Part shown: positions 1-40,881 of the stretch, piece by piece
How the letters are laid out: every line of letters starts with the position of its first letter
Position numbering within the stretch: position 1 is the stretch's first letter
Origin: Clostridiales bacterium
Lineage (GTDB): Bacteria; Bacillota; Clostridia; Christensenellales; CAG-138
NCBI GenBank assembly: GCA_012517905.1
Contig: JAAYUE010000073.1
Span: forward strand, 1 to 40,881
Direction of reading: 5' to 3'
Length of the DNA stretch: 40,881 nt
The notes under the pieces: model-generated
Databases searched by the model: none
What the model saw: only the letters and a program-made list of their open reading frames with translations
Told to the model about the DNA's origin: nothing
Translations under genes and position numbers: made by a program

Positions 1-2
1 AT

Positions 3-146
3 ATTCTCAACGCTTTCGACTGTCCCTACTCCAACGGCTTTACCGAAGGGGTTAATAACAAAATCAAAGTGCTCAAACGCATCGCTTTCGGCTATCGCAG
101 TTTCCGAAATTTCCGTACTCGCATCCTCTGCATGACCAATGTTTAA
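3..146 (+). CDS. ISL3-family transposase, C-terminal end (cut by window edge)
   Basis: The window opens inside this gene. The 47 visible residues include CPYSNGFTEGVNNKIKVLKR followed by a GYRSFRNFRTRI stretch, which is the conserved end of DDE transposases of the ISL3 family (the E of TEGVNNKIK is the last catalytic acid in that family). It ends in TAA, is followed by a hairpin, and lies about 55 bp inside the IS end. The start and most of the protein lie left of the window, so whether the gene is intact cannot be judged. Confidence 0.85.
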   Translation: MLNAFDCPYSNGFTEGVNNKIKVLKRIAFGYRSFRNFRTRILCMTNV

Positions 147-179
147 GGGAGCTGTTCGCTCCCGCTCACAGCTCCCTTT
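145..179 (+). terminator. Hairpin after the ISL3 transposase
   Basis: AAGGGAGCTGT at 145-155 pairs perfectly with ACAGCTCCCTT at 168-178, with a 12-base loop. The stem starts at the transposase stop codon. The T tract is short, so termination may be moderate. Confidence 0.6.
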
Positions 180-199
180 GTTTCTCTTAGTCTACTGCT

Positions 200-223
200 C
201 ACCCCAACTATTGACGGAGAACC
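200..223 (+). repeat. Right terminal inverted repeat of the ISL3-family element
   Basis: The sequence CCCCAACTATTGACGGAGAA reads, on the minus strand, as GGTTCTCCGTCAATAGTTGG, which matches the usual outer end of ISL3-family elements (GG-rich start, then TCAATAGTTGG). Its partner lies outside the window, so the exact end is an estimate of a few bases. Confidence 0.6.
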
Positions 224-224
224 G

Positions 225-249
225 AAAAAACCGGCCTGCGAAAGGCCGG
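225..249 (-). terminator. Terminator of the response regulator gene
   Basis: CCGGCCT at 231-237 pairs with AGGCCGG at 243-249. Read on the minus strand the stem is followed by six T residues (225-230). It sits 26 bp after the response regulator stop, so that gene probably ends its own transcript here, just outside the IS end. Confidence 0.8.
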
Positions 250-275
250 TCGTTTGGTGCAGCTCTCAGGCGCAG

Positions 276-956
276 CTATATGACGAACTTATACCCAAAC
301 CCCCAGACGGTGACGATATAGCCGTCGTACGGGCGGATGTTGTCGCGCAGGGAGCGGATATGCGTGTCGATCGTGCGGTCCGAGCCCGTGAAGCAATATC
401 CCCAGACCTCGTTGAGCAGCGCCTCGCGCGAATACGCTTTGTTCGGATTCTGCGAGAGGAAGAAGAGAAGGTCGTATTCCTTCGGCGTGAGCGAGACGGG
501 GCGGTCGTCCACCGTTACCTCGCGGGAGAGCGTGTTGATGAACAAACCGTTGAACGCAATCTTCGAGGGCGTGTTGTTCGCCCTGCTGCCCGTTCGATAG
601 AGAAACACCTTGACGCGCGCGAGCACTTCGCGCGGGTAAAACGGCTTCACGATGAAGTCGTCCGCGCCAATTTCAAACGCGCAGAGCTTCTCCTGCTCGC
701 TCTTGCGTTCGCTGATGAAGAGAATCGGCACGTCGGACGTCTTTCGGAGCTGGCGGCAGACGTTCCTGCCGTCCAGTTCGGGCAGGTCGGTGTCCATTAC
801 GATCAGGCTGTAGTCGTTGCGGCGAAAGAACTTGAGCACGGCGATGCCGTCCGCAGCCTCGTCAACCGTGTACCCCTGCGAAACGAACAGCTCCCGAATT
901 TTGCTCCGGACGTCGCCGTCCGGGTCTGCAACCAACAACCGGATGTCGGAATTCAT
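276..956 (-). CDS. OmpR/PhoB-family response regulator
   Basis: A 226-residue two-component response regulator. The N-terminal receiver domain (about 1-115) has acidic residues D11 and D13, the phospho-acceptor D55 in VMDTDLPELDG, and the conserved lysine in FIVKPF. The C-terminal half (about 130-226) is a winged-helix DNA-binding domain with LTPKEYDLLFFLSQNP and the ending WGFGYKF typical of the OmpR group. The start chosen is the ATG with GGAGGAG eight bases upstream; an upstream in-frame ATG at 1004 lacks such a site. No histidine kinase gene is adjacent inside the window and the gene has its own terminator, so it appears to be an orphan. The signal and targets are unknown. Confidence 0.93.
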   Translation of the reverse strand: MNSDIRLLVADPDGDVRSKIRELFVSQGYTVDEAADGIAVLKFFRRNDYSLIVMDTDLPELDGRNVCRQLRKTSDVPILFISERKSEQEKLCAFEIGADDFIVKPFYPREVLARVKVFLYRTGSRANNTPSKIAFNGLFINTLSREVTVDDRPVSLTPKEYDLLFFLSQNPNKAYSREALLNEVWGYCFTGSDRTIDTHIRSLRDNIRPYDGYIVTVWGFGYKFVI

Positions 957-1143
957 GCGTTCTCCTCCGAAATGCACAAAAAAAGATCTGCACCGCAACC
1001 GCAAAAACAGCGGCAGAAAGGAATCCGTTGGCCCAGCCGGTCGACCGGCGGCGGAAAAATCCGCCTTGGTACCATTCTATCCTGCCTGCTTCGGCGTTTC
1101 AAGCCCGATTCGACGGTTTTGCCGCGACACGGACAGCATGAAT

Positions 1144-1174
1144 CGCGGGAGCCGCTCTCTTCGCAGCCCCCGCG
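1144..1174 (-). terminator. GC-rich hairpin downstream of the hydrogenase operon
   Basis: CGCGGG at 1144-1149 pairs with CCCGCG at 1169-1174, with further partial pairing inside. It lies 36 bp after the hydrogenase stop codon on the minus strand but has no T tract, so it may be an RNA-stabilising hairpin rather than a terminator. The rest of 957-1209 shows nothing else I can name. Confidence 0.3.
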
Positions 1175-1209
1175 ACGCTACGCATTGGGTGTGCCGTCGG
1201 CGCGGAATG

Positions 1210-3225
1210 TTATCTGTCGCGGCTGGCGTAGTCCGCAATCACGCTCTTGAAGAAGCCGACCGTCTCCGTGACGTCCGCCAGCTCCGCCTTCAGGCGCGTG
1301 TTCTCCGCCTCCAGCGCGAGCACGCGGACGGACTCGAGCTCCTCGTGCGCCTTGCTTTCGGCTTTTGCGACCGCTTCCGCCGCCGCCTGCGCGGCGATCG
1401 TGTCCCGCTTCTTTTCCACGGAGCGCACGCCGAGATCGAAGCGCTCCTGCGTGAGCTCGTTGAACTGTCCGCGCCGCACATAGTGCGTGTGCAGCAGTTC
1501 GTGGGACTTGTGCCCGTTGGGATGCTCGAGATATTCGGCGTAGAGCGCCTTGATATACGGGTTTTCGTGCGACTTTCGCATCACCTTTGCCTCGTCCTCC
1601 GTGTAGAGGCCGCGCAGGCGCTTGGTCCGCACGTCCGGGTCGTCCGAGCGCGGCTGTCCGCCGCCCATGATGCAGCCGCCGGGGCAGCCCATCACCTCGA
1701 TGAAGTGATACGGAGACGTACCGTCCGCGACCCGCTCCATGAGCTGATGCGCCCCGGAGAGCCCGCTGGTGACCGCCACGCGCACCGTGACGTTGTCGAG
1801 GAAGGCGTAGTCCGGCAGCGGATGCTCAATCGTGACCGCCGCCTCCTTGACCTGATCGAGCCCGACGATGGGGGTCACGTGCAGGCCGTCGAACGGCAGC
1901 TCGCGTCCGGTCACGAGTTCGTAAACCGTGCGCAGCGCCGCCTCCATGACGCCGCCGGTGAGACCGAAGATATCCGCCGCGCCCGTGGACATGCCCAGCG
2001 GGTTGTCGAATTCCTCGTCCGGCAGGCTGTTAAAGTCGATGCCCATCTCCTTGATCATATTCGCCAGTTCGCGCGTGGTGAGCACGGCGTCCACGTTCGG
2101 CAGGCCGTCGTTCGTCATCTCCGGCCGGATGATCTCGCTCTTTTTCGCCGTGCAGGGCATGATGGACACCACGAAGATGTCCTTCGGCTCGCGGTGGATC
2201 TTGCCCGCATAGTAGGACTTTGCCAGCGCGCCGAGCATCGTATGCGGCGACTTGCAGGTTGAAAGATGCGCAAGCGAATCCGGATAGGTATGCTCGACAT
2301 ACTTGATCCAGCCGGGGCTGCAGCTCGTGATCATGGGCAGCACGGCCTCGCCGCCGGTGAGCGCGCTCTTGACGCGGGAGAGCAGCTCCGTGCCCTCCTC
2401 GAGAATCGTCAGGTCGGCGGTGAAGTTCGTGTCGAATACGTCGTCAAAGCCCAGCCTGCGCAGCGCGGCGGCGAGCTTTCCGGTCACGCGCGAGCCGGGC
2501 TCGTTGCCGAATTCCTCGCCGATGGCGACGCGGATGGCCGGCGCGGTCTGCACGATCACGCGCTTGTTCTTGTCGTTGATGGCCTCCCAGACCGCCTGGA
2601 TGGAGTCCGTCTCCTTGAGCGCGCCTACGGGGCAGACGACCGTGCACTGGCCGCAGAAGGCGCAGTTGACGGTGCCGAGCGGCAGCTCCATCGCGGGACC
2701 GATCACGGTTTTGAAGCCGCGGTTCTGCGCGTTGATGACGCCCACGCCCTGCACCTCATTGCAGGCGGTGACGCAGCGGCGGCAGAGGATGCACTTGGAC
2801 ATATCCCGCGTGATGGACGTGGACATGTCGATGACGCATTCCGAGCGGCTGCCCTCAAAGCGCGTCGCCTCCACGCCGAGCTGCTTGCCCAGCGCCTGCA
2901 GCTCGCAGCTCTGGTTTCTCTTGCAGCTCAGGCAGTCCTTGGAGTGGTCGGAGAGCAGCAGCTCGTAGAGCACCTTTCTCGCGCGGCGCACGCGCTCCGA
3001 GTTGGTGTGAATCACCATGCCCTCGGAAACCTTCGTCATGCAGGAAGGGACGAGCGTCTTGGCGCCCTCCACCTCGACCACGCAGATTCTGCAGGAGCCG
3101 AACTCATGCACGCCCTCGAGATAACACAGGCTCGGAATCTGAATGCCGTTTCGCTTCGCGGCCTCGATGATGGTGAGGCCGTCTTCCACTTCGTACGCTT
3201 TGCCGTTGATGGTAATATGTTTCAT
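1210..3225 (-). CDS. hydA: [FeFe] hydrogenase catalytic subunit, HydA/HndD-like, with helical tail
   Basis: Catalytic subunit of a cytoplasmic NAD(P)H- and ferredoxin-linked [FeFe] hydrogenase, 671 residues. In order: [2Fe-2S] ferredoxin domain (C34, C45, C48, C62); His-Cys3 [4Fe-4S] site (H94, C98, C101, C107); two [4Fe-4S] clusters (C145-C155 and C188-C198); then the H-cluster domain with all three signatures, TSCSPGW (about 300), MPCTAKKSE (about 356) and MGCPGGCIMGGGQP (about 512). From about residue 600 there is a roughly 70-residue Ala/Glu-rich heptad-like tail that ordinary HydA proteins lack. The ATG at 3225 is preferred over the GTG at 3234 because AGGAGG lies only three bases before the GTG. 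That ribosome binding site overlaps the HydB stop codon, indicating coupled translation. Confidence 0.95.
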   Translation of the reverse strand: MKHITINGKAYEVEDGLTIIEAAKRNGIQIPSLCYLEGVHEFGSCRICVVEVEGAKTLVPSCMTKVSEGMVIHTNSERVRRARKVLYELLLSDHSKDCLSCKRNQSCELQALGKQLGVEATRFEGSRSECVIDMSTSITRDMSKCILCRRCVTACNEVQGVGVINAQNRGFKTVIGPAMELPLGTVNCAFCGQCTVVCPVGALKETDSIQAVWEAINDKNKRVIVQTAPAIRVAIGEEFGNEPGSRVTGKLAAALRRLGFDDVFDTNFTADLTILEEGTELLSRVKSALTGGEAVLPMITSCSPGWIKYVEHTYPDSLAHLSTCKSPHTMLGALAKSYYAGKIHREPKDIFVVSIMPCTAKKSEIIRPEMTNDGLPNVDAVLTTRELANMIKEMGIDFNSLPDEEFDNPLGMSTGAADIFGLTGGVMEAALRTVYELVTGRELPFDGLHVTPIVGLDQVKEAAVTIEHPLPDYAFLDNVTVRVAVTSGLSGAHQLMERVADGTSPYHFIEVMGCPGGCIMGGGQPRSDDPDVRTKRLRGLYTEDEAKVMRKSHENPYIKALYAEYLEHPNGHKSHELLHTHYVRRGQFNELTQERFDLGVRSVEKKRDTIAAQAAAEAVAKAESKAHEELESVRVLALEAENTRLKAELADVTETVGFFKSVIADYASRDR

Positions 3226-3234
3226 GCGGATCAC

Positions 3235-6200
3235 CTACCTCCTGTCGCAGTGCAGGCAGCGCATCGCCTCGGCCATCGCCCTGAGCTTGTGATAGCCCAG
3301 GATCACTTCGTCAAACGAGGTCTTGCGCTTTTCGATATCGAGCTCTTCCACCGCAAAGCGTCTGTGCTCGACCACCTCGTCGTCGCTGTAGTTGTCGGGA
3401 ATCTCGATGGGCGCGCCCTTGTTGAGCTTGCCCTTCCCGCCGAGATATTTGTCGATGGACACCGCGGCGTGCTTGCCGTCCGCGATGGCCTGAATGACCG
3501 TGTCCGGCCCGCGCACGACGTCCCCGCCCGCAAACACGCCGGCCATGGTCGTCATCATGTTGCCGTAGTCCACCACAAAGGTGCCCCAGGACGTCACGCC
3601 GATCTCGCTCTTTTTGATGAACGGCAGGTCGGAATACTGGCTCACCGCCGGAACGACGTTGTCCACCTCGATCATGAAGTTCGAGTCCTCCACGGGCACC
3701 GACCTGCGGCGGCCGTTTTTGTCGAACTCGCCCAGCTGCATCTTCTGGCATTCGATCTTGACGACCTTGCCCGCGCGGTTTCCGAGGAAGCGGACGGGCG
3801 CGGTGAGCTCGACAAGCTCGATGCCCTCGTCCAGCGCCGCCTGCACCTCTTCGGGGTTTGCGGGCATGGCGTCCTTGGTCCTGCGATACAGGATCATCAC
3901 GCGCTTTGCGCCGAGGCGCAGCGCCGTCCGCGCGGAGTCGATGGCGGTGTTGCCGCCGCCGATGACCGCGACGGTCTCGCCGAGGTTCATCTCGCGCTCG
4001 AGATTGACGTTTTTCAAAAAGTCGATGCCGTGGATCACGCCGGTGAGCCCCTCGCCGGGGATGTTCACCTTTTCGGGGAACTGCGTGCCCGTTGCGATAT
4101 ACACCGCGTCATACTGCGCCTGCAGCGCCTTGAAGGTGATGTCCTTGCCGACCTCGGTGTTCAGGTGGATGTTGACGCCCGCCTGCGCGATGAGGTCGAT
4201 TTCGTGCTGCAGCACCTGCTTGGGCAGGCGATATTCCGGAATGCCGAACGCCAGCACGCCGCCCGCGACCGACTCGGACTCGTACACGTCCACCTCGTAA
4301 CCGATGCGCACGAGGTAGTAGCCGCAGGTCAGGCCCGAGGTGCCCGCGCCGATGACGGCGACGCGTTTCCCGTTTTTCGGGAAGACGAGATCGCTGCTGT
4401 AGGGTTTCTCGTGCTTATAGGCATAGTCCGCAACGAAGCGCTTGATCTCGCAGATGGAGATCGCCTCGTCCAGCGTGCGCCTGCGACATTTCTGCTCGCA
4501 GGGGTGCGTGCAGATGCGCCCGCAGACCGCCGGGAACGGATTCTCCTGCCGGATGAGGTTGTATGCGTCGATAAACCGTCCCGCCGCCACGAGGCTCATG
4601 TATCCCGGCACGTTGATGTTTGCCGGGCACGTGTTTTCGCAGGGGGAGATGAACAGTTCGCCGCAGACGCTGGAGCGGCAGTATTTGTCCTTGATGTGCT
4701 CCTCATACTCCTCGCGGAAGTAGCGGATGGTCGAGAGCACGTGGTTCGGCGCGGTCTGGCCAAGGCCGCACATGGCGGTGTCCTTGATCGTCTCGCCGAG
4801 CTCCACGAGCAGCTCGATGTCCCCTTCCTCGCCTTCGCCGCGGGTGATGCGCTCCAGAATTTCCAGCATGCGCGTGGTGCCGATGCGGCAGGCCGCGCAT
4901 TTGCCGCAGCTTTCGTCGCGGATAAAATCCATAAAGAAGCGCGCCGTGTCCACCATGCAGGTGTCCTCGTTCATGGCGATCAGTCCGCCGGAACCCATGA
5001 TCGCGCCGAGCGCCTGCAGGGACTCGTAATCCGTCGGCGTATTCAGGTTGTCCCGCGTCACGCAGCCGCCGGAAGGACCGCCGATCTGCGCGGCCTTGAA
5101 CTTTCTGCGATCGCGCAGGCCGCCGCCGATGTTGAAGAGGATGTCGCCGAGCGGCTTGCCGATCGGCACCTCGATGATGCCGGTGTTCACCACGTCCCCC
5201 GCCAGCGCGAAGACCTTGGTGCCCTTGCTCTTTTCGGTGCCGAAGGTGGCGTACCAGTCCCCGCCCTTTCGCAGGATCTCGGGAATGCTCGCGTAGGTTT
5301 CCACGTTGTTGATGATGGTCGGCGCCTTAAACAGGCCGGACTGGAACGGAAACGGCGGCTTCTGCCTCGGCTCGCCGCGGCAGCCCTCGATGGACGCCAT
5401 GAGCGCCGTCTCTTCGCCGCAGACGAACGCGCCGGCGCCGATGCGGATCTCGAGGTCGAAATCAAACCCGCTGCCAAACACGTTTTCGCCGAGCACGCCG
5501 CGCGCGCGCGCCGCCTCGATCGCTTTCTCCAGCCGCTCGATGGCCAGCGGATACTCCGCGCGCACATAGACATAGCCCTTGCTCGCACCGATGGCGTAGC
5601 CGCCGATCAGCATGCCCTCGATGACCGTGTTCGGGTCGCCTTCGAGGATGCTGCGGTCCATGAACGCGCCGGGGTCGCCCTCGTCCGCGTTGCAGACGAT
5701 GAACTTGCGCTCGCCCGCCGCGTCGTGTCCCGCCTGCCATTTGATGCCGGTCGGGAACCCGGCGCCGCCGCGCCCGCGCATGCCGCTGCGCTTGACCTCG
5801 TCGATCACTTCCTGCGGCGTGCGCTCGTTGAGCGCCTTTGCCGCGGCGAAATATCCGTCCCGGCTGATGTAGGCGTCCAGGCTGTCGTATTCGATCACGC
5901 CGCAGTTGCGAAGCGCGATGCGCACCTGCTCTTTAAAGAAGTCGATGTCGTCGATCTTCGGAACATGCTTTTTCAGCGAATAATCGTAAAACGTGAAGTC
6001 CTCCAGCACCTCGCCTTTGCCGATGTGCTTTTTCACGATGGTGCGCGCGATCTCCGGCGTGAGTTTCGTATAGAAGATGCGCTCCGGCAGAATCAGCATG
6101 ACCGGCCCCGCCGCGCAGGTGCCGATGCAGCCCGTCACGCGGACGATCACCTCGTCCTTCATGCCGATGCGCGCGATCTCGTCCACAACCGCGTTCTTTA

Positions 6201-6345
6201 CGTCCGCACAGTTGGAGGAGACGCACCCTGCGCCGCCGCAGACGAGCACCTGATAGCGGCTGCCCGCCGTCTGGTCCTCATACGCTTTTTTGATCCGTTC
6301 CAGATCCGCCGTCGTTTTGATCATGGTTTCGCTCAAATCCGTCAC
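3235..6345 (-). CDS. hydB: HydB/NuoF-like NADH-binding subunit fused to a GltD-like oxidoreductase
   Basis: A 1036-residue fusion. Residues 30-110 form a thioredoxin-like [2Fe-2S] domain (C36, C41, C73, C77). Residues 130-545 are a NuoF-type FMN/NADH module with RGRGGAGFPTGIKW, CNADEGDPGAFMDR, GAGAFVCGEETAL and a [4Fe-4S] site (C480, C483, C486, C526). From about 560 the protein continues as a GltD/NfnB-like unit: cysteine clusters at 569-573 and 608-620, an FAD-binding GAGTSG at 666-671, and a second dinucleotide fold with GGGNTA at 796-801. The GltD-like unit stands where HydB normally carries extra ferredoxin clusters. The middle gene of a three-gene operon, it starts 4 bases after hydC. 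GTG 6345, TTG 6336 and ATG 6324 are all possible starts; the GGGGGTGA site is best spaced for the TTG. The electron partner of the extra module (NADH or NADPH) is inferred, not visible. Confidence 0.93.
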   Translation of the reverse strand: MTDLSETMIKTTADLERIKKAYEDQTAGSRYQVLVCGGAGCVSSNCADVKNAVVDEIARIGMKDEVIVRVTGCIGTCAAGPVMLILPERIFYTKLTPEIARTIVKKHIGKGEVLEDFTFYDYSLKKHVPKIDDIDFFKEQVRIALRNCGVIEYDSLDAYISRDGYFAAAKALNERTPQEVIDEVKRSGMRGRGGAGFPTGIKWQAGHDAAGERKFIVCNADEGDPGAFMDRSILEGDPNTVIEGMLIGGYAIGASKGYVYVRAEYPLAIERLEKAIEAARARGVLGENVFGSGFDFDLEIRIGAGAFVCGEETALMASIEGCRGEPRQKPPFPFQSGLFKAPTIINNVETYASIPEILRKGGDWYATFGTEKSKGTKVFALAGDVVNTGIIEVPIGKPLGDILFNIGGGLRDRRKFKAAQIGGPSGGCVTRDNLNTPTDYESLQALGAIMGSGGLIAMNEDTCMVDTARFFMDFIRDESCGKCAACRIGTTRMLEILERITRGEGEEGDIELLVELGETIKDTAMCGLGQTAPNHVLSTIRYFREEYEEHIKDKYCRSSVCGELFISPCENTCPANINVPGYMSLVAAGRFIDAYNLIRQENPFPAVCGRICTHPCEQKCRRRTLDEAISICEIKRFVADYAYKHEKPYSSDLVFPKNGKRVAVIGAGTSGLTCGYYLVRIGYEVDVYESESVAGGVLAFGIPEYRLPKQVLQHEIDLIAQAGVNIHLNTEVGKDITFKALQAQYDAVYIATGTQFPEKVNIPGEGLTGVIHGIDFLKNVNLEREMNLGETVAVIGGGNTAIDSARTALRLGAKRVMILYRRTKDAMPANPEEVQAALDEGIELVELTAPVRFLGNRAGKVVKIECQKMQLGEFDKNGRRRSVPVEDSNFMIEVDNVVPAVSQYSDLPFIKKSEIGVTSWGTFVVDYGNMMTTMAGVFAGGDVVRGPDTVIQAIADGKHAAVSIDKYLGGKGKLNKGAPIEIPDNYSDDEVVEHRRFAVEELDIEKRKTSFDEVILGYHKLRAMAEAMRCLHCDRR

Positions 6346-6349
6346 CCCC

Positions 6350-6847
6350 TCAATACTGCGAGAGAATCGCGTCGAGTTTGTTGATGTTCACCTGCTTGTA
6401 GACCACGTCGTCGATCATCATCGCCGGCGCGAGACCGCAGGCGCCGATGCAGCGGGCAACCTCGAAGGTGAACTTGCCGTCCTCGGTCGTGCCGCCGATG
6501 TCGACGCCGAGCGTCTTTTGCAGCGCGTCCACAATTTTCTTTCCGCCGCGCACATAGCAGGCCGTGCCGAGGCACACGCGGATGGTGTGCTCGCCGCGCG
6601 GCGTGGTGGAGAAAAAGGAATAGAACGTCACCACGCCCGAAACCTCCGAAAGCGGTTTGTTCAGCGCGGTCGCGATATACTCCTGCAGTTCGAGGGATAG
6701 GTGTCCGTAAAGTTCCTGTGCGATGTGCAGAATCTGAATGAGATTCCCTTCTTTGTCCCGATACAGGTCGATGGCCTGATCGAGTTCGGCGAATGGTTCC
6801 ATGCCGTCCTGTTGACAGCAGCTGCAATGACTTTGTGCGTTGTTCAT
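6350..6847 (-). CDS. hydC: HydC/NuoE-like [2Fe-2S] subunit
   Basis: First gene of the hydrogenase operon, 165 residues. It is a thioredoxin-like [2Fe-2S] subunit of the NuoE/HndA type that passes electrons to or from the NADH-binding subunit. The four cluster cysteines are C92 and C97 (CLGTAC) and C133 and C137 (CIGAC). The N-terminal half is the usual helical bundle including GVVTFYSFF. An extra N-terminal Cys patch (C8, C10, C11) precedes it. AGAGGGG lies upstream of the ATG. With the next two genes it makes the HydABC-type complex that couples H2 turnover to pyridine nucleotide and ferredoxin. Confidence 0.94.
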   Translation of the reverse strand: MNNAQSHCSCCQQDGMEPFAELDQAIDLYRDKEGNLIQILHIAQELYGHLSLELQEYIATALNKPLSEVSGVVTFYSFFSTTPRGEHTIRVCLGTACYVRGGKKIVDALQKTLGVDIGGTTEDGKFTFEVARCIGACGLAPAMMIDDVVYKQVNINKLDAILSQY

Positions 6848-6907
6848 TTCACAGCCCCTCTTTTCAGTTGTCCGGATTTGTCCTGATGTGCAATCGATCT
6901 GATTTGA

Positions 6908-6925
6908 CTGATAACAGCGTATCAG
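6908..6925. promoter_or_regulatory. Palindrome, candidate operator of the hydrogenase operon
   Basis: CTGATA at 6908-6913 and TATCAG at 6920-6925 form a perfect inverted repeat with a six-base spacer, 61 bases upstream of the hydC start. It does not resemble the Rex consensus I know (TTGTTAA-type), so the regulator is not identified. Confidence 0.35.
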
Positions 6926-7123
6926 ATAAATGTCATGGTTTTATGAGCGGTTACAGAAAATTTTTACTGTTTTTTGCAGCTTTTTCTGCGTTTTTCTCCG
7001 TTTTCTGCGGGTTTGCAACACATTTTCAACACAAATGGTTCCTGTCGGGGCGTTTGTCGGTCGTTTGGCCGAGAATTGCTCCGTATCGATGCGCGCCCGC
7101 GTTTCTCCGCAGAAAAACAACGC

Positions 7124-7152
7124 TTGACAAACGCCGCGCCAGTCCGTATTCT
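7124..7152 (+). promoter_or_regulatory. Sigma-70-type promoter of the transporter-glycosidase operon
   Basis: TTGACA at 7124-7129 and TATTCT at 7147-7152 are separated by 17 bases. The expected transcription start is near 7159, about 120 bases upstream of the transporter ATG. Confidence 0.75.
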
Positions 7153-7162
7153 ATGAGTGACA

Positions 7163-7180
7163 TTAATTAAACATCCTAAT
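7163..7180 (+). promoter_or_regulatory. AT-rich motif shared with the AraC-isomerase intergenic region
   Basis: TTAATTAAACATCCTAAT here and TAATTAAAACATCTAAAT at 11871-11888 are nearly the same word. Both lie in regulatory regions of the same sugar locus, so they may be binding sites of the AraC-type regulator encoded between them. This copy lies just downstream of the predicted transcription start. Confidence 0.4.
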
Positions 7181-7277
7181 CAATTTGGATTCACTGCGCC
7201 GTTTCTCTCCAGGCGATTCCCCCACGCCCCTCGCAAAACCGATCGAAATTTCTTGTGCTGAAAGGCGGTTTCTTGTC

Positions 7278-8768
7278 ATGTCAAACAAACGGTACTCTCT
7301 GAAGTCCAAATTCGGCTACGCCGCGGCGGACGTGCTCGGCGGCGGCGCATTCGCGCTCACTTCCCTGCTGTTTCTGAATTTCCTCGTCACCATCGAGGGA
7401 ATCCCCGCGGCGCTTGCCGGCATCATCGTCATGGTCGGAAAATTCTGGGACGCGATCATCGACCCGACGCTGGGGATGATCACGGACCGCACGCGCTCGC
7501 GCTTCGGCCGGCGGCGCATTTTCCTGCTCATCGGCATCGTTCCCGTCATCGTGACGTTCCCAACGCTTTGGTACAGCTTCGGCATCCAGAGCCTCACGCT
7601 GAAATTCGTCTACTATATCGTGATGTATCTGATGTTTTCCACGTCCTTTTCCATCATACAGGTGCCTTACAACGCGCTGCTGCCGGACATGGTGAGCGAT
7701 TATGAAGCGCGCGCGGGCTACAGCACCATCCGCATTTTGATCTCGAACATCGGGGCCACGATCTCCGTCACCGTCCCGCCGCTGATTCTCGGGCCGGAGC
7801 AGAGCCGCACGCCGATGAGCTATCTCATCATGAGCGCGATCTTCGGCCTCTTCTACGGGCTGCCAATCCTGATTACGTTCTTCAGCACCTGGGAAAACCC
7901 GAACTACGCCGAGAGCGAGGTGCTCAAGCTGCCCGCCCTGCTGCGTCAGTTCGGACAGGCGCTCAAAAACAAGACGTTTTTGCAGTATATCGGCATCTTC
8001 ATCTGCGCGCAGGCCGCGACGGACGTCTTCACCGCGGTCACCGCGTTCTGGCTGAGCGATATTCTCAAGCGCAGCGGGCTGCTCACGCTGGTCTCCGGCA
8101 TCACGATGGTCGTCGGCATCCTCGTGCTGCCGCTCAACAACTGGATTGCCAAGAAATACGGCAAGCACTATCCCGCGTTCACCACGCTGCCCATCCGTAT
8201 CGTCGGTCTGGCGATTGCGTTCTTCCTCGGCGCGCAGGCGGGGCTGCCGGTCATCGTGCTCGTCTGTCTGCTCGGCGGTCTTGGCGCAAGCGCCTCCGCG
8301 TTCGTGCCGTATACGCTGCTTCCGGACCTGCCGGACACCGACGAGATGATCACCGGCACGCACGGCAGCGGCATCTACGCCGGCATGGCAACGTTTGTGC
8401 GCACGTTTTCCAGCGGCATCGCGATCTTTCTGACCGGCGTCGCGCTCGATCTGTTCGGCTATGTGGAGTCCTCCGCCGGCCAGGCCGTCGTGCAGACACC
8501 GAGCGCGCTGCTGGGCGTGCGGATCATGTTTTCCATCGTGCCGATTCTATTCACGCTCGCGGCGGTGTTCCTCGGCGCGAAATACCGGCTGAACAAGCAG
8601 GCGCACGCGCATATGTGCGCCGCAATCGCCTTCAAGCGCGAGTCCGGCCATCCGACGACCGACCCGGAACAGATCGCGGCCTGCGAGCACATCTCCGGCA
8701 TGCCGTTTGACCAGATGTGGGTCGGGCGGATCGACGCGCCGGCGGCGTCTGCTTCCGAAGGAGCGTGA
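7278..8768 (+). CDS. GPH-family (MelB-like) sugar:cation symporter
   Basis: A 496-residue polytopic membrane protein with about 12 hydrophobic segments. The N-terminus (KFGYAAADVLGGGAFALTSL), the DxxxGxxTDRTRSRFGRRR loop (DPTLGMITDRTRSRFGRRR) between segments 2 and 3, and the overall length match glycoside-pentoside-hexuronide:cation symporters of the major facilitator superfamily. These import glycosides with Na+ or H+. The ATG at 7278 is preceded by AAAGGCGG; the longer open frame back to 7185 lacks a site and has no family similarity. The stop lies 4 bases before the GH31 gene, so the two form an operon: import, then hydrolysis in the cytoplasm. Substrate unknown. Confidence 0.88.
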   Translation: MSNKRYSLKSKFGYAAADVLGGGAFALTSLLFLNFLVTIEGIPAALAGIIVMVGKFWDAIIDPTLGMITDRTRSRFGRRRIFLLIGIVPVIVTFPTLWYSFGIQSLTLKFVYYIVMYLMFSTSFSIIQVPYNALLPDMVSDYEARAGYSTIRILISNIGATISVTVPPLILGPEQSRTPMSYLIMSAIFGLFYGLPILITFFSTWENPNYAESEVLKLPALLRQFGQALKNKTFLQYIGIFICAQAATDVFTAVTAFWLSDILKRSGLLTLVSGITMVVGILVLPLNNWIAKKYGKHYPAFTTLPIRIVGLAIAFFLGAQAGLPVIVLVCLLGGLGASASAFVPYTLLPDLPDTDEMITGTHGSGIYAGMATFVRTFSSGIAIFLTGVALDLFGYVESSAGQAVVQTPSALLGVRIMFSIVPILFTLAAVFLGAKYRLNKQAHAHMCAAIAFKRESGHPTTDPEQIAACEHISGMPFDQMWVGRIDAPAASASEGA

Positions 8769-8772
8769 CAGC

Positions 8773-10842
8773 ATGGAGCCCATTCGATTCGGCGAATACG
8801 CATTTGAACGCACGGCAGCGGGCTTTCGGCTGCTTGTCCGTTCACGGGAGCTGCTTCGCTGCGAGGCGCGCTTTCTCGCGGGTCTTCGCACCCGCATGCG
8901 TCCGATCTTTGCCTACGGCAACATCAACCTCAGACGAAAGGTGCTTTCCGCGCGCTATGCGCAGCCCGACTTTACCGTTTCCGCCCTGCCGGACGGCGTC
9001 GAGCTCTCCGGCGCGCTGGCGGACAAGGTAAAAACGCCTTGGCGCATGCGCTTTTCGGCCCGTCCGGAAGGGCTGGCAATGTCGCTCGAACTCAGCGGCT
9101 ACGACGAACTGCGTTTCTCGTTCGCCGGCTTGGACGGCGAGAGTTTCTATGGCTTTGGCGAGCAGTTCACGCATCTGGACATGCGCGGCAGGCGCTTTCG
9201 CCTCTGCACCGCGGAGCAGGGAATCGGGCGCGGCGCGCAGCCGATCAGCGCACTCGTCAACCTCGTCAGCCCCGGCGCCTCCGGCGACGACTTCACCACC
9301 TACGTGCCCATGCCGGTGTTCGTCACCAGCGAAAAACGGGCGTTTTCCTTCGATCAGTCCACCATCTATCACTTCGACGTCTGCCGGAGAGACAGGCGGC
9401 TCGTCACGATGGACGCCGTGTCCGATCGCATCAGCGGCTGGCTGTTTCAGGCGGATACGCCGCTGGCGCTCATCGAGCGGCATACGGCGGTCACGGGGCG
9501 GCTCAGCCCGCTGCCGGAGTTTGCCTACGGCGCCATTCTGGGCCTGCGCGGCGGTAAGGACGCGGCGGAGGCGGTCATCGCCGCCTGCGAGCAGCACGGC
9601 GCGCAAATCGCCGCGCTCTGGATCGAGGACTGGCAGGGACGCCGCGGCAAAAACGGCGGCCCACCGCTCTGGTGGCGCTGGTTTCCGGACGAAGCGCTGT
9701 ATCCGGACTTTGTAAACTGGTCGCGGGAGCTGAAGCGGCGTGGCATCGCGCTGCTGGGTTACGCAAATCCCATGCTCTCGCTCTCGGAGGAAAACCCGCT
9801 TTATCTGGAGGGCCGCGACAAGGGGTATTTCATCCGGCACGAAGACGGCTCGGACTATGAAATTCAGTATTTCAACGGGCCGGAATACCGCAGCGTGATG
9901 GTCGATCTGACCAATCCCGAAGCATACGGCTGGCTCAAGGAAAAGATGCGCGCGGGCATGGTGGAAGCGGGTCTCTCCGGCTGGATGGCGGACTATGCCG
10001 AGTACGTCCCGCTCGACTCCGTTTCCCGCGAGAAAAATGCCGTTCTGGCGCACTGCGACACGCCCGTGCTCTGGCAGAAGCTCAACCGCGCGCTCATCGA
10101 GGAGACGGGACGCAAAGAGGACTTTCTGCTCTTTTCCCGCAGCGGCGGCACGGGCGGAAACCGCACCGCGGTCTGCTACTGGACGGGCGACCAGACGCCG
10201 ACCTTTGACCGGCACGACGGGCTTGCCTCCAGCATCACGGGCATCCTGACGGGCGGATGCTCCGGCATGAGCATCAACCACACCGACATCGGCGGGTTTA
10301 CGACGGTGATCACCCCGATATACAAGCTCGTGCGCACGAAAGACGTCATGTTCCGCTGGCTCGAGTACGCGGCGTTTACGCCGATTTTCCGCACGCACGA
10401 CGGCAGCTTTTCGAGCGATCTCGTATACCAGTTTTACCGGGAAGAAGAAGGCCTGCGCTTCTTTGCGCGCATGTCCCGCCTGCACGATTCGCTACGCTGG
10501 TATTTCCGCCTGCTGGAACAGGAAGCCTGCGGACGCGGCCTGCCGATGATGCGCGCGCTCTGGCTGCACTATCCCGAAGACGCGGCCTGCCGCCGTATTT
10601 CGCATCAATATCTGCTCGGGGAGGACCTGCTGGTCTGCCCCGTCACAAAAAAGAACGCGGCCAGCATCCGCGTCTATCTGCCGCAGGGCGACTGGGAACA
10701 CGCCTTTACCGGCGAGCGGTTCGACGGCGGCCAGTGGCGCGCCGTCCCCTGTCCCTGCGGCACGCCCGCGGCGTTTCTCCGCCTCGGCGGGCCACATACA
10801 AACGAGCTGCGCCGCTCGATCCGCGCCGCATCGAACCTGTAA
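8773..10842 (+). CDS. GH31 alpha-glycosidase, YihQ-like but without the sulfonate clamp
   Basis: A 689-residue glycoside hydrolase of family GH31, cytoplasmic (no signal peptide). The nucleophile is D407 in GWMADYAEYVP and the acid/base is D473 in WTGDQ. The sequence runs parallel to E. coli sulfoquinovosidase YihQ (WMADFGEYLP, WAGDQ). By ungapped alignment from memory, the YihQ sulfonate-binding residues Q288, R301 and Y508 correspond to E285, P298 and F509 here, and only W304 (W301 here) is kept. A sulfoquinovosidase is therefore unlikely; an alpha-glucosidase or alpha-xylosidase type activity on the imported glycoside is more probable. AAGGAG overlaps the end of the transporter gene. Confidence 0.88.
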   Translation: MEPIRFGEYAFERTAAGFRLLVRSRELLRCEARFLAGLRTRMRPIFAYGNINLRRKVLSARYAQPDFTVSALPDGVELSGALADKVKTPWRMRFSARPEGLAMSLELSGYDELRFSFAGLDGESFYGFGEQFTHLDMRGRRFRLCTAEQGIGRGAQPISALVNLVSPGASGDDFTTYVPMPVFVTSEKRAFSFDQSTIYHFDVCRRDRRLVTMDAVSDRISGWLFQADTPLALIERHTAVTGRLSPLPEFAYGAILGLRGGKDAAEAVIAACEQHGAQIAALWIEDWQGRRGKNGGPPLWWRWFPDEALYPDFVNWSRELKRRGIALLGYANPMLSLSEENPLYLEGRDKGYFIRHEDGSDYEIQYFNGPEYRSVMVDLTNPEAYGWLKEKMRAGMVEAGLSGWMADYAEYVPLDSVSREKNAVLAHCDTPVLWQKLNRALIEETGRKEDFLLFSRSGGTGGNRTAVCYWTGDQTPTFDRHDGLASSITGILTGGCSGMSINHTDIGGFTTVITPIYKLVRTKDVMFRWLEYAAFTPIFRTHDGSFSSDLVYQFYREEEGLRFFARMSRLHDSLRWYFRLLEQEACGRGLPMMRALWLHYPEDAACRRISHQYLLGEDLLVCPVTKKNAASIRVYLPQGDWEHAFTGERFDGGQWRAVPCPCGTPAAFLRLGGPHTNELRRSIRAASNL

Positions 10843-10862
10843 AAAAGAACTCCCCGACATGC

Positions 10863-10890
10863 AAAGAGCGCCCGGCCTGGCGCTCTTTTT
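10863..10890. terminator. Bidirectional terminator between GH31 and araC genes
   Basis: AAAGAGCGCC at 10863-10872 pairs with GGCGCTCTTT at 10879-10888 around a six-base loop, with T residues on both outward sides. It serves the convergent glycosidase and regulator genes. Confidence 0.88.
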
Positions 10891-10907
10891 CGTTTCGTAT
10901 TTTTCTT

Positions 10908-11774
10908 TTATACCGGGAGATCGCGGCGGTATTGGCTCGGCGTCTTTTTGCACTCGCTCTTAAACGCCGCGTTAAAGCTCGACAGGCTCGAAAACCCGCT
11001 CTCGAGCGCAATGTCCAGCACGGGCAGGTCGCTCGTCGCCAGCAGCATGCAGGCGCGGCTGACGCGCACCTTCTCCAGATACGCGCCGAAATTCATGCCG
11101 ATCGTCTTTTTAAACAGCGTGCAGAAATATGTGCGGCTCATGCCGCAGAGCGCGGCGAGCGCCTCGAGCGAGATCGGCTCGGCATAATGGCTCTGGATAT
11201 GGTTCAGCGCGGGTCGAATGCGCTGGTATCCCTTTCGGAGCGCGGCGGCTTCCTTCGCCTCCATCGTCTCCGGCATGGCGCGGTACAGCAGCGCCAGCAG
11301 CTCCGTGAGTCTGGCGCGCAGCATCAGCTCATAGCCGCGTTCGCGCGCACCCCATTCGCGCTCCATGTCGAGCATCAGCGTTCGCGCGCGAGAGAGGGTT
11401 TCGCCCTCGAGCGGGGCCAGGTTGCCGGCGTCCGGTCCCACCGGAAAAAACATGCGCAGGTATTCCTGCTGCTCCGCCGCCGTGTTCCACAAAAGCGACG
11501 GTTCGAACACCACGATGCGCATGTCGAGGCTTCCGTCCGTCACGGCGATGTGGCGGTCGACATTGTTGATCAGATACAGCTGCCCCGGCTGCAGCAGGTA
11601 TTCGCGGTCGGCAATGTAGTTCACGCCCTGGCCGCTCTCGATCCAGTTGATCTCCAGGCAGTCGTGCCAGTGCACCACCTGCGGCGTGCTCTGCTTGCCC
11701 TGCGCGCGCATGGCGGCGAACGGGAACTCCGCCGGAAGCGAAAAATCGGACTTGACGACAATCTTCGGATTCAT
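10908..11774 (-). CDS. AraC-family transcriptional regulator
   Basis: A 288-residue regulator. The N-terminal half (about 1-150) is a cupin-like sugar-sensing domain, recognisable from HWHDCLEINWIESGQGVNYI. The C-terminal 100 residues hold two helix-turn-helix units; the second contains LDIALESGFSSLSSFNAAFK and ends in TPSQYRRDLP, the AraC/XylS signature. The ATG at 11774 has AGAAGGGA upstream; the longer open frame to 11867 reads through the regulatory region and is not credible. It is divergent from the isomerase gene and convergent with the transporter-glycosidase operon, so it is the likely activator of both. Its effector sugar is not known. Confidence 0.92.
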   Translation of the reverse strand: MNPKIVVKSDFSLPAEFPFAAMRAQGKQSTPQVVHWHDCLEINWIESGQGVNYIADREYLLQPGQLYLINNVDRHIAVTDGSLDMRIVVFEPSLLWNTAAEQQEYLRMFFPVGPDAGNLAPLEGETLSRARTLMLDMEREWGARERGYELMLRARLTELLALLYRAMPETMEAKEAAALRKGYQRIRPALNHIQSHYAEPISLEALAALCGMSRTYFCTLFKKTIGMNFGAYLEKVRVSRACMLLATSDLPVLDIALESGFSSLSSFNAAFKSECKKTPSQYRRDLPV

Positions 11775-11869
11775 ATTCGTTCCCTTCTGTCTATCCACAG
11801 GATACCCGCATTTCCCAAAAAACGCAATCGTACGGCTGTTTTGACGCCCCGAACCCAAAAGAGACATAA

Positions 11870-11909
11870 ATAATTAAAACATCTAAATATTATGGTATTT
11901 TATCATAAT
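11870..11909 (+). promoter_or_regulatory. Probable regulator site and promoter of the isomerase operon
   Basis: The AT-rich word TAATTAAAACATCTAAAT (11871-11888) overlaps the place where a -35 box would be for the -10-like CATAAT at 11904-11909. A promoter with a poor -35 box and an adjacent binding site is what an AraC-type activator would use. The link to the araC-like gene is inference. Confidence 0.4.
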
Positions 11910-12001
11910 TCTGCGGTAGAGCGATAGCCCTCCGCGCTGATATACTGCGCTTATCGAACGGCGCGAGGGGTGAACGCGCTGCTGCAAAAAGGAGAGAAAC
12001 A

Positions 12002-13369
12002 ATGGTTACGAGCGCAATGGAATGCAAACTCAACGTCAAGCCCCTGATGGGCTACATGATGCACACGGCGTTCTGGGAAGGACCCTGCCGCGGCGGCATC
12101 CGCGAGGAGATGACGCCGGAGGCGGAGCAGGCGCGCGGCGAAGCGTATTTTGAAAAATACAGGGCCGCGCTGAGCCAGCTTCCGGCGGAGATCAACCTGA
12201 TGGAACCCATGATGGTGCCGTATGTGGAGGATTTCGTCGTCGGCGACGAACTCGTGGAGCAGATTCAGAAAGAGCTCCCCGAGATCGACTATATCCTCGT
12301 GCTCTACCAGCGCATCCCCAAGATCGAGCGTTTCAAAAAACCCGTCATTTCGTTTACCCACACGGTGAGCGCGGCGGACACCTGCGCCTATCTGCGCCAC
12401 ATCGGCTTCGAAGCGTACTATCCCATCGATCCGCCGGAGCTCAAGGAGCTTTTGCACCTGCTCTGGGTGCGAAAAGCAGTCTCCCAGACGCTGGCGCTCA
12501 TCCTCACGGCGGGCGAACAGCCGACCTGGGGGCTTCTGAGCAACATTCAGGATGTGGAGGGCCTCCGCAGGCGTTACGGCTTCGAGGTGGTCAAAAAACC
12601 GTTTACGGACATCTTCCCCGTCATGGACAATGTGGACAAAGCCGAGGCGCGCGCGCTGGCTGAGCGGCTCGAAGGCGGCTCCCAGGAGACCAAGGTGCGC
12701 ACGGACTGGCTCAGTTCGGATCTGGAATACTACCTCGCGGCGGACAAGATGCTGCAAAAGTACGGCTGCAACGCATTCTCGACCAGCTGTGTGGAGCTCT
12801 GCCGCTCGCGCATTCCCCAAAACCGCAAATTCGTGCCCTGCATCACGCATACGCTGAACAAGGACCGCGGCATCCCGAGCGCCTGTGAAGAGGACCTCAA
12901 CGCCATGCTCGCCATGACGCTGCTCATGTATGCATCGGGCCGCCCCGCCTTCATGGGCAACCCGCTCTTTGAATCCGACGAGCTGCTGTCCATCCATCAC
13001 TCCGTCCCCTGCCTCAAGATGAACGGCTTCGACCAGCCGGATCTCGACTACAGCATCTACAGCTTCACAGGACAGGGATTCGGCGGCAAGATTCAGATCG
13101 ACTTCGCGCAAAACCGCGAGGATGAGGTGACATTGGGGCGTTTCGACCCGAGCGGGACGAAGATGCTGATCAAGACCGGGCGCGTGCTGCGCACCGAATA
13201 CCGCGAAACCTATTGCAGCCCCTACTACTATCTCCAGATGGACGACGTACGCGGCTATCTGCAGAAGATGATGGACTTTGGCCACCACCAGGCGCTGGTA
13301 TTCGGCAATCAGGTGGACAAGCTGAGGAAACTCTCCAAAATGATGGGGTTTGAACTCGTCGAAGGATAA
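12002..13369 (+). CDS. L-fucose/L-arabinose isomerase-like sugar isomerase
   Basis: A 455-residue cytoplasmic protein with the fold signature of the fucose/arabinose isomerase superfamily. Clues are the paired acidic segments (INLMEPMM near 63-70 and STSCVELCRSR near 260) and the segment CEEDLNAMLAMTLLMYASGR followed by PAFMGNP, which matches the metal-site region C-E-x-D-x3-xLTM-x5-L-S-G-x-P of that group. Members interconvert aldoses and ketoses with a divalent metal. GGAGAG precedes the ATG. It is divergent from the araC-like gene, and the cysteine desulfurase follows 10 bases after its stop. The sugar is presumably a product of the GH31 enzyme; specificity cannot be read from sequence. 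Confidence 0.72.
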   Translation: MVTSAMECKLNVKPLMGYMMHTAFWEGPCRGGIREEMTPEAEQARGEAYFEKYRAALSQLPAEINLMEPMMVPYVEDFVVGDELVEQIQKELPEIDYILVLYQRIPKIERFKKPVISFTHTVSAADTCAYLRHIGFEAYYPIDPPELKELLHLLWVRKAVSQTLALILTAGEQPTWGLLSNIQDVEGLRRRYGFEVVKKPFTDIFPVMDNVDKAEARALAERLEGGSQETKVRTDWLSSDLEYYLAADKMLQKYGCNAFSTSCVELCRSRIPQNRKFVPCITHTLNKDRGIPSACEEDLNAMLAMTLLMYASGRPAFMGNPLFESDELLSIHHSVPCLKMNGFDQPDLDYSIYSFTGQGFGGKIQIDFAQNREDEVTLGRFDPSGTKMLIKTGRVLRTEYRETYCSPYYYLQMDDVRGYLQKMMDFGHHQALVFGNQVDKLRKLSKMMGFELVEG

Positions 13370-13379
13370 TCAAAGCGCC

Positions 13380-14507
13380 ATGATCTACCTCAACAACGCC
13401 GCGACCAGCTATCCCAAACCGTCCTGCGTGCCGGAAGCAGTGTGCCAGGCGCTGTTCGCGCCGCCCCGAGAAGGGCGGCGCGGCACGCTGGACGCGGGCA
13501 GCGCCGAGGCGGACTGCCGCGTGCTTCTGGCCCGGGTACTCGGCGTAAAGGACCCGGAACGCATCTTCTTTACGTCCGGCGCAACGGAGAGCTTCAACCT
13601 CATCCTGCGCGGGCTCGATCCCGCGGGAAAGACGTCCGTCGTAACCGCATACGAGCACAACGCGCTGCTGCGCCCGCTCTGGGCGCTGGCGGGCGGCGAG
13701 CGGGTGCGCGTCGCCTGTCCCGATCGCAAGGGAATCATAGCCCCCGAGACGATCTCCGAACTGGCGAAGGACGCGGCGTTCGTGTTTGTCAATCACTGCT
13801 CCAACGTGACCGGCGCGGTGCAGGGCCTGCCCGCGCTGTCAGCCGCCGCGCACGCAAGCGGCGCGCTGCTGATTGCGGACGTATCCCAGTCCGCGGGGCT
13901 GATGCCGCTCGATCTCGACGAAAGCGGCGCCGACATCGCCGTCTTCACGGGGCACAAGGCACTCTTCGGTCCCGCCGGAACGGGCGGATTCTTTTTGCGG
14001 AAGGGCGTGTCCCTGCCCGCGGCCAAATGGGGCGGAACGGGCACGGGCGGCAAGGCGGTCCTTTCGGGCGAACCGGAACAGTTCGAGGTCGGCACGCAAA
14101 ACCTCAGCGGACTGGCCGGGCTGGCCATGGGCGCGTCGTTTGTGCTGGAGATCGGCCTTGCCGAAATTGCGCGCACCGTCCGCGAAAAAACCGCCAGCCT
14201 GCGCGGCGCGCTGGGCGGCATGGCGGGCGTGCGCGTTTACGGCGCGCCATCAGGCGGCGCCGCCGTCGCGTTCAACATCCGCGGCCTCTCTCCGGCGGAC
14301 GTCGGGTATATCCTGCTGCACGAATACGACATCGTCGTGCGCACGGGCTATCACTGCGCGCCACTGGCGGCCGATGCGATCGGCGCGCCGGAGGGAACCG
14401 TCCGCGCAAGCCTGTCCTGCCTGACCATGCAGGAGGACCTGGAGCGGTTTCTACAGGCCGTCTCCGAAATCGCCGCCGGCGCGGCGGAGGCAGCGCGATG
14501 CACGTGA
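13380..14507 (+). CDS. Cysteine desulfurase-like class V aminotransferase
   Basis: A 375-residue PLP-dependent enzyme of the NifS/SufS superfamily. The N-terminus MIYLNNAATSYPKP, the phosphate-binding TSGATESFN, the PLP-site aspartate in IADVSQSAG, the PLP lysine in FTGHKALFGPAGTGG, and the catalytic cysteine in RTGYHCAPL are all present. That set matches the clostridial 'cysteine desulfurase family' group. It takes sulfur from cysteine as an enzyme persulfide. Start: ATG at 13380 with GAAGGA overlapping the isomerase stop. No scaffold (IscU/SufU) or selenium genes are adjacent. Its co-expression with a sugar isomerase is unexpected. Confidence 0.87.
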   Translation: MIYLNNAATSYPKPSCVPEAVCQALFAPPREGRRGTLDAGSAEADCRVLLARVLGVKDPERIFFTSGATESFNLILRGLDPAGKTSVVTAYEHNALLRPLWALAGGERVRVACPDRKGIIAPETISELAKDAAFVFVNHCSNVTGAVQGLPALSAAAHASGALLIADVSQSAGLMPLDLDESGADIAVFTGHKALFGPAGTGGFFLRKGVSLPAAKWGGTGTGGKAVLSGEPEQFEVGTQNLSGLAGLAMGASFVLEIGLAEIARTVREKTASLRGALGGMAGVRVYGAPSGGAAVAFNIRGLSPADVGYILLHEYDIVVRTGYHCAPLAADAIGAPEGTVRASLSCLTMQEDLERFLQAVSEIAAGAAEAARCT

Positions 14508-14797
14508 CAACGGTGGAACGCAGCTTCGAGCCCTGTTCGGAAAGCGGCTGGTATGGTTACGATGTGCATCTGAGCGAGCCCATCGACGGCGCGCTCATCG
14601 ACGCGCTCGCCGCGCTCGGGCGTCTCAGCCGCATCCGCACGCTCAAACGGCCCTTTTTCACCGTGCGTGGAGACGGATTTCTGCTGCGCGGCATCACGGG
14701 CGATCGTTTTCTGCGCGCAGGGTTTGCTAAAAAGGACGCGCCGGAGCTGAGCGACATTCTCTCCGCAATCGACGCCAATCGGGATCCAGCCGACTGA
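14498..14797 (+). CDS. Small conserved-looking protein of unknown function
   Basis: A 99-residue protein whose ATG overlaps the last 10 bases of the desulfurase gene in another frame, so it is translationally coupled to it. It is soluble, has one Cys (in EPCSES), and a compact alpha/beta look (YDVHLSEPIDGALIDALAAL, then RPFFTVRGDGFLLRGI). I do not recognise the family. The tight overlap suggests it works with the desulfurase, perhaps as a sulfur acceptor or partner, but that is only context. A terminator follows. Confidence 0.75.
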   Translation: MHVTTVERSFEPCSESGWYGYDVHLSEPIDGALIDALAALGRLSRIRTLKRPFFTVRGDGFLLRGITGDRFLRAGFAKKDAPELSDILSAIDANRDPAD

Positions 14798-14846
14798 AGA
14801 CCGTTCGGACGGTATCGAAACGCATGCTGTTTCCCCGCAAATTCAC

Positions 14847-14867
14847 GACGCCTCCGGGCGTCTTTTT
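14847..14867 (+). terminator. Terminator of the isomerase-desulfurase operon
   Basis: GACGCC at 14847-14852 pairs with GGCGTC at 14857-14862 around a TCCG loop, followed by TTTTT. Confidence 0.85.
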
Positions 14868-14920
14868 GTTGCCGCAAAAATAAATTTATGCTCAGATGGG
14901 GATTGTTTTAAAAATTATTA

Positions 14921-14948
14921 TTGACATATGCCAATAATTCGCTATACT
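14921..14948 (+). promoter_or_regulatory. Promoter of the DUF5320-NifX-MinD operon
   Basis: TTGACA at 14921-14926 and TATACT at 14943-14948 with a 16-base spacer. The region before it is strongly AT-rich. The first gene starts 46 bases further on. Confidence 0.82.
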
Positions 14949-14976
14949 GGTAATTGAATCCGGCATATGCCGATAA
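14923..14976 (+). repeat. Two direct repeats flanking the -10 box, candidate operator
   Basis: GACATATGCCAATAA (14923-14937) and GGCATATGCCGATAA (14962-14976) match at 13 of 15 positions and are 39 bases apart. One overlaps the -35 box and the other lies in the leader. The second contains the palindrome GGCATATGCC. A repressor, perhaps the DUF134 protein of the same operon, could bind both. Confidence 0.5.
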
Positions 14977-14994
14977 CGAAACGAGGTGAATCAC

Positions 14995-15273
14995 ATGCCA
15001 GCAAGAGACGGTACCGGCCCGCATGGCAAAGGCGCAATGACGGGCCACGGATACGGCGCATGCTGCGGCGCGGCCGCGGCGGGCAGCCGCGGAGGAATCG
15101 GACACGGCCATGGACGGCGCGCAGGTTGCGGACGCGGATCAGGGTTCGGACACGGCTTTGGCCGCGACGCAGCCGCAGCGCTCGACGAAGGGACGCAAAG
15201 AGAACTTCTGAAGCAGCGGCGCGACGCGCTCCAGCAGCGGATCGACGAGATCGACCGCCAGCTCAAAGACTGA
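14995..15273 (+). CDS. DUF5320-type glycine-rich small protein
   Basis: A 92-residue protein that starts MPARDGTGPHGKGAMTGHGY, the DUF5320 pattern (M-P-x2-DGTGP-x-G-x-G-x2-TG-x-G). The middle is rich in Gly, His, Arg and Cys and may bind metal; the last 30 residues form an amphipathic coiled coil (LLKQRRDALQQRIDEIDRQL). GAGGTGA precedes the ATG. Proteins of this kind are usually found beside NifX-like and MinD/ferredoxin ATPase genes in anaerobes, as here. Function unknown. Confidence 0.8.
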   Translation: MPARDGTGPHGKGAMTGHGYGACCGAAAAGSRGGIGHGHGRRAGCGRGSGFGHGFGRDAAAALDEGTQRELLKQRRDALQQRIDEIDRQLKD

Positions 15274-15286
15274 CCGACGGCAACGT

Positions 15287-15312
15287 AAGCCGGTGACAAC
15301 CCTCACCGGCTT
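15287..15312 (+). terminator. Intergenic hairpin, possible attenuator
   Basis: AAGCCGGTGA at 15287-15296 pairs with TCACCGGCTT at 15303-15312. Only three T residues follow and the operon goes on, so partial termination or RNA protection is likelier than a full stop. Confidence 0.5.
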
Positions 15313-15337
15313 TCAACGCTGAAAGGAGACGGATGAT

Positions 15338-15733
15338 ATGCCGAGGCCCAGAAAATGGCGCAGGGTCTGCAGCATGCCGGACAACAGCCGCTTCGGCCCG
15401 CTGGACGATGCGGACGCGGTGCGCGGCGTGGTCGCCATGACCGTGGACGAATATGAAACCATCCGGCTGATCGATCTGGACGGCACCTCGCAGGAGGAAT
15501 GCGCGGCGCAGATGAACGTCTCCCGCTCCACGGTGCAGGCCATCTACGACGCGGCGCGCAGAAAGCTCGCGCAGTCGATCGTAGAGGGCGCAATCCTGCA
15601 GATCGGCGGCGGCGAATACCGCCTCTGCGACGGCACGTCCGGCCACTGCGGCGGCCGGGGCTGCCATCGGCGGCGCTTCGGGCACGAGGGCGTCGAGCCG
15701 ATTCCGGAGGAGGTCCCCCCGCCGAAGGAATGA
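15338..15733 (+). CDS. DUF134 family DNA-binding protein
   Basis: A 131-residue protein of the DUF134/UPF0251 family. It begins MPRPRKWRRV and has the family's VDEYETIRLIDLDGTSQEEC followed by a sigma-70 region 4-like helix-turn-helix, MNVSRSTVQAIYDAARRKLA (about 55-80). The C-terminal third is Cys/His/Gly-rich (CDGTSGHCGGRGCHRRRFGH) and could bind a metal or cluster. AAAGGAG precedes the ATG. It is the likely regulator of its own operon. Confidence 0.88.
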   Translation: MPRPRKWRRVCSMPDNSRFGPLDDADAVRGVVAMTVDEYETIRLIDLDGTSQEECAAQMNVSRSTVQAIYDAARRKLAQSIVEGAILQIGGGEYRLCDGTSGHCGGRGCHRRRFGHEGVEPIPEEVPPPKE

Positions 15734-15766
15734 TCTGTCCGGACGGCGAAATCCTCCCCCACAAAT

Positions 15767-15814
15767 ATCAAAGCCATCAATAATCAAAGCCATCAATAAT
15801 CAAAGTCATCAACA
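15767..15814 (+). repeat. Three tandem 16-bp repeats
   Basis: ATCAAAGCCATCAATA occurs at 15767-15782 and 15783-15798, and a diverged third copy, ATCAAAGTCATCAACA, at 15799-15814. The array fills the gap between the DUF134 and NifX-like genes and ends 19 bases before the next ATG. Similar words (AATCAAAATCAACATA) appear again before the second NifX-like gene at about 17920. Confidence 0.9.
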
Positions 15815-15832
15815 TCAATATGGAGAATCCAA

Positions 15833-16201
15833 ATGAAAATCGCAATTCCGGTCAACGAACAATCGATGGAGTCCGAGGTGTGTCCGTCGTTCGGGCGCGC
15901 GCCGTATTTCCTCTTTTACAACAGCGTGACAAAAGAAGCCTACTATCTGGACAACGCGGCGGTCGCCAGTCAGGGCGGCGCGGGGATCCGCGCCGCGCAG
16001 GTGATCGCCGACCACGGCGTCAAGTCGCTGATCACGCCGCGCTGCGGCGAAAACGCGTCGGAGGTGCTGGGTAAGGCGGAGGTGTTCGTCTATCGTTCCA
16101 TTCCAGGCACGGCGCGGCAGAATATCGACGCGCATCTGAACAACGAACTCCCGCTGCTCAGCGACTTTCACCCCGGGTTTCACGGGCATGCGGCAAAGTA
16201 A
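15833..16201 (+). CDS. NifX/NafY-type dinitrogenase cofactor-binding domain protein (first copy)
   Basis: A 122-residue single-domain protein of the NifB/NifX cofactor-binding group (MTH1175-like): MKIAIPVNEQSMESEVCPSF, then a GGAGIRAAQVIADHGVKSLI core. Such proteins in non-diazotrophs are thought to carry Fe-S or Fe-Mo type clusters. There are no nitrogenase genes here. GGAGA precedes the ATG. Its 3' end overlaps the next gene by 14 bases. Confidence 0.88.
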   Translation: MKIAIPVNEQSMESEVCPSFGRAPYFLFYNSVTKEAYYLDNAAVASQGGAGIRAAQVIADHGVKSLITPRCGENASEVLGKAEVFVYRSIPGTARQNIDAHLNNELPLLSDFHPGFHGHAAK

Positions 16202-17069
16202 CCCCACCATCGCCGTGCTCAGCGGCAAAGGCGGCACGGGTAAGACGCTGGTCTCGGTCAATCTCGCCGCGGCGGCGCAGGATGCGGTTTATGTGGACTG
16301 CGACGTTGAGGAACCGAACGGACACCTGTTTTTCAAGCCGCTCCCGCGCGAAGAAGAGACCGTCTCGCTCGCTGTCCCGCTCGTGGACGAGGCCCGCTGC
16401 ATCGGCTGCCGCGCATGCGTGGACTTCTGCCGGTTCAACGCGCTCGCGTTCATCAAAAATCGCCCGGTCGTCTTTCCCTCGGTCTGCCACGCCTGCGGCG
16501 GATGCGCGCTGGTCTGCCCCGGCGGCGCAATCGGCGAGACCGAGCGACCCATCGGCACGGTCGGTTATGGTGTTTCGGACGGCGTTCGAGTTCACACCGG
16601 CATGCTCCGTCCGGGCGAGGCTTCCGGCGTGCCGCTGATCCGGCGGCTGCTGAAAAACAGCGCGGAGGAATCCCGCCCGCTACGTCTGATCGACTGTCCG
16701 CCCGGCAGCGCATGCGCGGTGATGGAAAGCGTTCAAGCCGCGGACTACTGCGTGCTCGTCGCGGAACCGACCGTCTACGGCGCGCATAACCTCGCCATGG
16801 TGCACGAGCTGGCGGCGCTGATGCATAAGCCGATCGGCGTCGTGCTCAACAAGTGCGCCGACGGGGAGAATCCGTCCGAGGCATACTGCGCGGCGCACGC
16901 GCTGCCCGTCGTCGGGCGCATCGATTTCGACGAAACGCTCGGCGCGCTCGCTTCCGACGGAAAGATCGCCGCAAGGGAATCCGAACGATACCGCGCGCGC
17001 TTCTCGTCGCTGCTGCAGTCCGTTTTGAAGGAGGCGCGCCATGAAGCAGCTGTTGATCCTCAGCGGTAA
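16188..17069 (+). CDS. MinD/Mrp-type ATPase with inserted ferredoxin domain (first copy)
   Basis: A 293-residue P-loop ATPase of the CooC/MinD/Mrp group. The deviant Walker A is GKGGTGKT at about 15-22. Residues about 67-120 are an inserted two-[4Fe-4S] ferredoxin with CIGCRACVDFC and CHACGGCALVCP; the first cluster's usual proline is replaced by Arg. Walker B is LRLIDCPPG. Such proteins are taken to load or move metal clusters in an ATP-dependent way. Its start overlaps the NifX-like gene and its end overlaps the next ATPase by 29 bases, so the set is one tightly coupled operon. Confidence 0.9.
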   Translation: MRQSNPTIAVLSGKGGTGKTLVSVNLAAAAQDAVYVDCDVEEPNGHLFFKPLPREEETVSLAVPLVDEARCIGCRACVDFCRFNALAFIKNRPVVFPSVCHACGGCALVCPGGAIGETERPIGTVGYGVSDGVRVHTGMLRPGEASGVPLIRRLLKNSAEESRPLRLIDCPPGSACAVMESVQAADYCVLVAEPTVYGAHNLAMVHELAALMHKPIGVVLNKCADGENPSEAYCAAHALPVVGRIDFDETLGALASDGKIAARESERYRARFSSLLQSVLKEARHEAAVDPQR

Positions 17070-17955
17070 GGGCGGCACCGGAAAGACCACCGTCGCCTGC
17101 GCGTTCATCCGCCTGGCAAAGGTCCGGGCGTATGCGGACTGCGACATCGACGCGCCGAATGTGCACCTGACCCTCGCCCCGACCGCCGCCCCGTCTGTCG
17201 AGACGTTTTACGGCATGCCGAAGGCGAGGATCGATCCCGATCGCTGCACCGCCTGCGGGCTGTGCCGGGAACGCTGCCGCTTTGCGGCGATCCATTCGGG
17301 CGAGCGATCCTGCTTTGTCGATCCGTTCGCGTGCGAAGGCTGCGGGGTGTGCGCTTTCGTCTGCCCGGCCGGCGCCGTCTCCCTGGAGCCGGACGCCGCG
17401 GGCGAGCTGCGGCTGTATGCCGGCGAAACGAGTGCGTTTTCAACCGCGCAGCTGAAGATGGGCGGCGGCACGTCCGGCAAGCTGGTGACGCAGGTCAAGC
17501 GCCGGCTGAACGAGGCCGCGCCAAAGGACATTCCGCTGGCGATTCTGGACGGTTCGCCGGGCATCGGCTGCCCCGTCATTGCGTCGCTCAGCGGCGCGAG
17601 CATGGCGCTGATCGTCACCGAACCTTCCGTCTCCGGCGTCAGCGACATGGAGCGCATCGTGCAGGCGGCCGCGTCGTTTCAAACGCCGCTCTGCGTCTGC
17701 GTCAACAAAGCGGACACGAATCCCGTGATTACGAAGCAAATCGAACAATATTGCAGCGAGCGGGTGCTCCCGTTTCTCGGGACGATTCCGTTCGACCCGG
17801 CGGCGGTACGCGCGGTCAACCGCGGACTCACCGTCGTCGACGAGGACTGCCCGTCCGGCAAAGCCGTGCGGGAGATCTATCAAAAAACGATTCGACTGCT
17901 GGGACTCGATGAACCGGTAAATCAAAATCAACATAACGGAGGACAACACGTATGA
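17041..17955 (+). CDS. MinD/Mrp-type ATPase with inserted ferredoxin domain (second copy)
   Basis: A 304-residue paralogue of the preceding gene. It has the deviant Walker A GKGGTGKTT (about 9-17), an inserted ferredoxin (CTACGLCRERC and CEGCGVCAFVCP) and Walker B LAILDGSPG. AAGGAGG precedes the ATG within the end of the first copy. The two ATPases differ enough to be old paralogues and may act as a heterodimer, since these proteins work as dimers sandwiching ATP; this is inference. Confidence 0.9.
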   Translation: MKQLLILSGKGGTGKTTVACAFIRLAKVRAYADCDIDAPNVHLTLAPTAAPSVETFYGMPKARIDPDRCTACGLCRERCRFAAIHSGERSCFVDPFACEGCGVCAFVCPAGAVSLEPDAAGELRLYAGETSAFSTAQLKMGGGTSGKLVTQVKRRLNEAAPKDIPLAILDGSPGIGCPVIASLSGASMALIVTEPSVSGVSDMERIVQAAASFQTPLCVCVNKADTNPVITKQIEQYCSERVLPFLGTIPFDPAAVRAVNRGLTVVDEDCPSGKAVREIYQKTIRLLGLDEPVNQNQHNGGQHV

Positions 17956-18308
17956 AAATCGCCGTAGCAAGCGAAGGCAACCAGGTAACCGGCCATTTCG
18001 GCCATTGCGACCAGTTTATGATCTTTGACGCGGAAAACGAACAGATCGTTCGGCAGGAGGCCGTTCCCAATCCCGGACACAAGCCGGGATTTCTGCCGAA
18101 TTTCCTCGCCGACCGCGGGGTGAACGTCATCATCAGCGGCGGCATGGGCGGCGGCGCGGTGGAAATCTTCAACGAACGCGGCGTCGAGGTGATCACCGGC
18201 GCATCCGGCGACGCGCGCGCGGCAGCGGAGCAGTATCTTGCGGGCAATCTGGCGTCCACCGGTTCCGTTTGCCACGAACATGCGCACCATGACGAGTGCG
18301 GTGACTGA
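17952..18308 (+). CDS. NifX/NafY-type cofactor-binding protein (second copy)
   Basis: A 118-residue protein: MKIAVASEGNQVTGHFGHCD, then IISGGMGGGAVEIFNERGVE. It is the same domain as the first NifX-like gene but has the GHFGHC form of the motif and a metal-binding-looking tail, CHEHAHHDEC. The ATG overlaps the preceding stop as ATGA. A strong terminator closes the operon. Confidence 0.9.
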   Translation: MKIAVASEGNQVTGHFGHCDQFMIFDAENEQIVRQEAVPNPGHKPGFLPNFLADRGVNVIISGGMGGGAVEIFNERGVEVITGASGDARAAAEQYLAGNLASTGSVCHEHAHHDECGD

Positions 18309-18318
18309 TTTAAAAAAG

Positions 18319-18344
18319 CCGTCCGTTGAATCGGACGGTTTTTT
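18319..18344 (+). terminator. Terminator of the NifX-MinD operon
   Basis: CCGTCCG at 18319-18325 pairs with CGGACGG at 18332-18338, followed by TTTTTT. Confidence 0.9.
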
Positions 18345-18375
18345 ACGCGCAAGGTATTGCTAGGCGCGTTTGTGT

Positions 18376-18493
18376 TTGATACGATTGATTTGATCGATCG
18401 TCGTTCTGCGCAAAACAGCCTGCAATCGTTTCTGTTGATACGATTGATTCGATCGATCGCCGTTTTGCGCGAAACAGCCTGTAATCGTTTTCT
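18376..18493 (+). repeat. Two imperfect 59-bp tandem repeats
   Basis: The unit starting TTGATACGATTGATTTGATC (18376-18434) is repeated at 18435-18493 with a few substitutions. Each copy holds CGATTGATTYGATCGATCG, an imperfect palindrome, and AAACAGCCTG. The array fills the space upstream of the rubredoxin operon and may be its regulatory region. Confidence 0.85.
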
Positions 18494-18534
18494 TTGATTG
18501 GTTTTTTGTGAATTCTGCCTAAGGAGGTTTATCG

Positions 18535-19209
18535 ATGGCAAAATACGTCTGTACCATCTGCGGTTACGTCTACGACGAGTCCGCAGGCAGCCCGGATCAG
18601 GGCATCGCGCCGGGCACGCTTTGGAGCGATCTGCCGGACGACTGGTGTTGCCCGCTCTGCGGCGCGCCGAAGTCGGCGTTCGAGGCGCAGTCGCCGCCCG
18701 AACCGGCACCCGCCCCCACGAAGCCCGCGCGCGCCGAGGCGGAGGGCGAGCTGCGCGAGCTGTCCTATGGCGAACTCGCCGCGCTCTGCTCCAACCTCTC
18801 CAAAGGCTGCGAAAAGCAGTATCTGCAGGAGGAAGCAGGGTTATTTGCACAGCTCGCCGCGTATTACGAAAGCCGCAGGCCAAAAGCCGAGGCGCGCGAC
18901 ACTAGAGACCTGCTCTCGCTGGTCGACGAGGACCTCAAGAGCGCGTACCCCGCCGCAAAAGAGACCGCCTCGTCAAACGCGGACCGCGGCGCGCTGCGCG
19001 CGCTCGTCTGGAGTGAAAAGGTCTCGCGCATTCTCTCCTCTCTGCTCGGCAAGTTCGAGCGGATGGGCGGCGCAATGCTGGAAGGCACCAACGTGTTCGT
19101 CTGCGAAATCTGCGGGTTTGTCTACGTTGGCGACGAGCCGCCGGAGATATGCCCGATCTGCAAGGTGCCGAGCATGAAGATTCAAAAGATTGCAAAGGAG
19201 GCGGTTTGA
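18535..19209 (+). CDS. Protein with two rubredoxin-type iron sites around a helical middle
   Basis: A 224-residue protein. Residues 1-50 are a full rubredoxin (CTICGYVYD and CPLCGAPK). A Pro/Ala linker follows, then a helical middle (about 75-175) without the E-x2-H diiron motifs of rubrerythrin. The last 40 residues form a second, shorter rubredoxin-like site (CEICGFVY and [14 protein letters not shown]), as at the C-terminus of rubrerythrins. The likely role is cytoplasmic electron transfer in oxygen or peroxide defence. AAGGAGG lies seven bases before the ATG. It is the first gene of a redox operon with a ferredoxin and a half-ferritin. Confidence 0.9.
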
Positions 19210-19691
19210 TGCACGCGGTTCGTAATATTCGGCTCTGCACGAAGGATTGCCTCTGCCTCTATGTCTGCCCGACGGGTGCGACGGACACGGAGACAGGCCA
19301 GATCGACCCGAAAAAATGCCTCAGCGGCTGCCGCGTCTGCGTGGACGCCTGCCCGTCCCATGCGATCTCGCTCGTGCCGGAAATCTATCCGCCCCAGCAG
19401 GAGAAAACAAGCGCGGTCGTCTCGGCGATGCGCGCGCTTTCCGCGAGCAAAGCGGAGCAGGAGCGGCTCTTTGCCGCGCTGGAGCAGGCGGCGCCCTCCC
19501 CCGAAGCCAAGCAGTTCGCCAGGGCGATGCGGCTCTCCAACCGCCTGATGGCGGAGGACCTGCTGCGCGAGGCGGGCTACCTGTTGCCGCAGAGCAAGCA
19601 CGCAAGGGAACTGCTCGCGCGCGAGCTCAACGCGCCGCAGGACGCGGACTTTCCCAAAGACGCCGTCAAGCGGCTGCTGGAGCTGCTCTGA
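19209..19691 (+). CDS. 4Fe-4S ferredoxin domain protein with helical C-terminus
   Basis: A 160-residue protein; its ATG overlaps the preceding TGA (TGATG). Residues about 10-55 hold cysteine groups CTKDCLCLYVCPTGA and CLSGCRVCVDACPSHAI, enough for two clusters although the spacing of the first is not standard (C-x3-C-x-C-x3-C). Residues 60-160 are helical (LSASKAEQERLFAALEQAAP and following). AAGGAGG precedes the start. It probably passes electrons to or from the rubredoxin protein encoded before it. Confidence 0.88.
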   Translation: MHAVRNIRLCTKDCLCLYVCPTGATDTETGQIDPKKCLSGCRVCVDACPSHAISLVPEIYPPQQEKTSAVVSAMRALSASKAEQERLFAALEQAAPSPEAKQFARAMRLSNRLMAEDLLREAGYLLPQSKHARELLARELNAPQDADFPKDAVKRLLELL

Positions 19692-19746
19692 AGGGCGCGG
19701 TAAAAAGCGTCCGGATATCATCATAACCTGAGAGGAGACCCTGAAC

Positions 19747-20049
19747 ATGCCTGAATTTGCATCCCCGTTCTCCGGCCTGAAGCAGGACCGGAAACTGACC
19801 CATGCGGAGCTCGTCCGCGCCATACGCTTTATGGTCGCCGCCGAATACGAGGCGATTCAGCTCTATATGCAGCTCGCCGAATCGACCGACAACGAGCTGG
19901 CCATCGACGTGCTCAAGGACATCGCGGACGAAGAGCGTGTCCATGCGGGCGAGTTTCTCCGCCTGCTGCAGGAACTCGCGCCGGACGAAGAGAAGTTCTA
20001 TCAGGAAGGCGCGGAAGAGGTCGAAGAGGAACTGGGCAAATCGAACTAG
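19747..20049 (+). CDS. Half-ferritin / encapsulated-ferritin-like protein
   Basis: A 100-residue, two-helix ferritin-like protein. The metal ligands are visible as E in AAEYEAIQLYMQL and the E-x2-H of DEERVHAGEFL. A single domain of this size must dimerise to make a four-helix diiron site, as in encapsulated ferritins. The acidic tail (EEVEEEL) is typical. No encapsulin shell gene is in the window. Expected role: iron oxidation or storage and oxidative stress defence. GAGAGGAG precedes the ATG. Confidence 0.82.
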   Translation: MPEFASPFSGLKQDRKLTHAELVRAIRFMVAAEYEAIQLYMQLAESTDNELAIDVLKDIADEERVHAGEFLRLLQELAPDEEKFYQEGAEEVEEELGKSN

Positions 20050-20088
20050 CGCGCGACGCGCCATGCCTTCACAATTCTGTAACACCGC

Positions 20089-20119
20089 AAAAAAATCGCC
20101 GCTGTGCGGCGATTTTTTT
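20089..20119. terminator. Terminator of the redox operon
   Basis: AAAAAAATCGCCGC at 20089-20102 pairs with GCGGCGATTTTTTT at 20106-20119 around a TGT loop. It is U-rich on both strands. Confidence 0.92.
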
Positions 20120-20164
20120 CGACAGCGTTCTTCAAATCGTTCCTCAAATCGTTTCAAACGAGCA

Positions 20165-20194
20165 TTGTACTCCCGCCCGGTGTTGGTGTAGAAT
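20165..20194 (+). promoter_or_regulatory. Promoter of the acyltransferase gene
   Basis: TTGTAC at 20165-20170 and TAGAAT at 20189-20194 with an 18-base spacer. Short direct repeats of CAAATCGTT lie just upstream (20133-20157). Confidence 0.6.
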
Positions 20195-20253
20195 TTGAAT
20201 TGCGTCATACCCGCGGAAACTAACCCGCCCGGCGGCAGCGAAAGGAACTCTGG

Positions 20254-21324
20254 ATGGAACAGCTGACGAAAAAGAGATTCATCGACACCCGGAGCATGTA
20301 CATCTCGGACACATTTTCGATGCGGCAGAGCCTGATGGGGTTCGCCGCGCTCTGGATCTATCTCTATCACGTCTGGATTCCCATACTGGGCGGCGTCCCG
20401 GTGCTTGGTCAGCTGGAAACCACGCTGAAATACGTCGGCTTTTCCGGCGTGGATATCTTCTTTTTCCTCTCCGGCGGCGGGCTTGTGTTTTCGATGAGCA
20501 GCCGCAGCGTCTGGGGTTTTTACAAACGGCGGCTGGAACGCATCCTGATTCCGTTTTTGGTCGCGGGCATCGGGTTTGCAATCGTGCGGCAGTGGAACGT
20601 TCTGACCTTTTTGTCGTATATATCCGGCTATCGCTTTTATACAAAAACGATCTATGGTTTTTTGTGGTATGTGCCCGCCATTTTGACGCTGTACCTGTTT
20701 TTCCCGTTATACTATCGCTTTTTCTCGCGCAGCAAACGCAAGACCGTGTTTACGGCGGCGGTGCTCGCCGTCTGGCTGACGGCGTCCATCCTGCTGAAAA
20801 ACACCATGCGGGAGGATCTCTACGGCTTTACAAACCGAATTCCGATCTTTCTTTTAGGCGTTTTGTGCGGCGAGAAGATGAAAGAGAAAAGCGACCGGCT
20901 GCCCGCCTGTACGCCAGCGTTGATAATGGGAATTCTGGCGCTTGGCGTCGTATTGAGCTATCTGACCAACGTCCTGAAAGTGGAGATTCTCTTCCCCGCC
21001 TCAAACGCATGCTTTCCCAACATTCTGATCACGCTGGGCATCGTGTTCCTCACGCCCTGGCTGAAAAAGAACGTCGTTAAGCGCGAACTGCCGGTTCTTT
21101 CGAAATTCCTGCGGTTTTTCGGCGCGATGAGTCTGGAGTTTTACTGTCTGCAGGAATTGCTCCTTCGCGTATACGGCGACCTGTTTGGATTCCACAATGC
21201 CGTTTGGGACAATCTCCTGCTCTTTCTTTTCATCTCCGCGCTGAGCTACGCGCTGAAACTGCTGTCCGATCTGCTGTTAAGCGCGATAAAATCCGTCGGT
21301 TCCAGGCCGCGGCGCGCGGGTTGA
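20254..21324 (+). CDS. Acyltransferase family 3 membrane protein (OafA/WecH type)
   Basis: A 356-residue integral membrane protein with about ten hydrophobic segments. The first segment carries SLMGFAALWIYLYHVWIP, where the His in the first transmembrane helix is the conserved catalytic-region His of acyltransferase-3 proteins. FSGVDIFFFLSGG is the second family signature. These O-acetylate or otherwise acylate surface sugars. AAAGGA precedes the ATG. The neighbouring polysaccharide deacetylase fits cell-envelope modification. Confidence 0.87.
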   Translation: MEQLTKKRFIDTRSMYISDTFSMRQSLMGFAALWIYLYHVWIPILGGVPVLGQLETTLKYVGFSGVDIFFFLSGGGLVFSMSSRSVWGFYKRRLERILIPFLVAGIGFAIVRQWNVLTFLSYISGYRFYTKTIYGFLWYVPAILTLYLFFPLYYRFFSRSKRKTVFTAAVLAVWLTASILLKNTMREDLYGFTNRIPIFLLGVLCGEKMKEKSDRLPACTPALIMGILALGVVLSYLTNVLKVEILFPASNACFPNILITLGIVFLTPWLKKNVVKRELPVLSKFLRFFGAMSLEFYCLQELLLRVYGDLFGFHNAVWDNLLLFLFISALSYALKLLSDLLLSAIKSVGSRPRRAG

Positions 21325-21418
21325 ATTGCTTTCCACATGGAGATGCGCCGGCCGGCGGGATGGGATCGGTCTCTCGCGGCAGCAACGGCGGTTTCGATCG
21401 CTCGCGGCCGGTGCGGAA

Positions 21419-21447
21419 TTGACAAGGAATATCGGTTGTGATACAGT
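21419..21447 (+). promoter_or_regulatory. Promoter of the polysaccharide deacetylase gene
   Basis: TTGACA at 21419-21424 and TACAGT at 21442-21447 with a 17-base spacer, 38 bases upstream of the ATG. Confidence 0.7.
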
Positions 21448-21484
21448 TCAAAATCATACATCGTAATCGTTCAGGGTGCTAACT

Positions 21485-22438
21485 ATGGATTACAAACGGA
21501 TGACGATTCTCCTGATCGCGCTGTTGCTCATCGGCAGCGTGTTTTCCTGCAGCCCGCGCGTGCATCCGGCACCCCAGGCAACCACCCCCGCGGCAACGCT
21601 GGCGCCCGCAAGCCCGATCGTAATGCAGTTCGTCACGCCCGTGCCGACGCCGACCATGTCGCCTTCTCCGACGCCCTCGCCGGAACCGACGGGACGCGCG
21701 CTGCGCGCATGGCAGTTGCAGCAAGAGGAGCGCGCAACCCTGCTGGCGCACCCGCCCGAAAACGGGGATATCGAGGCGACGCTGACATCCCTCAAGATCG
21801 ATCCGGATAAAAAGCTGATCGCGCTGACGTTTGACGACGGCCCGAGCAATCAGAACACCAACCGCATTCTGGACGTGCTGGAACAATACAACGCGCGCGC
21901 GACGTTCTTCATCATCGGAAAACGCATCCAAAATCACGAGGAGGTCATCGCCCGCGCCATCTCGCTCAACTGCGAAATCGGCAGCCACACCTGGGGACAC
22001 AGCGACTTCACCAAATATCCGAAGTCCGCGCTGATCGACAGTCTGGAAAAGGTGGACGAGGCGATGATGACGAACTTCGGCTATAAAATGACGCTCTTCC
22101 GCCCGCCATACGCGGCGATCAACAAGGACGTCGAGGCCGCGTCCGCACAGATGGGGTATACGATGGTTCTCTGGTCCGGCAGTTCGCACGACTGGAGCAT
22201 CAAGGACGTAGACAAAATCTATAAAAACTGCTTCCACTGCGCCGCGGACGGCGCGATCGTGCTCTTCCACGATATCTATCCCTTCACGGCGGACGCCATA
22301 GAGCGCATCGTCCCCGAGTTGATCAACGAAGGATATCAGCTCGTCACCGTGTCGGAACTGATCGCCATGGACGAAAACTCGCTCAAGCCAGACGCCCGTT
22401 ACGGCGGCTGGGCGGATTCCGTATCCGTCGAGTATTGA
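21485..22438 (+). CDS. Polysaccharide deacetylase (CE4/NodB domain) lipoprotein
   Basis: A 317-residue surface lipoprotein. The signal peptide ends in GSVFSC, a lipobox with Cys at about residue 26; a Pro/Thr-rich linker follows. The NodB domain (about 115-300) has TFDDGPS (catalytic Asp and metal Asp), GSHTWGHSDF with the two metal His, RPPYAAI, and the late FHD. The expected reaction is removal of N-acetyl groups from peptidoglycan or another surface polymer. All key residues are present. GTG 21476 is an alternative start, but the ATG begins the typical signal peptide. Confidence 0.92.
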   Translation: MDYKRMTILLIALLLIGSVFSCSPRVHPAPQATTPAATLAPASPIVMQFVTPVPTPTMSPSPTPSPEPTGRALRAWQLQQEERATLLAHPPENGDIEATLTSLKIDPDKKLIALTFDDGPSNQNTNRILDVLEQYNARATFFIIGKRIQNHEEVIARAISLNCEIGSHTWGHSDFTKYPKSALIDSLEKVDEAMMTNFGYKMTLFRPPYAAINKDVEAASAQMGYTMVLWSGSSHDWSIKDVDKIYKNCFHCAADGAIVLFHDIYPFTADAIERIVPELINEGYQLVTVSELIAMDENSLKPDARYGGWADSVSVEY

Positions 22439-22479
22439 TTCGTTCGCTTGATCTTATCGAACCGGCTTTGTTCAAAACC

Positions 22480-22506
22480 GCCTGCTTCGGCAGGCTCTTT
22501 TTTTGT
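22480..22506 (+). terminator. Terminator of the deacetylase gene
   Basis: GCCTGC at 22480-22485 and GCAGGC at 22490-22495 around a TTCG tetraloop, followed by a long T tract. Confidence 0.92.
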
Positions 22507-22549
22507 CCGGATTTGCAGCGCCGCACACCGCCGCGGCGGTCCGCGCGAG

Positions 22550-22578
22550 TTTACAATCGTTCCCGCTGCTGATATAAT
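22550..22578 (+). promoter_or_regulatory. Promoter of the broken LRR lipoprotein gene
   Basis: TTTACA at 22550-22555 and a perfect TATAAT at 22573-22578 with a 17-base spacer. Transcription should start near 22585, so the ATG at 22584 cannot be the start codon of the gene that follows. Confidence 0.8.
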
Positions 22579-22679
22579 GAGCCATGCTCGGTCGCCCAGA
22601 TTTGCGCTCTTTCAGGCGCGCCGTATCTAGGCGGCTGTCGCTTGCAATACGGAGTAAGGCACTGAGCAGGGAATGTGTT

Positions 22680-23257
22680 TTGCATCGGTTTTCTTTTTTC
22701 AACCGAATCGTCAAACCGGCTGTTTTTGCGTTTTGCCCGACGACGGCCGCGCTCTGCGCCGCCTGCGCGGCGGGCAGCGGTTTTGCGCCGGTTCCAACCG
22801 CCGCCCCGATCGCTCTGGATTTGCGCGACAGCGGGCCGAGCGATATTACGGATCTGATGCAGCAGACGCAGCTGGAGACGCTGGATCCGCGCGGCAATTC
22901 GATTTCCATCGAGGATTTCTCCGCGCTGGCGAGCCAGCCCATCTGCAGATGATGTACAACTACGTGGAGGGCCTCTCGCCGATTGCCGGCTGTACGAATC
23001 TGAGGTTTCTCAACGTCAGCAACAACAACCTCACCGGGATGGACACGCTGCTGAATTTGAAGCGCCTCGAGCGGCTCTGGATGAACTGCAGCGGCCTGAG
23101 CAACGAGCAGATCGCCGCGGTCATAGCGGCTCAGCCGGGCTCGATGATCAAGGCCTCGCAAACCAATCCGGAATATGCCATGAGCCTCTGGTACAAGGGC
23201 AACGAAGGGTACGTCACCGTTCAAGAGCTCTATGGCCTGCGCGCAAAGTTTCAGTGA
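22680..23257 (+). pseudogene. Leucine-rich repeat lipoprotein, frameshifted
   Basis: Two overlapping frames make one protein. The first frame, probably from TTG 22680 after AGGGA, gives a signal peptide with lipobox LCAAC and the first LRR units (LDLRDSGPSDITDLM, LETLDPRGNSISIEDF), then hits TGA at 22950-22952. The second frame continues the repeats without a gap (NLRFLNVSNNNLTGMDTLLN, LKRLERLWMNC) to 23257. Inserting one base near 22940 (giving QPHLQMMYNY) restores the frame. It is either a real pseudogene or a sequencing error. The function would be surface binding. Confidence 0.75.
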
Positions 23258-23348
23258 TCCGCTGTGCTGGAAACCGCTCGACTTGCTCGAAAGTTAAAAA
23301 TTTCATTATTTATACCATAAAAAATCGCACTGTCATTCGGGAGATGGT

Positions 23349-25034
23349 ATGAGAAAAAGAGACCCACGCCCCTTGCAGGACACCAACGAACCGGCCGCTG
23401 CGCGCCGCACAAACGGCGCGGCCGGCCCGGTTCTTTTCAAGGCGGCCTTCGTCGCCTCCGGCGCGGCGATGACGCTGTTGTTTTCATACAGCGGTTCGCT
23501 CCTGTTCATCGGCGCGGGCGTCATGCTGTCCCTCGCCATATGCGCGTTGCTGGCGTTCCGGTTTCACCTGATCGAGCGGTTTTTACCGCAGCCGAAGCTG
23601 CTGCCGATGGGTGCGGCGGCGGTGCTGACGGGATACATCTGCTACCTCTATGCGCTGAAATTCGCGCGCTCGACCAACGAGCTGCTGATCAAATATGTCG
23701 CTCGCGCGCCTTTTGGCGTCGCTTCCGGCGTGATCGCCGCCGTACTTCCGGCGCTGGTTGCGCTCGCCGCCTCTTTCACGCTGTTTTTATGGTTGTGGTG
23801 GTTTGTCGATCGGTCGGCTTCCTTCGCCGCACGGTGGGTCCGCACTTCGGGGCGGGCGGAACGGGTGTTTCTGATTGCCGCGTGGGTCGTGCTCGCCGCC
23901 GCAATCGCAATCGTATACCGCTCCACAACGGCGTTTTACGCAAGCAGCGCCCCATACGACGTCGTCTACACCGCGGACTCGTCCCAGCTCATGCAGTCCA
24001 ACGCGTTCTTCTACATCGACGCATATGAAAACGACATCCGGCAGCCGCTCTTTGCCGTGTTTTCCATGCCGTTTGCCGCCGCTGCCATGCTGGCCAGCCA
24101 GCTTTTGTTCTTCGTCCCGAACGCATATCCGATCGTCCTCGGCGCGGTACAGGCCTTTCTGCTGCTCTTCGGGTTTACGCTGCTCGCCCGGCTGCTGGAA
24201 ACGCGCGGCATCGAGAAAATTCTGTTTTTATGCCTTCTCGTATTCTCCTACCCTGCGCTGCTGTTTACGTTTACCGTAGAGCAATATTGTTTTGCGCTGT
24301 TTTGGGTGCTGCTGCTGGTCTACGCCTGGCATGAAGAGCGCGAAAACCGGACGCTTCCCTTTGTCGCCGCGGCGGGATCGCTGCTCACGAGCGGCGCGTT
24401 CTTCCCGCTCCTGCTAGAAAAAGGCGGCTTTGCAAAAAATCTCCGCCGCCTGATCGCCGCCGTATGCGCCTTTCTGGCGTTTTTTGTGCTCTTCGGACGC
24501 GTTCCGCTGCTCAACAGCACGATGCAGACGCTGAAGGATATCTCCTCCTTTTCCGGAAGCGCGCTTCCCCTGCAGGCCCGTCTGCTGCAATATCTCAACT
24601 TCGCGGCCACCTGTTTCGTTCGCCCGGGCGCCGGGGTTGATTTCACGACGTTTTCGCACGTATCCTTCCAGCTGAATCCGGCCGAATCCGTCAACCTGCT
24701 CGGCGTCGCGGTGCTGCTCGCCGCGGCTGCAGGCGCCGCGCTGGGCGCTCGCAAGAAGATCATCCGTCTTTCGGCCTGCTGGGCGGCGTTTTCGTTTCTG
24801 CTGCTCTGCGTGGTTGGCTGGGGAACGTCCGAAAACGGCCTCGTGCTGTACACGCTCTATTTTTCCTGGGCGTTCGCAATCCTGATCTACGAATTCCTCC
24901 AGCGTTTGCTGCGCCGGTGGAATACCGCGCGGATTGTGATCTTGGCGGCGCTCGTCGTGCTGCTTGTCTGCGTCAACTCCTCCGGCATGCGCGAACTGAT
25001 GCGCTTCGCCGTAACCTATTACCCCGCCGGCTGA
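23349..25034 (+). CDS. Polytopic membrane protein of unknown function
   Basis: A 561-residue protein with a basic, soluble N-terminus (about 25 residues) and some twelve hydrophobic segments through its length. I see no catalytic motif that I can name. The extracytoplasmic stretch after the fifth segment contains YTADSSQLMQSNAFFYIDAY, which resembles the first loop of membrane glycosyltransferases that use lipid-linked sugars, but this is weak. GGGAG precedes the ATG. It is followed closely by the HAD-GtrA fusion, whose GtrA part suggests a shared role in surface glycan assembly. Confidence 0.8.
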   Translation: MRKRDPRPLQDTNEPAAARRTNGAAGPVLFKAAFVASGAAMTLLFSYSGSLLFIGAGVMLSLAICALLAFRFHLIERFLPQPKLLPMGAAAVLTGYICYLYALKFARSTNELLIKYVARAPFGVASGVIAAVLPALVALAASFTLFLWLWWFVDRSASFAARWVRTSGRAERVFLIAAWVVLAAAIAIVYRSTTAFYASSAPYDVVYTADSSQLMQSNAFFYIDAYENDIRQPLFAVFSMPFAAAAMLASQLLFFVPNAYPIVLGAVQAFLLLFGFTLLARLLETRGIEKILFLCLLVFSYPALLFTFTVEQYCFALFWVLLLVYAWHEERENRTLPFVAAAGSLLTSGAFFPLLLEKGGFAKNLRRLIAAVCAFLAFFVLFGRVPLLNSTMQTLKDISSFSGSALPLQARLLQYLNFAATCFVRPGAGVDFTTFSHVSFQLNPAESVNLLGVAVLLAAAAGAALGARKKIIRLSACWAAFSFLLLCVVGWGTSENGLVLYTLYFSWAFAILIYEFLQRLLRRWNTARIVILAALVVLLVCVNSSGMRELMRFAVTYYPAG

Positions 25035-25074
25035 CGATGCCTCCGGCGAATAAAATCGATCAAAGGGACTTCGC

Positions 25075-26049
25075 ATGAACGCTTACGATTTTGACAAATG
25101 CATCTATGCAAAGGACAGCACGCTGGACTTCTACGCATACTGCGTAAAGAAACACCCGAACCTGCTGCGCTACGTCTGGAGGCAGGGCTGGGGCTTTTTG
25201 CTGTACGCCATGGGGCTGATCGAAAAAACCGCATTCAAAGAGCGCTTTTTCTCGTTTTTGCAGGGCGTCGACGATGTCGGCGCGGAAACGGTCGCGTTCT
25301 GGGGATCGCACCGGCAGCATCTTCGGAGCTGGTATCTTTCGCAGCGGCAGGCGGGCGACTTAATCGTCTCAGCGTCGCCGGAGTTTTTGCTCCAACCGCT
25401 CTGCGGCCTCCTGGGAATCCCGCGGCTGATCGCCTCGCGTGTGGACCCGAAGACCGGGCGGTTTCTCGGGGAAAACTGCTACGGCGCGGAGAAAGTCCGC
25501 CGCGTACGCGAGCAGATCGACGCCGCCGAGATCGACGCTTTTTATTCCGACTCACTTTCGGATCAGCCCATGGCGGACCTCGCAAAAGAGAGTTTTCTCG
25601 TCGTCAAGGGTGTGCCGATCCCCTGGAAGGATTACCGCACGACCTCCTGGCAGAAGGCAAAGCGGCATTTCCTGTCGTTTGAGTTCCTGCGGTTTCTGAT
25701 CATCGGCGGGATCAACACGCTCAACGGCGTGGCGTTTTCCTATCTGTTTTCGCTGATGCTTACGCCGCAGGTCGCGTTTGTTTGCGGCTATCTGGCGAGC
25801 CTGGTCATCTCCTATCTGTTGAACAGCTTTTTCACGTTCCACCAGCCGCTCTCGTTCGGCAAAATGATGAAATTCTTTGTCTCTTACATTCCGCATTTCC
25901 TCATTCAAAACGCCGTTGTCTATGTCGCCTGCAGTCTGCTTGGGTTCCCGCCGCTTGCGGGATACATCCTCGCCGCCGTGATCGGCATACCGGTCACCTT
26001 TCTGCTGCTGAAGCTCTTTACGTTTCGCAGCAAGCCGAAGCAGCCGTGA
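25075..26049 (+). CDS. Fusion of HAD-IB phosphatase and GtrA-like membrane domain
   Basis: A 324-residue two-domain protein. Residues 1-195 are a HAD subfamily IB hydrolase: motif I YDFDKCIYAKDST, motif II in IVSASPEFLLQP, a late acidic motif FYSDSLSDQPM. Residues 205-320 are a GtrA-like domain with four membrane segments starting FLRFLIIGGINTLNGVAFSY. GtrA proteins are thought to move undecaprenyl-phosphate-linked sugars across the membrane. The fusion therefore links a phosphatase facing the cytoplasm with a lipid-sugar flippase-like unit. AAAGGGA precedes the ATG. Confidence 0.9.
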   Translation: MNAYDFDKCIYAKDSTLDFYAYCVKKHPNLLRYVWRQGWGFLLYAMGLIEKTAFKERFFSFLQGVDDVGAETVAFWGSHRQHLRSWYLSQRQAGDLIVSASPEFLLQPLCGLLGIPRLIASRVDPKTGRFLGENCYGAEKVRRVREQIDAAEIDAFYSDSLSDQPMADLAKESFLVVKGVPIPWKDYRTTSWQKAKRHFLSFEFLRFLIIGGINTLNGVAFSYLFSLMLTPQVAFVCGYLASLVISYLLNSFFTFHQPLSFGKMMKFFVSYIPHFLIQNAVVYVACSLLGFPPLAGYILAAVIGIPVTFLLLKLFTFRSKPKQP

Positions 26050-26065
26050 CTCTTCACACGAAAAA

Positions 26066-26101
26066 ACGCGCCCCGTGCTGTTGCAGGCACGGGGTGCGCT
26101 T
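26066..26101. terminator. Strong bidirectional terminator
   Basis: GCGCCCCGTGC near 26068-26078 pairs with GCACGGGG-TGCGC (26087-26099, one bulged T). A-rich sequence on the left and T-rich on the right make it usable from both sides. It separates convergent genes. Confidence 0.85.
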
Positions 26102-26137
26102 TGTTTGAGCGGTTTTCGATTCGGCGAGCCGTTTTCT

Positions 26138-27412
26138 CTACTCGTTCGATTTGACGTCCGGCAGACGCGTGCGGTCCACGGACAACAGCCAGAAATACAT
26201 GCCGCCGAGCATCGTCATTGCCAGAATGCGGTATTGGTAATGCGCGTGCATGTACATCGGCTGCGTGCCGACCAGAATCCAGATGATCGGCAGAAACGCG
26301 ACCAGCAGCATGACCGCGCCGCGCGCATACCACTCCCGCTTGGTGCGCAAAAGTATCATCACGATCCCCGCCACGAGCAGGATCCCGCAGAACGCATAGA
26401 GCATCGGCCAGTCAAACAGATGCTTAAACGCCGAGATGATCGCCGCGAGTTTATCATAGCGGAACATGAACCGCGTGTCTTTCACCACGCCGAGCCGCTC
26501 CGCCGCGGCGCCCCAGGCGGAGGCGAACGCGTTCTGGTCGGTAAAGACGCTCGTGAGGACCAGCTTGGTGATCCACATCATGAAGTAGGACACAAACCAG
26601 ATGCCCATGAGCTTGAGCGACTGCAGCAGCATGGCTTTCGCGGTGGGCGGGTTTTTCGAATAGCTCTGGCAAATCAATAGCCCGAGCAGCGGCAGCCCGA
26701 GCGTGAGCAGTGGCGTGGTGTAGAAGTCGAAGAACATCGTGGCCATGCCGAGAATCATGAAACCCATCGGCGCGGTCTGCGGCCGCTTGAGCCAGCGCGG
26801 CACGAAGAGCATGCCGATAAACGCAATGAAGAAGCAAACGCTGTATTGAAACAGCGCGCTTGCGACAACCGGGTTGACGAACAATATGCCAGCCGTAAAC
26901 AGCATCGGCGGCCAGAAGGAGCGCGTCTGAAACGCGAGCATCAGCGTCGCGGCGGCCATGAGCAGGAAGAACCCCCACATGATGAAGGTACGTATGCTGC
27001 CGTAGTCCATCACCGACAGCAGCGCGCGCACATAGATGCGGAACCCATGCCAGTAGCGGACATAGAACACATCCGCCTGCTCGTGGTTTTCGACGCTCGC
27101 CCGCGCGCTCTCGAGCGTGAAATCGTCCTCGAGCGGATAAGCGTTTTTCAGCACGCTGCTTGGCGAGTCCTTCACGTCCATATAGGTGGAGAGCGAGAGG
27201 ATGATAACCTCCGTCCAGTCGTCCAGATGATAGGACCCCCAGTCGAAGCGCAGCATATGAAATCTAGCATACTCCGGCTCCAGCTCGTCCATCGAGAGCA
27301 GGTAGTTTTTCTCCACCTGGTCCTGCGGACACAGCCCGCTGAGGAACAGCATGCCTACGCCGAGCATCACGAGCAGCATGTAGGTGATCAGATATTTCCA
27401 GAACTTCGGCAT
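26138..27412 (-). CDS. Polytopic membrane protein of unknown function
   Basis: A 424-residue protein with one N-terminal membrane segment, an extracytoplasmic domain of about 100 residues (rich in Asp/Glu/Tyr, about 30-135), and then about eight membrane segments. This plan resembles bacterial membrane glycosyltransferase-like proteins, but no DD or ExD motif is obvious. A single gene with its own promoter at 27503-27532. It may belong to the same envelope-glycan set as the plus-strand genes next to it. Confidence 0.8.
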   Translation of the reverse strand: MPKFWKYLITYMLLVMLGVGMLFLSGLCPQDQVEKNYLLSMDELEPEYARFHMLRFDWGSYHLDDWTEVIILSLSTYMDVKDSPSSVLKNAYPLEDDFTLESARASVENHEQADVFYVRYWHGFRIYVRALLSVMDYGSIRTFIMWGFFLLMAAATLMLAFQTRSFWPPMLFTAGILFVNPVVASALFQYSVCFFIAFIGMLFVPRWLKRPQTAPMGFMILGMATMFFDFYTTPLLTLGLPLLGLLICQSYSKNPPTAKAMLLQSLKLMGIWFVSYFMMWITKLVLTSVFTDQNAFASAWGAAAERLGVVKDTRFMFRYDKLAAIISAFKHLFDWPMLYAFCGILLVAGIVMILLRTKREWYARGAVMLLVAFLPIIWILVGTQPMYMHAHYQYRILAMTMLGGMYFWLLSVDRTRLPDVKSNE

Positions 27413-27502
27413 CTTTTTTTCGATGATGGTTCACTCCCCCCACCCAATAATCCGGGCGTCTTCGTCCACGACCCGGCGGATCGATTCCGCAAGGTTCATG
27501 CA

Positions 27503-27532
27503 ATTTTATCATCGCGGCTTGTGCGTGGTCAA
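27503..27532 (-). promoter_or_regulatory. Promoter of the membrane protein gene
   Basis: On the minus strand TTGACC (27532-27527) and TAAAAT (27508-27503) are 18 bases apart, about 90 bases upstream of the ATG. Confidence 0.65.
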
Positions 27533-27563
27533 GCGAAACGCGCAAGGGGTTGTCTTCTCCAGT

Positions 27564-29171
27564 TCAGTCCGCTCTGCGCACCAGCCGCGCAAGGTTGAAG
27601 ATACAGATTACGTCGCCCTGCGGCGCTTTTTCATTCACGTATGGACAATCGTTCGCCTCGCCCGTCTTGGGGTCGCTCCGCTGCGCGCCCGCTCCGTGAA
27701 CGTCCTGCACGACGCCGTTCATCTGTCCCAACGCCTCTCCGAAGGAAACATAGACCGCATGGCTTCCCGTCGGCTTTCCATCGAGATGCGTGGTGCTCGA
27801 CCAATAGAACGCGAAATTGCGCCCTCCCGTAATATCCGTGATCTGCGTGGCCTGAAAGATCGGATCGATTGCGGCGGAATTTGTCGTGTCCGGACATCTA
27901 GTATAATCGACAATGCTTTGGAGCTGTTTCGCATCCGGAAGCGTCCAGTCGTCATATCCGGCGTAGACCATGTTTTCCGCCCAATCCAGCGATGCCTGCC
28001 AGGTCATCTTGCCGTCGCCCGCGCTGCCCGCGCCAAAGTACCCGCTGTCGTATTTCATCCAAATCAACCCCGTGGCCTCGTCGGTGATCGTTCCGTCCCC
28101 GTTGTCGACATAACTGTTTATCCCATAGTGCGTGTTCCCGCGCACATGCAGCACATAAAACGTCTTGTCAATGGGATAGCCTTTGATCCTGCCATCCGCG
28201 AAATTGACGCCGAACATCGTCGTATTTCCCCCCATCGTGTCGCTCTGGTAAATCGTGCTCGTCGCATACTGGGAGTCGATGACCCGTTCTCCGGTTTCGT
28301 CACCGTAATGGAACGAAAAATAATCGGTGTCGATATATGGAACGGAGCTTTCCGCATCCGCTCCTGTGCGGCCTGAAAATTGAATCAGCGAATACAGCTC
28401 TTTGATCGTCGGCAGTCTCCAATCGTCATACCCCGCAAGACGAAACGACTTGAGGCTGTCCACAGCCTCTTGCCAGGTCATTTTATCCCCGGGGTCCTGC
28501 TGCCACGTCAGTCCTGTAACGCGATCGGTCACAGTGCCGTCCCGATTGTCCGTATAGCTCGGCGCATTGCCTGAATAAGTGGCATCCTGCCCGTAAAACG
28601 CGTCCCCTTCTTTCGGCGCACTTATCTCGCCCGTGTCGCTGTAAAACGCTATCTGGTTGGTATCGACGGCTGGATACCCTCCCGCTTCGGCGGTATATCC
28701 GGCGTCGGTTAAGAGTTGTTCTTCTATGTTGTTCGCTCCCTCTATCGTTAAACTGCTTTTCGCCCCGCCCGGCGTCTTCTGACCGGTCACCGCGTCGCCG
28801 GTGTCGGACGGATCGATCGCCGTTTCCGACGCAGTTTCGCCAAGCAGCCGCGCCAGCGTCTGCGCCTGCTGCCGGGTCATCAGTCCGGCTGCTATCGCGA
28901 GGTCGATCGGGTCGCCGCCGCTGCCATGTTCCTTTAAGTATGCCAGCAGCGTTTGCTCCTCCGCTTCGCTCATCAGGCCCTGATCGACCAGTCCATCCAG
29001 CGCGCTCTGCAATCGATCGAATCTGCTTCGGCTTTGTTCCGAACGGTCTGTCTGCCCGGGCGTTTCCAGAGCGGGCGTCGGCAAGGCGGCTGTGTTGCTG
29101 ACCGCACAGCCGGCAAGCAACAACGCGCTGAACGCAGCCACGGTTGCGACGATCCTCTTCGTTTTTTTCAT
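27564..29171 (-). CDS. Lipoprotein with two DUF1566 (Lcl-like) domains
   Basis: A 535-residue lipoprotein: the signal peptide ends in LLLAGC (Cys at about 22). Residues 45-110 are helical, with two short EF-hand-like or SHOCT-like segments ([20 protein letters not shown], then [16 protein letters not shown]). Two DUF1566 domains follow: [17 protein letters not shown] with [13 protein letters not shown], and [16 protein letters not shown] with [13 protein letters not shown]. Proteins of this type occur on surfaces and are linked to adhesion (Legionella Lcl has the domain). AGGGAG precedes the ATG. Confidence 0.87.
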
Positions 29172-29232
29172 TCGAATCTCCCTTCATCGACCTGCAGCAT
29201 TTGCCCGCCGGAAATCACGGCTTATTTCGAAT

Positions 29233-29799
29233 TTACCATAAATAGGGAATCAACCGCCAGGTCGTTTTGCAATACTCGCTGTAAGCTGAGCCGAAATGCG
29301 ACAGGAGCGCCCTTTCTTCAACACGGATTCGATAGACGATGCACGGCAAAAGTATGGCGGCAATGGCGCATGACGCCAGCCACGAATGAAAGGCGAGCCC
29401 CATAAAGGAAAACACAAGCAGCAGCCCTGTATAGGCCGGATGCCGGATCCATCTGTAGGGACCGTCTTTTATCAGTTCTTGGTCTGCGTCGATCGATACT
29501 TCCGTTGAAAAGCTCTTCCCAAAAGCCATGATAGACCATACCCGCAAAGCAACGCCCAGCGCCATCGCAACAGCGCCGATGTCAGGAATTGGCTGATCGA
29601 CCCATCCCCAATGAAACGCGTGAAAGGCAAACGTAATCGTCACCCCCGCATAAACAGCAATTCTGATCAACCAGGCCGATCCTCTGTCCGTTTTGACAGA
29701 AACGATGTCGCGTCTTAATAGAACGGTTCTCACAACAATGATGATTTCGGACACGCCCCAACTCAGAAAGGCAAGCCACGATAATATCCCAATTTTCAA
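29233..29799 (-). CDS. Isoprenylcysteine carboxyl methyltransferase-like membrane protein
   Basis: A 188-residue protein with four to five membrane segments. The C-terminal part has GPYRWIRHPAYTGLLLVFSF and RIRVEERALLSHFGSAYSEY, the conserved SAM-binding and active-site region of the ICMT/PEMT family. The substrate in bacteria is usually unknown, often a lipid. The start is TTG at 29799 with AAGAGGTGA upstream; no ATG lies nearby. Confidence 0.85.
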   Translation of the reverse strand: MKIGILSWLAFLSWGVSEIIIVVRTVLLRRDIVSVKTDRGSAWLIRIAVYAGVTITFAFHAFHWGWVDQPIPDIGAVAMALGVALRVWSIMAFGKSFSTEVSIDADQELIKDGPYRWIRHPAYTGLLLVFSFMGLAFHSWLASCAIAAILLPCIVYRIRVEERALLSHFGSAYSEYCKTTWRLIPYLW

Positions 29800-29963
29800 T
29801 TTCTCACCTCTTGCAGCTCCACAATAGCCATCCGTTATTCGACGGCCCGCGCAGCAGGCTTGCAGTTACATACTACCCGAAACAAATCAAAAAATAAACC
29901 GTTCGCGCCCTTTCGGTTGATTGTCATTTGCTTCTCCGGAAATTGCAGATATGCCAAAAAACG

Positions 29964-29987
29964 AACAAAGCCCAAACGGGCTTTGTT
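29964..29987. terminator. Hairpin, possible terminator
   Basis: AACAAAGCCC at 29964-29973 pairs perfectly with GGGCTTTGTT at 29978-29987 around AAAC. The T tracts outside are broken by G, so strength is uncertain. Confidence 0.55.
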
Positions 29988-30057
29988 TGTTGGCAAAGGC
30001 TGATAATTTTGATACGATGAAACTTTTTGCTGACAATCGAAAGCGCGGGTTTAGGTT

Positions 30058-30122
30058 TCGTTAGCACAAGTATAAATCGTTAGCGAGGGTGCACACCTTT
30101 CGTTAGCGATAAAAGGCACCCT
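30058..30122. repeat. Three TCGTTAGC repeats with an enclosing hairpin
   Basis: TCGTTAGC occurs at 30058-30065, 30077-30084 and 30100-30107. AGGGTGC (30086-30092) pairs with GCACCCT (30116-30122), which places the third copy in the loop. No function is known to me. Confidence 0.6.
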
Positions 30123-30232
30123 ACGTTTAATTCGCGTAGAATGCCTTATTCCAACTGTAGCCATATGATATTGGATTTCATGTTATCCAGCCACTTTTAG
30201 CAGGGCCTTGATCGCCTCTCAAAAGACAGAAT

Positions 30233-31873
30233 CTACTTGATCGGCAGTACGTAAAGCTCGTCTATGCTCTTTCCAAAAAGCTTCATAACCCATTGCTCAA
30301 AGTGGGCAAGCGGTTTATCGCGGAAGCCGTCGCCCTGAGTGCCAAAAACTGCGTTGAATACAGCAGGCACATCGTCGGGATAGCCGCCGTATTCGCCTGT
30401 CGCCGGATAGTAGTCATAAGACGCGCTCACCGTGCCATCGTTTTTGTCGGCGGATATATGGTACATAATCTTTCCGGGGTCATGCTCGAGACCGTTGGGA
30501 TGGTATGTTACTCTCAAAGAATAACCGTTCACGTCGGTGTCCATAAGCTCAATGTTCCAGTTGTCTGGGAACTCGCCCCACTCCGGTCGCGCGATTGCGA
30601 CAGACGCATAGTGTGGCTCGCGCTGCTCGTACACGCCGCACGTTCCGGCGTCGTCAAAGCCAAACCCTAAGCCCATAAGCGAGTTTTCAGATACCTCGGG
30701 CTGTTCGGGCGGAGCTTCGGATTCCCGCGGCAAGGCGTAAAGCGTGTCAGCCGAAACCCCGAAGGTGTCGCTCATAACGCGGTTAAAATCCTTTATGGGC
30801 GTCAGTTGCAGATAGGGGTCAACTTCGGCATACGCTTTCTCGATAAACACACCCAACGCATCCCACTCGCCGTATTCTACATTCATTTCATCACTCTTGG
30901 GGTCAAAGGTATAGCGGAAATCGCCCTGTTCGCTGAAAACAAAGAAGGTCTTTTGATCGGGGTTATAGACGACCATGATTTCATGTTCTGTGCCGGGATT
31001 TTTGCACAGCAGTACGGCGTTTATATTGTCCCTGTTTTCCGGCTCACCCCACTCTGCGCGGTTAATCGAGACATACATATTCTCTGCTTTGTAGGCCTCT
31101 ATCTGCGGCGCGTTGTCGGGTATGGCAAACCCAAGCTCGCGCAGCGAGGACACAATGGAGAAATCCTTTTCTTCAAGGTTGGGATAGATAGCGGCAAGCG
31201 AAGTGTAGTCACTGATGGGGCAACCCGACAATTGCAACTGCCGCAAATTGGTAAGCCCCGCAAGCGGCGATACGTCGCTAACCTGCGTGTTGGCAAGACT
31301 TAACCACCACAGCTCCGTTAAGCCGGAAAGCATACTGATATCGCTTATCGTTGAATATTCAAGCAACAGCATACCCAAGCCGGTCAGGTTTGCAAGCGGG
31401 GTATAGTCCTGTGCCTGGCAGTTGAAAAGCGTCAGTGAGCCAAGATTAGTAAGCCCCGCAAGCGGTGTTATATCGGCTACGGGATTTCCGCCCAGCGATA
31501 GGTTGGTGAGTTTCGTAAGCCCCGCAAGAGGCGATATGTCTGTGATCGCATGGAAATGCAGCTCAAGGTTTTCGAGGTTTTTGAAATTCTCCAAGCCGGA
31601 TATATCCGTTATCTGCGTATTCGGGGCAGGCTCCTGTTGCCAATCGACGCCAAGCTTCAATTCCATTACCGCCTCCGCCTCGGCAAGCGTAATATCGCCC
31701 TCCGGCTTGTTCATTGCGGCGCGCACCATTTCCTCCAACAAGGGGTCGGAAAAAACGATCGTTTTTTCAGGCTCAGGTGTCTGTGTCACCTCCGGCTTGG
31801 ACGACGGCTGCGAACACGCCGCCAAAGCGCAGACCATTACCACGGCCAACAGGATGGATAATAGCTTTTTCAT
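30233..31873 (-). CDS. Leucine-rich repeat lipoprotein
   Basis: A 546-residue surface lipoprotein. The signal peptide ends in ALAAC (Cys about 20). Residues 85-245 hold about seven 22-residue LRR units of the SDS22/internalin type (LTNLSLGGNPVADITPLAG, LTNLRQLQLSGCPISDYTSL). The C-terminal 300 residues hold two related blocks of beta-rich sequence, each starting near SLRELGF/SLMGLGF, with YVSINRAEWGE and YASVAIARPEWGE, and ending in FGxSxDxLYxLP. That is an internal duplication. AAAGGAG precedes the ATG. Probable role: protein binding at the surface. Confidence 0.9.
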   Translation of the reverse strand: MKKLLSILLAVVMVCALAACSQPSSKPEVTQTPEPEKTIVFSDPLLEEMVRAAMNKPEGDITLAEAEAVMELKLGVDWQQEPAPNTQITDISGLENFKNLENLELHFHAITDISPLAGLTKLTNLSLGGNPVADITPLAGLTNLGSLTLFNCQAQDYTPLANLTGLGMLLLEYSTISDISMLSGLTELWWLSLANTQVSDVSPLAGLTNLRQLQLSGCPISDYTSLAAIYPNLEEKDFSIVSSLRELGFAIPDNAPQIEAYKAENMYVSINRAEWGEPENRDNINAVLLCKNPGTEHEIMVVYNPDQKTFFVFSEQGDFRYTFDPKSDEMNVEYGEWDALGVFIEKAYAEVDPYLQLTPIKDFNRVMSDTFGVSADTLYALPRESEAPPEQPEVSENSLMGLGFGFDDAGTCGVYEQREPHYASVAIARPEWGEFPDNWNIELMDTDVNGYSLRVTYHPNGLEHDPGKIMYHISADKNDGTVSASYDYYPATGEYGGYPDDVPAVFNAVFGTQGDGFRDKPLAHFEQWVMKLFGKSIDELYVLPIK

Positions 31874-31976
31874 ACTCTTTCTCCTTTATTTTCGTCAACA
31901 TAACCGACTGTGACTTACTGATCAGATACTCTGTTTCCTATCACAACCATGACTCCGCTAGAAACTCAGCTACTTT

Positions 31977-32183
31977 TCAACGTCCTTTTTTACTCGTTTC
32001 ATTCCGGCGTTGTCTATTGCTATCAGGTCGGCTGCGCAGGTTAACTGTAATAAGAAATATACCCACAGCAAGCAAAATGACATGTTCAACTGAGAGGGCT
32101 GTATCGGACTCCAATGCTTCCCGTCTAATCGTATAATCTGTATATGCTTTTTCAATCGGACTTTTTCTAACCCCGCAGCTCAT
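31977..32183 (-). CDS. Possible small single-span membrane protein
   Basis: A 68-residue open frame in the 321-base gap between two lipoprotein genes. It has one hydrophobic segment (VILLAVGIFLITVNL) and a basic tail (RNETSKKGR), which suits a one-span membrane peptide, but its ribosome binding site is poor and I recognise no family. It could equally be the remains of a larger gene. Nothing else is seen in 31874-32194. Confidence 0.3.
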   Translation of the reverse strand: MSCGVRKSPIEKAYTDYTIRREALESDTALSVEHVILLAVGIFLITVNLRSRPDSNRQRRNETSKKGR

Positions 32184-32194
32184 CCGCTTTGTGA

Positions 32195-33025
32195 TCAGTT
32201 AGAGGAGTCCGTGGGCACATACTCAAAGCTGAGATCTAATCCATCTGATGTCATACCGGTGATGGTGGTTCCCTTGACGCTATACCACTCACTGCAAGTC
32301 TTCGGGAAGTCAGCAGCTTCGCTGCCGGTTAGCGCCGCAGGCTTGCCGGGAGTTGTCGAAATGCCGATGATGCCGTCCTCGCCGTCCACGGCTATCATGT
32401 AGATCGAGGTTGTGCCGTCTTCGTTGAGAAAGTAATATTGCCCTATGTAACCGAATGCCGCTTTTCGATATTCGATATAGGTACTCTCGGCGCCGTTCAC
32501 CGTGACTGTGCAGGTTAGAGCATCGATGGCTGGGTTGTATGTGCCTGAATACGCAAACTCCTTATTCTCTTTGTCAGAATAGGTTACGGTATAGTTATTG
32601 CCGTTCTCGGTGTATTGGATGTTGGTCGCACCCATCATCGAGAGCCCAATCTCCATCGTCTCCTGACCCATACCAAAAAAACTTATAGGCAGCAACGCCA
32701 AATCGGTCATGCCGACGCCCAGAAAAGAAAGTACTGCCATGCCCGCATCGGGGTTGTTAGATAAACCGTCGGTGATCTTGATAATTACAGCATTCTTAGC
32801 TTCCAGATAAGCGGCATAAGATTCTGCCAAATTGGCGCCATAATCTATATCACTAGTGTCTTTGGGAGCTTCCGAAACAGCGGGCGTTTCCTTGGATACA
32901 GCCGATTCATCCGGGGCCACGTTATCATTTGTTGGAACCGGGTCGGATTTTGTCGGCCCGCCACATCCTGCGAAAACTGCTACAAGGAGCAGCACAGCTA
33001 TAAGCATACATAACACTTTTTTCAT
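32195..33025 (-). CDS. Lipoprotein of unknown function
   Basis: A 276-residue lipoprotein: signal peptide with lipobox VFAGC (Cys about 21), a Ser/Thr/Pro/Glu-rich linker to about 60, then a beta-rich domain with repeated Tyr/Thr/Gly strands (NNYTVTYSDKENKEFAYSGT, TSIYMIAVDGEDGIIGI). No enzyme motif is visible. GGAGGA precedes the ATG at 33025; the longer frame to 33115 runs through a decayed upstream gene. It is separated from the next LRR lipoprotein by 321 bases. Confidence 0.82.
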   Translation of the reverse strand: MKKVLCMLIAVLLLVAVFAGCGGPTKSDPVPTNDNVAPDESAVSKETPAVSEAPKDTSDIDYGANLAESYAAYLEAKNAVIIKITDGLSNNPDAGMAVLSFLGVGMTDLALLPISFFGMGQETMEIGLSMMGATNIQYTENGNNYTVTYSDKENKEFAYSGTYNPAIDALTCTVTVNGAESTYIEYRKAAFGYIGQYYFLNEDGTTSIYMIAVDGEDGIIGISTTPGKPAALTGSEAADFPKTCSEWYSVKGTTITGMTSDGLDLSFEYVPTDSSN

Positions 33026-33054
33026 TACGTTTATCCTCCAATAAGTATAAGTGT

Positions 33055-33115
33055 TCAAATGAAGACGGCGGCCAACAGCAGAACTGGCAGAAACCTGAAT
33101 ATGGGTTTTTTTCAT
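33055..33115 (-). pseudogene. Decayed lipoprotein start: signal peptide only
   Basis: GGGAGG precedes an ATG at 33115. With one A removed from the run of seven A after it, the frame reads MKKPIFRFLPVLLLAAVFI and then stops at TGA (33055-33057). That is a textbook signal peptide with no mature protein, so a lipoprotein gene seems to have been lost, perhaps with the IS insertions 110 bases upstream. Confidence 0.45.
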
Positions 33116-33281
33116 TATAATAACCTCCCTGATTCGTTTTCATTTTCACTTGAGCAGTGGACATTTGCACCGGAAGCAAACATCATCGTTTATCTGGCAC
33201 AGCGTGGCGCAGGCGTTACTGGGCTGCCCCCAATCTTTGTACCAAGTACAGAGTTAGTGGAGGAGGCATCGTAAAAGTTTC

Positions 33282-33382
33282 TTATACAGCATATACCATG
33301 CTCTGAGGCGCTGGCGGCCTGCCGCCAAGGCTACTATGTGGTCTGACTTCATTGTAGTAGCGTACCCATCTTTGTGTCAATA
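33282..33382 (-). pseudogene. Outer IS transposase OrfB, 3' part
   Basis: After removal of the inner IS, this piece continues the reading frame of 34604-35303: EAQVL joins to TQRWVRYYNEVRPHSSLGGR and on to the TAA at 33282-33284. RPHSSLGG is the standard end of IS3-family OrfB proteins. The last three bases (33380-33382, ATA) are the target duplication. Confidence 0.9.
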
Positions 33383-33411
33383 TGGATTGTCAACAGTAAG
33401 TCGGACAGATT

Positions 33412-34236
33412 TTATAAGGTACGGGATCTCTTAAACTCTGCTGGTGACAAGTATCCTAGTGTTCCGTGTAAACGGATGTTGTTGAACCAGTGAACATAAT
33501 CCAGCAGCTCCAGCTGGAGCTGCTCTAGCGTTTCAAAGCGGCGCGAATAAACGAATTCTGCCTTGATCATTTTGAAGGTTGATTCGGCTACAGCATTGTC
33601 GTATGGGCAGCCTTTCATGCTCAGTGAGCGGTTGATCTGGAAACTGTCTAGCAAATCGTCGATCAGCATATTATCGAACTCGCTGCCACGGTCCGTGTGA
33701 AACATTTGAATGTCGAATAGATTTCCCTTCACCGTTGAAAACGCCTTGTGTACCAGCTCGGCGCTTTTATTTGCACCGGCACTTTGCCCAATGATCTCCC
33801 GGGCTCCAAGCTCAAGCAGGATGCAGACATATGCCCATCTTGTTCCGACGCGGACATAGGTTAAATCGCTCACGACACAGGCTCCAGGAGCCTGATTGTT
33901 AAAATCTCTGGCCAGAAGGTTGGGAATAGCGGCCTCGTTACTCTTTGATGAATGTACACGGTATTTCTTACAAGTATAGGCCGAAACCAGGCCACGTCTC
34001 GCCATGATTCGTCCTATGCGGCGACGTGAAACCGTCCAGCCTTTCCGGAATAACACACGCTTCAGCTTTCGCTGACCGTATACGCGACGATTCTCGTCGT
34101 ATGCCGTTTGAATCGCTTCCTCCAAGGAGCTTTCATCTCGAGGATCATGGCATTCGTAATAATAGGTGCTCCGTGCAATGCCTAGACATCTGCACAGCGC
34201 TGATATTGAGTATTTGCGGGCATTGGCTTTGATCAC
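33412..34236 (-). CDS. Inner IS transposase OrfB (DDE integrase core)
   Basis: A 274-residue frame with an HTH_21-like start (VYGQRKLKRVLFRKGWTVSR) and an rve integrase core. The catalytic triad is D in VVSDLTYV, D in HTDRGSEF and E in AVAESTFKMIKAE. It begins with GTG 34236 but is probably made as an OrfAB fusion by -1 frameshifting at the A-AAG just before the OrfA stop. The end, FNNIRLHGTLGYLSPAEF, is complete. Confidence 0.93.
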   Translation of the reverse strand: MIKANARKYSISALCRCLGIARSTYYYECHDPRDESSLEEAIQTAYDENRRVYGQRKLKRVLFRKGWTVSRRRIGRIMARRGLVSAYTCKKYRVHSSKSNEAAIPNLLARDFNNQAPGACVVSDLTYVRVGTRWAYVCILLELGAREIIGQSAGANKSAELVHKAFSTVKGNLFDIQMFHTDRGSEFDNMLIDDLLDSFQINRSLSMKGCPYDNAVAESTFKMIKAEFVYSRRFETLEQLQLELLDYVHWFNNIRLHGTLGYLSPAEFKRSRTL

Positions 34237-34238
34237 AA

Positions 34239-34526
34239 TTACTTTCGTGCGAATATCAGCGCAGCTTGCTTTAAAACGTCATTCTCCATTCGCAGCTGCT
34301 GATTTTCTTTCCGGAGTCGGATCAATTCCTGCTCTTCAATAGAACGGTTGTCTTTCTCCCGGCTGGACCCCGTTGCGTTGATCCGTTTCGCCCATTTGTC
34401 AAAGGCTGAGGCAGTCAGATCATATTCCCGGATGATTTCGCTTCTGGGTTTGCCATGGTTGAACAGTTCAACCAATTGCTTCTTTTGTTCTTCACTGAAC
34501 GTTCTTCTTGCTCGTTTTTCGGTCAT
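34239..34526 (-). CDS. Inner IS OrfA (helix-turn-helix and leucine zipper)
   Basis: A 95-residue DNA-binding protein: RRTFSEEQKKQLVELFNHGK and an HTH (SEIIREYDLTASAFDKWAKR), then a coiled coil (ELIRLRKENQQLRMENDVLK) that ends in ALIFARK. AGAAGGAG precedes ATG 34526. It is the usual IS3-family OrfA, overlapping OrfB in the -1 frame. Confidence 0.93.
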   Translation of the reverse strand: MTEKRARRTFSEEQKKQLVELFNHGKPRSEIIREYDLTASAFDKWAKRINATGSSREKDNRSIEEQELIRLRKENQQLRMENDVLKQAALIFARK

Positions 34527-34603
34527 GGTTTTCTCCTTCTCGTTCTTCTTCAAGAGAATACCACTACCTCATCTTTTCTGTACAGTTTAGTGTAGCCAAT
34601 CCA

Positions 34604-35303
34604 ATACCTGTGCCTCATATATATTTCCAAACAGCTCCCCATTCAAAAATTCATCGCGCATCCTGGAATTGAAACTCTCTATATAGCCATTTTCCCACGG
34701 ACTACCAGGCTCAATGTATGTAGTGATAATCCCCAGATTATTTAGCCACTCACGAAGCCTCCTTGCAACAAATTCAGGGCCATTGTCGCTGCGGATATAT
34801 TCCGGACATCCTCGTAATATCATGATTTCCGCCAGCACCTCAATGACATCTGTACTTCGCCAACTGCGTCTGGGCACACTTGCCAAACATACACGCTCAT
34901 ATTCGTCGATAATATTCAGCCACCGGACTTTTCGTCCATCCATTGTTCTGTCTTCTACGAAGTCATAGCTCCAAACATGATTTTTATGCTCTGGTCGGAG
35001 GCGGATACAACTCCCGTCATTTAGCCACAATCGGCGTTTCTTCGTTTGTTTCTTGGGAAGTTTGAGGTATTCTTCCCGCCATATGCGTTCTACCCGTTTA
35101 TGGTTGATTATTTTACCTTCATTTCGCATCATATTTGTTACCATCCGATACCCCACTCGTCCGTAATTACACGCTTTATCCACGATATCCGCACGTGTTT
35201 CATCCTCGTCCGGTAATCTGATGGGTTCATATCTATATGCGGTTCTATTCACGTCCAGCACCCTGCAAGCCCGCCTTTGTGATATTTTATGAGCCTCTAT
35301 CAC
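34604..35303 (-). pseudogene. Outer IS transposase OrfB, 5' part (cut by inner IS)
   Basis: It holds the HTH-like N-terminus (SQRRACRVLDVNRTAYRYEP) and the full DDE core: D in WSYDFVED, D in IRSDNGPEF, E in ENGYIESFNSRMRDEF. This resembles the IS407-type subgroup. At EAQVL the inner IS interrupts it and adds a false ending of four residues. Translation normally starts by frameshift from OrfA; the first ATG in frame is at 35303. Confidence 0.93.
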
Positions 35304-35335
35304 ATACGCTACGGCCGCATGCCGCTTTACAGGGC

Positions 35336-35614
35336 TTAGAAGTTTTTTGAGTTTACATCTTTGAGTATCTCTATATCGAGTGCTTGCTCTGCAACCAGTT
35401 TCTTTAAGCGCACATTCTCTTTTTCCAGCAGTTTGAGTCGTTTAGCTTCATCCTTATTCATTCCGCCATATTCTTTCCTCCAGCGGTAGTACGTCTGTTC
35501 AGAAATATCCGCCTGTCTAACCGCTTCCCCTATTGTTTTTCCTTGTCCGCATAAAACCTCAATTTCTCTAAGCTTTACAATTATCTGCTCTGTTGTGTAT
35601 TTTTTCCTTGCCAT
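35336..35614 (-). CDS. Outer IS OrfA
   Basis: A 92-residue OrfA with an HTH (MARKKYTTEQIIVKLREIEV, then ADISEQTYYRWRKEYGGM) and a leucine-zipper coiled coil (LLEKENVRLKKLVAEQALDI). GAAGGAG precedes the ATG at 35614. It ends in SKNF at TAA, just after a slippery heptamer, so OrfAB is made by frameshift. Confidence 0.92.
   Translation of the reverse strand: MARKKYTTEQIIVKLREIEVLCGQGKTIGEAVRQADISEQTYYRWRKEYGGMNKDEAKRLKLLEKENVRLKKLVAEQALDIEILKDVNSKNF
35342..35348 (-). promoter_or_regulatory. Slippery heptamer A-AAA-AAC for -1 frameshifting
   Basis: On the minus strand the OrfA frame reads TCA AAA AAC TTC TAA. A -1 slip at A-AAA-AAC moves to AAA CTT CTA AGC, and the frame then runs through LLSPVKRHAAVAYVIEAHKI into OrfB without a stop. 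This is the canonical IS3-family arrangement. Confidence 0.85.
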
Positions 35615-35760
35615 CTCCATTCTCCTTCTTCGTTAGTTTATCATCACTCCACTAACTTTGGAACTGGTTCAAGGATTGGGGGGCACGCCATTCTGTCATC
35701 CGGTAGTTATTATAGCAGATGGCGATCAAGTCACGGACGAGAGACGCCACAGTAAACATA

Positions 35761-36156
35761 CTACTGCTCTTCGTCGAGCTCATTACGCAACGATGCGTGT
35801 ACCATGCCAAGGAGTCCGACATTCTGGTTCAAAAGCTGCTGTGGGACTCCTTGAAAGCCAGAGAAGCATATCTTGATCGTTTCTCCCTGCGCCCGAATAT
35901 CCGTTATACGACCAAGCAACGCCGGATGACTTGCTTCGGTGTACCCGAAGTGCATATTCCTCTTTGCGAATATACACGGCATACTCGTGAGCTCCGAAAC
36001 AGCCGCGGGAGTGAACGTGATGTACCTTTTTCTATATCTCGACGGGGTATAATCTCGCAGAGCCCGACTTTTAGCGATGCAGAAAGCGCCGTTATTGTAT
36101 TCTTCGTTCTCTAAGACGAACAGGCTATAACTCGATGAGCTTAGAGAGGCCCACTC
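35761..36156 (-). pseudogene. C-terminal part of the third RHIM-motif gene, after an in-frame TAA
   Basis: Directly after the TAA at 36157-36159 the same frame stays open for 131 codons to the TAG at 35761-35763, with no ATG, GTG or TTG in the first 58 codons and no ribosome binding site. The protein reads well: YSLFVLENEEYNNGAFCIAK, TFTPAAVSELTSMPCIFAKR, GRITDIRAQGETIKICFSGF. The last hundred residues align with the C-terminal domain of the gene two places upstream (AVSELTSMPCIF with AIAEIKRFPSII; GRITDIRAQGETIKICF with FVTDIHKQQNGVMVYF). So this is the remaining part of one coding sequence, cut by a nonsense codon or read through it. Confidence 0.7.
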
Positions 36157-36378
36157 TTACGCGTGGCTGACTTTTTGCGGCACGAGTTGCCCGGAGAACA
36201 TTGCCATCAGGTTCGCGGCCATTTCCGGTCCGAACCCATTGAAATTGAAGTTCATGATTCCAGTGTTCGTGCCAACTTGAACACCAGAACCAGTGTTGAC
36301 CATGCCCTGCGCAGCGTTCGTAAATGACACTGCGGCTGGCGGTAGGGCAGCCGATGCTATTTCGCTTTTATCTGTCAT
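36157..36378 (-). CDS. RHIM-like motif protein, third gene of the operon (short form)
   Basis: A 73-residue product: a low-complexity Ala-rich start, then NTGSGVQVGTNTGIMNFNFN at about 28-47, then FGPEMAANLMAMFSGQL. The centre SGVQVG is identical to the core of human RIPK3 RHIM as I remember it, and flanking Asn and hydrophobic residues alternate as in RHIM amyloids. The gene follows the second RHIM gene by 4 bases with GGTGAGG upstream of ATG 36378. The same frame continues after the TAA for 131 codons. As it stands the product is almost only the amyloid motif, like a prion-type seed or adaptor. Confidence 0.72.
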   Translation of the reverse strand: MTDKSEIASAALPPAAVSFTNAAQGMVNTGSGVQVGTNTGIMNFNFNGFGPEMAANLMAMFSGQLVPQKVSHA

Positions 36379-36382
36379 TGCC

Positions 36383-36973
36383 TCACCCCCACATCTTAAC
36401 GCCCGCATCCTGTAACACCTGTAATAGGTTTATATTTTTTATCGTCCAATGAGTTCTAAACGATTCAAATCCGTTCACAGTACCAAGCGCGTATTCGTTT
36501 TCGATGAGCACCTTAACCGGTATAGGATAGAATCGCTGAAAGTAGACCATCACGCCGTTTTGCTGTTTGTGGATATCCGTCACGAAAGCAAATACAGCGT
36601 TTTTGTCACTTGGCGTGGTTTTGCAGTATTCATCGACGATAATAGAAGGAAATCTTTTTATTTCTGCTATTGCACCATCGTCCAAAGTGGCAAAACAGTC
36701 TTTGAGTTCAGGCGTCATATACTCGGTTAGTGCGCGATCTTTCGGCACGAGCAGGTGATCAGAGGCAAAAGGATCAAAGCCAACGAACAGATTATAGTAG
36801 TCAACGTTGGCTGGTCTCTGTTGTCCGTTTGAGCCGGTTATAATCAAGTTAACCGTTGGTGAAAATGTGTCGGCGTGACCGACCTGAACACCTTTCCCGT
36901 AATTGTTGTATGTAATCACTTCCGGTGCGGCTGGCTGTATGCCGACCGATGTGGTTTTTAGCTTGTTCTCCAT
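36383..36973 (-). CDS. RHIM-like motif protein, second gene (N-terminal motif plus unknown domain)
   Basis: A 196-residue protein. Residues 20-45 hold YNNYGKGVQVGHADTFSPTV, with the I/V-Q-I/V-G tetrad of RHIM at 29-32. A Gln/Gly-rich linker follows. Residues about 75-196 form a folded alpha/beta domain (ELKDCFATLDDGAIAEIKRF, then VFAFVTDIHKQQNGVMVYFQ, FESFRTHWTIKNINLLQVL) that I cannot name; it recurs in the third gene. AGGGAG precedes ATG 36973 (an in-frame GTG at 36979 is less well spaced). No signal peptide or membrane segment. It is likely a cytoplasmic effector or sensor recruited through the motif. Confidence 0.8.
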   Translation of the reverse strand: MENKLKTTSVGIQPAAPEVITYNNYGKGVQVGHADTFSPTVNLIITGSNGQQRPANVDYYNLFVGFDPFASDHLLVPKDRALTEYMTPELKDCFATLDDGAIAEIKRFPSIIVDEYCKTTPSDKNAVFAFVTDIHKQQNGVMVYFQRFYPIPVKVLIENEYALGTVNGFESFRTHWTIKNINLLQVLQDAGVKMWG

Positions 36974-36983
36974 ACGCACTCCC

Positions 36984-37856
36984 TCAATTGATGTTGATCG
37001 TCAGCGTGCCGTTTAGCTCTTCGATCTGTACGCCCTTACCGTAATTATTCATGATAACCTGCTTTGTGGCTTTTGGGGCTTGTCCTGTCTGCCCGGAGTG
37101 TGGCTCCTCTTCACCGGCTGGAACTTCATCGACGATTTCAGCTTCGAGCGTCGGTGTGGCTTCATCTTCAAGATGAGAAGGTTTGGCGGGTTCCTCCGTT
37201 GTATTCGAGGAAGCTGCAGAATAAACCTGCTCTATGTGTGTTTCGGAATACGTCGGCGTCCAGTCAATGATGGTGCTGCGACCAAGGGTATTGTCCTGCC
37301 GGTTCATTATAATGTAGTGCCAGACTCCGACAAGAAACGCCTGAAAGCAAACTGCCGTGATCGTTAGAAGCTGTTTCTTCGTTGAGGGTAAGCCGCCCTC
37401 GTTTATGTAAAACATGGTATCGTCCGGTATATCCTTGTCGTTCCTAATTATCTCGACGAGTGCCTTAACTAGGTACTCGTCTTTTTTTGCGCTTGTTCCA
37501 ACCTCAAGAAAATCGTCAGTGAACGACATCATGCGCGTCAATGCCGTAGCGTAATCGCCACGAACACAATCATTATAGGTTCGCACCTCCGCTGAATCAA
37601 CAGAAAATGGTAAATAAGTACTGCTGTTCTTCCGGCAATTCTTATATGAAGATGTGTTCTCCTTAAACGTCTGTCCCACAGGCGCGGTGAAGTCAGGGCT
37701 CATCACCTTTATGAACGCCAGCATGGTTTCAGGGTCTGAGAGGCCGTCGCTGTCGCCAGCGTAGTGTTCGCGTACACCGGCTCTTGGCTTTCGTGCCTGC
37801 ATGAGCTGGGTCAAAAAGACCCCGCCGCATAGATATGGTTTGCGTTGATCCGGCAT
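36984..37856 (-). CDS. RHIM-like motif protein, first gene (unknown domain plus C-terminal motif)
   Basis: A 290-residue protein. Residues 1-200 are a mostly helical domain that I do not recognise (LVKALVEIIRNDKDIPDDTM, then a hydrophobic stretch LLTITAVCFQAFLVGVWHYI and NRQDNTLGR). Residues 200-262 are an acidic, Pro/Glu-rich, disordered linker. The last 26 residues are QVIMNNYGKGVQIEELNGTL and TININ, the same NNYGKGVQ(V/I) motif as in the second gene, here at the very C-terminus. AAGGAGGTG precedes the ATG. First gene of a three-gene operon with gaps of 10 and 4 bases. The layout suits a sensor or scaffold that nucleates the motif of the other two. Confidence 0.82.
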   Translation of the reverse strand: MPDQRKPYLCGGVFLTQLMQARKPRAGVREHYAGDSDGLSDPETMLAFIKVMSPDFTAPVGQTFKENTSSYKNCRKNSSTYLPFSVDSAEVRTYNDCVRGDYATALTRMMSFTDDFLEVGTSAKKDEYLVKALVEIIRNDKDIPDDTMFYINEGGLPSTKKQLLTITAVCFQAFLVGVWHYIIMNRQDNTLGRSTIIDWTPTYSETHIEQVYSAASSNTTEEPAKPSHLEDEATPTLEAEIVDEVPAGEEEPHSGQTGQAPKATKQVIMNNYGKGVQIEELNGTLTININ

Positions 37857-37878
37857 AGCCGCACCTCCTTAAAACTAA

Positions 37879-37907
37879 TATCGTTGCTATCGCTACTATC
37901 GCTGCTA
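37879..37907. repeat. Direct repeat upstream of the RHIM operon
   Basis: TATCGTTGCTA at 37879-37889 and TATCGCTGCTA at 37897-37907 differ by one base and are 18 bases apart. They lie 23-51 bases upstream of the first RHIM gene and could be an operator. The same gap holds the divergent start of the sigma-like gene. Confidence 0.5.
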
Positions 37908-37941
37908 ACCATAGCACGACAACCTTGCTAACTATTGGATA

Positions 37942-37972
37942 GCTCCTGTGAGAGATCGCAGGGGCTTTTTTC
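37942..37972 (+). terminator. Leader hairpin with T tract before the sigma-like gene
   Basis: AGCTCCTG at 37942-37949 pairs with CAGGGGCT at 37960-37967 (one G-T pair), followed by TTTTTT. No plus-strand gene lies upstream, so it either blocks transcription entering from the left or attenuates the sigma-like gene, which starts 42 bases later. Confidence 0.6.
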
Positions 37973-38013
37973 CTTCCTGTGATCCTCAACGAAAATCGCA
38001 GGAGGAAAAATCC

Positions 38014-38514
38014 ATGTCAAACAATGAAAATCACCAGAAAATCCGAGAGCACTTCATCTACGAACCCGCCACCAAGCAGCGCATTCCCGTCAGTGACGAA
38101 GTCTACAACGAGTTCTACCACCCGATTTGGAACACCTTCCGTAAGGCGCACCGTCATGGCTGCTGTTCCTGCCCCGGGAGCAAGTGGTGGCTCTGCAGCG
38201 GCGACTGCGCTGTATGCAAGTACCGTACCGCCGGGGACAACCTTTCTCTCGACTACGAGCAAGAGGTGGTTGGCGACATTCGCCCGGACGATTCCGACCT
38301 TGAGTCCATCGTGACCGATCGCATCATTTTCGATCAGCTTCTTAAGAGGCTGGACGTGCTGATGCCGGAAGCGCGCCGCATTGGAGAGCTTCGGCAGGAC
38401 GGTTACTCCGACAACGCCATCGCAGACATTATCGGCGTTCCCCGCACGACATTCCTTTCCCGCATCAAGAAAGTAAACGCCCAGCTCCACGACGAATACG
38501 ACGACATTTTCTAA
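38014..38514 (+). CDS. Cys-rich sigma-70-like regulator of mobile-element type
   Basis: A 166-residue protein. The N-terminal half has a cysteine patch CCSCPGSKWWLCSGDCAVCK (about 47-67), likely a zinc site. The C-terminal half looks like sigma-70 region 4: LESIVTDRIIFDQLLKRLDV, then the HTH GYSDNAIADIIGVPRTTFLS and RIKKVNAQL. Proteins of this kind occur in clostridial prophages and integrative elements as regulators. GCAGGAGG lies before ATG 38014; the frame further upstream runs through the leader hairpin. It is divergent from the RHIM operon and might control it. Confidence 0.8.
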   Translation: MSNNENHQKIREHFIYEPATKQRIPVSDEVYNEFYHPIWNTFRKAHRHGCCSCPGSKWWLCSGDCAVCKYRTAGDNLSLDYEQEVVGDIRPDDSDLESIVTDRIIFDQLLKRLDVLMPEARRIGELRQDGYSDNAIADIIGVPRTTFLSRIKKVNAQLHDEYDDIF

Positions 38515-38526
38515 GCAATACCCGCT

Positions 38527-38566
38527 GCTCTCCGGCTGCCGATGTTCGGTAGCTGGAGAGCTTTTT
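38527..38566 (+). terminator. Terminator of the sigma-like gene
   Basis: GCTCTCC at 38527-38533 pairs with GGAGAGC at 38555-38561, with more pairing inside (CCGA with TCGG), followed by TTTTT. It ends 5 bases before the stop codon of the convergent methyltransferase fragment. Confidence 0.85.
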
Positions 38567-38570
38567 CTAA

Positions 38571-39653
38571 TTATACTCCATAAACACTGCGGCAGGAATC
38601 TTCATACTCGCTGTATTCCGGGAGTTGCTGCATACTGACACGAACCTGTCGTCTACGTTGCTGAAGATTCCTAAACGCAGGCGAGCAATACGGAAGTAGC
38701 TCAGGGGTTGCCAGCTCAGCAATAAGATGATCTCGTAGAGCGCGAGTCTTATCTACAACCTGCTTATGCGCTTCATTATCAGAATCAAAGCAAGGAGTAA
38801 CATTATAAGGCAACGTGTGAACGTGCCGCCTGCCTTGCGCTCCTTCTGGTTGAAAATCTGCAATAATCTTATCCAATGCCTGGCTATTGATTAAGCCCGT
38901 TATATACAAGGCTTCGTCCTCTGATTTGGCGAGATACCAGTATATGGTTTGGTCGATTATCAGTTTTTCCGGACGTAAAACACAACTCATCGGGACATAT
39001 GTTGCACAAGGATATCCTCCGCCCGCACCTACCATGACAAGCCAATTATCACGATCTGCCGCTGAAAAAGTCTGTGGGCTTAACTTATTCCTGTAGTTAA
39101 TCCTGTTGAAATACTGGCGTGCTGATTCACCGGTTTCTTCAAAGATACGCCTGAATGCGGCGGACACTGTGGCCCCGTATGATGCAAGCTCTGCTTCATC
39201 AACTACGTCCCAACGTCCTTCATTACGTTTTATTGGCAAGAGCGTTTTTACGGGCGCAGCCAGATAAAAAGGAAGAACGTGCTCAGACTCAAAGCAATCA
39301 TATATGAATTGGTCATCGATATTAATGACATCGAGGGAAAAGTCCTTATGCTTTTTTATCTTTGCTCCACTCACAAGATATGACAATTCGTCGTTTTGCC
39401 TTGGAATAGGACGAACAGCCCACTTTCCATTTTGCTGCAGCACACATTTGTGAAAGACCAATGTGCGTGGCATAATGTCAGCGCCCTGTAAGAAATGTAT
39501 TTTTTCAATCACACCGTCGGTGATGGTGGTAACTGCTGGATTGTCTGTCCAAGCAGTTCTTCTTCCTTGCCGAATCAACCTGTATTCAACCGTTTCGTCA
39601 GGCTTCGGCAGCACCATCTCAGCCGGTATGGATGCTGAAATCAAACGCGCCAA
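38571..39653 (-). pseudogene. C-terminal (target recognition) part of an N6-adenine methyltransferase
   Basis: A 360-residue frame that looks like the specificity half of a large type II/Eco57I-like DNA methyltransferase: DNWLVMVGAGGGYPCATYVP, then TIYWYLAKSEDEALYITGLI and NSQALDKIIADFQPEGAQGR, ending near HKQVVDKTRALRDHLIAEL. There is no SAM-binding FxGxG motif and no NPPY/NPPF catalytic motif. The frame opens at TTG 39653 directly after a TAG, with no ribosome binding site, so the catalytic half has been lost at about 39620-39665. The family call rests on recall of the C-terminal pattern. Confidence 0.5.
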
Positions 39654-39711
39654 GTGGAAGGACTACCGCTTGCGCTTCTTTACCGAAGAATGCGAGGAGG
39701 TACAGAAATGA
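39628..39711 (+). pseudogene. 3' end of a truncated plus-strand gene
   Basis: The frame AEIKRAKWKDYRLRFFTEEC then EEVQK ends in TGA overlapping the next ATG as ATGA, with the next gene's AGGAGG inside it. This is typical of an operon partner, but the upstream part opposite the methyltransferase fragment shows no coding sense and no ribosome binding site. I read it as the tail of a gene cut at the same junction. Confidence 0.45.
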
Positions 39712-40823
39712 TCGATTTATCGGATAGAAAAAGCGTGCAGGAGCTTATGCTGGTTAATTCAGCTCAAGCTCTGTCAAGAGAGCAATATGCCAAATTTAAA
39801 GATGGGCTTGAAGCGATGCCCGACGAGGTTTTCTGGCAGGTTGTCGCGGAGTGTATTGCTACAGCTCCGAAAGACTGCGGGTATAAGGAGCAGGCAAAGC
39901 TGCTTGATGAAGTGAGAAATGCAAACGGTATTACTCCAAAAAACTCTGCAATGCACGATTTACAGATGGGGGTCATTTCAGATGAAGAGACCGACAGAGT
40001 GTGGAAGCGCATAATCTCATCCCGTCCCAGCGATGAAATCAAGCTGACTGGGGATGAGGATAGTCGCTTGATTAAGCTGTGGGAGAAAGAATCCGAAAAC
40101 GTCACGATTCCCTCCGATCTGTTCTTCGCAAACACGATTCCACTTTTGGATTGTAGGATCACTATTGATGAAACCGAGTGCCGTGAAAACGGCCATGTCA
40201 TTCCATACCGTGTGGTCGTCTTTCCGGATTACGCCGAGCGCATTCAACTGGCTGATGAAAATGAGCCAGTCAATGTTGGTGCTATTGTAAACAATCCCGT
40301 CACCGGACCCTGCTGCTTCACCCCATTTTATGTGGTCAAAGGCGTTGACAGCATTATGTTCAGCGGCGTGGGATACCACGGTGTGCCGGAAGAACACATC
40401 AGGAAAGCGCAAGCGGCGATGACCATGCAAGATCTGTCGCAGATGGCCATTTCCTTTCTCGAAACGTGGTACGGCATCCAGATTGCTCTACTGCACCCGA
40501 CTATGCGAGAGGTGTTCCGGCACCCGAAGACTGCCCCCGACAAGGCGGATTCACCTGTGCGCAGTTCAAAGCGGAAAAACCGCGTGAAATATATCAAAGT
40601 CCACGTTATCAACAGCGACGAAATGAATGCCGCCATGTTTGGCGAGAGCAAGACATACACCCGCCGCGCTCTCGTTTGGTATGTCATCGGTCACTGGCGT
40701 ACCATCAAAAGCGGTGCGAAGATTTTTATTAAGCCCTGTTGGAAAGGTCCGCTTCGTGACGTCAAGGTCACCCTCACTGAAAGAGAGCGCATCATTGTTC
40801 AAGCTGCGGGAGGTGCTCAGTAA
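39708..40823 (+). CDS. Phage/ICE-type protein of unknown function
   Basis: A 371-residue soluble protein. I cannot name it. The last 60 residues include TRRALVWYVIGHWRTIKSGA followed by KIFIKPCWKGP, a W-x-V-x-GH-W-R-x(3)-SG-x(3)-x-V/I-KP pattern that I associate with uncharacterised phage and integrative-element proteins. The N-terminal half is helical and acidic. GAGGAGGTA precedes ATG 39708. It starts by overlapping a truncated gene and ends by overlapping a tiny gene (TAATG), so it is part of a packed mobile-element operon. Confidence 0.72.
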   Translation: MIDLSDRKSVQELMLVNSAQALSREQYAKFKDGLEAMPDEVFWQVVAECIATAPKDCGYKEQAKLLDEVRNANGITPKNSAMHDLQMGVISDEETDRVWKRIISSRPSDEIKLTGDEDSRLIKLWEKESENVTIPSDLFFANTIPLLDCRITIDETECRENGHVIPYRVVVFPDYAERIQLADENEPVNVGAIVNNPVTGPCCFTPFYVVKGVDSIMFSGVGYHGVPEEHIRKAQAAMTMQDLSQMAISFLETWYGIQIALLHPTMREVFRHPKTAPDKADSPVRSSKRKNRVKYIKVHVINSDEMNAAMFGESKTYTRRALVWYVIGHWRTIKSGAKIFIKPCWKGPLRDVKVTLTERERIIVQAAGGAQ

Positions 40824-40876
40824 TGCAAACGCAAAACAAATATGTCCCTTATGAGGAGGTTAAAAATAATGCGTGA
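40823..40876 (+). CDS. Possible 17-residue peptide overlapping the previous stop
   Basis: ATG 40823 overlaps the preceding TAA as TAATG, with GGGAGGTG upstream. The frame reads MQTQNKYVPYEEVKNNA and stops at TGA 40874-40876. It contains the ribosome binding site of the next gene, so it may serve as a leader or coupling peptide rather than a functional protein. Confidence 0.4.
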   Translation: MQTQNKYVPYEEVKNNA

Positions 40877-40881
40877 ATTGA
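40869..40881 (+). CDS. Start of a further gene, cut by the window end
   Basis: GAGGAGGT at 40853-40860 lies eight bases before an ATG at 40869, a strong start context. Only four codons are visible (MREL), so nothing can be said of the product. Confidence 0.5.

What the first reader, a model, noticed from the sequence alone, without database searches (positions are those of the whole stretch)
35761..37856. Candidate RHIM-like amyloid signalling operon in a bacterial mobile region
Three consecutive minus-strand genes each encode a short motif with the same core: NNYGKGVQIEELNG (C-terminal end of gene 1), NNYGKGVQVGHADT (N-terminus of gene 2) and NTGSGVQVGTNTG (N-terminus of gene 3). The I/V-Q-I/V-G core with flanking Asn and Gly is the defining pattern of the RHIM of RIPK1, RIPK3 and related animal proteins, and RHIM-like amyloid motifs are known in some bacterial NLR-type systems. 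Opposite placement (C-terminal in the first gene, N-terminal in the next two), disordered linkers, tight operon spacing and a mobile setting beside a methyltransferase remnant and IS elements suggest a sensor or scaffold that templates effector assembly, plausibly anti-phage. The non-motif domains match nothing I can name, and no NLR ATPase, TIR or pore domain is visible, so this would be a new architecture.
Basis: partly seen in the sequence, partly recalled or inferred. Interest (0 to 1): 0.93.

Follow-up and report, generated by a model that had tools for sequence, protein, structure and literature searches.

The report
Amyloid-like handshake linking two defence proteins
Two neighbouring bacterial genes carry short peptide motifs that change from operon to operon yet match within most operons, so the two proteins likely join through an amyloid-like contact and would act as a phage-defence switch in which a small domain, predicted to be a nucleic-acid reader, stands where an NLR immune receptor usually stands.

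Summary
Gene 1 (helical domain, linker, C-terminal motif) and gene 2 (N-terminal motif, linker, predicted PUA/EVE/YTH-like domain) form a conserved pair; "gene 3" is the front of a broken gene-2 paralogue. The motif is not a fixed RHIM: it differs between operons but matches within them (20 diverged pairs: mean score 55.5 cognate, 27.5 non-cognate, 0 of 100,000 permutations as good), by protein rather than DNA copying. In 11 fusions the gene-1 domain precedes a NACHT domain; in other loci a NACHT-SNaCT14 protein with a matching N-terminal motif replaces gene 2. All 13 fusions examined lack an Asn/Gln/Gly-rich tail, which 51 of 68 free gene-1 proteins have. 52 of 53 operons sit upstream of RloC-like, SNF2-HKD or HsdM genes. 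Best reading: an amyloid-type effector/receptor pair with a non-NLR domain in the receptor place. Polymerisation, polarity and antiphage activity are inferred. The window copy is partly decayed (RloC gone, gene 3 broken). New variant of a known kind, bearing on a published open question: NLR-independent amyloid signalling in bacteria.

The parts
36984..37856 (-). Gene 1, 290 aa: helical domain (about residues 9-212), linker, C-terminal motif; proposed effector side
   Evidence: 77 homologues; AlphaFold2: block means 89-98 over residues 41-210; 218-275 almost wholly under 50
37221..37832 (-). Gene 1 helical domain, homologous to N-terminal domains of HamA1-type, ABC-3C-type and NACHT proteins
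   Evidence: (hhalign probability 98, E 1.5e-13)
36987..37052 (-). Gene 1 C-terminal motif (residues 269-290)
36383..36979 (-). Gene 2, 198 aa as listed (homologues start at the ATG at 36973, 196 aa); proposed receptor side
   Evidence: (516 homologues at E <= 0.001, 120 listed)
36866..36910 (-). Gene 2 N-terminal motif (residues 24-38)
36392..36808 (-). Gene 2 folded domain (residues 58-196), predicted PUA-like (EVE/YTH/ASCH-like)
36157..36378 (-). Gene 3 as read by the first stage: front part of a broken gene-2 paralogue, with its own motif
36235..36303 (-). Gene 3 motif (GVQVG core)
35761..35982 (-). Rest of the broken gene-2 paralogue, after the in-frame stop; last residues lost
   Evidence: (gene-2 HMM E 1e-13)
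35682..35783 (-). 34-residue remnant of an RloC/AAA_13-type gene
34587..35620 (-). Two transposase ORFs next to the remnant (HTH_Tnp_1 and rve by Pfam; IS3-type by recall)
38014..38514 (+). Divergent sigma-like HTH gene; relatives lie upstream of 32 of 55 operons
   Evidence: (weak sigma-70 matches)

Best explanation
The two intact genes encode a protein pair whose partners carry, at the C-terminus of the first and the N-terminus of the second, a short motif that varies between operons and matches within most of them, and this motif is likely a homotypic amyloid-type contact through which the second protein, predicted to be a nucleic-acid reader, would cluster and switch on the first, most likely against phages. 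Shown by sequence: the conserved gene order, the matched motifs, the separate evolution of motif and domains, the absence of an Asn/Gln/Gly-rich tail in 13 of 13 single-chain fusions, the use of the same gene-1 domain as N-terminal module of NACHT proteins, of a degraded HamA and of an ABC-3C component, and the setting beside defence genes. Predicted: gene 2's domain is PUA-like (EVE/YTH/ASCH class). Inferred: binding of foreign or modified nucleic acid by gene 2 would free or cluster its N-terminal motifs; these would nucleate cross-beta stacking with the matching gene-1 tails; the clustered helical domains would become active and arrest or kill the cell, alone or with the adjacent RloC-like or SNF2-HKD protein. 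The window copy is decayed downstream, so its present activity is uncertain.
For: (1) Cognate tail-head scores exceed non-cognate: n=47, 54.4 v 29.8; n=30, 56.1 v 29.2; n=20, 55.5 v 27.5; n=11, 54.6 v 25.6; 0 of 100,000 permutations each; own head ranked first by 18 of 47, 17 of 30, 17 of 20, 8 of 11 tails, own tail ranked first by 20 of 47, 19 of 30, 16 of 20, 11 of 11 heads. Own head beats the head of the nearest relative in 33 of 40. (2) Shuffled tails (23.8-25.1) and other gene-1 windows (25.9-27.4) are at background; the best whole-protein alignment of gene 1 with gene 2 falls on the motifs in 58 of 65 pairs. (3) Identical motif residues use identical codons 45% of the time against 42% expected (720 positions): protein-level matching, not recent DNA copying. 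(4) NACHT-SNaCT14 proteins (Pfam) take gene 2's place in L008-L010, L070, L079, with motif scores 46-52 in the four pairs scored. Direct gene1-NACHT fusions (11 of 11 have NACHT, 10 of 11 SNaCT14) and gene1-gene2 fusions (L057, L058) lack an N/Q/G-rich tail (0 of 13 v 51 of 68 free). (5) A different, LmuA-like N-domain (L049, E 4.7e-20) carries the same kind of tail matched to its gene 2 in L048, L049, L051. (6) Motifs lie in stretches with block-mean pLDDT under 55, outside the folded domains. (7) 52 of 53 operons have RloC-like, SNF2-HKD or HsdM genes within 5 kb downstream. (8) Effector slot: the gene-1 domain sits in front of a HamA whose catalytic D-GEXK (described in PMC12799240) reads GASQ, where a sister HamA carries a TIR_2 domain, and in front of an ABC-3C CTD11 domain (L147).
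Confidence: 0.6

Rival explanations
1. The motif is a homotypic or paired beta-strand dock that holds a constitutive two-protein complex together, without polymerisation or templating.
For: Within-operon matching and absence of the tail in fusions would be expected of any specific peptide-peptide dock.
Against: The two peptides resemble each other rather than being complementary, sit on linkers predicted to be disordered, are Asn/Gln/Gly-rich (motif blocks N 16%, G 8.5%; gene-1 linker N 6%, G 3%), and reproduce the C-terminal/N-terminal layout of published amyloid signalosomes (passages of PMC7889193).
Confidence: 0.25
2. The pair is a sensor or regulatory subunit of the RloC-like or SNF2-HKD system encoded just downstream, not a stand-alone system.
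For: RloC-like gene within 5 kb downstream in 45 of 53 operons, SNF2-HKD 11 of 53, HsdM 14 of 53; Streptococcus phage Javan105 has gene1-gene2-HTH-RloC in a row.
Against: The downstream partner is not constant; a Lactococcus plasmid carries the pair with none of these genes annotated; RloC-like ends hold no cognate motif of comparable strength (27.7 v 25.2 and 22.3 v 21.1); PADLOC lists the RloC-like protein as candidate PDC-S06, which I take to be a single-gene candidate (recalled).
Confidence: 0.35
3. Polarity is reversed: gene 2 is the effector (for example an ASCH-like RNase) and gene 1 the sensor or adaptor.
For: Gene 2 has invariant E172, H177, W178, K181 in the 77-row alignment; an ASCH protein was reported to have single-strand-specific ribonuclease activity (PMC5615036, title and abstract start in the listing); the gene-1 domain is also found on a protein with additional domains.
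Against: Gene 2 stands where a NACHT protein stands in related operons, and the gene-1 domain stands where a TIR stands on HamA; receptor-side motifs are N-terminal in the published systems (PMC7889193, passages).
Confidence: 0.25
4. The tails are low-complexity Asn-rich ends without function; the resemblance is chance.
For: Some homologues have poorly matched tails (11 of 65 under 40).
Against: 0 of 100,000 permutations; shuffled tails at background; codon test.
Confidence: 0.02

Closest known systems
BASS/BELL-NLR two-gene clusters of filamentous bacteria (Dyrka et al. 2020, known here only through passages of PMC7889193, PMC8086366 and PMC12261475)
   Same: Adjacent or overlapping genes, motif at the C-terminus of the effector and the N-terminus of the receptor, several motif families; BASS3 is RHIM-like.
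   Different: Receptor side here is a small non-NLR domain; the effector domain is about 200 aa and helical, with no match to the small BELL type tested; found mainly in Bacillota and phage-like contigs, not mainly actinobacteria and cyanobacteria.
Fungal HET-S/NWD2 and HELLP/PNT1 (PMC7889193, PMC7885112, passages)
   Same: Helical effector domain with C-terminal motif next to a receptor with N-terminal motif; PP/RHIM-type core in part of the members.
   Different: No Pfam match to such domains; no NLR in the window operon; no demonstrated prion or amyloid.
bNACHT clade 14 (NACHT + SNaCT; PMC12169576 passages: lacks readily discernible effector domains)
   Same: Related loci fuse the gene-1 domain to NACHT-SNaCT14, or pair it in trans with a motif-bearing NACHT-SNaCT14 protein.
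   Different: The window pair has no NACHT. The one E. coli plasmid NACHT protein looked at (L142) starts differently and was not shown to be clade 14.
EVE/PUA-type modification sensors such as VcaM4I (PMC7641849 passages; PMC7897488 listing)
   Same: Weak but consistent fold match of gene 2.
   Different: No nuclease fused; base binding untested; no sequence match in Pfam or PDB.
Hachiman HamA with N-terminal fusions (PMC12799240 passages) and Lamassu LmuA
   Same: Gene-1 domain is homologous to the N-terminal domain of one HamA1 type; the alternative N-domain matches LmuA 1-154.
   Different: Gene 1 has no HamA/DUF1837 part, and no HamB or LmuB was identified beside it.

Membership tests
RHIM / BASS3 | G-(I,V)-Q-(I,V)-G core (as given in PMC7885112) | tested here: not met
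   Exact in window genes 2 and 3 but not gene 1; 10 of 77 gene-1 and 34 of 120 listed gene-2 homologues; not conserved as a family feature
RHIM / BASS3 | Profile match to a RHIM model or solved RHIM fibre | tested here: inconclusive
   No hit in Pfam or PDB sequences, but 26-residue profiles have little power
BASS-type amyloid signalosome | Adjacent genes with matching motifs, C-terminal in one and N-terminal in the other | tested here: met
   54 of 65 pairs score 40 or more
BASS-type amyloid signalosome | NLR (NACHT or NB-ARC) on the receptor side | tested here: not met
   Gene 2 has no Pfam domain; met only in the related loci L009, L010, L070, L079 (NACHT by Pfam)
BASS-type amyloid signalosome | Cross-beta fibre formation and templating | not testable with these tools
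   Needs peptides and microscopy
bNACHT clade 14 | NACHT followed by SNaCT14 | tested here: not met
   Absent from window genes 1 and 2; present in 10 of 11 fused relatives
PUA-like superfamily (EVE/YTH/ASCH) | Fold of the gene-2 domain | tested here: inconclusive
PUA-like superfamily (EVE/YTH/ASCH) | Binding of a modified base | not testable with these tools
   -
Hachiman HamA | HamA (DUF1837) nuclease domain | tested here: not met
   Gene 1 has no Pfam HamA match and matches only the extra N-terminal region of HamA1 model PDLC00164, positions 88-179

The most novel reading that the evidence does not exclude
A bacterial immune receptor class that signals by amyloid templating without any NLR: a PUA-like reader of foreign or modified nucleic acid nucleates a fibre through an operon-specific motif and so recruits a helical executioner domain. 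The motif is a swappable coupling that lets evolution exchange receptors (PUA-like or NACHT) and effectors (HamA-type or LmuA-type N-domains) freely, and drops out when the two are fused.
Probability: 0.4. Interest if true: 0.92.

Novelty: new variant of a known kind. Interest (0 to 1): 0.8.

Why it matters
A review of amyloid signalling (PMC7889193, passages) asks whether there are signalling amyloids in bacteria in pathways not dependent on NLRs. This family supplies dozens of diverged, compact operons in which that can be tested by pairing cognate and non-cognate motifs. It also offers a candidate effector for NACHT-SNaCT14 proteins, a clade described as lacking readily discernible effector domains (PMC12169576, passages), and shows one N-terminal module shared between NACHT, Hachiman-type and ABC-3C proteins, joined either covalently or through a matched motif.

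Full report
What is in the window. Genes 1 and 2 are intact minus-strand genes with 4 bases between them as listed. Neither has a Pfam match at E 1 or a meaningful NCBIfam match. Gene 1 matches PADLOC's HamA1 model weakly (E 1.5e-4), and 21 of 69 gene-1 family members do so at E 0.1 or better. In those three-gene operons the gene-1 tail matches both heads (48 and 53 in L004; 49 and 52 in L005). Next to it lie 34 residues of an RloC-like gene and two transposase ORFs (HTH_Tnp_1 and rve). So the window holds an intact pair in an otherwise decaying defence cassette.

Family and distribution. 77 gene-1 homologues and 516 gene-2 homologues (120 listed) were found; the names given are nearly all 'hypothetical protein'. 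The pair is patchy: gene 1 in 2 of 101 genomes of the relatives search, gene 2 in 2 of 391 of the class, the gene-1 domain in 12 of 299 of the phylum, 7 of these only as weak matches to its second half. It was found in 25 genome-contig loci (mostly Bacillota by record title, with a Prevotella and a Desulfobulbaceae bin), 67 viral-contig loci for gene 1 and 37 for gene 2, 8 of 50,697 phage records and 1 of 72,556 plasmid records. The genome itself has a second, diverged operon (L003).

Architecture. AlphaFold2 gives gene 1 a confident helical domain (block means 89-98 over residues 41-210), then residues 218-275 almost wholly below 50, with the motif at about 41-54. Gene 2 is below 50 up to residue 44 and confident from about 60 on. 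Low confidence fits disorder but does not prove it. Motif blocks are rich in N, Q, G and beta-branched residues; the gene-1 linker is rich in E, D and P.

Within-operon matching. From the 136 sequences then held (135 loci and the window), ORFs hit by HMMs of the two families gave 65 non-identical gene1-gene2 pairs; gene-1 ORFs above 450 aa and those running off a contig were left out. Tails (last 60 aa of gene 1) were scored against heads (up to 80 aa before the folded domain of gene 2). At every redundancy level cognate pairs are far above non-cognate ones, and no permutation of 100,000 reached the observed mean. The own head beats that of the nearest relative in 33 of 40; non-cognate scores do correlate with relatedness (r 0.39), which is why that control matters. 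Examples of unrelated yet matched cores: IPNYGTVNL with IPNYGTVNL (L015), NFNAPIHTF with NFNAPIDTF (L028), SGDIYSDIGTLN with SGDIYSNIGTIN (L059), EKIYYIDHVDN with EKLYNIKHVEN (L118), QFGYI with QFGYV (L013). Two operons fetched afterwards (Streptococcus phage Javan105, Lactococcus plasmid) score 59 and 50; 3 and 1 of 65 foreign heads do as well or better. Of 65 pairs, 54 score 40 or more; the 11 others are named and include the genome's own second operon. The codon test shows matching at protein level.

The motif behaves as a replaceable coupling. In L008-L010, L070 and L079 gene 2 is replaced by a protein whose N-terminus aligns with the gene-1 tail (VDNHANVGNQTIINIQNMTGNI with VNNYGTVQNQKFISIETMNGDI in L070; scores 46-52 in four pairs); those of L009, L010, L070 and L079 carry NACHT and SNaCT14 (L008 runs off its contig and was not scanned). 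In 11 long ORFs the gene-1 domain is fused directly to a NACHT domain, 10 of them with SNaCT14. In L057 and L058 the gene-1 and gene-2 domains are one chain. None of these 13 fusions has a 24-residue stretch with 40% or more N, Q and G in the region after the domain, against 51 of 68 free gene-1 proteins. In L048, L049 and L051 an unrelated N-domain (L049: LmuA residues 1-154, E 4.7e-20) precedes a gene-1-type tail (the profile match covers the linker and tail), again matched to its gene 2 (score 58 when aligned).

Setting. Of 62 unique operons, 53 have at least 2.5 kb downstream; within 5 kb on the same strand 45 have an RloC-like gene, 11 SNF2-HKD, 14 HsdM, 52 at least one; 37 have an HTH_17 gene (phmmer E 1e-5; identities of the query proteins). 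Upstream, 42 of 55 have relatives of a DUF2800 protein, 39 of an Enc34-type phage ssDNA-binding protein (labelled DUF2815), 36 of a family-A DNA polymerase and 32 of the sigma-like gene (identities, the ssDNA-binding one scanned on L008). This looks like a defence hotspot in phage-like elements; since many of the loci came from a viral-contig collection, the phage-like share is biased upwards. It supports a defence role but leaves open whether the pair is autonomous or part of the downstream system.

Mechanism and verdict. I commit to a two-component amyloid-type immune switch: gene 2 receptor side, gene 1 effector side, motif as operon-specific template. Sequence shows the coupling; cross-beta nature, trigger, polarity and antiphage effect are inferred. 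Compared with the known BASS/NLR systems (read in passages), the layout is the same and the receptor is different.

Noticed in passing
   Followed up: no
L145, L146: A gene that resembles the LmuA-like N-domain by eye, an HTH-like gene and a degraded HamA in a row (L145), and a TIR_2-HamA fusion (L146): a layout like that of the gene1-gene2 loci
   Followed up: partly
L147-L151: Proteins of 411-485 aa with the HamA1-type N-domain and a Cys-rich middle part; L147 ends in CTD11 of ABC three-component systems; a small gene and an ABC-type ATPase gene follow
   Followed up: partly
L002, L057, L058, L170: Helical-looking inserts of similar sequence style between the gene-1 domain and the motif (L002), between gene-1 and gene-2 domains (L057, L058) and in a motif-bearing NACHT protein (L170); by eye only
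   Followed up: no
window 1210-6847: Genes resembling an NADH-dependent FeFe hydrogenase cluster (by eye)
   Followed up: no
L136, L153: One 1002-codon frame in genome G711 hit by both the HamA1-type N-domain and SNaCT14, followed by an SNF2-HKD-like gene
   Followed up: partly
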